Assembly (NCBI GenBank): GCA_021847345.1
Contig: JAJZTW010000001.1
Location: 1-64,000 of the forward strand
Length of the DNA: 64,000 nucleotides
Direction of reading: 5' to 3'
DNA from: Pseudomonadota bacterium
GTDB lineage: Bacteria; Pseudomonadota; Gammaproteobacteria; Burkholderiales; Burkholderiaceae_C
Numbering within the stretch: the stretch's first letter is position 1; every line of letters begins with the position of its first letter. Positions 1 through 64,000 of the stretch are shown piece after piece. A program made the position numbers and the translations under genes. The notes beneath the pieces were generated by a model. It saw only the letters and a program-made list of their open reading frames with translations, did no database searches and was not told the DNA's origin.

Positions 1-6
1 GGCTCG

Positions 7-1587
7 GTGCTGCTCAATTTCTACCTGGGCAACGTGCTGCACCACGACCGCGACTACCGCGGTGCCGTCATGCGCTACCAGCTGGTCTTGCGCCAGGCCG
101 ACGACTTCGCGCAGGCCCACCTGAACCTGGGTATTACCTTGCTGCAATTGCACAACACCGGGGGAGCACTCCAAAGCATCGAACGAGCGCTTGCCCTCGA
201 TTCCGAACTGGAGGATGCGCACTTCCAACGCGCTCAGGCACTGCAGCGCCTGGCTCGTTTCGACGATGCTGCGATGGCCTACGAGCAAGCGCTCGCGCGT
301 CGTCCAGACCATGTCGAAGCGCTGTACGCGTTCGGCGAGCTCTGTGTGAACAGGCGCGATTTCCAGCTTGCCGAGCATTGCTTCGCACGAGCCCATGCAA
401 CACTTGGTGATGAACCGAGGAACCTTCTGGTCGTCGGCAACCTGCAGAGGGCACGCGGGAATCTGGACAGCGCGGAGAACGCTTACCGACAGGCGATCAC
501 GCTACGGCCGGATTTTTTCGATGCCCACAACAACCTCGGCGCGCTGCTGGTGGAGTTGCATCGTTTCGACGAGGCCGAGGCGGCGTATCGCGATGCCATA
601 GCGCAGGTCCCCGACAGCGCAGCCGCGCGCTGGAACCTGAGTCTGCTGCTTTTGCGAGTGGGCAAACTGGAGCAGGCCTGGCCGCTGTTCGAAACCCGCT
701 ACGACCCAGCACTGCCGAGCCCCGTGGCACACGTTCCCGATCTGCCCTTCGCGCAATGGCGCGGCGAGTCGCTGGTAGGCAGGTCCATCCTGGTGATCGG
801 CGAGCAGGGCTTCGGCGATGAGATCCAGATGGTGCGCTACGCGACGCAGCTCAAGGCTCTCGGGGCGACTCGCGTCAGCATGGTGTGCAAGGGTCCGCTC
901 AAGGAACTGCTGGCGACGGCCAGCGGCGTCGATGCTGTGTACGCCGACGAACAGCCCGTCACGACGCACGATTTCTGGGTGTTGTGTTTCAGCCTGCCTT
1001 ACCACTTCGGCACGACCCCGGTCACGATACCGGCCGCCCTGCCTTATCTTAGGGCCGACTCGAGCCGGGTGGAGCGCTGGAGGCCCTCCCTGCCGCCGAC
1101 CGGCAGGCGTGTCGGCCTGGTCTGGAAGGGAGCGGCGGCGCACGGCAACGACCTCAGCCGCTCGCTGCCCGGGCTGTCCACGCTGGCCGCGCTGTGGACC
1201 TGCCCGGGAATTTCCTTCGTCAGCCTGCAAAAAGGACAGGGCGAGGACGAGGCAGCTTTGGCTGCACAGCCCGGCCACCCGCAGGCGCTGACGGAACTCG
1301 GCTCGCGCATTGCCAGTTTCGCCGACACCGCGGCGATCCTGGCCCAGCTCGATCTGCTGATCTGCGTAGACACGTCGACCGCGCACCTCGCCGGCGCGCT
1401 GGGCAGGCCCTGCTGGGTGCTGCTTCCCGCCATCGGCACCGACTGGCGCTGGCTGCACGAGCGCGACGACTCGCCGTGGTATCCCGGAGTGATGCGCCTG
1501 TTCCGCCAGACCCTTGGCGAGCCGTGGGAGCGCACCGTCGAGCGGGTCGCAGACGCCCTGCGCGAATGGGCGCGGGCGCCGAGCTGA
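7..1587 (+). CDS. TPR-repeat protein with C-terminal GT-B glycosyltransferase-like domain (5' end may lie outside window)
   Basis: The first ~230 residues are about six tetratricopeptide repeats, recognisable by recurring A-x-x-Y/F...A-L-x-x-x-P-D patterns. The rest resembles the heptosyltransferase/GT9 fold: a glycine-rich G-E-Q-G-F-G-D-E-I-Q segment near residue 260, then V-G-L-V-W-K-G, and late D-T-S-T-A-H-L-A-G-A, typical of the nucleotide-sugar side of GT-B enzymes. This combination occurs in proteins that glycosylate surface or flagellar polypeptides; the acceptor here is unknown. The reading frame is open to the window edge and the first start candidate is a GTG at 7, so the true start may be upstream. 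It ends convergently with the ohr gene, 6 bp away. Confidence 0.75.
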   Translation: MLLNFYLGNVLHHDRDYRGAVMRYQLVLRQADDFAQAHLNLGITLLQLHNTGGALQSIERALALDSELEDAHFQRAQALQRLARFDDAAMAYEQALARRPDHVEALYAFGELCVNRRDFQLAEHCFARAHATLGDEPRNLLVVGNLQRARGNLDSAENAYRQAITLRPDFFDAHNNLGALLVELHRFDEAEAAYRDAIAQVPDSAAARWNLSLLLLRVGKLEQAWPLFETRYDPALPSPVAHVPDLPFAQWRGESLVGRSILVIGEQGFGDEIQMVRYATQLKALGATRVSMVCKGPLKELLATASGVDAVYADEQPVTTHDFWVLCFSLPYHFGTTPVTIPAALPYLRADSSRVERWRPSLPPTGRRVGLVWKGAAAHGNDLSRSLPGLSTLAALWTCPGISFVSLQKGQGEDEAALAAQPGHPQALTELGSRIASFADTAAILAQLDLLICVDTSTAHLAGALGRPCWVLLPAIGTDWRWLHERDDSPWYPGVMRLFRQTLGEPWERTVERVADALREWARAPS

Positions 1588-1593
1588 GCGGGC

Positions 1594-2031
1594 TCAGGCC
1601 CCCTGCACCTCGATGCGCACGTCGACGTTGCCGCGCGTGGCGTGCGAATACGGGCAAACCTTCTCGTGCGCCTCGGTGGCGAGTTCGAGCAGTTCGCGTT
1701 GCGGCAGCGAGCGGTCCTCGACATGCAGCTTGACCGCCAGCCCGAAGCCGCCGGCGTCGCGCGGGCCGATGGATACCGAGCAGGTGACCGTGGCACCCGA
1801 GGCGTTCTTCCTGTGCTGCTTGGCGACGAAGTCCAGCGCGCCACCGAAGCAGGCCGCGTAGCCCGCGGCGAACAGGTCCTCGGGAGTGGTGGTGTTCGGC
1901 CGACCCGGGCCGCCCATGGCCTTGGGAACCGAGAGATCCACGCTGACCTGCCCGTCCTGCGAACGGGTGTGGCCGTTGCGTCCGCCGGTGGCGGCGGCGC
2001 TGGTGGTGTAGACGACCTGGATGCTGTCCAT
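1594..2031 (-). CDS. ohr: Organic hydroperoxide resistance protein, Ohr/OsmC family
   Basis: This 145-residue protein is a thiol peroxidase of the Ohr branch of the OsmC family, which reduces organic hydroperoxides in the cytoplasm using lipoylated partners. The two redox cysteines are visible at C61 (A-A-C-F-G-G) and C126 (V-C-P-Y-S), and the conserved Arg that activates the peroxidatic Cys is at R18. Length is normal for the family. The usual repressor gene ohrR is not next to it. It is divergent from dinB, with about 150 bp between the two starts. The annotation is firm because Ohr (V-C-P-Y-S) and OsmC differ in this region. Confidence 0.92.
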   Translation of the reverse strand: MDSIQVVYTTSAAATGGRNGHTRSQDGQVSVDLSVPKAMGGPGRPNTTTPEDLFAAGYAACFGGALDFVAKQHRKNASGATVTCSVSIGPRDAGGFGLAVKLHVEDRSLPQRELLELATEAHEKVCPYSHATRGNVDVRIEVQGA

Positions 2032-2117
2032 CGCTGACTCCTGCTGCCGGATTGTGCTGATCAGTCAGTCTAGCGACACATCGCGTATTTCGCATGTCGT
2101 TCGCAGGCTGGCAGCGA

Positions 2118-2137
2118 TACTGTGGATATCATCAGGT
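2118..2137 (+). promoter_or_regulatory. LexA (SOS) box upstream of dinB
   Basis: The 20-mer TACTGTGGATATCATCAGGT fits the proteobacterial SOS box (CTGT-N8-ACAG, flanked by TA) with one core mismatch (TCAG for ACAG). It lies 41 bp before the ATG chosen for dinB, a classical LexA-regulon gene. The box covers the upstream GTG at 2122 that would otherwise give the longest frame, which supports the downstream ATG. Confidence 0.6.
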
Positions 2138-2178
2138 ATTCCACTCGTGAGCCATGGTCCGGCTCGCCGGAAGTTCGC

Positions 2179-3357
2179 ATGAGCATCGATTCCCCCAGGC
2201 TCCCGCCACGGCGCATCGCGCATCTCGACATGGACGCGTTCTTCGCGTCCGTGGAGCTGCTGCGCTACCCGCAGCTGCGCGGCCAGCCGGTGGTGGTCGG
2301 CGGGCGTCACGACTGGCACCCGCGCCAGCTCGCCGACGGCTCGTGGCAGTTCGCCCGGCTGCGCGACTACAGCGGCCGAGGGGTGGTCACGACCTCGACC
2401 TACGAAGCGCGCGCGCTCGGGGTGTTCTCGGCCATGGGCATGATGAAGGCCGCGCGCCTGGCCCCCGATGCCGTGCTGCTGCCGGCACGCTTCGACGCCT
2501 ACCGCGAGTATTCGCGCCTGTTCAAGTCCGCGGTGGCGAACATCGCGCCCTGCATCGAGGACCGCGGCATCGACGAGATCTACATCGACCTCAGCGAGCA
2601 CGAGCAACTCGACACCGAGGCGCTGGCGCGGAGCATCCAGCACGCGGTTCGGGACGCGACGGGGCTGAGCTGCTCGATCGGAGTGACGCCCAACAAGCTG
2701 CTGTCCAAGATCGCCTCCGAGCTGGACAAGCCCGCCGGCATCACGGTGCTGGGCATGCACGAGCTGCCGACCCGCATCTGGCCCCTGCCGGCCGCGCGCA
2801 TCAACGGCATCGGCCCGAAGGCCGCGGCGCGCCTGCTGGAGCTGGGCGTGCACACCATCGGCGAGCTGGCCGCCACGCCGCCGGAGCTGCTGCAGGAGCA
2901 TTTCGGACGCACCTACGCAGCGTGGCTGCACGAGGTGTCCCACGGCCGCGACCAGCGTCCCGTGGTGACCGAATCGCGCCCCAAGTCGGTGAGCCGGGAG
3001 ACCACCTTCGAGCGTGACCTGCACGCGCGCCACGACCGCGCCGAACTCTCGGCCTGCTTCACCGATCTGTGCGAACGCCTGGCCGAGGACCTGCAGCGCA
3101 AGGGCTGCGCCGCTCGCACCATCGGCATCAAGCTGCGCTTCGAGGACTTCCGCACGGTCACACGGGATCTCTCGCTGGCGCGCCCGGTGCGCTCGGCCGG
3201 CGACATCCGGCGCGCGGCCGGCGAATGCCTGCGCCGTGTCGGGCTCGAACGCCGGCTGCGCCTGCTGGGGGTACGGGCCAGCGCGTTGCAGGAAGCGAGG
3301 TCCGGGCAGCCGGGCAGCGCCGGCGAGCAGCTCAGCCTGCTCGACCCGGCGGCTTGA
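2179..3357 (+). CDS. dinB: DNA polymerase IV (Y-family translesion polymerase)
   Basis: The 392-residue product has the Y-family catalytic elements: L-D-M-D-A-F-F-A-S-V-E (D17, D19), the D-E pair in G-I-D-E-I-Y-I-D, the T-Y-E-A-R finger motif, and helix-hairpin-helix residues around I-N-G-I-G-P-K-A-A. The C terminus carries Q-L-S-L-L, matching the beta-clamp binding motif, so it should be recruited to stalled forks. Between V-V-V-G-G and R-G-V-V there are about 20 extra residues compared with E. coli DinB; I recall similar insertions in Burkholderiales homologues. An in-frame GTG at 2122 lies inside the LexA box, so the ATG at 2179 is preferred. Expected to be SOS-induced. Confidence 0.93.
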   Translation: MSIDSPRLPPRRIAHLDMDAFFASVELLRYPQLRGQPVVVGGRHDWHPRQLADGSWQFARLRDYSGRGVVTTSTYEARALGVFSAMGMMKAARLAPDAVLLPARFDAYREYSRLFKSAVANIAPCIEDRGIDEIYIDLSEHEQLDTEALARSIQHAVRDATGLSCSIGVTPNKLLSKIASELDKPAGITVLGMHELPTRIWPLPAARINGIGPKAAARLLELGVHTIGELAATPPELLQEHFGRTYAAWLHEVSHGRDQRPVVTESRPKSVSRETTFERDLHARHDRAELSACFTDLCERLAEDLQRKGCAARTIGIKLRFEDFRTVTRDLSLARPVRSAGDIRRAAGECLRRVGLERRLRLLGVRASALQEARSGQPGSAGEQLSLLDPAA

Positions 3358-3875
3358 CAGGCGGCGGGGATTTAGCCATTTTTCAAATGGATAAATAGAC
3401 TTATTAGCGATCCGGTTGATGGGTCGATCCATGCGGGTTAGCATCGGACTCATCCGCTGCCTGGGTGCCGACAGCCCCGGGGCCTGCGCGGGCCCGCCCG
3501 GATCGTGCAAGCCCTGGCCTGCCGTGGCTCCCGCTCTCCTGACCCCCGCGGGATCCTTCCGGGCAGCGCGCAGCCCGCCCGCGCTCGTCACGGCGGGCGG
3601 GTTGCGCAAGCGTCAGCTGGTGCCTTGTTCGGCCCGGCCCGGCTCGCCGCTCCGCCCGACCCGCCTGCCGGCCGCATGCCGCAGGCGGCGCCGGTTCCCG
3701 ACACATCGCGCGGCCGCTCAGCGGCCCGCCAGAGATCACCCGCCATGCTGCCCACCGCCCCGATCCACGGCGCTTCGCGCTCCATCGCATTGCCCTGCTC
3801 CACTGCCTCGCACCGCTTCACCGCGCATCCCGCGGCGTTTCCCGCGCAAGGGCCCGGCACCGGAGGCCGGCAAGC
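3358..3875. other. 518-bp gene-free interval before the symporter
   Basis: The left part is AT-rich (about 3368-3410) and contains a perfect short inverted repeat, CCATTT-TTC-AAATGG, at 3376-3390. That is a plausible promoter/operator zone for the symporter. The rest is very GC-rich, with no intrinsic terminator and no convincing gene. A 124-codon frame at 3505-3879 overlaps the symporter ATG by ATGA, but its Pro/Arg/Ala-rich composition looks non-coding. Confidence 0.4.
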
Positions 3876-5441
3876 ATGATCGCGCCACGCCTTCTGACTC
3901 CCGACTGGCTCTCCCTCGGCGCCTACTTCTTGCTCACGCTGGTGGTCGGCGCTTGGGCCGCGCGGCGCCACACCGGCAGCGACGACCTGTTTCTCGCAGG
4001 GCGCTCGCTCGGACCGCTGGCGGTGGGCTTCTCGCTGTTCGCCTCCAACGTGTCGTCCGACACCATCATCGGCCTGCCCGGCGCAGCGTATGCCACCGGC
4101 ATCTCGGCCGCGAACTACGAGTGGATGGCCAGCATCGTGCTGCTGGTGTCGCTGGTCGCCGTGTATCCCGTCCTGGCGCGAGCGCGCGTGAGCACCATGC
4201 CCGAACTGATGGAGCGCCGCTTCGACCCGCGCATGCGCAGGTATCTGTCGGCCGTCACGCTGTTCCTGTCGGTGGTGCTCGACACGGCCGGCACGCTGTA
4301 TGCCGGCGCGCTGGTGCTGACCACCTTCATCGGTCATTTCACGCTCTGGCAGGCGACGCTGGCGATCGCGCTGTTCACGGCGGCCTACACGGCCGCCGGA
4401 GGCCTGCGCGCGGTGGTCTACACCGACGTGCTGCAGGCACTGGTGCTGCTGGCGGGCGCCAGCGTGCTGGCATGGATCGTGTTCGGACAGTACGGCCACT
4501 CCTGGTCGGCCGTGCTGGCGCGGGTCCCGCACAGCCACCTGTCGCTGATCCGGCCACCGGGCGACCCAGGCGTGCCGTGGACCGGGCTGGTCACCGGGCT
4601 GCCGGTCGTCGGCTTCTACTACTGGACCATGAACCAGTACATCGCGCAGCGCGTGCTCGGCGCCCGCAACCTCGCTGCGTCGAGCCGCGGAGCGCTGGTC
4701 GCCGCGCTGCTCAAGCTGACGCCGCTGTTCATCATGACCCTGCCCGGGGCCATGGCCATCGGCCTGCTGCCGCCGCTGCACCACCCGGACGAGGTATGGC
4801 CGCAGCTGGTGCTGCATTACGCTCCGCATGGCCTGATCGGCCTGATGCTCGCCGCCTTGCTGGCGGCGCTGATGTCCACTTGCTCGGCAACGCTCAATTC
4901 CGCCGCGACTTTGCTCGCGCTGGATTTCGTGCGGCCGCTGCGACCGCACTGGAGCAACCTGCAACTGGCCCGCTCCGGCCAGGTGTTCACGGTGCTGATC
5001 GCGCTGCTGGCGGCGGCCTGGGCGCCGCAGATCGTGCATTTCGAGGGCCTGTGGGCCTATCTGCAGCAGGTCATCGCCTACGTCGCGTCCCCGCTTGTCG
5101 CGACCTTCGTGCTGGGGCTGGCGCTGCCGGCACTGGGGCCGTCGGCCGCACTGCGCGGCCTGGGCAGCGGCCACGTGCTCGCGGTGCTGGTGTTCGCCGC
5201 CGTGCAGGCCGGCTGGCTGCGCATTCATTTCACGGTCGTCGGCGGAGTGCTGTTCGTGGGCACGCTGCTGCTGAGCCTGGGATGGATGGCCTGGCTGGGC
5301 CCGCGCGACCGCGTGCCGCCCGACTCACCGCGTGCGCTGCTGGTCAGGCGCGCGGGGCTGCCGCGCCTGCCGCGCGATGTCTGGCTGCTCGGCGCCTGCG
5401 TGCTCGCCGGGGTGGGCGCGTTGCTGTGGGCCTTCGCCTGA
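3876..5441 (+). CDS. Sodium:solute symporter (SSS family) permease
   Basis: The 521-residue protein has about 13 hydrophobic segments and starts with the family signature: a first helix followed by a short loop reading G-S-D-D-L-F-L-A-G-R-S-L-G, then S-N-V-S-S-D-T-I-I-G-L-P-G-A-A-Y. It imports a small organic solute with Na+ across the inner membrane. The sequence is closer to the sugar/choline-like SSS members than to the acetate (ActP) type, but the substrate cannot be read from it. GGAGG lies about 13 nt before the ATG. It is transcribed alone, convergent with the cyclase gene at 5471. Confidence 0.85.
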   Translation: MIAPRLLTPDWLSLGAYFLLTLVVGAWAARRHTGSDDLFLAGRSLGPLAVGFSLFASNVSSDTIIGLPGAAYATGISAANYEWMASIVLLVSLVAVYPVLARARVSTMPELMERRFDPRMRRYLSAVTLFLSVVLDTAGTLYAGALVLTTFIGHFTLWQATLAIALFTAAYTAAGGLRAVVYTDVLQALVLLAGASVLAWIVFGQYGHSWSAVLARVPHSHLSLIRPPGDPGVPWTGLVTGLPVVGFYYWTMNQYIAQRVLGARNLAASSRGALVAALLKLTPLFIMTLPGAMAIGLLPPLHHPDEVWPQLVLHYAPHGLIGLMLAALLAALMSTCSATLNSAATLLALDFVRPLRPHWSNLQLARSGQVFTVLIALLAAAWAPQIVHFEGLWAYLQQVIAYVASPLVATFVLGLALPALGPSAALRGLGSGHVLAVLVFAAVQAGWLRIHFTVVGGVLFVGTLLLSLGWMAWLGPRDRVPPDSPRALLVRRAGLPRLPRDVWLLGACVLAGVGALLWAFA

Positions 5442-5470
5442 GCGCCGGCCGGCGTGGCGCGCGACGAGAG

Positions 5471-7777
5471 TCAGGCGCGATCGGAGACTGCGCCGTCAGA
5501 TGACACCAGATGCAGCTGCGCCAGCGCGCGGGGCGCCGGGCTGCCCAGGCGCGCGCTGCTGGCCCCCGCGAGTTGCCACCAGCGTTCGCGGTCGCGCTTG
5601 TGCAGCTTGGCCTGGTACATCGCGGCGTCGGCCTGGCGCACCAGCGCATCCGGATCCTGGCCGTCCAGCGGGTACAGCGCCAGGCCCATGGTCATGCCGA
5701 CGCGGGCCTGGCAGCCGGGGGCCAGCTCGAACGGCGCCTGCACTGCCGCATGAAGACGCTGCAGCACGTCGGTGAGCTGCGCGAGCACGTCCTCGGCATC
5801 GATCTGCTCGATGACCACGACGAATTCGTCCCCACCCAGGCGCGCCAGCAGATCGAACTTGCGAATGGCCCCGCGCAGTCGTTGCCCCAGCTCGCGCAGC
5901 AGCCGATCGCCGGCGTCATGGCCCCAGGTATCGTTGACCGGCTTGAAGTCGTCGAGATCGATCATTCCCACCGCCAGCACGCTGCCGTCCTGGCGCGCAG
6001 CGGCCAGTGCCTGGGGCAGGTACTGGGTCAGCGCGAAACGGTTGGGCAGGCCCGTGAGCAGATCATGCCGAGCACGGTGCGATTCTTCCATCTGCAGGTC
6101 GTTGAGCCTGCGCTTGGTGTCGAGTTCATCGAGGCCGTGGCCCAGCAACTCCGCCACGCGCTGGCAAAGCTCGGTGGTCTGGCGGTCGAAGGAATTCGGC
6201 TGCGGCGACACGAACACCAGCACGGCCCAGATCGCGCCGGCACGAAACACGGGCACGGCGAGCGCCGAACGCCAGTCGTAGGCGCTCATCGAAGCGCGCC
6301 ACGGCGCCATGCGGGGGTCGCCCAGCAGGTCGTTGGAACAGGCATTGCGGTGACTGCTCCAGACGCGAAGCACCAGCGGGGACTGATCCTCGTCGTGCAG
6401 GCTGATGCGCAGCGCGTCGAGCTGATCGGCACCGCTGCCGGCACGCGCGATGACCTCGATGCGCCCATGTTCGTCGGGACGTGCCATCCACGCCGCGTGG
6501 AACTGGGTTCCCTCGGTCAGGGTCTGGCAGGTGCGAAGCAACATGTCCGGCACGTTGCGCGCCTGCAGCAGCACGTCGCCCTCGCTCATCAAGGCACGGT
6601 ACAGGCTTTGCAAGCGCGCCATGCGCCGGTGCTGCTCCATCGCGAGCAGGCCGCGCTCGACGGCCAGGCCGATGTGCAGCAGCACCTCGGTGGTCAGGGA
6701 GTCGAACACGTCGGGCTCGGAGAAACACAGCACCAGCACGCCGCGCGGCGCGTCGCGTTCGGGCTCACCCGGCTCGGCACGCAGCGGCAGCGCCGCGATG
6801 CAGGCCGGAGCCGCGGTATCGTCGCCGCCGGCCGCGGTGCCGAAGCAGGCCTGGCCGTCGTCGCGAGCCTGCTCGGCCAGTTCGCGCCCGAGCAGCCCGG
6901 TGGCAGGCGTCGTCGCCGAGGCCTCGGCAGTGACCCGCAGCGCTTGCGTGGCGGGGTCCACCTGGGCCACCCAGGCCTGCGCCAGGGCGCCGCGCCGCAC
7001 CGCGGCACGGCAGACCTCCTGTTCGAAGCCCTGACGGTCGTCCGCCTCGGAGCCGATGCGGCTGATCTCGGCCAGCACGCCGTCCAGGCGCGCCATGCGA
7101 CGCATGCGCTGCATCTGGCGGTCGCGGCGCGCGACTTCGCGAAGCGCACGGGCGCGCCAGCCCAGGCCGCGTGCAAAACGGCGCTGCGAGCTGCGCACGG
7201 CCAGCGCCAGGAACAGCAACCATGCCGCGGCCACCACGGCCTGCGCCTGCGCCGCGGTGGAGTCGCCCAGGCTCAGCCACGCGCTCAACGGCAACAACGC
7301 CGCCGATGCGAAGCCCAGTGCCGCGGCGGCGTCGAATCCGATGGCCACCGCGACGCCGCCGCTGAGACAAGCCACGACAAAGGCCACGAAGGCGTCGAGC
7401 CGAGGCTCGCGTGGCAGCAGCCACCAGGGCAGCAGGCCCCACAACAGACCGTTGACCACGCTGCCGGCACGCAGCAGCCTGTGCAGGGCCGGTGATCCGG
7501 CTTCGGCATCGGCGCCGGGTTGCCTGCGTTGCCACAGCAGCAATGCCACCGACTGCGACAACCCCACCGCCACCAGCCAGCCGACCAGCGCCGGCTGGCG
7601 CACCCGCCCCAGCAACAGCCAGGTGCAGGCCAGCGCCACGGCGAACTGGGCAAGCGCCAGCAACCCGAGCGAGCGCAGCAGATGCTCGCATTGCGCCGCC
7701 GGCAGCACGCCCGGGGCGAGCGGCTGGCGCCAGGTCTTGCGCGAGGAGTTCTTGGTTTTCACCCTGTGTGCCGTCAA
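5471..7777 (-). CDS. Membrane-anchored diguanylate cyclase: N-terminal TM domain, two GAF domains, GGDEF
   Basis: A 768-residue c-di-GMP synthase. The first ~200 residues hold about six hydrophobic segments, a MASE-like membrane sensor. Two GAF-like domains follow (roughly 225-385 and 390-555). The GGDEF domain runs from D-L-L-T-G-L-P-N-R near 575 to about 735, with an intact G-G-D-E-F at 648-652. An inhibitory I-site R-K-F-D sits five residues upstream, so product inhibition is expected. There is no EAL domain, so it should act only as a synthase. The longest frame starts at a TTG (7777); a GTG at 7762 is an alternative, so the N terminus is uncertain. Divergent from the GGDEF/EAL gene at 8288. 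Confidence 0.88.
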   Translation of the reverse strand: MTAHRVKTKNSSRKTWRQPLAPGVLPAAQCEHLLRSLGLLALAQFAVALACTWLLLGRVRQPALVGWLVAVGLSQSVALLLWQRRQPGADAEAGSPALHRLLRAGSVVNGLLWGLLPWWLLPREPRLDAFVAFVVACLSGGVAVAIGFDAAAALGFASAALLPLSAWLSLGDSTAAQAQAVVAAAWLLFLALAVRSSQRRFARGLGWRARALREVARRDRQMQRMRRMARLDGVLAEISRIGSEADDRQGFEQEVCRAAVRRGALAQAWVAQVDPATQALRVTAEASATTPATGLLGRELAEQARDDGQACFGTAAGGDDTAAPACIAALPLRAEPGEPERDAPRGVLVLCFSEPDVFDSLTTEVLLHIGLAVERGLLAMEQHRRMARLQSLYRALMSEGDVLLQARNVPDMLLRTCQTLTEGTQFHAAWMARPDEHGRIEVIARAGSGADQLDALRISLHDEDQSPLVLRVWSSHRNACSNDLLGDPRMAPWRASMSAYDWRSALAVPVFRAGAIWAVLVFVSPQPNSFDRQTTELCQRVAELLGHGLDELDTKRRLNDLQMEESHRARHDLLTGLPNRFALTQYLPQALAAARQDGSVLAVGMIDLDDFKPVNDTWGHDAGDRLLRELGQRLRGAIRKFDLLARLGGDEFVVVIEQIDAEDVLAQLTDVLQRLHAAVQAPFELAPGCQARVGMTMGLALYPLDGQDPDALVRQADAAMYQAKLHKRDRERWWQLAGASSARLGSPAPRALAQLHLVSSDGAVSDRA

Positions 7778-8287
7778 GGTCCGCGGGCTCGCCCGATGGG
7801 AACCCTGGAGTGCATTGTGCTTGGCGCAAGGCTCTCATGCACGGATCTTGCGCGTCGGCGGCGAAATCGGCACGCGGTTTCGTGATTTTGTTCACGACCG
7901 CAGCTGCGTCGTGGACCGTCGGGCAGTGGCGGCGGAACCGGCGGGGCGCCGCGACGCGCCCGGTACGGCATGTCGGCGAATATCCGCACTGACGGTCATG
8001 CATGAAGCAAATGCATTTTGCAATGCGGATCGAATAGCAGCTGTTTAATAGGTCGTGCGTAGAATCATCCTGAAACCAGGATCGAACCATGCACGCCCAC
8101 TGATTCCCATCATTTTCAGGAATTTGAAAATCCAGGAATAAGAAATATTTTTGTTTTCACGATTCCATGGTGGCGGCATTGAAAAATATTCCAGGCATTC
8201 TCCTGAAACCGTCCTCCCGACGATTCATGCCAGTTCCGCGCGAGTCGGAATCACGCGAAGCCGGGCAGCCGCGAGGCGCTTGCGCGC
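7778..8287. other. 510-bp divergent intergenic region between two c-di-GMP genes
   Basis: No gene is apparent. The right half is strikingly AT-rich for this genome (about 8000-8210) and includes a 10-bp palindrome AAATGCATTT near 8009-8018 and nested inverted repeats at 8114-8208. It must hold the promoters of both flanking genes, but no strong -35/-10 pair stands out. Confidence 0.45.
8114..8208 (+). repeat. Nested inverted repeats in AT-rich leader of the GGDEF/EAL gene
   Basis: Two perfect inverted repeats are nested: TTTCAGGA (8114-8121) with TCCTGAAA (8201-8208), and inside it AATATTTTT (8144-8152) with AAAAATATT (8182-8190). CAGGAAT occurs twice on the left arm. As RNA this could form a long stem ending 79 nt before the start at 8288; as DNA it could be an operator array. 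Confidence 0.45.
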
Positions 8288-10672
8288 ATGCCTAGCGCGC
8301 ACCGGGAAGGGCTCGTGGACAAGGCCACGGCATGGCTGCGCCGCGCGCTCGCCATCCCCGGCGAACAGGCCCTGGATACGCTGACCGGCGTGGCCTCGCG
8401 CAACGCCTTCGAACACAGGCTCGTGGAGCTCGCGGCGGAGTTGCCCGGCGACGCGTCGATGGCGGTGCTCGTGCTCGACGTGTACCGTTTCTTTCGCATC
8501 AACCAGACCTGGGGCCGGGCCGCCGGCGACGCCGTGCTGGTCGAGCTGGCACGGCGCCTGGGCGCGCTTGCCGGCAGCCAGATGGTGGCCCGCGTCGGCG
8601 CGGACTCCTTCGGCCTGCTGCTGCGCCACGACAACGGCGCCGACTGGCGCCGTGCCGTCGAGGCGATGATCAAGGCCCTGCGCGAGCCCTTTGCCGTGGG
8701 GCCCGGACGCACCCGCAAGCTGTCGGCCTCGGTGGGCTGCGCACTGTACCCGCAGGACACGCGCAGTGTCTCGAGCCTGCTGGGTCTGGCCGAGGCGGCC
8801 GTGTTCAACCGCGCCGCGCGCGAGCTGGCGCGCCAGACCGAAGGTCTCGACCCCTACGGCGCCGAGGCGGCCGACAAGATGGCCTGGCTGCAGCGTTTCC
8901 TGGGCGAACAGCTGCAAGGTCTCAACTCCCGGTTCCTGCAACGACTGTACGGCGACGGCGCGACGGCGCGCGCCAACTCCTCCGGCCTGCCGGTGCAGGC
9001 GGCCTTGCAACTGCTTCCCGACCTGGCGCGCTACGCCGAGCTGCTGCTGGCGCCGGGCTTGCAGCAGGCCACGCACCGCGAACAGGCAGCGCGCCTGGGG
9101 CGCCTGCAGGCCGCGCTCGGCCTGCACGCGCAGGTCGGCATGCGGGCCATGAGCGGCCTGCACCGGGAGGTCGCCGGCCTGGCGCAACGTATTCCGGCCC
9201 GCCTGAGCGAACGGCTTTTGTACTTCGGCACGCTGATGCGCCGCATGGAGGCGGACATCGCCTATCAGGACGAAGGCGCCGAGCAGCTGCGCCTGGAGCT
9301 GCTGCAAGGCCTGCATGAATCGACCCTGGCCATGCAGGCCACGCGGCGACGCACCGACCTGCTCGATGCCGTGGTGCGCGCCGTGCAGGCGTTGCCCTTC
9401 ATGGTGTCCTGCGCGGTCTACACGCAGGACGCCGAAGGCTCCTTCGTGCTCGAAGCCCAGGCACCCACCCATGGGGACTGGATGCAGGCCGCCGCCCATG
9501 CGCCGCAGGCTGCGGCCGGGGTCGCGGTGGACGACTCGCTGCAGCGCTGCTGGCTGAGCGCGAAGGTCGAAATGGCCCCCGACGTGCTGCGCCATGCCCG
9601 GCATGACCAGGCCTGGGCCCGACGCCTGCTGGAACACGACATTCGCAGCACGGCGGCGGTTCCGGTGGTCGACGGCGCGGGCCATGTGCTGGTCGTGCTC
9701 AAGCTGTACGGACGCCTGCCCGGACAGTTCGCCACCGCGCTGATGCGCCACGCGCTCGACTCGATGCGCTTCCTGATCGCCTCCGAGCTGGCACGGGTCG
9801 GCGAGGACGTGGCGCTGCCGGCGGTGGCCGCCGACGAGCGCACGCTGTGGCGCCAGCGCCTGTTCGGCGGGGGCCTGTGCATGCTGATGCAACCCATCGT
9901 CGACCTGCGGCAGGCGCGCTGCACCAGCGTCGAGGCCCTGGCCAGGCTGCAGCTCGATGCGCAGACCCTGGTGTCGCCTGCGCGCTTCCTGCCGATTCTC
10001 GGGCAGCAGGAACTCGACCGCCTGTTCCTGGAAGGCCTTCGCCTGTCACTGCAGGCACTTCGCGCCTGGGAACACGAGGGCATCTACCTGGACCTGTCGC
10101 TGAACCTGCCGCCGTCGTCGCTGCGCAACGCAGACTGCGCGTCGTGGGTACGCACGGCCTTGCTGCGTCAGCAGGTCGACCCACGGCGCCTGAGCCTGGA
10201 AATCCTCGAGGACCCGGACGTCGCCAGCCACGCGACCATGCGCGACACCACCGAACGCCTGCGCGAGATCGGAGTGCGTCTGGCGCTCGACGACCTGGGC
10301 GCCGGCTACAGCAGCCTGCTGCGGCTCAACAGCCTGCCGGTGGACATGGTCAAGGTGGACCAGGGCCTGGTGTATGGCATCGTCGCCAACAATCCGCGCG
10401 CGGTGCCCCTGGTGGCCGGGCTGGTGGACCTGGCGCGGCGCCTGGACCTGCGAATCACCATCGAGGGACTGGAAACCCAGATCCTGCTCGAGTACGCGCA
10501 GTACCTGCGGGCCGATTACGCGCAGGGGCACGCCATCGCGCGGCCGATGCCGGCGCAGCGCATCCCGGGCTGGCTGCGAAGCTGGCGCATGCCGCCGCTT
10601 TCGGGCATCGCGCCGTTCGCGTCGATGAGCATGCCGCCAGGCGCGGGACCGGGTCGCGATCATGTTTCATGA
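8288..10672 (+). CDS. Degenerate GGDEF - globin-like - GAF - EAL protein, probable c-di-GMP phosphodiesterase
   Basis: 794 residues. The N-terminal GGDEF fold (about 25-180) has G-A-D-S-F at 104-108 instead of G-G-D-E-F, so it should not synthesise c-di-GMP. Residues ~190-330 resemble a globin-coupled-sensor module, but the position matching the proximal His (in the L-x-A-A-L-G-L stretch) is Gln274. A GAF-like domain follows (~350-510). The EAL domain (~520-770) looks catalytically complete: E-A-L at 549-551, N in L-S-L-N-L, E in L-E-I-L-E-D, D-D-L-G-A-G-Y-S-S, K in V-K-V-D, E in T-I-E-G-L-E and Q in A-Q-G-H-A-I-A-R. It therefore probably degrades c-di-GMP. Its 3' end overlaps the next gene, suggesting co-translation. 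Confidence 0.85.
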   Translation: MPSAHREGLVDKATAWLRRALAIPGEQALDTLTGVASRNAFEHRLVELAAELPGDASMAVLVLDVYRFFRINQTWGRAAGDAVLVELARRLGALAGSQMVARVGADSFGLLLRHDNGADWRRAVEAMIKALREPFAVGPGRTRKLSASVGCALYPQDTRSVSSLLGLAEAAVFNRAARELARQTEGLDPYGAEAADKMAWLQRFLGEQLQGLNSRFLQRLYGDGATARANSSGLPVQAALQLLPDLARYAELLLAPGLQQATHREQAARLGRLQAALGLHAQVGMRAMSGLHREVAGLAQRIPARLSERLLYFGTLMRRMEADIAYQDEGAEQLRLELLQGLHESTLAMQATRRRTDLLDAVVRAVQALPFMVSCAVYTQDAEGSFVLEAQAPTHGDWMQAAAHAPQAAAGVAVDDSLQRCWLSAKVEMAPDVLRHARHDQAWARRLLEHDIRSTAAVPVVDGAGHVLVVLKLYGRLPGQFATALMRHALDSMRFLIASELARVGEDVALPAVAADERTLWRQRLFGGGLCMLMQPIVDLRQARCTSVEALARLQLDAQTLVSPARFLPILGQQELDRLFLEGLRLSLQALRAWEHEGIYLDLSLNLPPSSLRNADCASWVRTALLRQQVDPRRLSLEILEDPDVASHATMRDTTERLREIGVRLALDDLGAGYSSLLRLNSLPVDMVKVDQGLVYGIVANNPRAVPLVAGLVDLARRLDLRITIEGLETQILLEYAQYLRADYAQGHAIARPMPAQRIPGWLRSWRMPPLSGIAPFASMSMPPGAGPGRDHVS

Positions 10673-12536
10673 TGTCATTTCCGGGTCACGGTTGTCGGGT
10701 AGAAAGGCCGATTTCTGCCTCGCAGCTGCCATGGCCGCACTTGCCCCGCCCACTTCCGCATCCGCCACGGCCGAGGCCGATGCGTCGCGCCTGCTCGACG
10801 CCATCCTGCGCGAGCGGGATCTGCATGCGCTGTTCCAGCCACTGCTGGATCTGCGCAGCCGCGGCTTCCACGGCTTCGAGGCGCTGATCCGCGGCCCTGC
10901 CGGCGGCCCCCTCGAACGCCCGGACCAGCTGTTCGCCTGCGCCCGCCGGGATGGACGCCTGGGCGAGCTCGACCGTCTTTGCGCGCAGACCAGCATCGAG
11001 GCGTTCGCCCGTCAAGGCCTGCCGGGCAACCTGTTCATCAACGTCAGCGAGGCGCTGTTCGAGTCGGGCTGGTTCGCGCAGGAACCTACGCTGCGCTGGC
11101 TGCAGGAGCGCGGCCTGTCGCCGTCACGCCTGGTGCTCGAGCTTCTCGAATCGGACGCGCTTGCCGAGCATACCCACGCGTTCCAGGCCGCCAGGTTCCT
11201 GCGCGAACTCGGCTACGGGCTGGCGCTGGACGACCTGGGCCAGGGTTTCGGGCGCTTCGCGCTCTGGAAACGCCTGCGCCCGCGCTATCTCAAGATCGAC
11301 CGTGCCTACACCGCCGAGCTCGCCAGCGACCCGTTCAAGGCCGCCTTCGTGCGCTCGATGCTGGTGCTGGCCGAGGCCAGCCAGTCGGTGGTGGTGGCCG
11401 AAGGCGTGGAGTCCGAGCGCGATCTGCTGACCCTCCGGGAACTCGGAATCGGCATGGCGCAGGGCTATTTCATCGCGCGCCCGCACGCTCAACCCGCGCG
11501 CGAGCCCGCCGCGCACACGCGGGAAGTGCTCGGGCAGGCGCAACCCGCGCTGCACGCGCTGGCCAGCCGCGGCAGCATCGAGCAATCGGTGCTGGGGCTG
11601 GCGCGTCGGATCGCTCCGGTGCAGCCGAGCACCAAGCTCGACCAGGTGCTGCGCATGCTCGAGCAGGACCCCGACCTGACCTCGGTGCCGGTGGTCGACG
11701 ACCAGGGCCGCGCGCTGGGAATCATCAACCGCTATGTGGTCGCCGACCGGCTGTTCCGGCCGCATGTGCGCGACCTGTTCGGAAACAAGCCCTGCACCAT
11801 GGTCATGAGCAGCGACGTGCTGCGTCTGGATGCCAAGAGCAGCCTGCAGCAGGCCAGCGCCCTGATCGCCGACTCCAGCTACCGCCACGCCACCGAGGGG
11901 GTGCTGGTCAGCGACGCCGGCGCGTACCGCGGGCTGCTGCTGGTCGGAGACCTGCTGCGCCTGGTCACCGAGTTCCAGGTGCAGGCCGCGCGCTACGCCA
12001 ATCCGCTGACCCTGCTGCCGGGCAACGTGCCGATCAACGACTGCCTCGACCGCTGGCTGCACGAGGAACGAGGCTTCGCCGCGGCCTACGCCGACATCGA
12101 CCATTTCAAGCCCTTCAACGACAAGTTCGGCTACCGCATGGGCGACGAGATCATCCTGATGCTGGCCGACCTGCTGCGCGCCGGCCTGTCGCTGGGAGAG
12201 CACTTTCTGGGTCACATCGGAGGCGACGATTTCGTCGCGCTGTCCCGTGCCGACGACTGGGAGGGCGAGCTGCGCGCGGTGCTCGACGGTTTCGAGAAAG
12301 GGATGGCGCAGTTCTTCGAGCCGGCCGTGCTCGAGCAGGGGGGCTACTGGGCGGAGAACCGTCGCGGCGAGGCCATGTTCTTCCCGGTGCCGACCCTGTC
12401 GATCGGCGCCTTCCGCGTCGATCCGCGGCAGTTCGATTCGCACCGCGAGGTGGCCAACGTGCTGGCCGAGCTCAAGCGCGCGGCCAAGCGCCTGCCGGGC
12501 AATGCGCTGTTCGTGGATCGCAGGCGCCATGGCTGA
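10662..12536 (+). CDS. EAL - CBS pair - GGDEF protein
   Basis: 624 residues with the order EAL (about 45-280), two CBS motifs (about 310-440), then GGDEF (about 445-610). The EAL half keeps F-E-A-L-I-R-G (E73), N in F-I-N-V-S-E, L-E-L-L-E-S, D-D-L-G-Q-G, K in L-K-I-D and A-Q-G-Y-F-I-A-R-P, so phosphodiesterase activity is plausible. The GGDEF half reads G-G-D-D-F at 520-524, a conservative change that may keep or weaken cyclase activity, and no I-site is visible. CBS pairs usually bind adenosine nucleotides, so energy status may tune the output. The start at 10662 overlaps the preceding gene by 11 bp; an ATG at 10731 is an alternative. Known family layout; the signal is unknown. Confidence 0.85.
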   Translation: MFHDVISGSRLSGRKADFCLAAAMAALAPPTSASATAEADASRLLDAILRERDLHALFQPLLDLRSRGFHGFEALIRGPAGGPLERPDQLFACARRDGRLGELDRLCAQTSIEAFARQGLPGNLFINVSEALFESGWFAQEPTLRWLQERGLSPSRLVLELLESDALAEHTHAFQAARFLRELGYGLALDDLGQGFGRFALWKRLRPRYLKIDRAYTAELASDPFKAAFVRSMLVLAEASQSVVVAEGVESERDLLTLRELGIGMAQGYFIARPHAQPAREPAAHTREVLGQAQPALHALASRGSIEQSVLGLARRIAPVQPSTKLDQVLRMLEQDPDLTSVPVVDDQGRALGIINRYVVADRLFRPHVRDLFGNKPCTMVMSSDVLRLDAKSSLQQASALIADSSYRHATEGVLVSDAGAYRGLLLVGDLLRLVTEFQVQAARYANPLTLLPGNVPINDCLDRWLHEERGFAAAYADIDHFKPFNDKFGYRMGDEIILMLADLLRAGLSLGEHFLGHIGGDDFVALSRADDWEGELRAVLDGFEKGMAQFFEPAVLEQGGYWAENRRGEAMFFPVPTLSIGAFRVDPRQFDSHREVANVLAELKRAAKRLPGNALFVDRRRHG

Positions 12537-12828
12537 GCGCGCGCATGCCGGCAGCGCGACGCGGTCGATGGACCGCGAGGCGCTGGCGCGCGCGAGGGAC
12601 CTGCTGCAAGCCGCGCTGCGGGACCTCGAGGTCGAGCCGCGACACGCACGCCATGCGCAATTCGCGCTGCGCCGGGAACAGGGCCGGCTGCGGGGGCGCG
12701 GAATGGACTACGTGCACCTGAACGCCGCGCGCGTGGCCTGCGCCCAGCTCGCCGCTGGGCTGGCGCCAGGCCGGCTCAAGCTCAGCGCCTGCCTGCAGAT
12801 CCTCGCTTCCCACATGACCCAAGGCTGA
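12529..12828 (+). CDS. Small protein overlapping the EAL-CBS-GGDEF gene, unknown function
   Basis: A 99-residue frame starts at an ATG inside the last codons of the upstream gene (8-bp overlap), an arrangement typical of translational coupling. The product is rich in Arg, Ala and Leu and predicted mostly helical, with no signal peptide, membrane segment or motif I recognise. It ends 9 bp before the convergent pilin gene, so it fills the space exactly, which argues for a real gene. Function unassigned; a partner of the c-di-GMP protein is only an inference from position. Confidence 0.5.
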   Translation: MAERAHAGSATRSMDREALARARDLLQAALRDLEVEPRHARHAQFALRREQGRLRGRGMDYVHLNAARVACAQLAAGLAPGRLKLSACLQILASHMTQG

Positions 12829-12837
12829 CGCCGTGCG

Positions 12838-13266
12838 TCACTGGCACGAGGTGGGCAGGTAGGCCATGGGCACGCTGTCGTGCTTGCAGGTCCAGATCAG
12901 CGAATCGCTGGAACCGCTGGCGCCCGACAGTTCGATGGACTGCCCGGAGATGGCCTGGTTGGCCTTTTTGCCGTACAGGATGGTGATCACGCCGCTGGCG
13001 ATGTTCACCGACTGCACGTAGTTGCCCTGGATGGAACTCGGAGACGGCGCGTTGGCCGCCTGATTGCTCGCTGGGAAACTGCCATGCTGCGCGTAGTAAT
13101 CCCACAACACGGTCTTGTAGCCCTCGGCCAGCGACAAGCCCTCGGCCACCTGGGCGCGGATCGTGTAGGTGCTGTACGCGGGAATCGCGACGGCGGCCAG
13201 GATGGCGATGATCGCAACCACGATCATCAGTTCGATCAAGGTAAAACCGCGTGACCGGGTCTGCAT
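12838..13266 (-). CDS. Type IV pilin (second of a tandem pair)
   Basis: The 142-residue prepilin has a short basic leader, then the type III signal [18 protein letters not shown], cleaved by PilD after Gly7 with the mature chain starting at Phe and Glu at +5. The C-terminal Cys pair (W-T-C-K ... P-T-S-C-Q) would form the D-region disulfide loop. It is clearly related to the pilin at 13356 (shared T-I-R-A-Q-V, G-N-Y-V-x-S-V, W-T-C-K, Y-L-P-x-S-C). It lies downstream of a terminator that follows the first pilin, so it probably needs read-through or its own promoter in the 89-bp gap. Major or minor subunit cannot be decided. Confidence 0.9.
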   Translation of the reverse strand: MQTRSRGFTLIELMIVVAIIAILAAVAIPAYSTYTIRAQVAEGLSLAEGYKTVLWDYYAQHGSFPASNQAANAPSPSSIQGNYVQSVNIASGVITILYGKKANQAISGQSIELSGASGSSDSLIWTCKHDSVPMAYLPTSCQ

Positions 13267-13302
13267 GACAGGCTCCGCTTACGAAAAATTAATGCCCTGG
13301 CC

Positions 13303-13330
13303 GAAGAAAAAACCCGCCTTTCGGCGGGCC
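13303..13330 (-). terminator. Intrinsic terminator after the first pilin gene
   Basis: On the minus strand GGCCCGCC-GAAA-GGCGGG is followed by TTTTTTCTTC: a 6-bp GC stem with a GAAA tetraloop and a T-tract. It lies 26 bp past the stop of the pilin at 13356, between the two pilin genes, and should make the upstream pilin transcript largely monocistronic. Confidence 0.88.
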
Positions 13331-13355
13331 TTCAAGATACACACTCTGGAGATGA

Positions 13356-13802
13356 TCAGGTGCAGGAAGACGGCAGGTAGGTCGGGGAAATCGTGCCCTT
13401 CTTGCAGGTCCAGGTGATGGAACCGGCGCCGGTGAGGGCCGACAGAATCAGGGTCTTGCCGCTGATCGCGACGTTGGCCTTCTGCGGCGAGGTGTCGCTG
13501 TAAGTGATCTGGATGGTGCCGGTGGTCGCCCCGACGTCCACAGAGCTGACGTAGTTGCCGGTGATCGAAGCCGCAGTTGCGAGGCCAGCTGCCGTATTGT
13601 TCGCCGGCCAGGTGCCGTGATTCGTGAAGTACTCGGCCATCGCCGTCTTGGCGCCGTCGGCCAGCGACAGGCCTTCCGACACCTGGGCACGGATGGTGTA
13701 GTTCTGGTACGCAGGAATCGCGATCGCGGCCAGAATGCCGATGATGGCCACGACGATCATCAATTCGATCAGCGTGAAGCCTTGCTGCAGTTGCTTTTTC
13801 AT
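13356..13802 (-). CDS. pilA: Type IV pilin PilA (major pilin candidate)
   Basis: 148 residues from the chosen ATG ([15 protein letters not shown]). The first ATG-like start of the longer frame is 20 codons further up and would give an atypically long leader. PilD processing after Gly, the hydrophobic assembly helix and the C-terminal Cys pair (W-T-C-K ... P-S-S-C-T) are all present. A near-perfect sigma-54 promoter lies ~120 bp upstream and a strong terminator follows, the usual arrangement for a highly expressed, PilR/RpoN-controlled major pilin. The product forms the retractable fibre used in twitching, adhesion and DNA uptake. A divergent HTH/Sel1 gene shares the upstream region. Confidence 0.92.
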
Positions 13803-13922
13803 GTGCGGATCCTTGGTTGGGTACGGAAGGTTCGGCTCGGCGGCAAGTCCCGTGTGCTTCACCGGTGTTCGAGACCGGCCGCTGCCGGGTCGACGTCAAC
13901 CCCTGCCGGGGCATCCCCTATG

Positions 13923-13940
13923 AAGCAAACCGCGTGCCAG
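13923..13940 (-). promoter_or_regulatory. Sigma-54 promoter of pilA
   Basis: On the minus strand the sequence CTGGCACGCGGTTTGCTT matches the RpoN consensus TGGCACG-N4-TTGC exactly (GG at 13938-13937, GC at 13926-13925). Transcription should begin near 13912, giving an untranslated leader of about 110 nt before the pilA ATG at 13802. PilR is the expected activator by analogy with other type IV pilin genes; it is not encoded in this window. Confidence 0.82.
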
Positions 13941-14053
13941 GGTGCGAAACCCCGGCGAACGGGGCCGAAAGACCTGCGCGAGGCGGCTTCACCCCCCCTG
14001 TCCAGGGGTGGCCACGGCCATCGGCGTGTCGATGTCCAGCCTGGCGCCTGGCC

Positions 14054-14623
14054 ATGACCGACCATGTCCGGGCAAAATACCTGGACACGGCGCCGAAGGT
14101 GGGGTCGACGGAGACGGGCTTGAGCATGCAAGCGTGCAGCCGGCGCATGGCGTCGGTGGTGTTGGGCAGGAGCGAACGCACGGTTCGCCGCTGGTGCGAC
14201 GACGGCACCTTGCGCCTGGTCGGCAGCGATTCCGCCGGGCGTGCGCTGGTGAGCCTGGACCAGGTGCTGGACATGCTCGAACACGCTGCGGCGGCGCGCG
14301 AGCGCTGGGCGCGCCTGGTTCTCGACGCCGACGCCGGAGACGCCGACGCGCTGGCCTGCCTGGGCACCGAACTGCTGCAGCAGGGCCGCACGGCCGGGGC
14401 CGTCAGCCTGCTCACGGAGGCGGCGCAGCAGCAGCATGCCGACGCCATGCACTGGCTGAGTCATTGCCATCTTCACGGCCTCGGCGTGGAGCGCGACGCC
14501 GACCTGGCGCTGATGTGGCTGCACCGCGCGGCGGCGCAGGGCCACGCGGTGGCTCGCGCGCAGTCGCGGGCGCTGCGCCAGTTGTCGATGCGCCAGCAGC
14601 CCGGCAACCCCGCGGCTCAGTGA
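14054..14623 (+). CDS. HTH - Sel1/TPR-like repeat protein divergent from pilA
   Basis: 189 residues. The N-terminal part contains a helix-turn-helix-like segment (V-V-L-G-R-S-E-R-T-V-R-R-W-C-D-D-G-T-L) resembling MerR/excisionase-type DNA-binding folds. The C-terminal half has Sel1-like repeats, with alternating A-x-x-x-L-G and G-x-G-V-E-x-D-x-x-x-A-L-x-W-L-x-x-A-A-x-Q-G. Sel1 repeats mediate protein contacts. The location across from the pilA promoter suggests a role in pilin expression or assembly, but that is inference. The ATG at 14054 is chosen because the upstream extension is Pro/Arg-rich and runs through the pilA promoter; an ATG at 14126 is also possible. Confidence 0.65.
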   Translation: MTDHVRAKYLDTAPKVGSTETGLSMQACSRRMASVVLGRSERTVRRWCDDGTLRLVGSDSAGRALVSLDQVLDMLEHAAAARERWARLVLDADAGDADALACLGTELLQQGRTAGAVSLLTEAAQQQHADAMHWLSHCHLHGLGVERDADLALMWLHRAAAQGHAVARAQSRALRQLSMRQQPGNPAAQ

Positions 14624-15873
14624 ATCGCGTACAGCGGCCCGGTGCCGACCGGACTGGGCATGCCGTGGATCACGTAGGCGATGCTGCGCCCGTAAAAGTA
14701 CGGCATGCCCAGGTCGACCACCGTGCTGGAAGTCACGGGGGTCGGGTTTCCGTCGGTGGCGCCGATGTCGTTGAACGCCACGTTGCGAGTGAAGTCCATG
14801 CTCGAGTAGTCGCCGAGGGTCATCTGGCTGTCCATCGACGCCGGGTAGGACGCGCCCGCGGACGATTTCAGCGTGATGGGCAGGTCGAGCGGCGCCTGCG
14901 GCGTGAAATTGCCCGCGGAGTCGGTCGGCACCACGCCGGACAGCGGTGCGAAATAGAAGTTCGAGCCGCTGTCGATGAACGATCCCGGGTAGTCGATTCC
15001 ACGCAGGTTCACGGTCAGGTTGCCCCAGGGGTCGGCCGGCAGGACCTGGAAGCCGCTGACCGAGTTGTCGGCCTGCGTGCCGACGCCAAAGCTGAGCACG
15101 CCGTAGGTGGTCCCGGCGCCTCCGCCGGGTATTCCCGGCATCTGCACCACGACGCCGTTGTTGTCGGCGCTCTGGAGGTAGAAGACCGGGTTGGACACCA
15201 TGGAACTCGAGGCCGGCTGCGGGTTGAGCTTGCTGCAAGTGCTTGAAGTGCAGGAGTAGTAGACGCCGCCGTCGGAGACGAACTGCCCGACGCCCAGCAG
15301 CCCGTTGCCTTGCAGGCCGCGCAGCGAGCCGACGTCGCTGCCGGTGCTCGCGCAATCGGTGGGCACCGAAGGAAGGCTGCTGGCGCCGATGACCTGGATC
15401 GGCAGCGACGACGTCGTCTCGCCGCCCAAGTGAAGCGTGGCATGGGCCACGCTGCCCCAGATGTAGCCGCTGAGAAAGCGTGCGCATTCGCCCAGTTGCT
15501 GGGTCCCCGAGACCGTGTCGGCCGGCAGGTTCAGGCCGCCGAGCGCGCCTTGCAGCACGCGCAGGCCGTACGAGCCGGTGTCGAGCACGATGTGGTCGAT
15601 GGTCTTGCACTGGTTCGACGAGTCGCACACGGTGACCGAGACATAGGGGATGTTCACCGTGGCCAGGCTCGGGTACTGCGCGGTGACGTCCGGATTGCTC
15701 GCCACGGTCACGAGCAGCTGGTTGCTCCCGACGACGGGCGGCAGCGGCGTGCTGCCGCCACCGGAACTCCCGCCTCCACCTCCGCCGCAGGCCGCGAGCC
15801 CGAGCCCCGCTGCCAACGCCAGCAGCGTGGCGACACCGGCGCGGCGCGCCACTCCCGCCAGGCCCGCCGTCAT
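14617..15873 (-). CDS. DUF3443-family lipoprotein
   Basis: 418 residues. A short basic start, a hydrophobic stretch and the lipobox-like L-G-L-A-A-C followed by a Gly/Ser-rich linker indicate export and lipid anchoring. The body has the DUF3443 pattern: T-V-T-V-C-D-S-S-N-Q-C-K-T-I-D-H, L-D-T-G-S-Y-G-L-R-V, N-N-G-V-V-V-Q-M-P and F-I-D-S-G-S-N. The D-T-G-S and D-S-G-S pairs recall pepsin-like folds, but I cannot claim protease activity. It overlaps the DUF2844 gene by ATGA, so the two are translationally coupled; this pair travels together in Burkholderiales. Function is unknown in the literature I recall. Confidence 0.82.
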   Translation of the reverse strand: MTAGLAGVARRAGVATLLALAAGLGLAACGGGGGGSSGGGSTPLPPVVGSNQLLVTVASNPDVTAQYPSLATVNIPYVSVTVCDSSNQCKTIDHIVLDTGSYGLRVLQGALGGLNLPADTVSGTQQLGECARFLSGYIWGSVAHATLHLGGETTSSLPIQVIGASSLPSVPTDCASTGSDVGSLRGLQGNGLLGVGQFVSDGGVYYSCTSSTCSKLNPQPASSSMVSNPVFYLQSADNNGVVVQMPGIPGGGAGTTYGVLSFGVGTQADNSVSGFQVLPADPWGNLTVNLRGIDYPGSFIDSGSNFYFAPLSGVVPTDSAGNFTPQAPLDLPITLKSSAGASYPASMDSQMTLGDYSSMDFTRNVAFNDIGATDGNPTPVTSSTVVDLGMPYFYGRSIAYVIHGMPSPVGTGPLYAIH

Positions 15874-16418
15874 GGCTGCACGCCCAGGCTGGCGAGGTCC
15901 ACCCCGGCGGGCACCAGCGCGGGCGCGTAGGCGGAACCGAAGTAAGCGCGCATGTGGCCTGCGGCATGTGCGACGATTTGCGGAGTGCGCAATCGCACCG
16001 CCGCACGATACGACGCCGCCGGGCGGGCCCGCAGCCCGGCCTGGTAGCCGGGAAAGTAGCCGCCCAGCAGTTGCCGCAGATCGGGGATGGTGGCGCCCGA
16101 CCACGCGATGGCGAACACCACGCCGTCGGAGCCCGAGTACTCGTGCACCGTCACGCCCGACACGTCGACCACGGTGGTGTCGCTGACCTGCGCGGCGCCG
16201 GCGGCTCGCAGTGCGTGCGCCTGCGCCAGCGGCCGCCCATCGGCCAGCGCGCCGGACGCCGGTCCGCCGAGCGCGGCATGCGCTCCCGGTGCGGCGACAA
16301 GCGCGGCGCAGCCCACGCACAGCCAGGCGCGCCAGACGCGGCAAAGGTGCCAAAAATGCCAAAGGTGCCGAAGGTACCAAGCGGCCGGCTGTTGCCGACC
16401 CCCACCCGACTCACGCAT
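15870..16418 (-). CDS. DUF2844-family exported protein
   Basis: 182 residues in the longest form. A hydrophobic export segment (V-W-R-A-W-L-C-V-G-C-A-A-L-V-A-A) ends in A-H-A-A-L-G-G, a good signal-peptidase site. The mature part carries the family features V-H-E-Y-S-G-S-D-G-V-V-F-A-I-A-W and P-D-L-R-Q-L-L-G-G-Y-F. The N-terminal ~20 residues are encoded by a 9-bp tandem repeat (Trp/His/Leu-rich) and look unnatural, so translation may start later at a non-ATG codon. Coupled to the DUF3443 lipoprotein gene. No biochemical role is known to me. Confidence 0.75.
   Translation of the reverse strand: MRESGGGRQQPAAWYLRHLWHFWHLCRVWRAWLCVGCAALVAAPGAHAALGGPASGALADGRPLAQAHALRAAGAAQVSDTTVVDVSGVTVHEYSGSDGVVFAIAWSGATIPDLRQLLGGYFPGYQAGLRARPAASYRAAVRLRTPQIVAHAAGHMRAYFGSAYAPALVPAGVDLASLGVQP
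16343..16378 (-). repeat. Four imperfect 9-bp tandem repeats at the start of the DUF2844 gene
   Basis: On the plus strand the units are AAAGGTGCC, AAAAATGCC, AAAGGTGCC and GAAGGTACC. They are in frame with the DUF2844 ORF and would encode a W-Y-L-R-H-L-W-H-F-W-H-L stretch before the signal peptide. Unit gain or loss would keep the frame. Confidence 0.7.
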
Positions 16419-16517
16419 GATCCGACAGGTCCCGAGGCCTGCCCGAGGCCTCCTGGTGGGCGACTATAGCGGCCCGGCGAGATCCACCGTCGGCCATGGG
16501 GACGGCAAGGCGCGCCG

Positions 16518-16982
16518 TCAGCTGAAGCGGATCTGCCCCTGAGGCAGCAGGTACAGCACCAGCGCGCGCCCCTGGCGCACCGTCGGACGATGGGCGCTGC
16601 CCGGACCGTACACCACCCAGCCCGCGCCATGGCCGTCGAAGCGGGCGTCGGCATCCAGCGGCATCACGAGGTCGATTTCCCCCAGCGGGTGTTCGTGGTG
16701 CGGACCTGCAATGTCTTGCATGTTCACGACATCCACGGAAAAACCTTGCAGGGCCTGTTCCGGCTTGAACACCCGGCCGTAGCGAATGCCCCCGGCTTCG
16801 CGCGCGCACAGCGCGCCTTCGGCGACACCCTGTTCGCAGGCTTCGCGCAGCCGCGCATACAGCGCGCTGGACGGCCCGAACTCGTCGTTGAGCCGCTGCT
16901 GAAGGCGTTCATCGAGAGGCGCTCCGGAAATCGCGGCAGTGATTTCGCATACGGCTTGATGCAAGGCATACACAGACGACAT
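16518..16982 (-). CDS. DUF4863-family protein (cupin-like, aromatic-catabolism associated)
   Basis: 154 residues from the ATG at 16982. The sequence (G-G-I-R-Y-G-R-V-F, H-H-E-H-P-L-G-E-I-D-L-V-M-P, G-W-V-V-Y-G-P-G-S-A-H-R-P-T-V) matches the DUF4863 family, which includes 4-hydroxylaminobenzoate lyase-like proteins and members found in benzoate (box) gene clusters. His/Glu residues in the H-H-E-H stretch and the late H-R-P could form a small metal or substrate site, as in cupins. It is divergent from the BoxR-like regulator and shares its operator region, so it is probably a target. The exact reaction is not established. Confidence 0.72.
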   Translation of the reverse strand: MSSVYALHQAVCEITAAISGAPLDERLQQRLNDEFGPSSALYARLREACEQGVAEGALCAREAGGIRYGRVFKPEQALQGFSVDVVNMQDIAGPHHEHPLGEIDLVMPLDADARFDGHGAGWVVYGPGSAHRPTVRQGRALVLYLLPQGQIRFS

Positions 16983-17016
16983 GGGAATCATCCTGAGGTT
17001 GTGGTGTGGCGCAATA

Positions 17017-17030
17017 TGCAGTATTGTGCG
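17017..17030. promoter_or_regulatory. BoxR-type operator, TGCA-N6-TGCG
   Basis: The core TGCA-GTATTG-TGCG differs by one base from the TGCA-N6-TGCA site described for BoxR regulators. It lies between the divergent starts of the DUF4863 gene and the BoxR-like gene, within a larger imperfect palindrome (CGCAATA ... TATTGTGCG). Confidence 0.55.
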
Positions 17031-17059
17031 TCCGACGACTGTAAATTTCCGCCCCCTGG

Positions 17060-18028
17060 ATGTCAAGCACTATATTGCATACTTCGACTGCTGCCGCCAG
17101 CAGCCCCCCAGCCCCCGGACAGCCGGCGGGCACGAGCCGGGTACCGCGCGCGGCATTGCCGTCGCGGCACCCGTTCCTGGTGTCCCTGGGCGAGCGCGTG
17201 CGCGCGCTGCGTGCGCGTCGAGGGCTCACGCGCAAGGCCGTGGCGCTTGCCTCCGACGTTTCGGAGCGCCATCTGGCCAACCTCGAAAGCGGCGTGGGCA
17301 ATGCCTCGGTGCTGGTGCTGCTGCAGGTGGCGCAGGCGCTGCAGTGCTCGCTGGCCGAGCTGCTGGGAGACGTCACCGCGTCGTCGCCCGAATGGGTGCT
17401 GATCCGCGAACTCCTCGAGCATCGCGACGAGGCCACGCTGGGGCGCGTGCGAGCGGCCATCGGCGAGATGCTGGGCACCGGCGGAGACAACGCCGCGCGC
17501 AGCTCGCGCGTGGCACTGATCGGGCTGCGCGGAGCCGGCAAGACCACGCTGGGCCGCATGCTGGCCGAGGATCTGGGCTTCCCCTTCGTCGAGCTCAGCC
17601 GCGAGATCGAGCAATTCGCCGGTTGCAGCGTGGCCGAGATCCAGTCGCTGTACGGCATGAACGCGTATCGCCGCTACGAGCGCCGGGCTCTGGAGGAAAC
17701 CATCCAGCTCTACACCGAGGCGGTGATCGCCACGCCGGGCGGGCTGGTGTCCGAACCGGCGACCTTCAACCTGCTGCTGGCGCACTGCACGACCGTGTGG
17801 CTCAAGGCCACGCCGCAGGACCACATGCAGCGCGTGATCGCGCAGGGCGACATGCGCCCGATGGCCGCCAGCGCCGAGGCCATGGGGGACCTGCGCACCA
17901 TCCTGGCCGGACGCGAACCCTTCTACACCAAGGCCGAGTTCTCGCTGGACACCAGCGCCCAGGCGCTGCAGCCGACCTTCCTGGCGCTGCGCGCGCTGGT
18001 GCGCGAGACCCTGCGCATCGACGCCTGA
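17060..18028 (+). CDS. BoxR-like transcriptional regulator: XRE HTH fused to shikimate-kinase-like domain
   Basis: 322 residues. Residues ~40-100 form an XRE-type helix-turn-helix (L-G-E-R-V-R-A-L-R-A-R-R-G-L-T-R-K-A-V-A ... S-E-R-H-L-A-N-L-E). Residues ~150-320 resemble shikimate kinase with Walker A G-L-R-G-A-G-K-T-T-L-G. This fusion defines BoxR, the repressor of the aerobic benzoyl-CoA (box) pathway, which is relieved by benzoyl-CoA. No boxABC genes lie in the window, so its effector here may differ. The second operator (17066-17079) lies inside the annotated 5' end. The true start may therefore be downstream (a TTG or GTG in the next ~40 codons), or the gene may be autoregulated through its own coding start. 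Confidence 0.8.
   Translation: MSSTILHTSTAAASSPPAPGQPAGTSRVPRAALPSRHPFLVSLGERVRALRARRGLTRKAVALASDVSERHLANLESGVGNASVLVLLQVAQALQCSLAELLGDVTASSPEWVLIRELLEHRDEATLGRVRAAIGEMLGTGGDNAARSSRVALIGLRGAGKTTLGRMLAEDLGFPFVELSREIEQFAGCSVAEIQSLYGMNAYRRYERRALEETIQLYTEAVIATPGGLVSEPATFNLLLAHCTTVWLKATPQDHMQRVIAQGDMRPMAASAEAMGDLRTILAGREPFYTKAEFSLDTSAQALQPTFLALRALVRETLRIDA
17066..17079. promoter_or_regulatory. Second BoxR-type operator, AGCA-N6-TGCA
   Basis: AGCA-CTATAT-TGCA again differs by one base from TGCA-N6-TGCA. It lies 49 bp from the first site and overlaps the first codons annotated for the BoxR-like gene, which points to negative autoregulation. Confidence 0.55.
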
Positions 18029-18112
18029 TCCCCGGCAGCCGCCGAGCCCGCCGGCCGGCCGCGCCATCGTTCCCTCCGGCGCCCCAGGCGCCGTCTTCTC
18101 CGGAGTCCGTCC

Positions 18113-18901
18113 ATGCCCGATACCCTTTCGATCCTGACCCGCCGCGCCGGCGTGGCCGAGGTGCGCATGTCGCGCCCGCAGGTGTTCAACGCGTTCGACG
18201 AAGCGATGATCGGCGAACTCGACCAGGCCTTCGCCGCATTGGCCGACGACCCCGCGGTGCGCGTGGTCGTGCTGTCGGGCGAGGGCAAGCACTTCAGCGC
18301 CGGCGCCGACCTGCAATGGATGCAGCGCGCCAGTCAGGCCGACGAGGCCTGGAACCTGGCCGACGCGCGGCGTTTCGCAGCCATGCTGCGACGCATCGAC
18401 ACCTTCGCGAAACCGACGGTGGCGCGCATCCAGGGCGCTGCGCTGGGCGGGGGCGTCGGGCTGGCCTGCGTGTGCGACGTCGCGGTGGCCGCGGACTCGG
18501 CGAGTTTCGCGGTCAGCGAAGCCCGTTTCGGCATCCTGCCGGCGGTCATCGGACCCTATGTGACCAACGCCGTGGGGCGCCGCCAGGCTCGGCGCCTGGC
18601 ACTGAGCATGCGCCGCATCGACGCCGCGCAAGCGCTGGCCATGGGCCTCGTGCACGAGGTCGTCGCCGCCGACGCGCTGGACGCCGCGGTGGACCGCGCG
18701 ACCGAGGAACTGCTGCAGGGAGGCCCGGCGGCCCAGCGCGAGATCAAGCAACTGTTCGCGGCGCTGCAGGTGGGACCGGTGAGCGACGACGTGGTGGACC
18801 TGACCGCGCGCACCATCAGCCGCGTTCGAGGCACCGACGAGGCGCGTCAGGGCTTCGCCGCGTTCCTGTCCAAGCAACCGGCGCCCTGGGTTCCCCGCTG
18901 A
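18113..18901 (+). CDS. Enoyl-CoA hydratase/isomerase (methylglutaconyl-CoA hydratase-like)
   Basis: 262-residue crotonase-fold protein. The oxyanion-hole motifs are present: H-F-S-A-G-A-D-L-Q-W-M and I-Q-G-A-A-L-G-G-G-V-G-L-A. The catalytic region reads S-E-A-R-F-G-I-L-P-A-V-I-G-P-Y-V, closest in pattern to LiuC-type methylglutaconyl-CoA hydratases of leucine/isovalerate breakdown. The second Glu used by classical enoyl-CoA hydratases is not obvious, as in that subgroup. It follows the BoxR-like gene by 84 bp on the same strand and might be co-regulated. The substrate remains open (branched-chain or aromatic CoA ester). Confidence 0.82.
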   Translation: MPDTLSILTRRAGVAEVRMSRPQVFNAFDEAMIGELDQAFAALADDPAVRVVVLSGEGKHFSAGADLQWMQRASQADEAWNLADARRFAAMLRRIDTFAKPTVARIQGAALGGGVGLACVCDVAVAADSASFAVSEARFGILPAVIGPYVTNAVGRRQARRLALSMRRIDAAQALAMGLVHEVVAADALDAAVDRATEELLQGGPAAQREIKQLFAALQVGPVSDDVVDLTARTISRVRGTDEARQGFAAFLSKQPAPWVPR

Positions 18902-18923
18902 GCAGCCCGCGCCGCGCGCCGGG

Positions 18924-19637
18924 TCAGTGGCATTGCGCGCCCGGAGTGCCGGGGTCGCTGGCCAGCGCTTCGCGCCACACGCGCATCGGCACGTAGGTGC
19001 GCAGGCGCCGCACCAGGCACTCGGCCACCTCGGCGCCGGCTTCGTGTCCGACGAAGGGCAGCACGTCGGCGGTGACGTCGGCCCCCAGGCGCACCAGGTG
19101 CTCGGCGGCCTCGATGGTCAGCGCGTAGGGCATCACCGTGTCGCTCTTGCCGTGCAGCAGGTGCAACGTGGTGCCGCCGGTGGCCTGACGCGGCAGCCGC
19201 GCGAAACGCCCGCCGATGCTCGCCACGCGCCCGGCCAGCGCGTCGCGGTCGCGCGTGGACTCCAGCGCCATGATGCCCCCCTGGGAGAATCCGACCAGCG
19301 CGGTCTGCGCCACGCTGGTCGAGGTTTCGCGCTGCCAGTGGCGCACGGTGTCGACGAACTGCGGCAAGGCCTGTGCCACGCGCTCGGCGCGGTTGTGCTC
19401 GTCGATGCCACGCACCGGGAACCACTGGTAGCCTGCGCCGGCCTCGCAGGCCTGCGGGGACCGCACGCTGACCACGCAGGCCTGCTCGAACTCGGCGGCC
19501 AGGCGCCGGCCCAGCGGGGCCATGTCGTGCTCGTCGGCGCCCCACCCGTGGAACAGCAGCACGAGTTGCTGCGCCGGCCCGGCGGGGCGTGCGATCACGA
19601 GACTGGGAAGCATGGGCAGCGGGTGGGCTGGTTGCAT
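18924..19637 (-). CDS. ypfH: Alpha/beta-hydrolase esterase, YpfH / carboxylesterase-phospholipase type
   Basis: 237 residues from the ATG at 19637. The catalytic triad is visible: nucleophile Ser in G-F-S-Q-G-G, Asp in H-G-K-S-D-T-V-M-P, and His in P-F-V-G-H-E-A-G. L-L-F-H-G-W-G-A-D-E-H-D supplies the oxyanion hole. These enzymes hydrolyse short acyl esters or lysophospholipids in the cytoplasm. It is the last gene of a leftward run beginning at marR, 80 bp after the dioxygenase-like gene, so membership of that operon is possible but not certain. Confidence 0.82.
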   Translation of the reverse strand: MQPAHPLPMLPSLVIARPAGPAQQLVLLFHGWGADEHDMAPLGRRLAAEFEQACVVSVRSPQACEAGAGYQWFPVRGIDEHNRAERVAQALPQFVDTVRHWQRETSTSVAQTALVGFSQGGIMALESTRDRDALAGRVASIGGRFARLPRQATGGTTLHLLHGKSDTVMPYALTIEAAEHLVRLGADVTADVLPFVGHEAGAEVAECLVRRLRTYVPMRVWREALASDPGTPGAQCH

Positions 19638-19717
19638 GGGATTCGCGTGGGCCTTGGCGGGCGCGAGAGCGCCCAGGGCTTCGATTGTGCACCCGCGCGG
19701 TCCCTGCGCTGCCAGGG

Positions 19718-20509
19718 TCAGTCGAAGGACCACGCGTCCATCGCAAGCATGCCGTAGTGCACGCCGCCGTGCCAGCGCCGCGCACGCGCGCCGGAGCCGG
19801 CAGCACCGAGCGCGAAGTGCAGCGGCAACAGGTGTTCGGGCGTGGGATGGGCGCGCAGGGCGTGCGGGGCCCGCGTGTCCCACGCCAGAAGTTGCTTCAC
19901 GTCGCCGGCGCGGATCGCCGCTGCTACCCACTCGGCGAACTCCCGCACATAGGGTTCGGCGGTGGCGTCCACCGCCGCGCACGCGCGAAACTCGTGCAGG
20001 TTGTGGGTCAGGCTGCCGCTGCCCAGCAGCAGCACACCCTGTTCGCGCAGGGGGCGCAGCGCCTGCCCGAGATGCCAGGCGCCCATGGGGTCCAGCGGCC
20101 AGGGCATGGACAGCGCGACCACCGGCAGTTCGGCGCGAGCAAACATGAGCTGCAGTGGCACCCACATTCCGTGGTCGAGCCCGCGCAGCGCATCGAGCGA
20201 AGCCGTCATGCCCGCCGCCTGCAGCAGGCGCCGGGCCTCGGCAGCCACTTCCGGCGAACCCGGCACCTCGTAGCGAAGATCTCGCAACGCGGGGTCGAAA
20301 CCGTGGAAATCGTGCAGCGTGGGGGGGCGCTCATGCGCCCCCAGCGCCACGCCACGGGTCATCCAGTGCGGCGACAGCACGACGACCGCGCGCGGGCCGT
20401 GGCCGAGCAGTTCGCGCCCGAGCTCGCGCAGCATCCCTGCCGCGCTGCCCGGCTCCAGCGGGAGCATGGGCGAGCCATGCGAGACGAAGACCACCGGAGA
20501 TGCTGGCAT
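19718..20509 (-). CDS. LigB-type extradiol aromatic ring-opening dioxygenase (DODA/YgiD family)
   Basis: 263 residues from the ATG at 20509. Metal-binding His residues of the family are present: F-V-S-H-G-S-P-M near the start, L-S-P-H-W, H-D-F-H-G-F and, later, G-S-G-S-L-T-H-N-L-H-E-F. Members cleave catecholic rings using Zn or Fe; bacterial YgiD acts on DOPA in vitro. The natural substrate here is unknown. It starts 26 bp after the GST gene, and the pairing of a glutathione transferase with a ring-opening enzyme would fit breakdown or detoxification of an aromatic compound. Confidence 0.82.
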   Translation of the reverse strand: MPASPVVFVSHGSPMLPLEPGSAAGMLRELGRELLGHGPRAVVVLSPHWMTRGVALGAHERPPTLHDFHGFDPALRDLRYEVPGSPEVAAEARRLLQAAGMTASLDALRGLDHGMWVPLQLMFARAELPVVALSMPWPLDPMGAWHLGQALRPLREQGVLLLGSGSLTHNLHEFRACAAVDATAEPYVREFAEWVAAAIRAGDVKQLLAWDTRAPHALRAHPTPEHLLPLHFALGAAGSGARARRWHGGVHYGMLAMDAWSFD

Positions 20510-20535
20510 GGCGAGCGGGCGCGACAAGCGTGGCT

Positions 20536-21150
20536 TCAGGACTTCTTCGCGTCGCGCTCGGCCTGCAGCGTGGCAGCCACCGCGGGACGCTGCGACACGC
20601 GCTGCACGTAGGCCTGCAGCGCAGGCCACGCTGCCAGGTCCATGCCGACGTAGCCGGTCCAGCTCAGCACCGTGAACAGATAGGCATCGGCCACCGTGAA
20701 GTGCGCGCCCATGAGGTAGTCCTGGCGCGACAGGGTGTCGGCAAGATAGTCGAAGCGCGACTGCAGGCGCTGCTTTTGCAGGTCCTTGACGGAATCCGGG
20801 AACTGGGGGTTGAACAGCGGGCTGAACTGCTTGTGCAGTTCGGTGGAGATGAAGTTCAACCACTCCTGCAGTCGATAGCGCTCGATGCTGCCGTTGGCCG
20901 GCGCCAACCCGGCTTCCGGCTTGCGGTCGGCCAGGTACTGCACGATGGCCGGACCTTCGGTGAGCATGCTGCCGTCGTCGAGTTCGAGCACCGGCACGTA
21001 GCCCTTGGGGTTGATGGCGCGGAAGTCCCCGCCGCCATCAAGGGTCTTGGCGCCGAGGTCGACCTTGACCGTCTGCACGGGAAGGCCGAGTTCATGCAGC
21101 ACGATATGCGGGGAAAGCGAGCAGGCGCCGGGGGCGAAATACAGTTTCAT
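20536..21150 (-). CDS. gst: Glutathione S-transferase (beta class)
   Basis: 204 residues with an N-terminal thioredoxin-like domain (M-K-L-Y-F-A-P-G-A-C-S-L-S-P-H, with Cys10 characteristic of bacterial beta-class GSTs), the cis-Pro in G-Y-V-P-V-L, the glutathione-binding L-T-E-G-P-A-I-V-Q-Y-L, and an all-helical C-terminal domain with F-T-V-A-D-A-Y-L-F. It conjugates or reduces electrophiles with glutathione in the cytoplasm. It lies 36 bp after the YceI gene in the MarR-led run, consistent with a stress or xenobiotic response. Confidence 0.9.
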   Translation of the reverse strand: MKLYFAPGACSLSPHIVLHELGLPVQTVKVDLGAKTLDGGGDFRAINPKGYVPVLELDDGSMLTEGPAIVQYLADRKPEAGLAPANGSIERYRLQEWLNFISTELHKQFSPLFNPQFPDSVKDLQKQRLQSRFDYLADTLSRQDYLMGAHFTVADAYLFTVLSWTGYVGMDLAAWPALQAYVQRVSQRPAVAATLQAERDAKKS

Positions 21151-21186
21151 CGCAGATGCTTCCTTGGAAATGGGCAGGAGCCTGGG

Positions 21187-21846
21187 TCAGGATGGGTTGC
21201 GAACGCCTTCGACTTCCACGCGCACGCGCACCTTGTGGCCGATTCCCGCGGCAAAGGCGTCGATGCCGAAATCGGTGCGATCGATCACCGTCGTTGCGAC
21301 GAAGCCGCTGAGGTAGCCGCCCCAGGGCTTGGGCAGGTACGACACCTCGCCGGCACCCACCAGGTGCACGCGGAACGCGACCGGGCGCGTCACGCCATGC
21401 AGCGTGAGTTCGCCGTGCAGCACGCCGGCGCGCGGCCCGTGGGGCACGTAGCGGGTGCTCACGAAATGCATGGTCGGGAACTTGGCGGCATCGAGGAACT
21501 CGTCACCGAGCACGTGCTTGTCGCGCAGCGGCAGGAAGGTGGCGATGCTGTCGACCGGGATGGTGATGTCGGCCTTGTCGGCCTTCGGGTCGCGCGGATC
21601 GAAGGTGTAGGTGCCGGTGACCTTGCTGAACACGCCGGTGAACGAACCGACGCCGGCATGTCCGATGCTGAATTGCGCGCCGGAGTGATCCGAGTCCACC
21701 GTGTAACTGCCGGCGGGATCGGCGTGCAGGCGGGCGTAGGCCTGGACCTTGGGCGCGGCATCGGCGGCGTGGGCGGGAGCCGCCAGCGTGGCCAGCGACA
21801 GCGCGCCTGCGCCCAGCGCGAGACGAATGCGGGAAAGAGTAGGCAT
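21187..21846 (-). CDS. YceI-family periplasmic lipid-binding protein (first)
   Basis: 219 residues. A cleavable signal peptide (L-A-L-G-A-G-A-L-S-L-A-T-L-A-A-P-A-H-A) is followed by the YceI lipocalin-like barrel: Y-T-V-D-S-D-H-S-G-A-Q-F-S-I-G-H, F-L-P-L-R-D-K-H-V-L-G-D-E-F-L-D, T-L-H-G-V-T-R-P-V and D-R-T-D-F-G-I-D. YceI proteins bind polyisoprenoid-like molecules (quinone-like tails) in the periplasm, and their genes often sit with cytochrome b561. It differs from the second YceI by its longer N-terminal linker. Confidence 0.9.
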   Translation of the reverse strand: MPTLSRIRLALGAGALSLATLAAPAHAADAAPKVQAYARLHADPAGSYTVDSDHSGAQFSIGHAGVGSFTGVFSKVTGTYTFDPRDPKADKADITIPVDSIATFLPLRDKHVLGDEFLDAAKFPTMHFVSTRYVPHGPRAGVLHGELTLHGVTRPVAFRVHLVGAGEVSYLPKPWGGYLSGFVATTVIDRTDFGIDAFAAGIGHKVRVRVEVEGVRNPS

Positions 21847-21950
21847 GAACGACTTCCTTCAACGTACGAATGCAAGCCGGGCTTGCGGAAGGCGCGGCCA
21901 CGTGGCGCGCGCCGGAGAGGGTCCCCGGGCGACTCGCCGCCCGGGCGTGT

Positions 21951-22550
21951 TCAGGGCGCCACCAGCAGGTGCACGTGCACCGGGATCATCGCGGCGACCA
22001 CGCTGGTATCCGCCCAGCTGCCGCCGCCGAGCCCGTAGGCGCTGCGGTCGAGCTGGAAGTCGGCATCCATGGCCAGCGCAGGACCCGCCGCATGGGTGGT
22101 CACCAGAACGCGCAGCGCACGCGTCGCGCCGCGTACCGTGAAGTTGCCGCTGGCCCAGTAGCGCCCCGCTCCGGCCGGCACGAAGCCGGTGGAGACGAAG
22201 CGCGCCTGCGGGAAGGCCTTGGCATCGAGCCAGTCGGCGCCGCGCAGCAGGTCATTGGTCTGGGAACTGCCGGCATCGACACTGGCGGCCTGCACGGTGA
22301 CCTCGACCCGGCTGTGCTTCAGGTCCTGCGGCGCGAAATGCACCTGCGCCTGCACGGTGGCGAAATGACCCTTCATGGGCACTCCCATCTGCTTGGCCTG
22401 GAAGCTCACCTCGGCGCCCGGGCGCACCTGGCTGTACACCTCGGCGGCATGGGCGCCGGCGCAGACCATCAGCGACGCAGCGAGCGTGCCCAGCACATGT
22501 GCCACGCGTGCGACGCGCCACGGCGCGAACCCTTTTGTTGCAGACGACAT
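21951..22550 (-). CDS. YceI-family periplasmic protein (second, adjacent to cytochrome b561)
   Basis: 199 residues with a signal peptide ending around A-G-A-H-A-A, then a diverged YceI barrel (S-F-Q-A-K-Q-M-G-V-P-M-K-G-H-F, D-L-L-R-G-A-D-W-L-D-A-K-A-F-P-Q-A-R-F). Key family positions such as the D-L-x-x-x-x-W-L-D-A-x-x-F-P segment are kept, while the N-terminal S-D-H-S motif is lost, so its ligand may differ from that of the neighbouring YceI. The gene starts 4 bp after the cytochrome b561 stop, a strong sign of co-expression. Confidence 0.88.
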   Translation of the reverse strand: MSSATKGFAPWRVARVAHVLGTLAASLMVCAGAHAAEVYSQVRPGAEVSFQAKQMGVPMKGHFATVQAQVHFAPQDLKHSRVEVTVQAASVDAGSSQTNDLLRGADWLDAKAFPQARFVSTGFVPAGAGRYWASGNFTVRGATRALRVLVTTHAAGPALAMDADFQLDRSAYGLGGGSWADTSVVAAMIPVHVHLLVAP

Positions 22551-22554
22551 GGAA

Positions 22555-23136
22555 TCACTCCTTGGAAAGGCGCGGCAGCATGCGCAGCAGCACGCCGTCG
22601 CGGTCGACGAACTGGTGCTTGAGCGCTGCGCCGACGTGGGCGAGGACCAGCGCCGCCATGGTGAAGTTGAGCCACTCGTGGACCTCGGCGAGCTGGCGCG
22701 CCAGCGCGTGATCGGGAGCCAGCAAGTTGGGCAGCGGGAGCACCCCCCACCACACCACCTGCACGCCGGCGGCCGAGCTCAGTGCCCAGCCGGACAGCGG
22801 AATGGCCAGGATGAGCAGATAGAGCAGCTTGTGCAGCGCGTCGGCGACGAGCGCCTGCCAGCGAGGCACCGACGCCGGCAACGGCGGCGGCCGGTGACCG
22901 ATGCGCCACAGCACGCGCAGCACCACGAGCAACAGCACCGTGAGGCCGAACCACTTGTGCCACGCGTACAACTCGATCTTGCGCGGCGAAAGCGCCAGCT
23001 CGCTCATGTACAGGCCCAGCGGGAACAGGCCGAAGATCAGCACGGCGATCATCCAGTGCAGCAGCATGGCCGGCCCGCTGTAGCGTGGGTCGGGAGCTGC
23101 GCCGGTGCCGGCGCGGGAGGAAGGACTCGAGGACAT
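22555..23136 (-). CDS. Cytochrome b561 family membrane electron carrier
   Basis: 193 residues and four transmembrane helices. Haem-b ligand His residues are visible in M-L-L-H-W-M, A-W-H-K-W-F-G, D-A-L-H-K-L-L-Y and E-V-H-E-W-L-N ... L-A-H-V-G-A-A-L-K-H. It moves electrons between quinone and periplasmic acceptors, such as superoxide in CybB. The ATG at 23136 is preferred over a TTG three codons earlier. It follows marR by 15 bp and is followed by a YceI gene 4 bp on, the familiar b561-YceI pairing. Confidence 0.9.
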   Translation of the reverse strand: MSSSPSSRAGTGAAPDPRYSGPAMLLHWMIAVLIFGLFPLGLYMSELALSPRKIELYAWHKWFGLTVLLLVVLRVLWRIGHRPPPLPASVPRWQALVADALHKLLYLLILAIPLSGWALSSAAGVQVVWWGVLPLPNLLAPDHALARQLAEVHEWLNFTMAALVLAHVGAALKHQFVDRDGVLLRMLPRLSKE

Positions 23137-23151
23137 GCTCTGCAACTCCGG

Positions 23152-23619
23152 CTAGGCGCGCTCGGCGCGGGACTCGCTGGCTGCCTGCTCGAAGGCGCCG
23201 CGGATGGCGCGCAGCGCCACCTCGGCGTGCGCGAGGTCGGTGGCAGCGATGCGATCGAACACCTGGCGCAGGTGCAGGCCGTGCGCCGGGAAGACCTGTT
23301 CGAACAGCGCCTGGCCGTCATCGGTCAGGCGAACGATCTGGCCGCGGCCGTCGCGCGGGTCGGGGTCGCGGCGCACCAGCCCCTTGGCCAGCAGGCGGTC
23401 GATCACGCCGGTCAGCGTGCCCTTGGTGATCAGCGTGCGCGCGCCCAGCATCTTGGGGTTCATGCCGGCGGTGTTGCCCAGCGTGGCCACGACGTCGAAC
23501 TGCGCCGGCGTCAGGCCCATGGTGCCGACATGGGCCGCCGAATAACGCTCGAAAGCCTGGTAGGCGCGCACGAGTTCGCGCAACAGCGCAAGGTAGGGAT
23601 TGGCGGAGCTGGTGGCCAT
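23152..23619 (-). CDS. MarR-family transcriptional regulator
   Basis: 155 residues from the ATG at 23619. Winged-helix elements are clear: L-T-P-A-Q-F-D-V-V-A-T-L, T-L-I-T-K-G-T-L-T-G-V-I-D-R-L, G-L-V-R-R-D-P-D-P-R-D-G-R-G-Q-I-V-R-L-T-D-D-G. MarR proteins are dimeric repressors released by phenolic ligands or thiol oxidation. It heads a leftward operon (b561, two YceI, GST, dioxygenase) that it probably controls through the inverted repeat at 23714-23727. A Cys-based switch is unlikely because the protein has no cysteine. Confidence 0.88.
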   Translation of the reverse strand: MATSSANPYLALLRELVRAYQAFERYSAAHVGTMGLTPAQFDVVATLGNTAGMNPKMLGARTLITKGTLTGVIDRLLAKGLVRRDPDPRDGRGQIVRLTDDGQALFEQVFPAHGLHLRQVFDRIAATDLAHAEVALRAIRGAFEQAASESRAERA

Positions 23620-23713
23620 GGTGGTTTCGCGTTCCGGCCCTGGAGCCATCGCGCCAGGACCGTGCCGGTGGGCAGGCACTGCGCCTGGACGGCAACGCGG
23701 CATGCAAATATTA

Positions 23714-23727
23714 GTTCGCATTAGAAC
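23714..23727. promoter_or_regulatory. Probable MarR operator (GTTC-N6-GAAC)
   Basis: GTTC-GCATTA-GAAC is a perfect inverted repeat, with ATTAG repeated around it. It lies 95 bp upstream of marR, just before a minus-strand TAATAT (23713-23708) that could be the -10 element. A dimeric repressor bound here would block that promoter. Confidence 0.5.
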
Positions 23728-23807
23728 CATTATGCCCAGTAGGGTCTTTCGCGTGCGGGGCGACCACGCGACTGCCCGGAGCGGAAAGGGGGCGGCGCTC
23801 GGCGCCC

Positions 23808-23835
23808 AAAAAAAAATGACGGCCCGAAGGCCGCC
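23808..23835 (-). terminator. Strong intrinsic terminator, leftward, without an annotated upstream gene
   Basis: On the minus strand GGCGGCC-TTCG-GGCCGTC is followed by A and nine Ts. The 7-bp stem (one G-U) with a UUCG tetraloop and a long U-tract is a textbook terminator. The only leftward transcript it could end comes from 23836-24233, where no protein gene is evident. Confidence 0.88.
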
Positions 23836-23990
23836 AATCACCACGCCATTGCCGCAGCTGACCGGGCTCGCCGACGCCGCGCTAACGCCGTGTGGCATGC
23901 ATTACACGCCACGACGACGACATCGCCCGCGACAGGCCCGAGGGTATGCACCGAGAACCCAGGGAGGACGGGTCGTGGCACATGCCCATG
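23808..23990 (-). ncRNA. Candidate small RNA of about 180 nt
   Basis: Inferred from the orphan terminator at its 3' end and a weak -10 (GATACT, 24001-23996) that would start transcription near 23990. Within it GCCACGAC (5' part) is exactly complementary to GTCGTGGC, and the latter region can alternatively pair as GTGGCGTG with CATGCCAC, so two exclusive folds are possible. A 36-codon frame (23989-23882) is present near the 5' end. I do not recognise a known RNA family. Confidence 0.35.
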
Positions 23991-24128
23991 TTCCTAGTAT
24001 CAAGATGCATGCCAGGCTGCGCTGGACCACGCAGGCTGGGTCCGGCCTTTTGAGATCAAGGACTTGCAGGACCAAGAAGGGTTTTCCCCGGCGTCGCGCG
24101 AAGCGATGTCGCGGGCAGGCGTCGACAG

Positions 24129-24153
24129 CGACTGTTGCAGCGTGCGACAGTCG
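24129..24153. promoter_or_regulatory. 10-bp inverted repeat upstream of the AcoR-like gene
   Basis: CGACTGTTGC-AGCGT-GCGACAGTCG: nine of ten bases pair across a 5-bp spacer, with further GTCGAC copies flanking both arms. Such a dyad 80-100 bp before an activator gene suits a Fis-type HTH dimer (upstream activating site or autoregulation). Confidence 0.5.
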
Positions 24154-24180
24154 ACAAGGTCTTGCCCTGGTGCGACACTG

Positions 24181-24196
24181 GGTCTTGTACAAGACC
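24181..24196. promoter_or_regulatory. 16-bp perfect palindrome upstream of the AcoR-like gene
   Basis: GGTCTTGTACAAGACC is a perfect palindrome ending 37 bp before the ATG at 24234. GGTCTTG also occurs once more at 24158. It is a good repressor-type operator near the promoter; the cognate protein is not identified. Confidence 0.5.
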
Positions 24197-24233
24197 GCCC
24201 CGGCACGAAATGAGGCGGGCACGGAGACAAGCC

Positions 24234-26279
24234 ATGCAAGACCCTCGCCCCACCGATGCCGTCGCAGCGGCACAAGGCCTTCCACAGGCCCATCAGCTGC
24301 ATCTTGCACGCCGGCGCTTCTTCGACGAGGGGGGCGACCCGGGCGTGCTGGTGCCCGAATCCATCGCGCGCTCGTGGCGCCGCTGCTCGACGATTCCGGC
24401 GCGCGGCGTGGGCAAGCCCGAGCCGCTGCCCAACGAAGAACTGTTCTCGCGGCGCGATGCGCAGGGGCGCCTGCGTCATCACGCGCTGCCCGAGCTCGAG
24501 GCGCTGGCCGAGGCGCTGGTGCCGTCGCGGGTGATCGTGCTGCTGGCAGACCCGGAAGGCATGATCCTCGACGCCGCAGGATCCGACACCTTCATGACCA
24601 AGGCGCAGCGGGTGGCGCTGATGCCCGGCGTCGACTGGTCGGAAGGCAGCCGCGGAACGAATGCCATCGGCACCGCGCTGACCGACGCGTCGCCGGTGAC
24701 GGTGCTGGGCCTGCAGCATTACCTGGAGCAGAACTCGGCGCTGGGCTGCACCGCCACCCCGCTGGTGGCCCCCGACGGCCATGTCATGGGAGTGCTCGAC
24801 GTGTCGGGCGACCCCCGATGCATCCAGGCGCAGACCTCGTCGCTGGTGCGCATGGCGGGACAGATGATCGAGCACCGCCTGGCGCTCGACACCTGGCCGC
24901 CGGACACCGAGATCCTGCGCTTCGCGCACGACCCGGCGCTGATCGGCACGCACCGCGAGGCCCTGCTCTGGGTTCGCAACGGCATCGTGGTCGGCGCCAA
25001 CCGTGCGTCGCTGCGCGTGCTGGGCATGCGCTTCGAGCAGCTCTACGAGCGCTACGTCGAGGACCTGTTCACCACGCTGCCGGTGTCGGGTCCGGTGCCG
25101 ACTCGGCTGCAATTGCAGCCGCACCTGATGCAGCCGGGACGGTTCTCGGTCTGGTCGGCCTGCTGGGTGCGCAGCGCGCAGCGCGCGCCGGCAAGGGTCC
25201 CTGCGGTCGACGCGCCGCCGGCCATCGACGCGCCGGCGATCCCCGCGCCGCGGGCCTTCGCCCCGCAATGGGTATCGCCTCAGGCCACCATCGAGCCTGG
25301 GGACGACGCACCGCCGGTGATCGACGACCCGGCGCGGCACTCGCAACTGTCGCGCGCCGTGCGCGTGATGGGCGCCGGCATCCCGGTGCTGGTGACCGGT
25401 GAATCGGGGGTCGGCAAGGAAGTCTTCGCGCGCCAGCTGCACGCCGCGGGCGCACGCGCGAGCGGGCCTTTCGTCGCGGTCAACTGCGCCGCGGTTCCGG
25501 AATCGCTGATCGAATCCGAGCTGTTCGGCTACGAGGCCGGCGCCTTCACCGGGGCGCGGCGACGCGGCCAGGCCGGGCTGATCCGGGAGGCCGACGGCGG
25601 CGTGCTGTTCCTCGACGAGATCGGCGACATGCCGCTGCTGCTGCAGGCGCGCCTGCTGCGCGTGCTGCAGGACCGCGAGGTGCGACCCCTGGGCGGCGCG
25701 CAGGCCCAGTCCGTCGATTTCGCGCTGGTCTGCGCCACCCACCGTCGGCTCGCCGAACTGGTGGACGAAGGCCGCTTCCGCGCCGACCTGTACTACCGAC
25801 TGCAGCATTTCACGGTGGAACTGCCCGCACTGCGCGAACAGCCCGACCGCCGCGAGCGAATCGCCGAGCTGCTGCACCACATGCTCGAGCGACACGGCCT
25901 GCGACTGAGCGAGCAGGCTCGCGAGGCCATGCTGGGTTGCCAATGGCCCGGCAACTGGCGCGAGCTCGTCGGCGTGTGCCGAACCCTGCGTGCGCTCGGC
26001 GAGCCGGGCCAGCGCCTGGAGCTCGCCGACCTGCCGGCCAGCGTGCGCGATTGCGTGCGTCGTCAGCGCGCGGCATCGCGGCCCGACGCGCCGATGGGTA
26101 TGGAGCCCGGGCCGGCCGTGGCCGACGAGCCCGCCGCGCAGGCGGACCTGCGCAGCCTGACGGCAGCGGCGATGCAGGCCGCGCTGGACGCCTGCGACGG
26201 CAACGTCAGCCGCGCCGCGCGCATGCTCGGAGTGCATCGCAGCACGCTGTACCGACACGCCGCGCAGCGCGGCGGCTGA
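24234..26279 (+). CDS. AcoR-family sigma-54-dependent transcriptional activator (GAF-AAA+-Fis)
   Basis: 681 residues from the ATG at 24234, preceded by GGAGA. Domains: an N-terminal GAF-like sensor (about 75-230); a linker; an AAA+ sigma-54-activation domain (about 365-595) with Walker A G-E-S-G-V-G-K at 389-395, G-A-F-T-G-A at 436-441 and Walker B G-G-V-L-F-L-D-E; and a C-terminal Fis-type HTH (D-G-N-V-S-R-A-A-R-M-L-G-V-H-R-S-T-L-Y-R-H). G-A-F-T-G-A means it can remodel sigma-54 holoenzyme. AcoR relatives activate acetoin, alcohol or aldehyde catabolism genes, but no such target is adjacent, so the regulon lies elsewhere. Convergent with a TSUP exporter. Confidence 0.9.
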   Translation: MQDPRPTDAVAAAQGLPQAHQLHLARRRFFDEGGDPGVLVPESIARSWRRCSTIPARGVGKPEPLPNEELFSRRDAQGRLRHHALPELEALAEALVPSRVIVLLADPEGMILDAAGSDTFMTKAQRVALMPGVDWSEGSRGTNAIGTALTDASPVTVLGLQHYLEQNSALGCTATPLVAPDGHVMGVLDVSGDPRCIQAQTSSLVRMAGQMIEHRLALDTWPPDTEILRFAHDPALIGTHREALLWVRNGIVVGANRASLRVLGMRFEQLYERYVEDLFTTLPVSGPVPTRLQLQPHLMQPGRFSVWSACWVRSAQRAPARVPAVDAPPAIDAPAIPAPRAFAPQWVSPQATIEPGDDAPPVIDDPARHSQLSRAVRVMGAGIPVLVTGESGVGKEVFARQLHAAGARASGPFVAVNCAAVPESLIESELFGYEAGAFTGARRRGQAGLIREADGGVLFLDEIGDMPLLLQARLLRVLQDREVRPLGGAQAQSVDFALVCATHRRLAELVDEGRFRADLYYRLQHFTVELPALREQPDRRERIAELLHHMLERHGLRLSEQAREAMLGCQWPGNWRELVGVCRTLRALGEPGQRLELADLPASVRDCVRRQRAASRPDAPMGMEPGPAVADEPAAQADLRSLTAAAMQAALDACDGNVSRAARMLGVHRSTLYRHAAQRGG

Positions 26280-26316
26280 ACTCCCGCGGCGCTCTGGCGT
26301 TCAGGCGTTCGAGCGC

Positions 26317-27087
26317 TCAGGCCAGCAGGCGCACGCCGGCAACCAGCAGCGTCGCCGACAGCAGCGCGCGCGAGACGCGCTCGGGCAGCATGCGACTGGC
26401 TCGCGCGCCGAGCCAGATCCCCGGCACGGAACCCACGAGCAGCGCACCGAGCACCGGCCAGCGCACGTCGCCCAGCGCCGCGTGGCCGACCCCGGCCAGC
26501 AGCGTGAGCGGGACGGCGTGTGCGATGTCGGTGCCGACCAGCCTGCGCGCCGGCAGGCGGGGATGAAGCACGGCGATGCAGGTGGAGCCGATGGCGCCTG
26601 CACCCACCGAACTCAAGGTGACCAGCACCCCGAGCAGGCCGCCCAGCGCCAGGTCCAGGCGCTCACGCGATGCCGGCGAAAGCCGCTGCTGCAGGCGCTG
26701 CGCGAGCGCCAGGCACGGGCCGCGGCAGGCCACCAGCAGCGCGGTCAGCAACAAGGCCACGCCGAGCGCCGTGCCGAGAACCCGCAGCGAGGTCTTGTCG
26801 AGTCCCAGCGCATGCATCGCCAGCAGGGTCAGCGCACTCGCCGGCAGGCTGCCCAGCAGCATGCGCAGCACCACGCCGCGCTCGACCTGCCCGTGCCGCC
26901 AGTGCGCCAGCGCGCCACCGGCCTTGGTGATGCCGGCGAACCACAGGTCGGTGCCGATGGCCGCCGGCAGTGGCAGCCTGAACACCCCGATGAGCATGGG
27001 GGTCATGAGGGACCCGGCGCCCACGCCGGTGGCCCCGATCAGGGCTCCGGCGAGCAGGCCGAGTGCGGCCAGCGTGGCGAACTGCAT
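26317..27087 (-). CDS. TSUP (TauE/SafE/YfcA) family anion exporter
   Basis: 256 residues, seven to eight transmembrane helices in two halves, each opening with the family pattern: G-A-L-I-G-A-T-G-V-G-A-G-S-L-M-T-P-M-L in the first and L-S-S-V-G-A-G-A-I-G-S-T in the second. Members export sulfite, sulfoacetate or similar organosulfonates. With a sulfite dehydrogenase about 10 kb away a sulfur role is attractive, but they are not in one operon. It follows recD by 70 bp on the same strand. Confidence 0.85.
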   Translation of the reverse strand: MQFATLAALGLLAGALIGATGVGAGSLMTPMLIGVFRLPLPAAIGTDLWFAGITKAGGALAHWRHGQVERGVVLRMLLGSLPASALTLLAMHALGLDKTSLRVLGTALGVALLLTALLVACRGPCLALAQRLQQRLSPASRERLDLALGGLLGVLVTLSSVGAGAIGSTCIAVLHPRLPARRLVGTDIAHAVPLTLLAGVGHAALGDVRWPVLGALLVGSVPGIWLGARASRMLPERVSRALLSATLLVAGVRLLA

Positions 27088-27157
27088 GATGGGCTCGGGT
27101 GAACGGACAAGCCGCGCATGCTAGGCGGGCGTCCCGGCAAACCCAACCAACGATTCC

Positions 27158-29143
27158 TCATGAGCTTATGCCGCCGGCTGCCTGCTCGAGCTCGCGCAGG
27201 CGCCACAGCAGGCCCGCGCTGCGTCGGGTCAGCCGACGCAGCCCCTGCTCGAGCACCTCGGGCTGCGCGCTCAACAGGCTCAGGCGCGAGCGGGCGCGGG
27301 TGATGCCGGTGTAGAGCAATTCGCGCGTCACGCCCGCGCCGGGGCCCAGCAGCAGCACCACGTGCCCGAACTCCGAGCCCTGCGACTTGTGCACCGTCAT
27401 GGCGAATGCGGTTTCCACGTGGGCCAGGCGGCCGGGGCTGACCCATCGCACGCCGTCGGGGCGAGCGAACGCCACGCGCAGCCCGTCGCCCGGCCCGCGC
27501 AGGGCCACGCCGACGTCGCCATTGAACAGGCCCACGTCGGGGTCGTTGCGCGTGACCATGACCACGCGCCCCTCGAACCAGGGCGCGCCATCGCCGAGCA
27601 GGCCTCGTCCGCGCAAGGCGCGCTCCAGCGCGGCATTGGCCTGCTCGACCCCCCAGGGCCCGCGACGCACGGCACACAGCACGCGAAAATCCTCGAGCCC
27701 GCGCAGCACGCGCAGCGCCCGCTCGTCGCGCGCGCCGGCATCGTCGGCGCAGGCTTCGCGTGCATGCCGCAGGCAGTCGCGCAGTGCCGGCTCGCGCAAC
27801 GCCAGCTCGCACACCTGCTCCGGCTCGCACTGCCCCAGCCATTGCACATCGTCGTGCCCGGCAAGCGCGGCACGCGCGGCCGCCGCGTCGCCGGTGTTGA
27901 CGGCCTCGGCCAGGCTCGCGATGCCGCCGCCGAAACGCCGGCTGCGCCGCAGCATGGTCACCGACTGCGCCAGCAGCGGCCCGGCGGGGTCGAGCAGCGC
28001 CGGGGCGATGCGCTGACCGCTCAGGCGCAGCACCTGCTCGGCCGTGTCGGGCGTGTAGCGGCCTTCGCGCGCATGCGCGCACAGTTCGCCCAGCACCGCG
28101 CCGGCCTCCACGCTGGCGAGCTGGTCGCGGTCTCCCAGCAGCACCAGACGGGCATGCGCGGGCAAGGCATCGACCAGGTCGGCCATCATCTCCAGATGCA
28201 CCATCGAGGCCTCGTCCACCAGCAGCACGTCGACGTCCAGCGGATGGCCCCGGTGGTGCCGCGGCCGGCGCGTGTCGCCGCGCACGCCGAGCAGCGCGTG
28301 CAAGGTGCGCGCCGGCTCGATGCGGGCAGCCAGGCGCAGCGCGGGCGTGTGCTCGCCGAGCTGGCGCCCCAACTGCAGCAGCGCGGCGTCGATCGACTCC
28401 TTGAGCCGTGCCGCCGCCTTGCCGGTGGGAGCGGCCAGCGCCACGCGCAGCGCCTCGGGGCGCTCGGCGGTGGCCAGCAGCAGGACCAGCAGACGCGCCG
28501 CGGTGAAGGTCTTGCCGGTTCCCGGTCCACCCGTGATCACGCTGACGCGGTTGCGCAGCGCCAGCGCGCAAGCGATGCGTTGCCAGTCCGCCTCGCCATC
28601 GCGCTCGGCGCCGAACAGGCGATCCATCCATGGCGCGACGGCGGCGGCGTCGCAGTCCATGGGCCGGGCGGCGCGCACCAGCCACTGCGCGGCCAGGCGC
28701 TGCTCGTGCTCGCGGTAGCGCCGCAGGTACAGGCGCTGCTGCTCCAGGACCAGGGGCTGGCCCGCGTCGCCGTCGGGCCGCTCCTGCGCGCACCAGACCG
28801 CCGGGCTTTCGCGCAGCGCGTCGGCCCATGCCCGGGAGCGTGCCTGGCTTCCCGGCGGCAACAACTCGGCGGCGAGTTCCAGCACCGCCTGGGACAGCTC
28901 CGGGCGCACGCCGAGTTCGGCCGGCTCGCCGTCATCGAGTTCCAGGCAGACGTGCCCCAGGCCCTCGACATGCGCCAGCAACGCGACGATCAGCAGCACC
29001 TGCGCGTCGTCGTCGGGGCAGTCCTCGGCGATCAGCGCGGCGAACGCGACATCGAGCTGGCGCAGCCAGCCCTGTGCGGCCCACTGTCGCAGGCGCTGCA
29101 TCACGCGCCTGCGCTCGGCATCCCCGAACAACGGCAGGTTCAT
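27158..29143 (-). CDS. recD: Exodeoxyribonuclease V alpha subunit RecD
   Basis: 661 residues. Superfamily 1B helicase with Walker A G-G-P-G-T-G-K-T at 205-212 (K211), D-E-A-S-M motif II and the C-terminal T-V-H-K-S-Q-G-S-E-F motif. It is the 5'-3' motor of RecBCD, which unwinds and processes double-strand ends for recombination. The ATG at 29143 overlaps the recB stop by ATGA, so recB and recD are coupled. Length is slightly above that of E. coli RecD (608). Confidence 0.95.
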   Translation of the reverse strand: MNLPLFGDAERRRVMQRLRQWAAQGWLRQLDVAFAALIAEDCPDDDAQVLLIVALLAHVEGLGHVCLELDDGEPAELGVRPELSQAVLELAAELLPPGSQARSRAWADALRESPAVWCAQERPDGDAGQPLVLEQQRLYLRRYREHEQRLAAQWLVRAARPMDCDAAAVAPWMDRLFGAERDGEADWQRIACALALRNRVSVITGGPGTGKTFTAARLLVLLLATAERPEALRVALAAPTGKAAARLKESIDAALLQLGRQLGEHTPALRLAARIEPARTLHALLGVRGDTRRPRHHRGHPLDVDVLLVDEASMVHLEMMADLVDALPAHARLVLLGDRDQLASVEAGAVLGELCAHAREGRYTPDTAEQVLRLSGQRIAPALLDPAGPLLAQSVTMLRRSRRFGGGIASLAEAVNTGDAAAARAALAGHDDVQWLGQCEPEQVCELALREPALRDCLRHAREACADDAGARDERALRVLRGLEDFRVLCAVRRGPWGVEQANAALERALRGRGLLGDGAPWFEGRVVMVTRNDPDVGLFNGDVGVALRGPGDGLRVAFARPDGVRWVSPGRLAHVETAFAMTVHKSQGSEFGHVVLLLGPGAGVTRELLYTGITRARSRLSLLSAQPEVLEQGLRRLTRRSAGLLWRLRELEQAAGGISS

Positions 29144-32100
29144 GCCTCGCCCTCCCCCGGGCTGCCGGGCGCGGTCGGCGCACCGAGCAGTCGGTCCAGG
29201 CGCTCCAGCCAGTCGATGTCGGCCGGCATCTCGAAGCAGCCGCGTCGCGGGCCCTCGATGCCGCGCAGGAACAGGCACAACGCGCCGCCCAGTTGTCGCC
29301 GTGGCTCGTACGCCTGGCCCAGGCGCGCGCGCAGCAAGCGGTGCAGCGCCAGCAGGTACAGCGTGGCCTGCACGTCGTAGCGATGCCCGGCCATGGCGCC
29401 CAGCAGCGCGTCGGCGTGGTAGTCGGCGTCGCGCTCGCCCAGCGCGTTGGACTTGTAGTCGAGCACCCAGTAGCGACCGTCGTGCTCGAACACGAGATCG
29501 GCGAAACCCATGACCAGCCCGTGCAGGCGCCGGGCATCCAGGCGCGGCGCGCGATGAGCCCCCAGCCAGCGCGCGGCGCAGGCTTCGTCCAGCGCGGCGG
29601 TGGCCGCCGTATCGACCGGAAACCAGAATTCCATCTCCGCCAGGCTGGCGCGCAGATCGCGCAGGCAGGCTCCGAGCGGCGGCAGCGGCGTGCGCGCGAC
29701 CTGGCACAGCCACTGCCAGGCCGCGTCGGCCTCGGCGGACCAGCCCTGGCGCGCGCAGCGCTGCACGAAGCCGGCGCGCACCCGCGGTGCATCGTCGAAG
29801 CCCTGCTCGGCCAGCCAGGCCAGTTGCTCGTGCAGGAAGCTGCCGGCACGCGCACCACGCGCGAAGGCGTGACGCGCCGGCAGGGGCCGGCCCGACGGCT
29901 CGACGTCGGCAGCGGGATCGCCCGTGTCCTCGGTGTCGTACCGGCTCGCCGGGAAAGCGGCCCGCACCGGCGCAAGGTTGCGCGCCAGCGCGCTGAAGCT
30001 GGCGATCGACCAGTCGCGTTCGAACGCGGCCTGGTAGCGTGGCGGCTCCTGCAGCGGCGGCAGCTCCCGCGGCGCCCGCAGGCAGGCCGGCTCGCCCGGT
30101 GCCTGCCAGGCGCGCAGGCTCACCGCGTCGAGGTCCCGCAGCGCCTCGCGCAACAAGGCTTCCAGGGCTTCGGCCGGGGCGTCCGGGGCGGCCCCCAGCA
30201 GACTGCCGAGGGCGCTGCGGCCAAGCAGGCAGCTCCCGCCCTTGCCGCGCAACGCCGCGGCGCCGACCCACAGCGCGTGGCGCGCGCGGGTCAGCGCCAC
30301 GTACAACAGGCGCAGGTCCTCGCGCAGGCGCAGCGCATCCGCATCGGCGTCGACAACCGCTTCGCCGGCGCCGTCGGCCGGCTCCTGCTCGTCGTCGTCG
30401 GCACTGCGGAAATGGGTGGCGAAGGGCACGCACACCACCGGGTACTCGAGACCCTTGGACTTGTGGATGGTCACCACCTTGACCAGGTCGGACTCGCTTT
30501 CCAGGCGCAACTGCTGTTCGTCGGCCGCACCGGCGCGCCCGAGCACCGCCAGCTCGAGCCAGCGCACCAGCGCCTGCTCGCCGTCGATGCCGGCGCTGGC
30601 CTGCTGCAGCAGCTCGGCCAGGTGCAGCACATTGGTCAGACGGCGTTCACCGTCGCCGCGCGCCAGCCAGCGCCGCGGCAGCTGCAGGCGATGCAGGGTG
30701 GCGCGAAGCATGGGCAGCACCCCCTGGTGCCGCCAGGTGTCATGCAGTTCCAGCAGCAGCTCCGCGTGCTGTTCGAACACCTGGTCGTCGTGCGCCAGGG
30801 CCTCGAGCTCGTGCAACTCCAGGCCCATCGTGGCCGTGGCGAAAGCGGCGCGCGCCAGCGCGGCGTCGCGCGGCTCGGCGACCGCGCGCAGCCAGGCCAG
30901 TACATCGCGGGCCTCGGCCGATGCGAACACCGATTCCTGCTCGCTCAGGTACACGCTGGCCACGCCGCGCCGACGCAGTTCGACGCGCACGCAATCGGAT
31001 TCGAGGCGCGTGCGCACCAGCACGGCGATGTCGCGCGGGCGCAGGCGTTGCAGCCCGCTCGCGGCACGCAGGCCGCAGCCCGGGTCATCGAGCAGGCCGA
31101 CGATGTGTTCGGCACAGGATGCCGCGAACTCGGCGCGCGCCACGCCGCCGGCGCGCAGCTCGGTGCCGTACTCCACGACCAGCGCCGGCAACGGCGCGCC
31201 GTCCGCCGCCACCCATTGTTCGTCGCGTCCGCGCGCGCGGACTTCGACGAAGGGCAGCGGGTTGCCGGCGTCGTCTCGCCAGCCGAAAGCGCCTGCTCCG
31301 GCTCGCTGCTCGGCGCGCCCGAACAGGCGATTGACCACCCGCACCAGGTCCTGGCTGGAGCGGTAGTTGGTGTCCAGTGCGTAGTGGCGTCCGGCAGTGG
31401 CGCCGCGGGCGCGGATGTAGCTGCCGATGTCGGCCCCGCGGAAGGCGTAGATCGACTGCTTCGGGTCGCCGATCAGCAGCACCGCGCTGGCCGGATCGTT
31501 GTCGCGCAGACGGTACAGCGAATCGAACAGCCTGAACTGCAGGGCCGAGGTGTCCTGGAATTCATCGATCAGCGCCACCGGATACTGCGCCCGGATGCGC
31601 TCGCGCAGGCGCGCGCCATGCTCGCCCGCCAGCGCGTGCACCAGGCGCTGCTGCAGATCGATGAATCCGAAACTGCGAGCCTGGCGCTTGAGCTCCGCCA
31701 GGCGCTGTTCGACGGCGCCACAGGCGGGGTCCTGCAGGGCCTCGTCGGCGCGCGGCAACTCCTCGAGCTCGCGGGCCAGCACGGCCAGTTGCCCGAAGCC
31801 CGGCGGGATGGCCGGCGCGTGGCCTTTCTTCAGCGCGTCGCGCAGGCCCTGCGGACTCAGGCGATGCCAGGCCGCGGCGTCGAGTCCCGGCACGCTGCCG
31901 TCGTCGGCCCGCGCCCACTCCTGCAAGGCGTCGAACCACGGCGTCACGCGCGCCGGCGAGACCATGTTGGCCTTGAAGGGCGAGGCCTGCTCGCACTGCT
32001 GCAGCAACCAGCCACGCAATTCGGCCAGCTCGGGCGACCAGCGCGCACGCAACGCGCCCAGGGCCTGGCGGCGCAGCTCGTCGATGCGCGACCATGCCGC

Positions 32101-32778
32101 GCCGAGCCCGCCCGCCGCGTCGATTCCGCGCGCCAGCCCGGTGGCGCCGCGTCGACGCACGCGGGCGCCGACCTGCTGCGCGAACACCTCCAGTTCCGGC
32201 CACAGCGACAGCACGCCCTGCAGTTGTGGCCCGCGCAGCGCGTAGACCTCGCGGCGCCAGACGTCACGCAGCGCGCGCTGCAGCAGCTCGGAATCATCCA
32301 CCAGCAACTGTTCGTCGAACAGGCTGCCGCTGTCGAACGCGTGCTCGCGCAGCATGCGCTGGCACCAGGCGTCGATGGTGAACACCGCGGCGTCGTCCAT
32401 CGCCTCCGCCGCCTGCGCCAGGCGCCATGCCGCGAGCTCTCGCGCCGACGCCTCGGGATAGGCGCGCAGCAGACGACCCAGGAGTTCATCGTCGGCGGGC
32501 ACGTCGTGGTCCCCGCGAAAGCACGACGCGGCCAGCGCCAGGCGGCGGCGAATACGCTCGCGCAGCTCCTGCGTGGCCGCGCGCGTGAAGGTCATGACCA
32601 GGATCTGCGCCGGGGCCAGCGGCTCGTGCCAGGCCTCGTCGCGCTCGCCATGACCGAGCACCAGGCGCAGGTACAGCGCGGCGATGGTCCAGGTCTTGCC
32701 GGTTCCCGCGCTGGCCTCGATCAGCCGGCTTCCCCACAGGGGAAGGCGCAGGGGGTCGAGCACCGCCGGCTCAGTCAT
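29140..32778 (-). CDS. recB: Exodeoxyribonuclease V beta subunit RecB
   Basis: 1212 residues. UvrD-type 3'-5' helicase with Walker A E-A-S-A-G-T-G-K-T (K28), motif II I-D-E-F-Q-D-T, H-K-S-K-G-L-E-Y and V-A-L-T-R-A-R. The C-terminal nuclease domain has L-D-Y-K-S-N (D1107, K1109), the active-site pair used for Chi-regulated cutting. The ATG at 32778 overlaps the recC stop by 8 bp. The extended frame further upstream lies within recC and is not the start. Confidence 0.95.
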   Translation of the reverse strand: MTEPAVLDPLRLPLWGSRLIEASAGTGKTWTIAALYLRLVLGHGERDEAWHEPLAPAQILVMTFTRAATQELRERIRRRLALAASCFRGDHDVPADDELLGRLLRAYPEASARELAAWRLAQAAEAMDDAAVFTIDAWCQRMLREHAFDSGSLFDEQLLVDDSELLQRALRDVWRREVYALRGPQLQGVLSLWPELEVFAQQVGARVRRRGATGLARGIDAAGGLGAAWSRIDELRRQALGALRARWSPELAELRGWLLQQCEQASPFKANMVSPARVTPWFDALQEWARADDGSVPGLDAAAWHRLSPQGLRDALKKGHAPAIPPGFGQLAVLARELEELPRADEALQDPACGAVEQRLAELKRQARSFGFIDLQQRLVHALAGEHGARLRERIRAQYPVALIDEFQDTSALQFRLFDSLYRLRDNDPASAVLLIGDPKQSIYAFRGADIGSYIRARGATAGRHYALDTNYRSSQDLVRVVNRLFGRAEQRAGAGAFGWRDDAGNPLPFVEVRARGRDEQWVAADGAPLPALVVEYGTELRAGGVARAEFAASCAEHIVGLLDDPGCGLRAASGLQRLRPRDIAVLVRTRLESDCVRVELRRRGVASVYLSEQESVFASAEARDVLAWLRAVAEPRDAALARAAFATATMGLELHELEALAHDDQVFEQHAELLLELHDTWRHQGVLPMLRATLHRLQLPRRWLARGDGERRLTNVLHLAELLQQASAGIDGEQALVRWLELAVLGRAGAADEQQLRLESESDLVKVVTIHKSKGLEYPVVCVPFATHFRSADDDEQEPADGAGEAVVDADADALRLREDLRLLYVALTRARHALWVGAAALRGKGGSCLLGRSALGSLLGAAPDAPAEALEALLREALRDLDAVSLRAWQAPGEPACLRAPRELPPLQEPPRYQAAFERDWSIASFSALARNLAPVRAAFPASRYDTEDTGDPAADVEPSGRPLPARHAFARGARAGSFLHEQLAWLAEQGFDDAPRVRAGFVQRCARQGWSAEADAAWQWLCQVARTPLPPLGACLRDLRASLAEMEFWFPVDTAATAALDEACAARWLGAHRAPRLDARRLHGLVMGFADLVFEHDGRYWVLDYKSNALGERDADYHADALLGAMAGHRYDVQATLYLLALHRLLRARLGQAYEPRRQLGGALCLFLRGIEGPRRGCFEMPADIDWLERLDRLLGAPTAPGSPGEGEA

Positions 32779-35700
32779 CGGCGCCCCCGTCGAGCCCGCT
32801 CGGCAAGGCATGCCGCGCGGCCAGGTCGAGCAGTTGCACGCAGTCCTGCGCCCACGCGCACAGGGGCTCGAACAGCTCACGCGCGAAGGTCTCGAATTCC
32901 CCGCTGGCGCGAAGACTGTCGAAATCGGGATGCAGGCGCGCCAGGTAGGGGTCGTCGACATCGCCGCGACCATGCGGCGGCGTACCCTCGTAGGCGATGC
33001 GGGCATCGCGCTGTCGCGCCTGCGCCAGGGCGCTGCGCACGCCCCACGGCAGCGGCTCGCGCCGGGCACGCTCCCAGGCATGCAGCAGGCGCAGCAATTG
33101 CACCCGGGCCGGCTGTGCGGGCAGCGCGCGCCAGTGCAGCACGGCGTCGACACCGACCACGTAGCCCTGGCACTCCACGCCACAGGCCGCACTGGCCAGC
33201 ATGCGCACCCAGGACAACAGCAGCCGGTCCAGGCGCGGGCGCGCCGTGCGCCCCTCGCGCAGCCTCGATGCCCCCAGTTCGAGCCAGGTGGCGATGCCGT
33301 CGGCCGGCGTGCGACGCAGGCCCTGCAGCCAGTCCTCGAGACACGGCCCAGCGCCCTGCCCCTCGCGCCCGGCCTCGTCCGCCGCGCACAGGCGCAGCGC
33401 CTGGCGTGGCACGGGCTCGCCGTGGCGCGCCAGCAGCAGGTTCCAGGTGCGCAGGACCGCTTCGAGCTCGTCGCCGAGCTCCTGCGCGAACCGTTCGCCG
33501 GGACCGGCCAGCGGCAGGCGCCCGCTGGCGGCCGCTCGGTGCAGCTGGGCCTGCAGCCAGGCTTCGGCGTCGTCCGCCGTGCCCGGCTGCGCGAGCTCCA
33601 GCAGCTCCTGCACGAGGGCGTGACGAGGCAGGCCGCGCAGCGCGAAGACCTCGTCGTCGTCGGCTTGCTGCTCCAGCGTGTCGAAGACGACGTCCAGACG
33701 CGCGCGGAAATACAGCTTCACGGGGTTGCGCAACATCGCCGCCAGGTCGCGCAGGGTAGCCGTCGCGGCGACATGGCCGGCATGCGACGGCGGCGCAGAG
33801 GCGGCCGTCGCGCGCGGCGGCGCACCATGCAGGGCAAACCATTCGCGGGCCCAGGTGCGCAGGCCACCCGGCTCGAAATAGCGCCGGCTGAACGGCTGCA
33901 GCGCATGCTCGGTGGTGCGCGCACGCAGCAGCGCCTGCCCGGGCGATTCGCCGGGGCGCGGGTGCGCGGCGGCGAAGCCGGCGGCGAGGTAGTCGCGCAA
34001 CTGCGACACCAGCACCGACGGCGCCCGCTCGGTGTTGTCGCGCGCGCTGCGCCCGCACCAGCTCAGGTAGAGCACGCGCCGCGCCGACAGCAGTGCCTCG
34101 AGCATCAGGTAGCGGTCGTCGTCGCGCCGCGAGCGGTCCCCGGGGCGGTACTGCCCCGGCAGCGCCATGAGGTCGAAATCGCTGCGCTGGCCGCCACGCG
34201 GATAGGCGTCGTCGTTCATGCCCAGCAGGCAGACGACCTCGAAGGGGATCGCGCGCAGCGGCAACAGGCTGCAGAAGGTCACGCCGCCGGCCAGGAAACG
34301 CCCCGTGGCACGCGTATCGTCGATGCGCTCCAGCCAGGCCTGCGCGAACACCTCGACCGCCACGTCCTGTTCGAACCCTGCGCATTCGCAATCGTGCAGC
34401 CACTGCGCCAGTCCTTCGTGCATGGCCGTCAGCACCTGGCGCTCGGACTCGTCGGCCGGGCGCATGCAGCGCTCCAGCAATTCACGCGCGCGCTGAGCCC
34501 ATTGCGCCGGCGTGGCCGGCTCGCGGCATTGCCGCCACCAGTCCTCCAGCACCTCGAGCAGGCCGTGCAGCACGCCGACCAGCGCGGCGTCGAGGCCACC
34601 GACTTCGCGCAAGGGCTCGGTTCCGCGCCACGCCGCGGCGTCCCCGCTGGCGTAGCCCAGCAGCATGCGTCGCAGGCCGAAATGCCAGCTGTTGAGCTCG
34701 CCGCAGGCTGCCAGGCCCAGGCTGGCGCGCTGGCTCGCATGCAGGCCCCAGCGCGCGCCGGCCTCGGCCATCCAGCGCGCCAGCAGCGCATGGTCCGACG
34801 GCTCCAGCCCCAGGCGCTCGGCGATCGCCGGAACCTCCAGCAGGTCGCGGATCTCGCTGAGCGTGACACGACGCCGCGTGATGCCGAGCAGCCACTCCAG
34901 CGCCAGCAGCATGGGACTTGCGCTGCGCTGGCGGAGGTCGGCGATGTCAAAGGGAATGTGCCGGGAATCGTCGGCCGCGTACTGCCCGAACACCGCACGC
35001 ACTGCCGGCGCGAAGACCTCGATGTCCGGGACCATGACGACGACGTCGCGCGGGCGCAGGCGGCCGCGCTCGCCGCCGTCGCGCGCCAGCAGGTCGAGCA
35101 GGCGGTCGTGCAGCACCTCGACCTCGCGCTGCACGCCATGGGTGACGTGGAACTGGATGGAGTCGTCGTCGTCGGAAAACGGCGCCGCGGCATGCTCGGC
35201 CAGCGGCAGCAGGTCACGAATCGCCGCCTGCACGTGCTCGAGCAGCGAACGCGGCGCCTGCTCGTCGAACACATCGGTGCGTGGCAGCTCGCCTCCCGCC
35301 GGTCCGTCGACCTCGCAGGCGTCGAGCTGGCGCATGAAGTCCCGCCCCTGGCGCCCCCACGCCGCCAGCAGCGGATGCGCGTGCGCATGCATGGCCGGCA
35401 GCGCCACCCCGGCCGGGTCGACGCCGCCACGCAACCCGTGGCGGCGCGGCGACGGGCGCAGCAGTTCGCGACCCTCGACGATGTCGGCCCAGTGAAAGCG
35501 GCAGGGGTTGGGCACGGCCACGATGACCTGGGCATGGCGCGCCAGCGCCACCAGCAGGTCCAGCACCGCAGGCGCGACGGTGGCGGCGCCGAACAGGCAC
35601 ACGCGCGGCGGCAGGTCCAGACTGCCGACGGCGGCGCCGCGCAGGCGCTCCAGCGCGCGCTGGTGCACCCGCGGGCGCACCAGTGGGCGCGACTGCGCGT

Positions 35701-36319
35701 CGAGGCCGTCGAGCAGCTCGCGCCACAGCCGCGCCTGCCAGGCCTGCCCCGCTGCCAGCGCCTGGCGCCTGCCGCCGGCGTCGAACAGCACCTGCTCGCC
35801 GCGCTCCCAGGCCTCCAGCCAGTCGGCACGGTAGACCTGGTACTGGTCGTACAGGTCGGCCAGGCGCTGCGCCAGCTGCAGCAGGCGCAGCGGATCGTCG
35901 TCGCGCAGGAACGCGGCGACCGGCTCGAAGCCGGCCAGGCCGCGGCAATCGGGCAGCAGGCGCAGCAGGCGCCAGACCAGCGCGTGGCGATCCAGCGGCG
36001 AGCGCGCGGACAGCTCGCCGGCCTCGAGCACGCGACGATAGACCTGCCACACGAAGCGCGACGGCAGCTCGACCCGCGTCGCCGCGCTGATGCCCTGCGC
36101 CCGGGCCTGCGCGGCCTTGAACCATTCACCGGCCCCGTTGCTCTGCACCAGCACGACGTCGGGCTCCAGCGCCGGCAGGGGCCAGCGCTGCTGGCAGTAC
36201 AGGACCAGGTGGTGCAGGTCCTCCAGGCGATTGCCGTGCAGAACCAGCAGCCCGGGCGGCGGATCGCCTGCGGGAGGGTGGGCGGCTTCGGGAGGCGGCG
36301 CGGCGGGCAAGGCGGGCAA
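32771..36319 (-). CDS. recC: Exodeoxyribonuclease V gamma subunit RecC
   Basis: About 1182 residues, including L-V-L-H-G-N-R-L-E-D-L at the start of homology, V-L-V-Q-S-N-G-A-G-E-W, L-F-D(Y)-D-Q-Y-Q-V-Y-R-A-D-W-L and L-P-L-R-A-I-P-F-E-V-V-C-L-L-G-M-N-D-D-A-Y-P-R. RecC lacks a motor, recognises Chi and splits the strands in the RecBCD complex. No ATG exists near the homology start; the longest frame opens at a TTG (36319), which I take as provisional. It is the first gene of recC-recB-recD, the usual order in betaproteobacteria. Confidence 0.9.
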   Translation of the reverse strand: MPALPAAPPPEAAHPPAGDPPPGLLVLHGNRLEDLHHLVLYCQQRWPLPALEPDVVLVQSNGAGEWFKAAQARAQGISAATRVELPSRFVWQVYRRVLEAGELSARSPLDRHALVWRLLRLLPDCRGLAGFEPVAAFLRDDDPLRLLQLAQRLADLYDQYQVYRADWLEAWERGEQVLFDAGGRRQALAAGQAWQARLWRELLDGLDAQSRPLVRPRVHQRALERLRGAAVGSLDLPPRVCLFGAATVAPAVLDLLVALARHAQVIVAVPNPCRFHWADIVEGRELLRPSPRRHGLRGGVDPAGVALPAMHAHAHPLLAAWGRQGRDFMRQLDACEVDGPAGGELPRTDVFDEQAPRSLLEHVQAAIRDLLPLAEHAAAPFSDDDDSIQFHVTHGVQREVEVLHDRLLDLLARDGGERGRLRPRDVVVMVPDIEVFAPAVRAVFGQYAADDSRHIPFDIADLRQRSASPMLLALEWLLGITRRRVTLSEIRDLLEVPAIAERLGLEPSDHALLARWMAEAGARWGLHASQRASLGLAACGELNSWHFGLRRMLLGYASGDAAAWRGTEPLREVGGLDAALVGVLHGLLEVLEDWWRQCREPATPAQWAQRARELLERCMRPADESERQVLTAMHEGLAQWLHDCECAGFEQDVAVEVFAQAWLERIDDTRATGRFLAGGVTFCSLLPLRAIPFEVVCLLGMNDDAYPRGGQRSDFDLMALPGQYRPGDRSRRDDDRYLMLEALLSARRVLYLSWCGRSARDNTERAPSVLVSQLRDYLAAGFAAAHPRPGESPGQALLRARTTEHALQPFSRRYFEPGGLRTWAREWFALHGAPPRATAASAPPSHAGHVAATATLRDLAAMLRNPVKLYFRARLDVVFDTLEQQADDDEVFALRGLPRHALVQELLELAQPGTADDAEAWLQAQLHRAAASGRLPLAGPGERFAQELGDELEAVLRTWNLLLARHGEPVPRQALRLCAADEAGREGQGAGPCLEDWLQGLRRTPADGIATWLELGASRLREGRTARPRLDRLLLSWVRMLASAACGVECQGYVVGVDAVLHWRALPAQPARVQLLRLLHAWERARREPLPWGVRSALAQARQRDARIAYEGTPPHGRGDVDDPYLARLHPDFDSLRASGEFETFARELFEPLCAWAQDCVQLLDLAARHALPSGLDGGADD

Positions 36320-36411
36320 GGGATGGCGGCGACTTCGACGGGTATGCGCAGTGTAGGGGCTGGGATGCGCCAGGCCGCGCCGGGCGGCGCGGATGCCGAT
36401 TCAATCGAAAA

Positions 36412-36445
36412 ATTCGTTTGATCCTATGCAAACCATTCGTTTGAT
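36412..36445. promoter_or_regulatory. 11-bp direct repeats upstream of soeABC
   Basis: ATTCGTTTGAT occurs at 36412-36422 and 36435-36445, 23 bp apart start to start (about two helical turns), within an unusually AT-rich stretch; TACGAAAT follows at 36451 in inverted orientation. Same-face direct repeats 70-100 bp before the soeA start suggest binding of an activator, possibly sulfur- or growth-mode responsive. The regulator is unknown. Confidence 0.55.
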
Positions 36446-36511
36446 TACGGTACGAAATGTTCCTAAATTCTGATGTGACGCCTTCCCGGCGACCTTTTCG
36501 AGCATCACGCC

Positions 36512-39500
36512 ATGATCCAAAAACTCTGGAACCGCGTTTTCTCGGTGGACCAGCCGCTGCACGACCCGCAGGCCCACCCCGCGGGCAGGACCGAGGTTCG
36601 CTCGACCACCTGCTACATGTGCGCCTGCCGCTGCGGCATCAACGTGCACGTGCGTGACGGCGAGGTGCGCTTCATCGAGGGCAACCCCAACCACCCGCTC
36701 AACCGCGGAGTGATCTGCGCCAAGGGGTCGGCCGGGATCATGAAACAGGTGTCGCCGGCGCGCCTGACCCAGCCGCTGCGCCGCAAGCCCGGCGCCGAGC
36801 GCGGCAGCGGGGAATTCGAGCCCATCGGCTGGGACGAGGCCTACGCCATGCTCGAGCAGCGTCTCGGGCATCTGCGCGCCACCGATCCCAAGCGCTTCGC
36901 GCTGTTCACCGGGCGCGACCAGATGCAGGCGCTGACCGGCCTGTTCGCGCGTGAGTTCGGCACGCCGAACTACGCCGCGCACGGTGGCTTCTGCTCGGTG
37001 AACATGGCCGCCGGCATGATCTACACCGTGGGGGGCAGCTTCTGGGAATTCGGCGGACCCGACCTGGAGCGCGCAAGGCTGTTCGTGATGATCGGCACCG
37101 CCGAGGACCATCACAGCAATCCGCTGAAAACCCAGATTTCGGAATTCAAGCGCCGCGGTGGGCGCTTCATTTCCATCAACCCCGTGCGCACCGGCTATTC
37201 CGCCGTGGCCGACGAGTGGATTCCCATCCGTCCCGGCACCGACGGCGCGCTGTTCATGGCGCTGCTGCACCTGCTGCTGCGCCGCGAGCGCTTCGACCGC
37301 GAGTTCGCCGCGCGATATACCAACGCCGCCCAGCTCGTGCGGGTGCAGCCCGGCCACCCCGAGGACGGCATGCTGCTGCGCAACCCGGACGCCGACGAGG
37401 GTTCGCCCGACGCCCCGCTGAATTTCTGGTGGTGGGACGCGCACGGGCAGCGCCCGGTGCCGGCGTGGAGCGACGGCGTCGAGCCGGCGCTGTGGGGACG
37501 CCACGCGATGCCCGACGGCACGCCGGTGGCCACCGCATTGCAACTCCTGCTAGAGCAGACCGAGACCTGCACCCCCGCCTGGGCGGCCGACATCACCGGC
37601 ATCCCGGCCGGGCGTATCGAGCGCCTGGCCGAGGAGATGGCGCACAGCGCGCTGGACGAGGCGTGGGACGAACCGCAGCCTTGGACCGACTTCTGGGGGC
37701 GCGAGCACGACCACGTGCGCGCGCGTCCGCTGGCCTTTCACGCCATGCGCGGCCTGGCCGCGCACTCCAACGGCTTCCAGACCATTCGCGCCATGGCCGT
37801 GCTGATGAGCCTGCTGGGCACCATCGACGTGCCCGGGGGCTTCCGGCACAAGCCGCCGTACCCGAAGGAGATCCCGCCCAGCGTGCGCACCATCCACGAC
37901 TGGAACCAGGTGCGTCCGAACACCCCGCTGCCGGCAGCGCCGCTGGGCTGGCCCACGCGCCCCGAGGAACTGATGGTCGACGCCGAGGGGCGGCCCATGC
38001 GCATCGACAAGGCGTTTTCCTGGGAGCACCCGCTGGCCGTGCACGGGCTGATGCACAACGTGATCACCAACGCCTGGCGCGGCGACCCCTACCCGATCGA
38101 CACGCTGATGATCTTCATGTCGAACATGGCGTGGAACTCGTCGATGAACACCCAGCGCGTGCGACGCATGCTCACTGACCGGGGAACCGACGGCGAATAT
38201 CGCATTCCGTTCCTGGTCGTGGCCGACGCGTTCCACAGCGAGATGACGGCCTTCGCCGACCTCGTGCTGCCCGACACCACGTACCTGGAGCGTCACGACG
38301 CGATGTCCATGCTGGACCGCCCGATCTCCGAGTACGACGGCGCGATGGACTCGGTACGCGTGCCGGTGGTGCCGCCGCTGGGCGAGTGCCGTCCCTTCCA
38401 GGAGGTGCTGATCGAACTCGCGTCGCGCCTGCGCTTTCCGTCGTTCACCCACGCCGACGGCAGCCGCAAGTTCGCCGACTACCCGGACTTCATCGTGCGC
38501 TACGAGACCGCGCCGGGCTCGGGCATCGGCTTTCTCACAGGCTGGCGCGGCGCGGACGGCTCCAAGTCGCTCAAGGGCGAGCCCAACCCGCGCCAGTGGG
38601 AGCAGTACGCGAACAACGACTGCGTTCACCTGACCCACCTGCCCAAGCCCCTGCGCTACATGCGCGGGGTCAACCGCGACTACCTGAAGTACGCGCGCGA
38701 ACACGGCTGGCGCAAGCTCGAGCTGCCGGCGGTGATCGCCATCTACAGCGACATCCTGCAGTCGTTCCGGCTGGCGGCGCGCGCCGAACAAGGCGAGCAC
38801 CGGCCTCCGCGACATCTGCGCGAGCGCGTGTTCGAGCATTTCGACCCGCTGCCGCACTGGAGCGCTCCGCTGGAGCAGCGCGTCGTCGACCTCGACGCCT
38901 TCCCGCTGGCCGCGGTGACCCAGCGCCCGATGGCCATGTACCACGCCTGGGACTCCCAGAACGCCTGGCTGCGCCAGATCCACGGCCACAACCGCCTGCA
39001 CCTGCACCCCTCCACGGCACGCGCCGCCGGCATCGACGACGGCGCATGGATGTGGGTCGAGTCGCCCTGGGGCAAGGTGCGCTGCCTGGCGCAGTACTCG
39101 GAAGCCGTGGAGCCGGGCACCGTGTGGACCTGGAACGCCATCGGCAAGGCCGCCGGCATGTGGGGCCTGGAGCCCGGCGCCGACGAGTCGCGCCGCGGCT
39201 TCCTGCTCAACCACGTGATCACCGACGAACTGCCCGCTGCCACCGGCGCTCCGCTGTCGAACAGCGATCCGGTGACCGGGCAGGCCGGCTGGTACGACCT
39301 GCGCGTGCGCGTCCATCCAGTCGGACCCGATGAAACCCACGCCGACGCCGACCCCACGCGCTACGCCAGCGTGCACGGGCAGGCGCTGGACGGCGCGCGC
39401 GACGACCTGCGCGCGCTCGACGCCCACAACACCTGGCCGGCCCACCAGGCGCCGCCGCCGGCGCCCGGCCAGTTGCTCAGCCGGCGCGGCGCTACGCGCC

Positions 39501-39598
39501 TGCTGCAGTACATGGCGGGCGCGCGCGGCAAGCGCGCCGGTGCGTCCTCGGAGCAGGACACGACCTCCCCGGGACTTTCCGAAAGGACTTCGTCATGA
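36512..39598 (+). CDS. soeA: Molybdopterin oxidoreductase, SoeA-type sulfite dehydrogenase catalytic subunit
   Basis: 1028 residues of the DMSO-reductase family. The N terminus binds [4Fe-4S] with cysteines 34, 37, 41 and 69 (spacing C-x2-C-x3-C-x27-C). A conserved A-A-H-G-G-F-C-S-V-N segment places a candidate Mo-ligand Cys at 161. Sequence features (G-R-D-Q ... F-G-T-P-N-Y-A-A-H-G-G-F, S-I-N-P-V-R-T-G-Y-S-A-V-A-D-E-W, M-A-W-N-S-S-M-N-T) match SoeA, which oxidises sulfite to sulfate on the cytoplasmic side and feeds quinone. There is no Tat signal, in keeping with a cytoplasmic location. It is coupled to soeB by ATGA overlap. A formate-type or other substrate cannot be fully excluded without phylogeny. 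Confidence 0.85.
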   Translation: MIQKLWNRVFSVDQPLHDPQAHPAGRTEVRSTTCYMCACRCGINVHVRDGEVRFIEGNPNHPLNRGVICAKGSAGIMKQVSPARLTQPLRRKPGAERGSGEFEPIGWDEAYAMLEQRLGHLRATDPKRFALFTGRDQMQALTGLFAREFGTPNYAAHGGFCSVNMAAGMIYTVGGSFWEFGGPDLERARLFVMIGTAEDHHSNPLKTQISEFKRRGGRFISINPVRTGYSAVADEWIPIRPGTDGALFMALLHLLLRRERFDREFAARYTNAAQLVRVQPGHPEDGMLLRNPDADEGSPDAPLNFWWWDAHGQRPVPAWSDGVEPALWGRHAMPDGTPVATALQLLLEQTETCTPAWAADITGIPAGRIERLAEEMAHSALDEAWDEPQPWTDFWGREHDHVRARPLAFHAMRGLAAHSNGFQTIRAMAVLMSLLGTIDVPGGFRHKPPYPKEIPPSVRTIHDWNQVRPNTPLPAAPLGWPTRPEELMVDAEGRPMRIDKAFSWEHPLAVHGLMHNVITNAWRGDPYPIDTLMIFMSNMAWNSSMNTQRVRRMLTDRGTDGEYRIPFLVVADAFHSEMTAFADLVLPDTTYLERHDAMSMLDRPISEYDGAMDSVRVPVVPPLGECRPFQEVLIELASRLRFPSFTHADGSRKFADYPDFIVRYETAPGSGIGFLTGWRGADGSKSLKGEPNPRQWEQYANNDCVHLTHLPKPLRYMRGVNRDYLKYAREHGWRKLELPAVIAIYSDILQSFRLAARAEQGEHRPPRHLRERVFEHFDPLPHWSAPLEQRVVDLDAFPLAAVTQRPMAMYHAWDSQNAWLRQIHGHNRLHLHPSTARAAGIDDGAWMWVESPWGKVRCLAQYSEAVEPGTVWTWNAIGKAAGMWGLEPGADESRRGFLLNHVITDELPAATGAPLSNSDPVTGQAGWYDLRVRVHPVGPDETHADADPTRYASVHGQALDGARDDLRALDAHNTWPAHQAPPPAPGQLLSRRGATRLLQYMAGARGKRAGASSEQDTTSPGLSERTSS

Positions 39599-40386
39599 GC
39601 CAACTGGCGCTGGTCATCGACCTCGACGTATGCGTGGGCTGCCACGCCTGCGTGACCTCCTGCAAGCAATGGAACACCTCCGGCGCGGCCGGGCCGCTGA
39701 GCGACGTCGACCCCTTCGGGCCCGACACCTCGGGGGTGTTCTTCAACCGGGTGCAGACCTTCGAGGTCGGCGCCTTCCCGGCCACCGAGGTGCTGCATTT
39801 CCCCAAGAGCTGCCTGCATTGCAAGGACGCGCCCTGCGTGCCGGTATGCCCGACCGGGGCGTCCTACAAGCGCGCCGAGGACGGCATCGTGCTGGTCGAC
39901 GCCGACAAGTGCATCGGCTGCAAGTACTGCTCGTGGGCCTGCCCGTACGGCGCGCGCGAATTCGACGAGCCGCGCGGCGTGATGACCAAATGCACGCTGT
40001 GCGTGGACCGCGTGTACGACACGTCGATCCCGGAAAGCCGGCGCAAGCCGGCCTGCGTCAATGCCTGCCCGACCAGCGCGCGGCTGTTCGGCGACGTCGA
40101 CGACCCCGAGTCGGAAGTGTCTCGCGCCATCGCCGAGCGCGGCGGCTTCGCACCCATGCCCGAACTGGGAACGCGTCCGGCCAACCACTACCTGCCGCGA
40201 CGCACCATGCGCGAGGCCACGCCGCAGGCGCAGACCGCGGTGCCCGAGCCGGCGCGCGCGCAGCGCGGCGCCGGCGTGCTCGACTGGCTGGGCGCGCTGA
40301 TCGGGCTTGCGGGCGACGCCGCGCAGCCGGCAGGCAGCGCGCCGACCCACGCGATTCGCGATGCCGCGCCGGCCGCGCGGCGCTGA
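39595..40386 (+). CDS. soeB: Four-cluster ferredoxin subunit, SoeB-type
   Basis: 263 residues with four [4Fe-4S] Cys groups of the DmsB/PsrB type: C-V-G-C-H-A-C-V-T-S-C, C-L-H-C-K-D-A-P-C-V-P-V-C-P, C-I-G-C-K-Y-C-S-W-A-C-P and C-T-L-C-V-D-R-V ... C-V-N-A-C-P. It carries electrons from the molybdenum site of SoeA to the membrane subunit. The last ~70 residues are an Ala/Pro-rich tail. ATG at 39595 overlaps the soeA stop. Confidence 0.9.
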   Translation: MSQLALVIDLDVCVGCHACVTSCKQWNTSGAAGPLSDVDPFGPDTSGVFFNRVQTFEVGAFPATEVLHFPKSCLHCKDAPCVPVCPTGASYKRAEDGIVLVDADKCIGCKYCSWACPYGAREFDEPRGVMTKCTLCVDRVYDTSIPESRRKPACVNACPTSARLFGDVDDPESEVSRAIAERGGFAPMPELGTRPANHYLPRRTMREATPQAQTAVPEPARAQRGAGVLDWLGALIGLAGDAAQPAGSAPTHAIRDAAPAARR

Positions 40387-40399
40387 ACGAGGAAAAGCC

Positions 40400-41323
40400 A
40401 TGCGTCCCGCCTGGTCCGTGATCTGGTTCACCACCCTGCTGGGCTGCGCCCAGGGCATGGTCGTCGCGCTCGCGCTGGCCGGCCTCGCCGGCCCGCTCGA
40501 CCCCGCCGCGCTGCGCGACGCGCTGTTCGCCGCGTTCGCGCTCGGCGCCATCGCGCTGGGCTGCTCCTTCGCCCACCTCGGGCAGCCACTGCGCGCCTGG
40601 CGCGCGGCCGCGATGTGGCGCACTTCCTGGCTGTCGCGCGAGGTCATCGCCGTATCGGCGTTTCTCGCGTTGACCGCCGCCAGCGCGCTGGGCGTGGATC
40701 GCCTGGGTGCCTGGCCGGCATGGCTGCAGGGCCTGAGCGTGCTGGCCGCGCTGCTGCTGTGGCTGTGCACCGGCAAGGTCTACGCGGCCATCGGCTTCAT
40801 TCGCGAATGGGCCACGCCGCTGACCCCGCTGAACTTCGCCCTCATGGGGCTGGCCAGCGGCCACCTGGCGGCGGCCGCGCTGCTGGCCGCGCTGCACCAG
40901 CCGGCCGCGGCGACGCTCGCGCACCTGGCGCTGTCGTGGACCGTGCTGGCGTGGCTGTCGCGCGCTGCCGCACTCGCGCGCCTGAAGCGGCTGCGCCGCG
41001 CCGGCTCGATCCACGGCGCGGTCGGCGCGGGCGCCCGCCCGGTGCGCCAGGTCTCACGCGGATTTACCGCAGGCAGCTTCAACCTGGAAGAGTTCGGCTT
41101 GCGCGCCCAGTCCGCGCTGGTGCGGCGCCTGCGCAGCTTGTACATGATCGCCGCGTTCGCGCTGCCCAGCGTCGCGCTGGCGCTGCTGGCCGGCTCCGGG
41201 CCGCGACTGGACTGGCTCGGCTCGCTGGCCCTGCTGCAATTCGCCGCCCTGCTCGGCGAGCGCTGGGACTTCTTCGCCCAGGTCGATCACCCGCAGAATC
41301 ACTATTACGCTGCGGCGCAATAA
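40400..41323 (+). CDS. soeC: DmsC/SoeC-type membrane anchor subunit
   Basis: 307 residues, eight predicted transmembrane helices, preceded by GAGGAAAAG. It resembles the DmsC family (F-A-H-L-G-Q-P-L-R-A-W-R, S-W-L-S-R-E, Y-A-A-I-G-F-I-R-E-W, R-W-D-F-F-A-Q near the C-terminal end). It anchors SoeAB to the cytoplasmic membrane and passes electrons to quinone; no haem is expected. Same operon as soeAB (13-bp gap), followed after 69 bp by mocA. Confidence 0.88.
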   Translation: MRPAWSVIWFTTLLGCAQGMVVALALAGLAGPLDPAALRDALFAAFALGAIALGCSFAHLGQPLRAWRAAAMWRTSWLSREVIAVSAFLALTAASALGVDRLGAWPAWLQGLSVLAALLLWLCTGKVYAAIGFIREWATPLTPLNFALMGLASGHLAAAALLAALHQPAAATLAHLALSWTVLAWLSRAAALARLKRLRRAGSIHGAVGAGARPVRQVSRGFTAGSFNLEEFGLRAQSALVRRLRSLYMIAAFALPSVALALLAGSGPRLDWLGSLALLQFAALLGERWDFFAQVDHPQNHYYAAAQ

Positions 41324-41392
41324 GACGGTCCCGCAGCGTCGGCCCGAAAAACCCACTTGCCGAGGCGGCCCCGGCGCCGCGACAATCGGCGC

Positions 41393-41989
41393 ATGATCCA
41401 GGGCCTGTTGCTGGCGGCCGGGCGCTCCCGGCGCTTCGGCGCGGACAAACGACGCGCGAACGTCGACGGCGAGCCGTTGCTGCTGCGCACGGTGCGCCGT
41501 TGGCTGGAAGCACGCGACGAGCTGTTCGACCGCCTGCTGGTGGTGCTGCGCGAGCCGTCGGACAGCGAACGCGAACTCGCGGCCCGCCTGCTCGAACTCG
41601 GCGTGCCCAGTACCTTCTGCGCCGAGGCCCAGCTCGGCATGGGCCATTCGCTGGCCTGGGGCGTGCTGCAGACCCCGCGCGTCGACGGCTGGCTGATCGG
41701 CCTGGCCGACATGCCCGCGCTGCAGGCGGCGAGCATCCGCGCCGTGGCCCATGCCTTGCGCGCGGACAACATCGTCGTGCCCACGCACGGAGGCCTGCGC
41801 GGCCACCCGGTAGGCTTCGGCAGCGACTTCGGCAACGAGCTGCTCGCGGTGCGCGGCGACTCCGGCGCGCGCAGCGTGCTGCAGGCCCACCGCGATGCCC
41901 TGCACTGGCTCGAACTCGAAGACCCCGGGCTGTTGCTGGACATCGACGAACCGTCGCAACTGGCCCAGTCGACGCTGCCGCGCGACTGA
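41393..41989 (+). CDS. mocA: MocA-like CTP:molybdopterin cytidylyltransferase
   Basis: 198 residues from the ATG at 41393. The nucleotidyltransferase signature L-L-L-A-A-G-R-S-R-R-F-G-A-D-K-R opens the protein, and L-A-D-M-P follows later, typical of MocA. It attaches CMP to molybdopterin, making the cofactor used by xanthine-oxidase-family enzymes such as the CoxL product encoded convergently 10 bp away. It is not the MGD-forming MobA that SoeA needs, so although it lies behind soeC on the same strand, its natural client is the cox enzyme. Confidence 0.82.
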   Translation: MIQGLLLAAGRSRRFGADKRRANVDGEPLLLRTVRRWLEARDELFDRLLVVLREPSDSERELAARLLELGVPSTFCAEAQLGMGHSLAWGVLQTPRVDGWLIGLADMPALQAASIRAVAHALRADNIVVPTHGGLRGHPVGFGSDFGNELLAVRGDSGARSVLQAHRDALHWLELEDPGLLLDIDEPSQLAQSTLPRD

Positions 41990-41999
41990 GCCGCACGCA

Positions 42000-43181
42000 T
42001 CAGCGCTGCCGCATCAGCTCCGCCAGGCTGGCCGCCAGCTGCTCCAGGCTGACCAGGTTGTGCACGGCCAGCATCGCGTCGCATCCGGCATGCAGCGCGG
42101 CGGCGCCGCGCGCGCTGGGCTGGTAGGCGGCGAATCGCAGCAGCGGGTTGAGCCACAGCACGCGCCGGCTGCGCCTGCGCAGCCAGGCCAGCTCCTGCTG
42201 CAGCTGCTGCGGCTCCCCGGTGTCCAGGCCGTCGCTGATCAACAGGACCAGGCTGCGACGCCCGACCAGGCGCCGGGAGTGCTCACGGCGCAGCGAGGCC
42301 AGGCACTCCCCCAGGCGCGTGCCTCCCGCGAAGTCGGGCACGGCAGCCGACACCGCCGCCAGCATGTCGTCGCTGTCGGGCAGCGCAAACGCCGGGGTCA
42401 GGTCGGTCAGGCTGGTGCCCACGGCGAACACGTCGCGGCGCCGCATGCCCCGGGTGGCCGCGTGCAGGAAGGCCAGCAGCAGGCGCGTGTAGCGCTCCAT
42501 CGAGCCCGACACGTCGACCAGCACCAGCAGCGGCGGTGCCTCGCGCCTGCGCTGCAGACGCGGCAGCTCCATGCACTCGCCACCGCAACGCGCCGCCTGG
42601 CGCAGCACGCGAGGCCAGTCGGCGCGCACGCCGCGCACGCCCGAACGCACGCGTCTCGAAGGCAATCGGGGCAGAGGCAGGGGAATTTCCCGCGCCAGGC
42701 GCTCGAGCAGCCGGTACTCGGAGGCGCCCAGGGCGTTGAAGTCGGCGTGGCGCAACTGGCGCCTGGCGCTGGCCGACATGCAGGCGTCGAACTCGACGGC
42801 CTGCTCCGGCTGGGGGCGCTGGTCGCGTGCACTGCGCGGCGCCGCCAGCGCCTCGCGCACGCGGGGGCGCTGGCGCGGCGGATCGGCCTTGCCCTCGGCA
42901 CTGGGCAGCATCTGCGCCAGCAGCTTGGAGGCCACCGCCGGATCGCGAAAAAAGGTGTCGAACAATTCGCGGAACACGCCGCGGTCGCGCTCGTTTCCCA
43001 CCAGCACGGCTTCCAGCGCCGCCTCCAGGTCGTCGCGGCGCCGCAGGCCCACGGCCTGCATCGCCCTGGCGGCCAGCGCGATGCGCGAGGCATCGACCGA
43101 CAGCCCGGCACGGCGCAGCGCGCGCGCGAAACCGGAGACGTTGCCCAGCAGCTTGCCCTGACGCGCGTCACCCAGCAGCAT
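42000..43181 (-). CDS. coxE: CoxE-like von Willebrand factor A domain protein
   Basis: 393 residues from the ATG at 43181. The C-terminal vWA domain has the MIDAS motif L-V-D-V-S-G-S-M followed by V-G-T-S-L-T-D-L-T and I-S-D-G-L-D-T-G. CoxE works with the AAA+ protein CoxD in maturing the Cu/S or sulfurated Mo centre of CO-dehydrogenase-type enzymes. It is the last gene of the leftward cox run, 23 bp after coxD, and ends 10 bp from the convergent mocA. Confidence 0.85.
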   Translation of the reverse strand: MLLGDARQGKLLGNVSGFARALRRAGLSVDASRIALAARAMQAVGLRRRDDLEAALEAVLVGNERDRGVFRELFDTFFRDPAVASKLLAQMLPSAEGKADPPRQRPRVREALAAPRSARDQRPQPEQAVEFDACMSASARRQLRHADFNALGASEYRLLERLAREIPLPLPRLPSRRVRSGVRGVRADWPRVLRQAARCGGECMELPRLQRRREAPPLLVLVDVSGSMERYTRLLLAFLHAATRGMRRRDVFAVGTSLTDLTPAFALPDSDDMLAAVSAAVPDFAGGTRLGECLASLRREHSRRLVGRRSLVLLISDGLDTGEPQQLQQELAWLRRRSRRVLWLNPLLRFAAYQPSARGAAALHAGCDAMLAVHNLVSLEQLAASLAELMRQR

Positions 43182-43204
43182 ACGTCGGCTCCCGCGCCGG
43201 GACC

Positions 43205-44110
43205 CTACTCGGTCGGCGCCGGCGCCAGCAGCTCGGCGGCCAGGTCGCGGGTCAACGCAGCCACGTCCTCGCGCTGCTTGAACAGGATGCCGGCGGTGTC
43301 GGTGACCACCTCGGGGTCGAGGTTCAGCGTGTCCAGCGCGACCAGCGCGCGCGCCCACTCCACGCTCTCGGCGATTCCCGGCATGCGCTGGAAGCTGCCC
43401 GCGTAGGACGCGCCGCGCACCCGCGACACGAACTCGGCGACCTGGCGCGTGAGCTCGGCAGGCGCCTGCGGAACCTGCGCGCGCACGATGGCCAGCTCGC
43501 GTTCGCGCTCGGGATAGTCCAGCCAGTGGTACAGGCAGCGGCGCTTGACCGCGTCGTTGAGCTCGCGCGTGCGGTTGCTGGTGAGAATGGTCACCGGCGC
43601 CACCTCGGCGCGCACGGTGCCGAGCTCGGGAATGCTCACCTGGTATTCGCCCAGGTACTCGAGCAGGAAGGCCTCGAAGGGCTCGTCGGCGCGGTCGACC
43701 TCGTCGATCAGCAGCACCGCGCCCGGCGCCGGAGCCTGCAAGGCCTGCAGCAGCGGGCGATGGATCAGGTAGCGCTCCTGGTAGACCTCGCGCTCGATCT
43801 GCTCGGCCTGCGCATGCCCCTCGGCGGCGCGCATGTGCAGCAACTGCGCCGAGTAGTTCCACTCGTACAGCGCTTCACGCAGCTCCAGGCCGTCGTAGCA
43901 CTGCAGTCGCAGCAGCTGGCGCGCGAGCACCTCGGCCAGGGCCTTGGCCAGCTCGGTCTTGCCCACTCCCGGCTCGCCTTCCAGCAGCAGCGGGCGCTGC
44001 AGGCGCAGCGCCAGGAACACCGCGGTGGCCAGGCGCCGGTCGGCGTAGTAGCCGCATTGCTGCAACGCGGCGCTGAGTTCGTCGATGCTGTCGGGGTCTG
44101 TCTGGTTCAT
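43205..44110 (-). CDS. coxD: CoxD/MoxR-type AAA+ ATPase
   Basis: 301 residues: Walker A G-E-P-G-V-G-K-T-E, Walker B L-L-I-D-E-V-D-R-A, sensor I T-I-L-T-S-N-R-T-R and the MoxR-like Y-D-G-L-E-L-R-E-A-L-Y-E-W-N-Y. In Oligotropha CoxD is a membrane-bound chaperone needed for assembling the active-site metal cluster of CoxL. It partners with CoxE encoded next to it. Position 76 bp after coxM supports co-transcription. Confidence 0.9.
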   Translation of the reverse strand: MNQTDPDSIDELSAALQQCGYYADRRLATAVFLALRLQRPLLLEGEPGVGKTELAKALAEVLARQLLRLQCYDGLELREALYEWNYSAQLLHMRAAEGHAQAEQIEREVYQERYLIHRPLLQALQAPAPGAVLLIDEVDRADEPFEAFLLEYLGEYQVSIPELGTVRAEVAPVTILTSNRTRELNDAVKRRCLYHWLDYPERERELAIVRAQVPQAPAELTRQVAEFVSRVRGASYAGSFQRMPGIAESVEWARALVALDTLNLDPEVVTDTAGILFKQREDVAALTRDLAAELLAPAPTE

Positions 44111-44186
44111 CGTGAATCCACGAGACGAGACGGCGCGCCGGCCCGGATGCCTCCGGAGCCGGCGCGCCGCGTGCGTGACGCCGTGG

Positions 44187-44978
44187 CTACCCGAGCGCCT
44201 TGGCCACCGCGCGCTGGGCCATCACGCCGATCAGGTTGGCACGGTATTCGGCGCTGGCATGCAGGTCGCTGGCCAGGCCTTCCGGATCGATGGCGACCGA
44301 GGCCGCCGCCTGCGGCGTGAAGCTGGCCGACAGGGCCTTTTCCAGCCCGGCGTGGCGGAACACCCCGCTGCCACCGCCGGTCACCGCCACGCGCACCCCA
44401 TCGTCGCGCTGCGCCACGAACACGCCGATCAGCGCGAAGCGCGACGCCGGCTGGCGGAACTTCATGTAGGCGGCGCGCCGCGGAATGGGAAAGTCGATGG
44501 CGGTGATCAGTTCGCCCTCGTCCAGCGCGGTGGTGAACACGCCGACGAAGAAGTCGTCCGCGGCGATCGTGCGCCTGGTGGTGTGCACCGTGGCGCCCAG
44601 CCCGAGCACGGCGCTGGGATAGCACGCGGCAGGGTCGTTATTGGCCACCGAGCCGCCGAGCGTGCCCATCGCGCGCACCTGGCGGTCGCCGATCTGCGAC
44701 GCCAGGTCGGCCAGCGCGGGAATCGCCTGGCGCACATCGGCGCTGGCCGCCACCTCGGCGTGGCGGGTCATCGCGCCGATGCGCAGGCTGTTGCCCTGGC
44801 GGCTGATGCCGCGCAGGTCGGCGGCGCCGCCCAGGTCGACCAGCGCCTCGGGTTGCGCGATGCGCAGTTTCATCGCGGCCAGCAGGGTCTGGCCGCCGGC
44901 CAGCGGCCGTGCGCCCGCGGCCGCGTGGCGCGCCGCGTCGGCAGCGTTGCTGGCGCGTTCCAGTTGGAAGGCATACAT
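44187..44978 (-). CDS. coxM: CO-dehydrogenase-like medium (FAD) subunit CoxM
   Basis: 263 residues with the FAD-binding signatures of the molybdenum-hydroxylase medium chain: A-G-G-Q-T-L-L-A-A-M-K and T-L-G-G-S-V-A-N-N-D-P-A-A-C-Y-P. It takes electrons from CoxS clusters to the respiratory chain. It starts 13 bp after coxL; the S-L-M order is characteristic of form II clusters. Confidence 0.92.
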   Translation of the reverse strand: MYAFQLERASNAADAARHAAAGARPLAGGQTLLAAMKLRIAQPEALVDLGGAADLRGISRQGNSLRIGAMTRHAEVAASADVRQAIPALADLASQIGDRQVRAMGTLGGSVANNDPAACYPSAVLGLGATVHTTRRTIAADDFFVGVFTTALDEGELITAIDFPIPRRAAYMKFRQPASRFALIGVFVAQRDDGVRVAVTGGGSGVFRHAGLEKALSASFTPQAAASVAIDPEGLASDLHASAEYRANLIGVMAQRAVAKALG

Positions 44979-44991
44979 GGTGTCGGTCTCC

Positions 44992-47376
44992 TCAGGCTTG
45001 GGCGCGGCGAATGGTCTGCCACACGCGCATCGGCGTGGCGGGCATGTCGAAGTCCTTCACCCCGAGCGGGGCGAGGGCGTCGAGCACGGCGTTGATCACC
45101 GCCGGCGGCGAGCCGATGGCACCGGCCTCGCCACATCCCTTGGTGCCCAGCGGGTTGTGCAGGCACGGGGTGCAGATGGTGTCGAGCTTCGGGGTCGGAA
45201 GGTCGTCCGCGCGCGGCATCGCGTAGTCGCTGAACGACGCGGTGAGCAGCTGGCCGCTGTCGGGGTCGTACACGCACTGCTCGAGCAGCGCCTGGCCCAC
45301 GCCCTGCGCGATGCCGCCGTGCACCTGGCCCTCGACGATCATCGGGTTGATGATGGTGCCGAAGTCGTCGACCGCGGTGAAACGGTCGACCCGCGTGACC
45401 CCGGTGGCGGGATCGATCTCCACCTCGCAGATATAGGTGCCCGCCGGGTAGGTGAAGTTGGTCGGGTCGTAGAACGCAGTCTCGTTCAGGCCCGGCTCCA
45501 GCTTGTCCAGCGGATAGTTGTGCGGCACGTAGGCGGTCAGCGCCACCTGCGCGAAGGGAATCGACTTGTCGGTACCCTTGACCGTGAAGTTGCCGCCGCT
45601 GAACTCGATGTCGGCGTCGCTCGCCTCGAGCAGGTGCGCGGCGATCTTCTTGGCCTTGGTCTCGATCTTGTCCAGCGCACGCATGATCGCCGCGCCGCCC
45701 ACGCTGATCGAGCGCGAGCCGTAGGTTCCCATGCCGAAGGGAATGCGCCCGGTGTCGCCGTGCACCACGTCGACGTTCTCCACGGGGATTCCCAGGCGCG
45801 CGGCCACGACCTGCGCGAAGGTCGTCTCGTGGCCCTGGCCGTGGCTGTGCGAGCCGGTGAACACGGTCACGCTGCCGGTCGGATGCACCCGCACCTCGCC
45901 GCACTCGAACAGCCCGGCGCGCGCGCCCAGGGCGCCCGCGATGTTGCTCGGCGCAAGCCCGCAGGCCTCGATGTAGCTGGAGTAGCCGATGCCGCGCAGC
46001 AGCCCCTTGGCCTTGCTGGCCTCGCGTCGCGCGGCGAAGCCGGCGACGTCGGCCAGTTCCTGCGCGCGGCTCAGGCAACCCAGGTAGTCGCCGGTGTCGT
46101 ACTGCAAGGCCACCGGGGTCTGGTAGGGCCACTTGTCGATGAAATTGCGCCGGCGGATCTCGTCCTGGCCCAGTCCGAGCTCCCAGCCGCAACGCGACAC
46201 CAGGCGCTCGACCAGGTAGGTCGCTTCCGGGCGCCCGGCACCGCGGTAGGCGTCGACCGGGGCGGTGTTGGTGAACCAGGCGTCGACCTCGACGTAGATC
46301 TGCGGGGTCTTGTACTGCCCTGCCAGCAGCGTGCCGTACAGAATGGTCGGCACCGCGGTGGCGAAGGTCGACAGGTAGGCGCCCAGCGCGGCGTGGGTGT
46401 GCACGCGCATGGCCAGGAAGTGCCCCTGCGAATCCATCGCCATCTCGGCGTGACTGACATGGTCGCGCCCGTGGGCGTCGCTCAGGAACGCCTCGGTACG
46501 GTCGGCCGTCCACTTGATCGGGCGCCCACCGAGCTTCTTGGATGCCCAGGTCAGCGCCACATCCTCGGCGTACAGGTAAATCTTGGAGCCGAAACCCCCA
46601 CCCACGTCCGGGGCGATCACGCGCACCTTGTGCTCGGGCAGTCCCATGACGAAGGCCGTCATCAGCAGGCGCTCGACGTGCGGGTTCTGGTTGGCCACGT
46701 ACAGCGTGTACTCGTCGGACGCGCGGTTGTAGCTGCCGATGGCCGAGCGCGGCTCGATGGCGTTGGGCACCAGCCGGTTGTTGACCAGGTCGAGCCGGGT
46801 CACGTGCGCGGCCGACGCGAACGCCGCGTCCACCGCCGCCTTGTCGCCCAGCGCCCACTTGTAGCAATGGTTGTCCGGGGCCTCGTCGTGCAGCGCCACG
46901 CCCTTGCCGGCCGCGGCGTCGGCCACCGCCGTCACCACGGGCAGCTCCTCGTAGTCGACCTCCACCATCTCGGCCGCGTTGCGCGCGTGCTCGAGGGTGT
47001 CGGCCACCACCATCGCCACGTGGTCGCCCACGTAGCGCACCTTGCCCACCGCCAGGATCGGGTGCGCGGGCTCCTTCATCGGGGTGCCGTCGGTGCTGGT
47101 GATCAGCCAGCCGCACGGCAGGCCGCCGATCTTGTCGGCGGCCACGTCGGCGCCGGTGAACACGCCGACCACGCCGGGCGCGCCGCGCGCGGCATCGGTG
47201 TTGATGGAACGGATCACGGCATGCCCGTACGGCGAGCGCACGAACACCGCGCTGAGCTGGCCGTCGAGCTTGATGTCATCGGTGTACTGCCCGCCCCCGG
47301 TCAGAAAGCGGTAGTCCTCCTTGCGGCGGACGGCCTCTCCGATGTGAGGCAGCTTGGCGAAATCGGATGCGCCCAT
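44992..47376 (-). CDS. coxL: Form II CO-dehydrogenase-like large (molybdenum) subunit CoxL
   Basis: 794 residues of the xanthine-oxidase family. The active-site loop reads A-Y-R-G-A-G-R at 376-382, the form II signature; true CO oxidisers of form I have A-Y-x-C-S-F-R with the Cu-binding Cys. The base-catalyst Glu is kept in G-C-G-E-A-G-A. It uses molybdopterin cytosine dinucleotide. Form II enzymes are often annotated as CO dehydrogenases, but their physiological substrate is disputed; other aldehyde-, purine- or aromatic-type hydroxylations are possible. It forms a complex with CoxS and CoxM and is matured by CoxD/E. Confidence 0.92.
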
Positions 47377-47421
47377 GTCGAGTCTCCTCAGGTATTTGGG
47401 GTTTGCGAGTGCGGCCCGGGT

Positions 47422-47892
47422 TCAGGAACCGGCCATCGACTCGCGGCCCTTCTGCACGGCCTTGACGATGTTGTGATAACCCGTGCAGCGGCACAGGTTG
47501 CCTTCGAGCAGTTCGCGGATCTCGGCTTCGCTGGCCTTGGGGTGCTTGTTGCACAGGTCGACGGAGCTCATGACCATGCCGGGAGTGCAGAAGCCGCACT
47601 GCAGGCCGTGACACTCCTTGAACGCCGCCTGCATCGGGTGCAGCGTGCCGTCGGCGGCGGCCAGACCCTCGATGGTCGTGATCTCGGCGCCTTCGGCCTG
47701 CGCTGCCAGCATGTTGCAGGACTTCACGGCGTTGCCGTTCATCAGCACGGTGCAGGCACCGCATTGCGCGGTGTCGCAGCCGACATGGGTGCCGGTCAGT
47801 CGCAGGTGCTCGCGCAGCGCCTGCACCAGCAGGGTGTTGGGGGCAACGTCGACCGACGCCCGGCGCCCGTTGACGGTGAACGTGACTTGCAT
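47422..47892 (-). CDS. coxS: CO-dehydrogenase-like small (2Fe-2S) subunit CoxS
   Basis: 156 residues from the ATG at 47892, preceded by AGGAGA. The plant-type [2Fe-2S] motif is C-D-T-A-Q-C-G-A-C, with a further Cys in K-S-C-N-M. The second, four-helix cluster uses C-G-F-C-T-P-G and C-R-C-T-G-Y. It is the first gene of coxS-L-M-D-E, so the operon promoter lies in the 275 bp up to the divergent regulator at 48168. Confidence 0.92.
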
Positions 47893-48036
47893 CGCGGGTC
47901 TCCTCTTTCGTGTGGATCGCCGGGCACGCACCCGACGCGCAAGCTGTGATGCTGCTGCCCGGCCATTGTTGGAGCCGCCGCCGCGCACCTCAAGACATGC
48001 CGTTCAGGGAAAACACCGAGTTTGAACACGCACCCC

Positions 48037-48048
48037 GAGAAATTTCTC
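48037..48048. promoter_or_regulatory. 12-bp perfect palindrome between coxS and its divergent regulator
   Basis: GAGAAATTTCTC in an AT-rich stretch of the coxS-regulator intergenic region, 145 bp from the coxS start and 120 bp from the regulator start. It is a good candidate binding site for the Fis-type HTH regulator encoded at 48168. Confidence 0.5.
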
Positions 48049-48167
48049 AAAATAGAACAATGGCACTTCGACGCATGGCGGAGGAAGCCACCTGTAACAC
48101 GCCATGCGGCAGGCACGCCGCCCAACCGAGAACTCGGGTACCCTGTCCGTTCCAGGAGAACGCCCCC

Positions 48168-49337
48168 ATGCCCGCTGCGCCCGCACTGCCCCCGGAAAAC
48201 CGGCTGCAAAGCATCGCCCACGCGCGTCGCATGGTCATCGGCGAAGGCCTGGAACTGCCGCCCGCCGTGCTGGGCGCGCAGCGCGACTGGATCGAGCGCT
48301 CGTGGCGCCGCTGCCTGCAGCGCGGCCGGCGCCCGGAGGAGCGCGTGGAGTTCGACTCGGTTCCGCTGGGGGCGAAGCGGGCCAGCCAGGAGCGCAACCA
48401 CGAACTGCTCAGCGCGGCCGCCCCGCTGCTCGACGAACTGGCGCGGGCGATCGCACGCACCCGCTACTTCGCCATCCTCACCGACGCCCAGGGCATGGTG
48501 ATCGACGTGCGTGGCGCGATGGACCCGTCGGACCGTCGCGTGCGCTGCATCGCGCGTGTCGGTGTCGACCTGTCCGAGGCCAGCATCGGCACCAGCGCGA
48601 TCAGCGCCGCGCTCAGCGAGCTGCACCCGGTCTGGCTGCATCGAGGGGAGCATTTCTACCGCGACACGTCGATCTACAGCTGCGCAGGCGCCCCGCTGTT
48701 CGGCCCCGACGGCCAATGCCTGGGCATGCTCGACCTGACGGGCATCGAGACCGTCGAGCGCCCCGAGCTGACCGACCTCGCGGCGCAGGCGGCGCGGCGC
48801 ATCGAGAACGCGCTGGTGCTGCGCGGCAAGCATGCGCTGGTGCTGCGCATGAACTGGCCCGGACACGAGCTCGGCGGCGACTCCGACGCCCTGCTCGGCC
48901 TCGATGCAGACGCCTGGATCTGCGCGGCCAACCGCGCCGCGCGCGCGCTGGTGCCCCAGCTCGCCAGCGTCGGCTCGCGGGTGCACGCCAGCGAGGTGTT
49001 CGCGGTGGCGCCGCAGCGCCTGTTCGAGCACGCACGCGCCTGCGAGCTGCTCGACACGGGGCCCATGGAGCTGCCCCTGTGGTCGGGCCTGCTCATGCAG
49101 CTGCGCTGCCGGCGCGCCGGCAGCGACGGCCGCGCGCCGCTGGCCGCGGCACGCAACCGCATGTCGCTGCAGCAGCTCGAGGACGCGCTGGTACGACAGG
49201 CGGTGGACGCCGCCCGCGGCAACGTGGCCGAGGCCGCGCGCGCGCTGGGAGTGAGCCGCGCCACCGTGTACCGCAAGCTGGGCGGCACCCAGACTCGCCG
49301 CGGACGGCCACGCAAGGCAACGCAAGACCCGTCCTGA
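48168..49337 (+). CDS. GAF - Fis-type HTH regulator without AAA+ domain (AcoR-like), probable cox regulator
   Basis: 389 residues from the ATG at 48168 (CAGGAGAACG upstream). An AcoR-like N-terminal region (W-I-E-R-S-W-R-R-C-L-Q-R-G), a GAF domain (about 80-235, with D-L-S-E-A-S-I-G-T-S-A-I) and a C-terminal Fis-type HTH (A-A-R-G-N-V-A-E-A-A-R-A-L-G-V-S-R-A-T-V-Y-R-K-L-G-G) are present. The whole AAA+ module seen in the activator at 24234, including G-A-F-T-G-A, is missing, so it cannot act as a standard sigma-54 activator. Divergence from coxSLMDE suggests it controls that operon through sigma-70 promoters. Confidence 0.82.
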   Translation: MPAAPALPPENRLQSIAHARRMVIGEGLELPPAVLGAQRDWIERSWRRCLQRGRRPEERVEFDSVPLGAKRASQERNHELLSAAAPLLDELARAIARTRYFAILTDAQGMVIDVRGAMDPSDRRVRCIARVGVDLSEASIGTSAISAALSELHPVWLHRGEHFYRDTSIYSCAGAPLFGPDGQCLGMLDLTGIETVERPELTDLAAQAARRIENALVLRGKHALVLRMNWPGHELGGDSDALLGLDADAWICAANRAARALVPQLASVGSRVHASEVFAVAPQRLFEHARACELLDTGPMELPLWSGLLMQLRCRRAGSDGRAPLAAARNRMSLQQLEDALVRQAVDAARGNVAEAARALGVSRATVYRKLGGTQTRRGRPRKATQDPS

Positions 49338-49355
49338 GGACTGCTGCCGGCGCGC

Positions 49356-51725
49356 TCAGGCCAGCCCGAGGCGCGCGAATACCAGCAGCTTGGCCTGGTC
49401 CAGCAGCAGCGCGAACAGCGACACGACCCCGATCAGCGTGACGACGAGCTGCCAGGGCACCGCGGCCATCAGCGTGCCGCTCAGCGCGAGCAGGCACACC
49501 ACCAGCACGTCGGCGAGGCTGACCGCGACCAGCAGGCGGCCGGGGGCGAAGCGCCCGAGGCGCCCGTCGTCGCGCAGCACGTACACGTTGGCCTGCGTGC
49601 CCAGCACCAGCAGCAGGAACACCATGGTCTGCATCTGCGCGGCGTCCAGCGCAAAGTGCGCGCGGCTCCAGAAATACAGCAGCAGCGACATGCCCAGGGA
49701 CAGCACGGACAGCATCGCGCAGGCCCCCACCAGCTGAGCGGCCCGCCAGCGCTGCGGGCGCGCGACCGGGCGCACGCGGTCGACGGCGAGGCTCATGGTG
49801 ACGAAGTCGTTGGCGAACAGCAGCAGCACGATCAGGCGCGAGGAAATCACGAAGCCACCGGTCAGCCACAGCCCGAGGGTGAGGAACACGACGATCTCGA
49901 GGGTCTTCACGACCTTGTTCAGCAGGTAGGTCAGCATGCGGCGATGCACCTCGCGCCCGACCCCGACCACCGCCAGCACGCCGGCAAGGCCGGGGTCGGT
50001 CAACACGACGCCGGCGGCCGCCTTGGCGACGTCGGTGGCGCTGGCCACCGCGATTCCCAGCTCGGCCTGGCGCAGCGCCGGGGCGTCGTTGACACCGTCG
50101 CCGGTCATGCCGGTGACGTGGCCTGCGTCCTGCAGCGCGCGCACGATGGCATGCTTGTCCTGCGGCAGCACGCGGGCGTAGATGTCGCAACGCTCCGGGT
50201 GCCGCAACTCGGCCTCGGAGGCCGCGCACACGCGCGAACCCAGGCCCAGGCGCGCACCGATGGCGCGCGCCGTCTCCAGCGCGTCGCCCGTGGCCATGCA
50301 CACGCGTACCCCCAGCGCACGCAGCCGGCCGATCAACTCGGCAGCGTCGTCGCGCGGCGGGTCGGCCAGCCCGAGCAGGCCGACCAGGCGCATGTCGCCC
50401 GACGCACCTGCGCCCACCGCGAGCACGCGCGCACCGTCGGCGGCGAGCTCACGCTCGACGCGCGCCACCAGCTCGCGCTGCACCGCGTCGGCGCCGCAGC
50501 GCTGCAGCACGGCGCCGCTGGCGCCTTTCATGGCGTGCCGCTCGATGCCGTCGACCTGGTAGACACCTTCGCTGAAGCGGGTTGCCGGGTCGAAGGGCTG
50601 GAAGGCATCGCGCAGCGGAAGCGGCGCGGCGTCACGCCCGCGCCAGGCCTCGAGGATGGCCAGGTCCAGCGGATCCTGCGATGCGTCGTCGCTGGCCAGC
50701 GCGGCAGCGCGCAGCAAGGCGGCCTCGTCGGCATCCCCCAGCGGGCGCAGCGCGGCCAGGCTCAGCGCATTGCGGGTCAGGGTTCCGGTCTTGTCGGACA
50801 CCAGCGTGTCCATCGCCGCCGCCTCCTCCACCGCTGGCAGATGCGTCACCAGGACCCCGCGGCCTGCAAGCTGCACGGCGGCGACCGCGGTGGCCAGCGT
50901 GTAGGTCGCCGGCAGCGCCACCGGCACCGACGCGACCAGCAGCAGCAACGCGAATACCGCGGTATCGACCAGCGAAAGCCCGTGCACCAGCGCATACAGC
51001 ACCACCAGCAGCACCAGCAGCAGGTCGAAGACGACCAGGCGCTCGACGATGGACAGGATGGTGCGCTGCATGTGGCTGGGCGCGCTGGCGCTGCGCACCA
51101 GCTCCGCGGTGCGCCCGAAGCGGGTCGCCGCCCCGGTCGCCCCGACCTCGCCGCTGGCTTCGCCCTGGCGCACCACGGAGCCCGTGTACGCGAACGCTCC
51201 CGGGCCGGCCTCCACCGGCAGGGACTCTCCCGTCAGCGCCGACTGGTCCAGCGCCAGCACGCCGTCGAACAGCAACAGGTCGGCGGGGACGATGTCGCCC
51301 GAGCGCACATGCACGATGTCGCCGGGAACCAGTTGCGCCGCCGGCAGGCGCGACCAGCGGCCGTCGCGCAGCACCCGCGCCTGCACCTGCAGCTGGCGGC
51401 GCAACAGCGCCAGCGCGTCCTGCGCCCGCCCCTCCTGCAAGAAGGCCACGACGGCGTTGAATCCCAGCAGGAACAGGATCACCAGGGCTTCCTGTTCCCG
51501 GTGCAGCAGCAGTTGCAGCGCGATCACCGCCTCGAGCATCCACGGCACGGGCCCCCACAGCTTGAGCAGCAGGCGGCGCCACCAGGCCGGCGGCCGGTCC
51601 TCGATGGCATTGGCGCCGAAGCGCTGCGCGCGCCGCGCGGCCTCGGCCATGGAAAGCCCACGCTGGCGGTCGGTTGCGGGCAGCGTCGGCGAGTCGACTG
51701 GTGCACCCGGGGGGGTCGGGGACAT
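49356..51725 (-). CDS. P3A-type plasma-membrane proton-efflux P-type ATPase
   Basis: 789 residues from the ATG at 51725. Actuator motif A-L-T-G-E-S-L-P-V; phosphorylation motif D-K-T-G-T-L-T with the aspartyl residue at D311; hinge G-D-G-V-N-D-A-P-A-L. The sixth-helix stretch L-L-F-A-N-D-F-V-T-M-S resembles the N-D pair used for proton transport in plant and fungal H+-ATPases; no Cys-Pro-Cys (heavy metal) or K+ pump features are seen. It should pump protons outward using ATP, useful for acid tolerance or energising symport. The regulatory C-terminal tail of plant pumps is absent. Transcribed alone. Confidence 0.85.
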   Translation of the reverse strand: MSPTPPGAPVDSPTLPATDRQRGLSMAEAARRAQRFGANAIEDRPPAWWRRLLLKLWGPVPWMLEAVIALQLLLHREQEALVILFLLGFNAVVAFLQEGRAQDALALLRRQLQVQARVLRDGRWSRLPAAQLVPGDIVHVRSGDIVPADLLLFDGVLALDQSALTGESLPVEAGPGAFAYTGSVVRQGEASGEVGATGAATRFGRTAELVRSASAPSHMQRTILSIVERLVVFDLLLVLLVVLYALVHGLSLVDTAVFALLLLVASVPVALPATYTLATAVAAVQLAGRGVLVTHLPAVEEAAAMDTLVSDKTGTLTRNALSLAALRPLGDADEAALLRAAALASDDASQDPLDLAILEAWRGRDAAPLPLRDAFQPFDPATRFSEGVYQVDGIERHAMKGASGAVLQRCGADAVQRELVARVERELAADGARVLAVGAGASGDMRLVGLLGLADPPRDDAAELIGRLRALGVRVCMATGDALETARAIGARLGLGSRVCAASEAELRHPERCDIYARVLPQDKHAIVRALQDAGHVTGMTGDGVNDAPALRQAELGIAVASATDVAKAAAGVVLTDPGLAGVLAVVGVGREVHRRMLTYLLNKVVKTLEIVVFLTLGLWLTGGFVISSRLIVLLLFANDFVTMSLAVDRVRPVARPQRWRAAQLVGACAMLSVLSLGMSLLLYFWSRAHFALDAAQMQTMVFLLLVLGTQANVYVLRDDGRLGRFAPGRLLVAVSLADVLVVCLLALSGTLMAAVPWQLVVTLIGVVSLFALLLDQAKLLVFARLGLA

Positions 51726-51814
51726 GGCTACGATACGTGGCAGGATCTGAGCGCCCCCAGGGCCGGGCTGCGCCCAGCCCGTTCCACCTCGCAGCTTGCA
51801 GGCTGCTCGGATTC

Positions 51815-51856
51815 GGCCGGCGCGCTGCTGTGCGCAGGCACAGCAGCGCGCCGGCC
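51815..51856. repeat. Perfect 18-bp inverted repeat with 6-nt loop
   Basis: GGCCGGCGCGCTGCTGTG (51815-51832) is followed by CGCAGG and its exact reverse complement (51839-51856). It lies in the gap between the proton-ATPase gene and a small ORF, with further short dyads alongside (AAGCAA ... TTGCTT around 51875-51906). There is no T-tract, so it is not a normal terminator; it resembles a dispersed palindromic (REP-like) element. No second copy was noticed in the window. Confidence 0.7.
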
Positions 51857-51933
51857 TCATCCCCCGAGGGAGTCAAGCAACCTTGGGGCGGCCCAGCGAT
51901 TGCTTCAGAACCATTGTTCCACGCCGGACGACC

Positions 51934-52131
51934 ATGAACCCGCGCCTGCACAGTGCGCAAGACGCCGACACGCTGCAGGTCGACGTCGCGATCAGCTACT
52001 CCAGCATCACGCCCGGCTGCGCCTGCGAGGCGGACCCCACGCCGATGAGCGAGCTGCCCGAATTCGCCACCTTGCGAATTCGCATCCGCCGGGACACCGC
52101 AGAGGCGACGCTGCGCGTGCTCGACAACTGA
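51934..52131 (+). CDS. Small hypothetical ORF of 65 residues
   Basis: Starts at the ATG at 51934 and ends 18 bp before the convergent DUF4197 gene. The product has a plausible amino-acid mix (V-D-V-A-I-S-Y-S-S, T-L-R-I-R-I-R) and a C-x-C pair (G-C-A-C-E), but there is no clear ribosome-binding site and I know no family. It could be a real small protein or chance. Confidence 0.35.
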   Translation: MNPRLHSAQDADTLQVDVAISYSSITPGCACEADPTPMSELPEFATLRIRIRRDTAEATLRVLDN

Positions 52132-52148
52132 GCTCGCGCCGGCGGGAA

Positions 52149-52976
52149 CTACCCCCCCAGCGCGGCGCCGAACACCTTGCGGATCAACGACGAGCCGGCC
52201 GCCGCCGGATCGGCGCGGATGGCCTGTTCCTCGTCGCCGATGGCCTGGTAGAGGCGGTCCAGCGCCTGCTGCGTGACATATTGGTCCACGCTGCCCTGGT
52301 CCTGCCGCACGAGACCGAAACGCGCCGCCTGGGAGGCGTAGCGGTCGTAGGTCTGCGCCAGGGCCAGGCGACGAGTCTGCTGGTGCACGATGGGCTCGAA
52401 ACTGCGCTGCAGCGGCGCCTCGGTCCTGGCGCGGAAATAATCGGTGGCCGCGTGCGGGCCGCCGGTGAGGATGGCCTTGGCATCGGCGATGCTCATCTGG
52501 CGCACCGCCGCCACCAGCAGCTCGCGCGCCTGGGGTACCGCCGCCTCGGCGGCCCGGTTGATCGCCAGCTCCAGCGCGTCGGCCTGCGCGCCCAGTCCCG
52601 CCATGCGCATCAGCCCCGAGACCTGCTGCAGAGCCGGCGGCAGCGGGATGCGCCATTTCGGGCTGCCCCAGAATCCGTCGCGACGCCCCAGCGTGGACAC
52701 CGCCACGTCGACCCCGCGGCCCAGCGCCGCCTTCAGTCCCTGGTCGACCTGGGTATTGCTCAGCGCGGACAGCGCCGCGCCGCCACCGGCCGCCGGGCCT
52801 GGCGCGGCAGCCGGTGCGCCCGGCAGCGAGCCCGCGCCGAGCCCCGGCAACGCAGCGCCGAGCTGGCGCTGCAGCTGCCCCAGGTCGAGGCTCCAGGCGC
52901 GCGCCGCGGGCCAGGCGCAGGCCACGCCGAGGCAGGCGGCGTCGCGCAACAGGCGGCGCCTCGTCGTTTCAGGCAT
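52149..52976 (-). CDS. DUF4197-family exported protein
   Basis: 275 residues from the ATG at 52976. An R-R-R-L-L-R-D-A-A-C start with an Ala-rich hydrophobic stretch suggests a signal peptide. The body shows the DUF4197 pattern: L-S-N-T-Q-V-D-Q-G-L-K-A-A-L-G-R-G, I-P-L-P, L-E-L-A-I-N-R-A-A-E-A-A-V-P-Q-A, A-T-D-Y-F-R and Y-D-R-Y. Function unknown, probably periplasmic. The start overlaps the acyl-CoA synthetase stop by 8 bp, so the two are co-translated. Confidence 0.82.
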   Translation of the reverse strand: MPETTRRRLLRDAACLGVACAWPAARAWSLDLGQLQRQLGAALPGLGAGSLPGAPAAAPGPAAGGGAALSALSNTQVDQGLKAALGRGVDVAVSTLGRRDGFWGSPKWRIPLPPALQQVSGLMRMAGLGAQADALELAINRAAEAAVPQARELLVAAVRQMSIADAKAILTGGPHAATDYFRARTEAPLQRSFEPIVHQQTRRLALAQTYDRYASQAARFGLVRQDQGSVDQYVTQQALDRLYQAIGDEEQAIRADPAAAGSSLIRKVFGAALGG

Positions 52977-54657
52977 CACCATCCCCCTCGTGGAACTCCA
53001 ACGCCGGTCGTTCGCCAGGCTCGCGCGCGAGCTCGCGCTGGCGCAGTTCGACGCGCCGGATCTTGCCCGACAGGGTCTTGGGCAGGTCGCCGAACTCGAG
53101 CACCCGGATGCGCTTGTACGGGGCCACGCGCTCGCGCACGAAGCCCAGGATGTCCAGCGCCAGCTGGCGCGAGGGCTGCACGCCCGCGCGCAGCGCCACC
53201 ACCGCCTTCGGAACGGCGCCGCGCACCGGGTCGGGCGCCGGCACCACCGCGGCCTCGGCCACGTCGTCGTGCTCGATGAGCACGCTCTCCAGCTCGAAGG
53301 GGCTGATGCGGTAGTCCGAGGCCTTGAATACATCGTCGGCGCGCCCGACATAGGTCAGGTAGCCGTCGGCGTCGCGGCTGGCCACGTCGGAGGTGCGGTA
53401 GAAACCGTCTCGACAGGCCTGCGCGGTCTTGTCCTGCTGGCCCTCGTAACCGCTCATCAGGCCGAGAGGGCGCACGCTCAGGTCCAGCGACACCTCTCCG
53501 TCGTCGGCCGGGTGGTCGTCGACGTCGAGCAGCGCCACGCGGTAGCCGGGCAAGGCCCGCCCCATCGAGCCGGGCTTGACCGGCTGTCCGGGCGTGTTGC
53601 CGACGATGGCGGTGGTCTCGCTCTGCCCGTAGCCGTCGCGAATGGTGATGCCCCAGGCGCGACGCACGCTCTCGATCACCTCGGGGTTCAGCGGCTCGCC
53701 CGCCCCCACCAGTTCGCGCAGGCCCACCTTCCAGCGCGTCAGGTCCTGCAGGATGAGCATGCGCCACACCGTCGGGGGCGCGCACAGCGAGGTCACGCCG
53801 TGGCGCTGCAACGCGTCGAGCACGGCGCAGGCGTCGAAGCGCGCGTAATTGAAGATGAACACGGTGGCACCCGCATTCCACGGCGCGAAAAAACAGCTCC
53901 AGGCGTGCTTGGCCCAGCCCGGGGAACTGATGTTCCAGTGCACGTCGCCCGGGCGCAAGCCGATCCAGTACATGGTCGACAGGTGCCCCACCGGGTAGCT
54001 CTGGTGGGTGTGCAACACCAGCTTGGGACGCGAGGTCGTGCCCGACGTGAAGTACAGCAGCAGAGGATCGTCGGCGCGGGTCGGAGCGTCGGCGACGAAA
54101 CCCTCGGGAGCCCGGGTCGATTCGGCATAGTCGATCCAGCCCGGCGCGCCGGCACCGACGACGATACGTGTGTAGGGCCCCGTGAAGGGAGCGAAGCGCT
54201 CCACCGCAGCGGCGGTGCAGATCACGTGGCGCACCGCGCCGCGCTCGAAACGGTCGCGCAGGTCGTCCACGCTGACCAGGGTGGTGGTCGGAACGATCAC
54301 CGCGCCGAGCTTGATGCACGCCAGCATGCACTCCCACAGCGCGACCTCGTTGGGCAGCAGCAACAGCACGCGCTCGCCCCGGCGCACGCCGAGTGCGCGC
54401 AACCACGAGGCGACCTGGTCGGAACGCTTGGCCATGTGGTCGAAACTGAGCTTGTCCTCGCGTCCGTTCTCGTCGGTGATCCACAGCGCCGTGGCGTGGT
54501 TGCCGCGCGCCATCGGATCGAAGTAGTCCAGCGCCCAGTTGAAGGTCTCGAGGGCGGGCCAGCGGAAACCCTCGTACGCCGCGGCGTAGTCGGTACGGTG
54601 ACGCAACAGGAAATCACGCGCCTCGATGAAGGCGCTCGCCGCCGAACGCTGGTTCAT
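52969..54657 (-). CDS. Acyl-CoA synthetase (AMP-forming), acetyl/medium-chain type
   Basis: 562 residues from the ATG at 54657. ANL-family motifs: the P-loop Y-F-T-S-G-T-T-S-R-P-K (A3), G-Y-G-Q-S-E-T-T (A5), Y-R-T-S-D-V-A (A7) and the catalytic Lys in L-P-K-T-L-S-G-K-I-R-R-V-E (A10). It activates a carboxylic acid to acyl-AMP, then acyl-CoA. The early W-A-L-D-Y-F-D-P-M-A and later W-N-I-S-S-P-G-W-A-K-H-A-W resemble the acetyl/medium-chain group rather than benzoate ligases; the actual acid is open. The longer frame upstream is antisense to the next gene. Confidence 0.88.
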   Translation of the reverse strand: MNQRSAASAFIEARDFLLRHRTDYAAAYEGFRWPALETFNWALDYFDPMARGNHATALWITDENGREDKLSFDHMAKRSDQVASWLRALGVRRGERVLLLLPNEVALWECMLACIKLGAVIVPTTTLVSVDDLRDRFERGAVRHVICTAAAVERFAPFTGPYTRIVVGAGAPGWIDYAESTRAPEGFVADAPTRADDPLLLYFTSGTTSRPKLVLHTHQSYPVGHLSTMYWIGLRPGDVHWNISSPGWAKHAWSCFFAPWNAGATVFIFNYARFDACAVLDALQRHGVTSLCAPPTVWRMLILQDLTRWKVGLRELVGAGEPLNPEVIESVRRAWGITIRDGYGQSETTAIVGNTPGQPVKPGSMGRALPGYRVALLDVDDHPADDGEVSLDLSVRPLGLMSGYEGQQDKTAQACRDGFYRTSDVASRDADGYLTYVGRADDVFKASDYRISPFELESVLIEHDDVAEAAVVPAPDPVRGAVPKAVVALRAGVQPSRQLALDILGFVRERVAPYKRIRVLEFGDLPKTLSGKIRRVELRQRELAREPGERPALEFHEGDGDA

Positions 54658-54882
54658 GCCTTGTCTCCCCTGGGATAGTCGTGGTCTTGCCGCCCAGCCT
54701 ATCGGCTTCGGGCTCGTCGCGCACGGCCGGAATACCCATCTTGTCAACGCCGCGAAACCCGAACAAGAATGCGGTGGGACCTGATATTTTTCAGCAACGA
54801 GGATTTTGTGTCGTAGATTGCCAGGTAAGTTTTCCACAAAACAGACCAATTCCCAGCAACAGGCAGCGCAACCCCTACCGAT

Positions 54883-57800
54883 ATGCTGAACCTCGGGGAA
54901 ACCCTCGGCGCCAGCGGGCTGGCGGCCATCGGGCTGTTCTCGGCCGCCGCGGCCTTCGGCCTGGGGTATTCCCGGCGCCAGGCGCACCAGGTCTCGCGGC
55001 TGTCGGACTACCGCCTGCTGCTCGCGCACATTCACCGCATCGCCGCTGACGCAGCCGACGAGGCCGAATTCCTGCGCAGCGTCTGCGCCCTCACCGTGGA
55101 ACACGCCAAGGTCGACCTGACCTGGATCGGGCGCCCGGGCGCAGACGGCGTATTCGTCTACCTGGCCAGCGCGGGTCCACAACGGGCCTACCTGGACGAC
55201 ATCGTCATCGCCGCCGATCCGCAGCGACCGGAAGGCCAGGGCACCAGCGGCCGAGCCTGGCGCGATGCGCGCGCGTATTTCAATACAGCCTTCGGGCGCA
55301 ACCCGTCGCTGGCGCCGTGGGCGGCCCGCGCGGCGCGCTTCGGGCTGCGCACCAGCGCGGCCATTCCCGTGCTGCTGGACGGCGAGCCCTGGGCCGTGTT
55401 CACGCTGTATTCGACCGATCTGTACCCTTTCGATCCGACCTTGGTCGCGCTGGTCGACGACCTGGCGGCGGCGATCGCTGCCGGACTGTCGCGCATACGC
55501 CTGCTGCGTGACGAGCACGCGGCGCAGTCCCTCAACTCCGCGCTGCTCGAGAACATGGCGGCCGGCATCCAGGTCGTGCGCTACCCGCAGCGCTGGATCG
55601 AGCGCGCCAATGCGCGCATGCTGGACATGCTGGGCGTACGCGACATCGACGAACTCCGCGCCACATCGGCCCGGCATCACTACGACCCGAGCACCGTCGA
55701 ACGACTGGGCGCGCTGACTGCCCGCGTGCTGCGTGACGGCAACGGCGCGCTGCGCGACGTCGTGCTGCGACGCGAGGACGGGCAAAAGGTCTGGATGGAC
55801 GTCTCGGGTCGGCGCGTGGAACTCGACGACGGCGCGGCTCGCATCGTCTGGACCCACGTGGACGTCACCGAGCGCCGCGAGCAGGAACAGCGCCTGCGGC
55901 GCCTGGGGGCCATGCGCGAGGCCCTGCTCGACAACACCATCGTCGGCATCGATCTCGTGCAGTATCCGGAGCGCCGGGTCATCGAGGCGAACGCGGCGCT
56001 GGTGCACATCATGGGCTACGAATCGCGCGAGCAACTGCTCGGCATGGATGCGCGCAAGCTCTACCCCAACCCCGAGGTGTCGCAGCGCATGGCGCAGCTG
56101 GCCGAGAAGGTGCTGCGCGAAGGCAGCGGCGAACTCGGAAACGTGCAGGTACGCAGGCGCGACGGTTCCCTCGCCCGCCTGGACCTGCACGGCAAGCGCC
56201 TGCAAAGCGAGGACACGGCCAATCCGGTGATCGTGTGGACCTCGGTCGATGCCACGCGCAAGTACGAACTGGAAGCCGAGCTGCATCGCCAGGCGCATTA
56301 CGACGAGCTCACCGACCTGCCCAACCGGCGCGCGTTGCGAGAGCGCCTGCGCGGCTCGATCCTGCGCGCCCAGGCCGGCGGCGGGGCGCTGGCCGTCGGC
56401 GTGCTGGACCTCGATGATTTCAAGCCGGTCAACGACCGCTACGGCCATGTGGTCGGCGATCAGCTGCTGCGCGACATCGTGCTGCGGCTTCGCGGCGCGC
56501 TGCATCCGGGGGACATGCTGGCTCGAATCGGCGGCGACGAATTCGTGCTTCTGCTGGACGACCTGCCGGCGCGCATCGAGCAGCCCGGCCTCGACACACG
56601 CCTGCATCCCATGCACCTGGCCATGCAGCAGGCGCTGCCCGTGGGCGACCAGGACAGCGTGCGCATCGGCATGTCGATGGGCCTGGCCCTGTATCCGCAC
56701 GATGCCACGGAAGCCGACGCACTTCTGCGCGAGGCCGATGCGGCCATGTACCAGGTCAAGGCGCGCAAGGCGACGCGGGCGTCCTGGTGGCAACGCGCCG
56801 GCACGCAGGTGCCCGCAGCGGACGATGACGACGAGATCGACCCGTTCGGCGCGGGCGCGGCGCAGTTGCTGGACAGCTTCCAGGAACAGATCCGCGAGGT
56901 CACGCGCCAGTACGCCGCAGAGTTCGACCGCCGCGTGCTCGGCATGCCCGGCGCCCAGGGCATCCTCGACTGCCTGCCGCTGGTCGAGCGCGAACAGCTC
57001 AAGCGCAAGCTCGCCGAGCATCTGCTGCAGGGCCTGTCGCCGGCGGCCCGCGCCGACGAATGCGAACGGCGCGCGCTGCACGTCGGGCAGACCCACGCGC
57101 TGGTCGGGCTGTCCGCGGGCACGGTCAGCCGCACCCTCAACGAGTACCGCTCGATGCTGCGCGATCGCGTGCAGACCCTGAGCCTGTCGCGGCGCGAGCG
57201 CACCCGCGTGATGCAGGTGGCCAATGCCCGCATGCAGCTGGAACTGCAATGCGAACTCACGCGCATGCAGGAGGTGTACGACTCGTACAACGAACACCTG
57301 GCGCGCGCGTTGCCGGACTCGACGACCACCTGGGCCAGCCTGGTCCGCGGCGAGCTCGACGCACTGTGCCGGCTTGCCGGTCTGCGCGCGGTATTCGTCA
57401 TGCGCCTGTCTCCGGACGGGCGCTTTTTCGCCGAGTTCAGCGCCGGCGACGGCATGCGCATGCTCGATCGCGCGCTGCAGGACCCGCAACTGCAGCCCAA
57501 TCTGGATTCGCGCCAGCCCTGCGGCCAGGGCCTTGTCGCGCAGGCCTGGCGCACCGGAGAGATCCAGCGCAGCGATGCCGCGCTGCTCGACGCGCGCCTG
57601 CACTCGTGGCTGCCGGCCCTGCGCGATGCCGCCGTGCAGAGCGCCGTCGCGCTTCCCATCAAGGATGCGCGCAACAGCTTCGTGCTGGCCCTGTACGGCG
57701 CCTATCCGCACCAGTTCGCAAGCGGCTGGGCCTGCACCTTCATCGCCTCGCTGCGCACGCGCTGGGAACGCGTGGCACAGGCCTCGCGCAGCGTGTTCAC

Positions 57801-58851
57801 GCCGCTGCTGTGGCAGGAGGCCGCGGAGTACCGGCGCCTGCTCCACTCGGGAGGCCTGGACATGCATGCGCAGCCGGTGCTCGACACGCAGACCGGGCGC
57901 GTGCACAAGGTCGAGATGCTGGCGCGCCTGCGCGATGCCGACCAGCGCATGATCCCGCCGGCCCGCTTCCTGCCGGCCTTCGACGACACCGACACGCACA
58001 CGCTGTTCCGCCTCGGCCTCGAGCAGACCCTGCAGGCGCAGGAGCGCTGGCGCGCGCGCGGCCTGGCGCTGGAGGTCTCGCTCAACGTCGCGCCGGCCAC
58101 GTTGCTGCACGCGGACATGGTTCACTGGGTGGACCAGGCGCTGCGCCGCCACGGCAGCCCGCCGGCGAGCCTGACCCTGGAGATCCTGGAATCCCAGGAA
58201 TTCCTCGACGAGCGCCAGGCCCAGGCGGTGCACCGGCTGGCCGCGCTTGGCGTGAAACTCGCGATCGACGACCTGGGTGCAGGCTACAGCAGCCTCAAGC
58301 GCCTGGTGAACCTGCCCTTCGACGTGGTCAAGATCGACCAGGCGCTGCTGCGCGAACTCAACGCCGACCCGGCCAAGGTGCTCGGCCTGGTCAGCGCGAT
58401 CATCCGCATCGGCGAGGACCTCGGGCGCACCGTGGTGGTCGAGGGCGTGGAAGACGCTCCCGCGCTCGAAGCCATGATGATCATCGGCGCGCGCCACGTG
58501 CAAGGCTACGCGGTGGCGCGCCCGATGCCGCTGGCCGACATCGACGCCTGGCTGGGCGGCTTCGCCAGCCCGCGCCCGCTGGACGGCGCGCTGCAAAGCC
58601 TGCTCGGCGCCTTCGCCTGGCACTGGGTGCACCTGAGGCGCGAGCTGCCGGGCGGCCCCGAGTTCGCCGCGCCACGCCTGGATCCGCTGCGCGAGTACCT
58701 GCGCCGCTGCCATGCCCAGGACACGGAACTTCTCGACGCCGTTCAGCGCTGCGCCGAGCTCGTCGGACCACGCGAGGCGGCATGCCGCGAAGTGCTGCAG
58801 CTGCTCCAGCTGCGCCTGCGAGGCGCCCCGCAGGCCGCGCGCGCGGCCTGA
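54883..58851 (+). CDS. GAF - PAS - PAS - GGDEF - globin-like - GAF - EAL bifunctional c-di-GMP protein
   Basis: 1322 residues. A single N-terminal hydrophobic segment (about 10-28) is followed by GAF (~30-205), two PAS domains (~215-330, ~345-455) and GGDEF (~460-620) with G-G-D-E-F at 550-554. The I-site Arg is replaced (H-P-G-D), so feedback inhibition is unlikely. Residues ~650-790 look like a globin-coupled-sensor domain with H738 in T-H-A-L-V-G-L as candidate proximal haem ligand. A second GAF (~800-960) precedes an EAL domain (~985-1240) whose signature is E-M-L (1011-1013), the other catalytic residues being present (D-D-L-G-A-G-Y-S-S, V-K-I-D, V-Q-G-Y-A-V-A-R). About 75 helical residues follow the EAL. 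Probably a gas- or redox-responsive switch. Confidence 0.85.
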   Translation: MLNLGETLGASGLAAIGLFSAAAAFGLGYSRRQAHQVSRLSDYRLLLAHIHRIAADAADEAEFLRSVCALTVEHAKVDLTWIGRPGADGVFVYLASAGPQRAYLDDIVIAADPQRPEGQGTSGRAWRDARAYFNTAFGRNPSLAPWAARAARFGLRTSAAIPVLLDGEPWAVFTLYSTDLYPFDPTLVALVDDLAAAIAAGLSRIRLLRDEHAAQSLNSALLENMAAGIQVVRYPQRWIERANARMLDMLGVRDIDELRATSARHHYDPSTVERLGALTARVLRDGNGALRDVVLRREDGQKVWMDVSGRRVELDDGAARIVWTHVDVTERREQEQRLRRLGAMREALLDNTIVGIDLVQYPERRVIEANAALVHIMGYESREQLLGMDARKLYPNPEVSQRMAQLAEKVLREGSGELGNVQVRRRDGSLARLDLHGKRLQSEDTANPVIVWTSVDATRKYELEAELHRQAHYDELTDLPNRRALRERLRGSILRAQAGGGALAVGVLDLDDFKPVNDRYGHVVGDQLLRDIVLRLRGALHPGDMLARIGGDEFVLLLDDLPARIEQPGLDTRLHPMHLAMQQALPVGDQDSVRIGMSMGLALYPHDATEADALLREADAAMYQVKARKATRASWWQRAGTQVPAADDDDEIDPFGAGAAQLLDSFQEQIREVTRQYAAEFDRRVLGMPGAQGILDCLPLVEREQLKRKLAEHLLQGLSPAARADECERRALHVGQTHALVGLSAGTVSRTLNEYRSMLRDRVQTLSLSRRERTRVMQVANARMQLELQCELTRMQEVYDSYNEHLARALPDSTTTWASLVRGELDALCRLAGLRAVFVMRLSPDGRFFAEFSAGDGMRMLDRALQDPQLQPNLDSRQPCGQGLVAQAWRTGEIQRSDAALLDARLHSWLPALRDAAVQSAVALPIKDARNSFVLALYGAYPHQFASGWACTFIASLRTRWERVAQASRSVFTPLLWQEAAEYRRLLHSGGLDMHAQPVLDTQTGRVHKVEMLARLRDADQRMIPPARFLPAFDDTDTHTLFRLGLEQTLQAQERWRARGLALEVSLNVAPATLLHADMVHWVDQALRRHGSPPASLTLEILESQEFLDERQAQAVHRLAALGVKLAIDDLGAGYSSLKRLVNLPFDVVKIDQALLRELNADPAKVLGLVSAIIRIGEDLGRTVVVEGVEDAPALEAMMIIGARHVQGYAVARPMPLADIDAWLGGFASPRPLDGALQSLLGAFAWHWVHLRRELPGGPEFAAPRLDPLREYLRRCHAQDTELLDAVQRCAELVGPREAACREVLQLLQLRLRGAPQAARAA

Positions 58852-58943
58852 CCGAGGCACGACTCAGGCGCGGGGCGTTTGCAACCATGCGTGCAGCCGG
58901 GAAGCGACGGCTCGCGGCTCGGGCGTGACCGCGCGAGCAGAAC

Positions 58944-59019
58944 TGGCGCGCCCGGCGGGGATCGAACCCACGACCCTCGGCTTCGGAGGCCGATACTCTA
59001 TCCACTGAGCTACGGGCGC
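58944..59019 (-). tRNA. tRNA-Arg (anticodon CCG), CCA encoded
   Basis: The minus strand folds as a complete cloverleaf of 76 nt: acceptor GCGCCCG/CGGGCGC with discriminator G and an encoded CCA, D-arm GCTC...GAGT, anticodon stem TCGGC/GCCGA with loop CTCCGAA (anticodon CCG), and the T-loop TTCGATC. It reads CGG arginine codons, frequent in this GC-rich genome. It is an isolated tRNA gene next to no integrase, so no island boundary is suggested. Confidence 0.96.
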
Positions 59020-59264
59020 ACGGTCGCGGCGATGCGCCGACGACCAAACGCACAGTGTAGCGCGTGGCACAGGCCCGCGGCGCGCCGGCGCCTGCCACGT
59101 ACGGCCGCGACATGCCGTGATGGACGTCAAGCGCGCCGCGCTTGCTGCAGCGCAACTTCCCGGGCTGCGTGCCGGCTCGTTGCGCGGCGTCCTATCATGC
59201 AGGCCGCACGCGCGGTTCCGCCCGCTTGGCGTGCAATGCCATTCGTCCCTTTCACGCACCGACC

Positions 59265-59828
59265 ATGAGCGCTCACGACTCCCATCATTCCAAAGGCCAT
59301 GCCGCGCCCTCCAACGCCTCCGGCGCGCTGCCCTTCGCCCCCACGCTGCGCAAGCTGATCGTGATCCTGGTGCTGGGCTTCGCCGTGCCGGTGATCATCC
59401 TGGTGCTGATCGCCCATTTCATCGCAGTCGAGACCGAGCCGCCGGCCGCGTCGCAACCGGTGGCCGCGCAGGGCACCGACCAGAATCTCGCCCCGGTGGC
59501 GCAGGCCAGCGTGGCCGCCAGCACGACGGCCGCCGCCAGCTCCGCAGCGCCTGCCGCGGCCGCCGGCACCACCGTGGCCGACGCCGGCAAGAAGCTCTAC
59601 GGCAGCACCTGCATCGCCTGCCATGGCGCGGGGGTCGCTGGCGCACCGAAGGTCGGCGACAAGTCGGACTGGGCCCCGATCATCGCCCAGGGCCTGCCGA
59701 CCCTGTACGACCGCGCGATCCACGGCTACACCGGCAAGCGCGGCGTGATGCCGCCCAAGGGCGGCAGCACCGCCAGCGACGACGACGTGAAGGCCGCCGT
59801 GCGCTACATGGTCGCGCAGTCCAAGTAA
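59265..59828 (+). CDS. Membrane-anchored c-type cytochrome, c5-like
   Basis: 187 residues from the ATG at 59265. A His/Ser-rich start precedes one transmembrane anchor (I-V-I-L-V-L-G-F-A-V-P-V-I-I-L-V-L-I) and a long Ala/Ser linker. The haem-binding motif is C116-I-A-C119-H120, and a distal Met ligand is likely in R-G-V-M-P-P-K-G-G. Such cytochromes shuttle electrons in the periplasm towards terminal oxidases. The longer frame upstream (from 59142) is Cys/Arg-rich and unlikely to be translated. Transcribed alone. Confidence 0.88.
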   Translation: MSAHDSHHSKGHAAPSNASGALPFAPTLRKLIVILVLGFAVPVIILVLIAHFIAVETEPPAASQPVAAQGTDQNLAPVAQASVAASTTAAASSAAPAAAAGTTVADAGKKLYGSTCIACHGAGVAGAPKVGDKSDWAPIIAQGLPTLYDRAIHGYTGKRGVMPPKGGSTASDDDVKAAVRYMVAQSK

Positions 59829-59846
59829 GCCCGCGCGCGACGCCTG

Positions 59847-60446
59847 CTAACGCTCGGACTGCCGACGCCAGCGCGGCAGCGCCGAGGGGCTGGCGCAAAA
59901 ACCCAGGCGCGACTCGATGTCGCGTTGCGCCAGGGTCTGCAGCGGCAGCAGCGGGCCACCTGGAACCCGCAGTTCGGTGACCTGGGCATCGAGCCAGGGT
60001 TCGAGCAGCACCATGTCGAGGCTGTGCAGCAGCCCGGGCCCGATGTCGGTGCGCAGCCACAGCCGGCCCGGCTCGTCCAGCCAGGCCTGCAGCACCCGGC
60101 ACGCTGCCCCGGTGTGGGCAGTCCACAGCGCGCGATCGCCGTCGAGCTGGACGCGCAGCACCAGCGGCGCCGCGTCGAGTTCGACGAACACCTGTTGCGG
60201 GCCGTTCTGGCAATACCAGCAACCCTGCGCGTCGGCCTGGTAATTGCGCGCAAGGAACGCTCCCAGGCCGGGATGCAGCAGCCGGCTGGCGCCGTCCCGC
60301 TCGAGGCTGCCGTCGGCGCGGCGCGGCCACGGCAGCGCCTGCGTGTCGCGCATCCACCACTGCCCGCGCGCGTCGAGACCCAGCCAGCCGGCACAGGCCG
60401 GCACGTCCGGCCACCGCTGCATCGCGCGCAAGACCTGTTCATCCAT
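59847..60446 (-). CDS. Conserved hypothetical protein, 199 residues
   Basis: Starts at the ATG at 60446 (M-D-E-Q-V-L-R-A-M-Q-R-W-P-D-V-P). The product is soluble, Trp-rich and beta-strand-rich (G-W-L-G-L-D-A-R-G-Q-W-W, F-L-A-R-N-Y, W-Y-C-Q-N-G-P-Q-Q-V-F-V-E-L-D). The pattern recalls a conserved betaproteobacterial family of unknown function, whose name I cannot give with certainty. It is the last gene of a leftward group, 26 bp after an NTF2-like gene, so a shared transcript is likely. Confidence 0.7.
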   Translation of the reverse strand: MDEQVLRAMQRWPDVPACAGWLGLDARGQWWMRDTQALPWPRRADGSLERDGASRLLHPGLGAFLARNYQADAQGCWYCQNGPQQVFVELDAAPLVLRVQLDGDRALWTAHTGAACRVLQAWLDEPGRLWLRTDIGPGLLHSLDMVLLEPWLDAQVTELRVPGGPLLPLQTLAQRDIESRLGFCASPSALPRWRRQSER

Positions 60447-60472
60447 GGAGCGGGCCCATCCCGGCAAGGCCT

Positions 60473-60922
60473 TCAGTGCAGGCGCTCGGACTGGGCGAGC
60501 AGTTCGCCGGCCTCGTCGATCGTGCCCGGGCTGGCGTGGTGCAGCACCAGGCGCCAGCCCTGCGGAGTGCGAAGGTACACGTTGGTGGCCAGCACGCAGC
60601 CGAAGGCCGCGCCGGAGCCGGCCGGCAGGCGCACGCGCTCGACCACGTTGTGCACCGCGCAGCCCATGGTGACCGTGCGCAAAACGCGCTCCGCGGCCAC
60701 GGCCAGTGCGCCGCCGCCGAGCAGTTGTTCGTAACTCGCGCGGATCGCCGCGGCGCCGACCAGGCGCGGCCCGCCCGGGTGCACGCACACCGGCTCGTCG
60801 TCGTCGGCCCACACGCGCATCACTGCCTCGACGTCGCCGGCCTGCAGCGCCTCGTAGAAGGCGGCCTCGGCGGCCTCGGCCGAACTATGGGGTGCGCTGG
60901 GAACGGACTGCGAACGAGACAT
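60473..60922 (-). CDS. NTF2-like / SnoaL-type (DUF4440-like) small protein
   Basis: 149 residues from the ATG at 60922. The cone-shaped NTF2 fold is suggested by A-A-F-Y-E-A-L-Q-A-G-D-V-E-A-V-M-R-V-W-A-D-D-D-E-P-V-C-V-H-P-G-G, I-R-A-S-Y-E-Q-L-L and C-terminal strands T-N-V-Y-L-R-T-P-Q-G-W-R-L-V-L-H-H-A-S. Members bind small ligands or act as isomerase-like enzymes; the role here is unknown. It lies 68 bp after purU and 26 bp before the next gene on the same strand. Confidence 0.78.
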   Translation of the reverse strand: MSRSQSVPSAPHSSAEAAEAAFYEALQAGDVEAVMRVWADDDEPVCVHPGGPRLVGAAAIRASYEQLLGGGALAVAAERVLRTVTMGCAVHNVVERVRLPAGSGAAFGCVLATNVYLRTPQGWRLVLHHASPGTIDEAGELLAQSERLH

Positions 60923-60990
60923 CGAGGGCTCCACGCGACAGCCGGCTCGCGGCGCGCCCTCGCGCGCGGCGGACGAGCCCGGCCGTGACC

Positions 60991-61866
60991 CTATTTGAAC
61001 ACGACCGTCTTGTGGCCATTGCGCAGGATGCGGTGCTCGACATGCCAGCGCACGGCACGCGCCAGCACCTGGTTCTCGACGTCCTGGCCGACCGCCGTCA
61101 GCTCGGCCGCGTCCAGGCTGTGATCGACTCGCTGCACGTCCTGCTCGATGATCGGGCCTTCGTCCAGGTCGGCGGTGACGTAGTGCGCGGTGGCACCGAT
61201 CAGCTTGACCCCGCGGTCGTGCGCCTGCTGGTAGGGGCGCGCCCCCTTGAAACTGGGCAGGAAGGAATGGTGGATGTTGATGGCGCGCCCGTCGAGCGCG
61301 GCGCAGAACTCCGGGCTCAGGATCTGCATGTAGCGCGCCAGCACCAGCAATTCGACCCGCTGCTCGCGCATCAGGGCCTCGATGCGCGACTCCTGCGCCC
61401 GCTTGGTCGCCGCGTCGGCTCCCGTCGGCAGCGGCTCGTGATGGAACGGCACCTCGTAGTGCGCGGCCAGCGCGGAGCAATCCGCATGGTTGGACACCAC
61501 GCCCACCACTTCCATCGGCATCTGCCCGGCACGCCAGCGAAACAGCAGGTCGTTGAGGCAGTGGGCCTGGCGGCTGACGGCGATCAGCACCCTGGGACGC
61601 CGCGCCAGCGCATGGATCGACGCCTGCATTCCGAAGCGCTGACGCAGGTCGGCGAACAGCAGCTCGACCTTGTCCGCGCCGTCCAGATGGGCCGGCGCCG
61701 AGAAGTGCACGCGCATGAAGAACAAGCCGGTAGCCGGGTCCCCGAACTGCTGCGAATCCAGGATGTTGCAGCCGGCCTGGTAGAGCACGCCGGAAACCGA
61801 GTACACGATGCCCTTGGCATCGGCACAGGACAGGGTGAGGATGAAGTCGTGGGCAGCGGGGTTCAT
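60991..61866 (-). CDS. purU: Formyltetrahydrofolate deformylase PurU
   Basis: 291 residues. An N-terminal ACT domain (F-I-L-T-L-S-C-A-D-A-K-G-I-V) is followed by a formyltransferase domain with G-V-V-S-N-H-A-D, the catalytic His/Asp region I-N-I-H-H-S-F-L-P-S-F-K-G-A-R-P-Y and A-T-A-H-Y-V-T-A-D-L-D-E-G-P-I-I. It hydrolyses 10-formyl-THF to formate and THF, balancing C1 pools; the formate feeds PurT. The ACT domain senses Met/Gly in E. coli. It follows the isocitrate-dehydrogenase-like gene by 113 bp. Confidence 0.94.
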   Translation of the reverse strand: MNPAAHDFILTLSCADAKGIVYSVSGVLYQAGCNILDSQQFGDPATGLFFMRVHFSAPAHLDGADKVELLFADLRQRFGMQASIHALARRPRVLIAVSRQAHCLNDLLFRWRAGQMPMEVVGVVSNHADCSALAAHYEVPFHHEPLPTGADAATKRAQESRIEALMREQRVELLVLARYMQILSPEFCAALDGRAINIHHSFLPSFKGARPYQQAHDRGVKLIGATAHYVTADLDEGPIIEQDVQRVDHSLDAAELTAVGQDVENQVLARAVRWHVEHRILRNGHKTVVFK

Positions 61867-61979
61867 GGTGCGCGGCTGGGAGTCCGGGTGGCAAAGGGCG
61901 AGCCTGCTGCCGCCCAGGCTCCGCGGCGCCGCCGGCCATCGGCGGCGCTGGCGCATTCTAGGGAAACCCCCAGTCCGGC

Positions 61980-63026
61980 TCAGGAATCGCCGAGGCGTGC
62001 CACCACGGCCGCGGCGAACTCGCGCGTTCCGGCCTTTCCACCGAGGTCGCCGGTGCGCACGCCGTCGACATTGAGGGTGCGCTCGATGGCGCGTCGCAGG
62101 CGGTCGGCCAGGTCCTTGCGCCCGACATGGTCGAGCATCATGCCGGCGGCCAGCATCAGCGCCACCGGGTTGGCGATGCCCTTGCCGGCAATGTCCGGCG
62201 CCGAGCCGTGCACGGCCTCGAACATCGCCGCATCGCGCCCGATGTTGGCGCCCGGCGCCATGCCCAGCCCGCCGACCAGCCCGGCGCACAGATCCGACAG
62301 GATGTCCCCGAACAGGTTGGTGGTCACCAGCGCGTCGAACTGCCAGGGGTTGATGACGAGTTTCATGCAGCAGGCGTCGACGATCACGTCGTCCAGCGCG
62401 ATGCGGTCGGCGTACTTCTGCTGGTGCAGCTGGTAGGCGGTTTCCAGGAAGATCCCGGTCAATGCCTTCATGATGTTGGCCTTGTGCACCACGGTCATCT
62501 TCTTGCGCCCCAGCGCGATGGCCGTGGTGAAGGCGTAGTCCAGGATGTGCCGCGCCCCCTGCCGGGTGTTGACTCCCGTCGACATCGCCACGGCGTGCGG
62601 GTCGTCGTCGATCGGGATGTAGTGCTCGTAGCCCATGTACAGGCCCTCGACGTTCTCGCGGAACACCAGCAGGTCGATGTTGTCGAAACGCCCGCCAGGA
62701 ATCATGGTCCGGGCCGGGCGCATGTTCGCGTACAACTGGAAAGCCTCGCGCAGGCGCACGTTGGACGAGCGGTAGCCGCCGCCGGACGGCGTCTCCAGCG
62801 GGCCCTTGAGCGCCAGGCGGGTGCGCCGGATGCTGTCCAGCGTGGCTTCGGGAAGCGGGTCGCCGGCAGCCTTGACCCCGCCGAGCCCGGCGATCTGCGC
62901 ATCCCAGTCGAAGGGAGCGCCGAGCGCGTCGAGCACATGCAGCGTGGCGTCCATGATCTCGGGCCCGATGCCATCGCCGGCGATCAGGGTTGCGGGAATG
63001 CGGCTTGCGGGGGTGCTGTCGGCCAT
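61980..63026 (-). CDS. Isocitrate/isopropylmalate dehydrogenase family, probable NAD-dependent isocitrate dehydrogenase
   Basis: 348 residues from the ATG at 63026. Beta-decarboxylating dehydrogenase motifs: G-D-G-I-G-P-E, S-S-N-V-R-L-R-E-A-F-Q-L-Y-A-N-M-R-P (isocitrate-binding Ser/Arg), V-V-H-K-A-N-I-M-K and the metal Asp cluster N-L-F-G-D-I-L-S-D-L. The short length and R-E-N-V-E-G-L-Y pattern match NAD-type isocitrate dehydrogenases rather than the long NADP Icd; tartrate or isopropylmalate relatives are less likely. It is first in the leftward group with purU. It oxidises isocitrate to 2-oxoglutarate in the cytoplasm. Confidence 0.85.
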   Translation of the reverse strand: MADSTPASRIPATLIAGDGIGPEIMDATLHVLDALGAPFDWDAQIAGLGGVKAAGDPLPEATLDSIRRTRLALKGPLETPSGGGYRSSNVRLREAFQLYANMRPARTMIPGGRFDNIDLLVFRENVEGLYMGYEHYIPIDDDPHAVAMSTGVNTRQGARHILDYAFTTAIALGRKKMTVVHKANIMKALTGIFLETAYQLHQQKYADRIALDDVIVDACCMKLVINPWQFDALVTTNLFGDILSDLCAGLVGGLGMAPGANIGRDAAMFEAVHGSAPDIAGKGIANPVALMLAAGMMLDHVGRKDLADRLRRAIERTLNVDGVRTGDLGGKAGTREFAAAVVARLGDS

Positions 63027-63242
63027 GCCTTCGTCTCCTGGGTCATGCGTGGACTGCGCGGCGAGGATGCGCGCCGCAACCCAAGCATAAGCGCGCGCCA
63101 CTGACACGGACTTGACGCGGCGCGCCGCCCGCGCAAAACCGGCATTTCCAGCGGCCGAGCAAGGTCTTGCCGGCACGGCGGGAACTCGGCGACGCCCGGA
63201 CGTGTCCAACGGGGCAGGACCCCCGATCCGGAGCCACGAACC

Positions 63243-64000
63243 ATGCACTCCCGCACGCCGCCTACGCCGCCCACTCCGCGCAAGCGCCTGCTGGCAGGCC
63301 TGTTCGGTGCCTGGCTGGCCTGCGCCGCCGCTGCCGCCAATGCCACCGAGGCCGCCCCGCCGCCGTCGCCCGACCCCGCGCGCGCCGGCATGGTCGGAGA
63401 CGGCCCTGATGCCTGCAGCCGCGACGTGGAGTCGATTTCGCGGGAAATCGAGCGCTTCAACGCGATCCAGGTTCCCGATTCCCAGGCCCCCGAGCAACGC
63501 CTGTACTCCGTCAGCGACTTCGACCCCCGAAGCCTGCGCCTGGACCATGGCCGCTGCGTGGTCGATTGCAGCGGCGCGTACGAGAACAGGCAGCAGTTGC
63601 GGCGCATCGCGCAAGGGCCCTGCAGCTGGCGGCCCGGCAACTGGGGAGACACCATCCGCTTCACCGGCGGCTGCGCGCTCGATCAGAGCGAGATGAGCGG
63701 GGCGATCTGCTCGCAGGGAAGCATCTCCGTGGCCGACGAGCGGGGGCCCGAGGGAGCGCAGCTCCAGGTGCTCGCGCTCGACCCGGGCACGGCCTTCACC
63801 GGCGGCAACACCTGCGCAAGCACCTGCGTCACGCCGAAACTTCCCCCCGGAATGTGCCACTGGACCCTGTTCGACTGGGGCAGCAGCATCGCCAGGAGCC
63901 CCGCCCCCGAAGTGGCCTGCCTGCGCGACTACCACGAAATCCAGCAGCAGATCCACGACTACGACTCGGTGCTGGCCCCCGACGCGCTCCACCCCGAGAC
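63243..64000 (+). CDS. Cys-rich exported protein, cut by the right window edge
   Basis: An open frame from the ATG at 63243 (CGGAGCC upstream) runs without a stop to the window end (252 complete codons). The start is basic, then L-L-A-G-L-F-G-A-W-L-A-C-A-A-A-A-A-N-A, a good signal peptide. The mature part has about a dozen Cys residues (for example G-R-C-V-V-D-C-S-G, G-G-C-A-L-D, T-C-A-S-T-C-V), suggesting a disulfide-stabilised periplasmic or secreted protein. I recognise no domain. Confidence 0.7.
   Translation, partial: MHSRTPPTPPTPRKRLLAGLFGAWLACAAAAANATEAAPPPSPDPARAGMVGDGPDACSRDVESISREIERFNAIQVPDSQAPEQRLYSVSDFDPRSLRLDHGRCVVDCSGAYENRQQLRRIAQGPCSWRPGNWGDTIRFTGGCALDQSEMSGAICSQGSISVADERGPEGAQLQVLALDPGTAFTGGNTCASTCVTPKLPPGMCHWTLFDWGSSIARSPAPEVACLRDYHEIQQQIHDYDSVLAPDALHPE

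Follow-up and report, generated by a model that had tools for sequence, protein, structure and literature searches.

P0001, a 794-residue protein encoded in the window (the whole 64,000-nucleotide stretch analysed here, from the start of contig JAJZTW010000001.1 of assembly GCA_021847345.1), is probably a c-di-GMP phosphodiesterase, with a sensor globin that has ceased to bind haem as its regulatory half. A haem-free globin input appears the most likely reading because, together with globin homology and a predicted globin fold, the computed evidence features loss of both the proximal His and the distal Tyr throughout the ortholog group, a degenerate GGDEF site, an EAL signature without losses and, in the globin, a dN/dS as low as 0.20. 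A second protein of the window, P0002, shares 31% identity with P0001 across most of the latter in a pairwise alignment, and a domain search places both proteins where the preliminary description had them, each with an all-helical segment between its GGDEF and GAF-EAL modules. The relevant features are listed below, the second GAF of P0002 having been assigned with a custom GAF profile.

5471..7777, minus strand: divergent GAF-GGDEF protein
8288..10672, plus strand: P0001, 794 aa, degenerate GGDEF - globin (predicted haem-less) - GAF - EAL
8369..8806, plus strand: P0001 GGDEF domain, degenerate motif GADSF
8849..9313, plus strand: P0001 globin domain, residues 188-342, with F8 Gln274, B10 Leu217, E11 Leu246 and E14 Tyr249
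9350..9763, plus strand: P0001 GAF domain
9851..10546, plus strand: P0001 EAL domain, checked signature residues all present
10662..12536, plus strand: EAL-CBS-GGDEF protein, longest frame overlapping the end of P0001
54883..58851, plus strand: P0002, 1322 aa, GAF-PAS-PAS-GGDEF-globin-GAF-EAL
56839..57300, plus strand: P0002 globin domain, residues 653-806, with F8 His738, B10 Asp682, E11 Leu710 and E14 His713

The downstream neighbour of P0001, which has CBS between EAL and GGDEF and shares bases with the P0001 end in its longest frame, likely forms an operon with it. Less than 100 bases past the P0002 gene, a tRNA-Arg (CCG) lies on the minus strand at 58944-59019 and possibly marks the edge of an island.

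Globin homology of the central segment

On homology grounds, the segment is a globin of the globin-coupled-sensor type in both proteins, and HMM searches bear out what had been read by eye, weakly for P0002 and through family alignment for P0001. Taken alone, the P0002 segment matches PF11563 (Protoglobin) at E 1.8e-4 and 22 bits, below the curated cut-off of 25, while the whole protein matches at E 0.0044; the segment furthermore aligns with relatives that themselves pass the cut-off, and on this basis we take it to be homologous to the globins of globin-coupled sensors. For P0001 the assignment is transitive and runs via the family, because neither the protein, nor its segment, nor its ortholog group retrieved a globin in direct searches of Pfam, NCBIfam and PDB (in one search, among the best 25 of 27 families). 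His-bearing relatives in alignment A6, which holds 26 of the 76 available, all match PF11563 at E <=0.01 (26/26), and in hhalign the P0001 ortholog group matches the globins of the His-bearing family along the full length at E 3.7e-14 and a score of 84.8, where 100 column shuffles reached no more than 24.2 and the reversed control 13.75. Structure prediction agrees, as the AlphaFold2 model of P0001 retrieves sensor globins from the PDB by structure comparison; controlled alignment, predicted fold and PDB matches all point to homology with the globins of HemAT and other globin-coupled sensors. The F-helix motif R-x-L/V-G, on which the globin had first been proposed, fits P0001 but is not found letter for letter in P0002.

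As also proposed by eye, Gln274 of P0001 and His738 of P0002 fall in a single alignment column, which is that of the HemAT proximal His (F8 corresponds to His123 and B10 to Tyr70 of HemAT, 1OR4, as counted in the printed alignment). P0002 retains the proximal His, whereas P0001 lacks it and its orthologs carry Gln or Leu instead; judging from sequence and model, P0001 would feature a non-haem globin fold of the RsbR type, devoid of the haem ligand residue, with a GAF-EAL output in place of STAS within a stressosome.

The globin family in the genus and its F8 residue

Thiomonas-type acid-mine bacteria encode a large set of related signalling enzymes that contain a globin resembling those of oxygen sensors. 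The source genome (G000; 3.66 Mb, 93% complete) encodes ten such proteins: a search with the P0002 segment identifies nine places at E <1e-4, including P0002 but not P0001, and a profile built from these nine and P0001 (A1) recovers its own ten members at E 3.4e-56 to 4.0e-43. A weak tenth match on C112 was dropped as a 126-aa frame with no visible likeness. PF11563 itself finds six places above its curated cut-off in this genome, namely five of the ten (C9, C22, C77, C86 and C104) and a short globin-GGDEF protein belonging to a different type (C5), and 9 of the 30 EAL matches of the genome lie inside the ten globin proteins. Matches were present in all 28 genomes of the genus that were searched (2 to 20 each), in at least 15 of 399 genomes and at least 5 of 141 genera of the taxonomic family at E 1e-10, and in at least 1 of 398 genomes of the phylum sample, G000 itself; the family and phylum counts are lower bounds because nine candidates per genome were scored at a strict E-value. 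On plasmids, the P0002 gene had no close counterpart and the globin of the C86 protein no tblastn match, and viral contigs yielded no relative of alignment A4.

Our census drew on eight genomes of the genus (one of which, G217, has 6% reported contamination) and covers 91 domains, ten from the source genome and 81 from 85 matches in the seven congeners, where three identical duplicates within a genome were apparently merged and a single 130-aa frame left out; 84 domains remain once seven short globin-GGDEF proteins are set aside. The F8 residue is His in 68 of these and differs in 16 (Gln in 7, Leu in 5, Arg in 3 and Asn in 1), with His in six of the ten domains of the source genome, P0002 among them. 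The distal residues follow the same division: B10 Tyr occurs in 46/68 His-bearing versus 2/16 His-less domains (Fisher p 1e-4), an association that, once shared descent is allowed for, comes down to two or three out of six independent pairs and loses significance, E11 Gln in 56/68 versus 2/16, and neither of the two in 10/68 (one a partial domain gapped there) versus 13/16.

When 93 globin-GAF segments, the 84 plus nine His-bearing ones from genomes of three other genera, are placed on a maximum-likelihood tree, the His/non-His state changes at least seven times, and a single clade of the 16 His-less domains is rejected at p 4e-54 for this group picked by trait. We infer that the direction of change is loss, since His is the state in the wider family and parsimony alone gives no direction. 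Outside the genus, 30 control loci, which are the PF11563 loci that scored best across 299 genomes sampled from the phylum and thereby lean to His-bearing, standard layouts, have F8 His in 30/30, a GGDEF before the globin in 0/30 and a globin no further than 81 residues from the start of the frame in 29/30 proteins. The mid-protein globin, singled out early on as an unusual layout, is indeed so relative to these controls, but within the genus it is the rule (61/84 domains); custom profiles of GGDEF, EAL, GAF and PAS place no GGDEF ahead of the globin in the other 23, at least two of which have long unassigned stretches there. An N-terminal globin is common but not strictly defining for globin-coupled sensors, and GGDEF comes first in both P0001 and P0002; in the simplest reading, globin, GAF and EAL together make up the working module, in which the globin immediately precedes its output in the usual way, with a GGDEF part ahead of the module. 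A quick tree requires three layout changes.

The globin of the C96 protein (L014) of the source genome has Arg followed by Cys at F8 (GRVRCLMGL), as in G217 (L159), and a shortened stretch before the E helix. L009 of the same genome (C77) is a PAS-GGDEF-globin-GAF protein with no EAL but with His, Tyr and Gln present, and L133 of G217 has the same layout. The second, short globin-GGDEF type (L165 in G000, at C5:41985-42404, as well as L099, L111, L122, L139, L140, L141 and L151) is encoded by frames of 338-401 aa (529 in L122), with Tyr or Phe in the F8 column (GDLYYRWGL, GQIFHRWGL) and, in some of the copies read, a degenerate GGDEF. L165 passes the Protoglobin cut-off at 33 bits without an F8 His, so that a Pfam Protoglobin match is no proof of a haem ligand.

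Haem ligand, distal pocket and output of P0001 and P0002

The named P0001 orthologs belong to Thiomonas sp. FB-6 and to seven metagenome-assembled genomes. In the five census orthologs F8 is Gln in two and Leu in three, B10 is Leu in all, and the GGDEF site has GADS ahead of F, F, V, I or M, such that P0001 itself (GADSF) lacks the GG(D/E)EF motif of an active diguanylate cyclase. The remaining nine His-less proteins in which a GGDEF precedes the globin retain this motif, and five His-bearing proteins have GGDEL in its place. The EAL signature consists of E(xL), N, E, DD, K, E and Q, all of which can be assigned in the P0001 sequence, and it is kept in all five orthologs.

Could the His-less globins simply be decaying remnants on their way out? 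F8, B10 and E11 have changed together, and a long branch leads to the P0001 group (in a tree without five gap-run rows, two of them His-less), as decay would predict. We nevertheless consider it very improbable: an ortholog is found in five of the eight census genomes, the EAL signature is intact in 16/16, and globin dN/dS between G000 and G217 is 0.20 for P0001 and 0.29, 0.27 and 0.22 for three other His-less members, inside the 0.06-0.36 range of five His-bearing ones (0.09, 0.06, 0.36, 0.30 and 0.31). Neighbouring genes are likewise kept at six of the eight named loci, in the order divergent GAF-GGDEF type gene, ortholog, EAL-GGDEF gene, the exceptions being L175, with neither neighbour, and L181, which is cut short. 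Hardly more credible is haem binding by P0001 through another ligand such as His263, eleven residues before the F8 column. This residue is invariant in nine aligned sequences of the P0001 group, but family-wide His occupies its column in 38 of 93 rows, and P0001 is also without the distal Tyr and Gln. As only 6 of these 38 rows lack the F8 His (manual count), His263 is no replacement for the lost ligand, and we rejected it as a relocated one, His being common at that column and mostly found alongside the F8 His.

The preliminary description had one paralogue sensing O2/NO/CO through haem and the other haem-free or partner-dependent. The ligand is indeed lost in P0001, and in eight other group members seen, but gas sensing by P0002 had been put too firmly: the distal positions of P0002 are Asp682 at B10, in place of the distal Tyr, and Leu710 at E11, where most relatives have Tyr and Gln, so that despite His738 its O2 sensing is less sure than first claimed. 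We regard P0002 and the other His-bearing members as putative haem-type counterparts, with an altered distal pocket in P0002. It is possible, if the less probable reading, that P0002 is no gas sensor either and that Asp at B10 and Leu at E11 make it a redox or non-gas haem protein, or an apo one; P0002 is among the few His-bearing domains with neither distal residue, and His, Tyr and Gln are all present in 44 of the 68. Set against this are its retained His738 and E14 His, the Protoglobin match of the segment and the strong conservation of its globin, with a dN/dS of 0.09 between the two genomes compared.

Candidate inputs and known systems

Sensor globins are dimers, and the haem-free globin of P0001 would still dimerise in the same manner and relay a signal other than O2, whether a hydrophobic small molecule, pH or redox, or a partner globin's state, via GAF to EAL, with the degenerate GGDEF possibly serving as a binding or dimer module. 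A hydrophobic ligand and a haem-bearing partner are the two leading ideas for what the input may be. The latter would take the form of a mixed dimer between the haem-less globin and a haem-bearing paralogue, in which gas is sensed jointly and P0001 is the phosphodiesterase half, an arrangement we find rather unlikely. Partner dependence is hinted at by three of the eight named loci (L178, L179 from Thiomonas sp. FB-6, and L181), where the ortholog directly follows, on the same strand, a GAF-PAS-GGDEF-globin-GAF-EAL frame whose globin has both F8 His and B10 Tyr, with 45 to 80 bases between the open frames (frames, not start codons); the presence of ten such globins within one genome and the dimeric nature of sensor globins would also suit it. 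No globin gene, however, directly precedes the ortholog in the window or at L174, L175, L176, L177 and L180.

Most known haem-free sensor globins belong to stressosomes, and we take the sensor domains 3PMC and 3PMD to be haem-free as well; the outputs of RsbR and 3PMC/3PMD are not EAL, whereas the genus family features several apparent losses within c-di-GMP enzymes. 3ZTA ('The bacterial stressosome: a modular system that has been adapted to control secondary messenger signaling'), presumably a globin-like domain associated with a diguanylate cyclase, likewise ties a sensor to a second messenger but works via the stressosome, while P0001 combines its globin with GGDEF-GAF-EAL in one chain. The known parallel for a haem-free globin in P0001 would be Bacillus RsbR (PDB 2BNL), described in the relevant section of PMC4476040 as having Ala74 in place of the F8 His and no bound haem. 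Non-haem RsbR globins retain the fold, with a fatty acid in one crystallised relative, and the signals sensed by those of stressosomes are not known, according to excerpts of PMC4976288.

Among c-di-GMP globin-coupled sensors, the part of PMC8846402 dealing with them names DgcO (DosC/YddV), BpeGReg, AvGReg and PccGCS as well as the phosphodiesterase Chp1, and describes the sensor domain as often N-terminal. P0001 and P0002 share with these proteins the globin type (by profile and predicted fold) and the second messenger; the known sensors have His-bound haem, whereas the genus family has 16/84 domains without the His and a globin placed after GGDEF and before GAF-EAL. Acidithiobacillus, with Protoglobin in 80 of 387 GGDEF-EAL proteins (PMC6416229, Table 2), is by description likewise an acid-mine lineage rich in proteins combining globin with GGDEF-EAL; the example named in that portion of the paper, Protoglobin-GGDEF-EAL-CZB, has the globin first, unlike P0001 and P0002. 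In the same or a neighbouring genus, the Thiomonas island ThGEI-L carries many GGDEF and EAL genes, some duplicated in better biofilm strains, a c-di-GMP gene expansion tied to biofilm in the pertinent passages of PMC2829063, a paper with no word starting with globin or protoglobin. In the full-text literature, no title or abstract start among the matches listed concerned globin-coupled phosphodiesterases without the haem ligand.

As a tentative wider picture, the c-di-GMP network of the genus may be largely wired via sensor globins, with the haem ligand dropped several times independently and the phosphodiesterase output kept, and with the globins turned into haem-free sensors of something else or silent halves of mixed pairs. 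If this is true, the P0001 group would constitute a conserved class of haem-free globin-coupled phosphodiesterase. Since His-bearing and His-less globins here coexist in one cell with one shared enzymatic output, sensing by a haem-free globin could be tested by a c-di-GMP hydrolysis assay instead of in a megadalton complex. A Protoglobin annotation should not be equated with a gas sensor.
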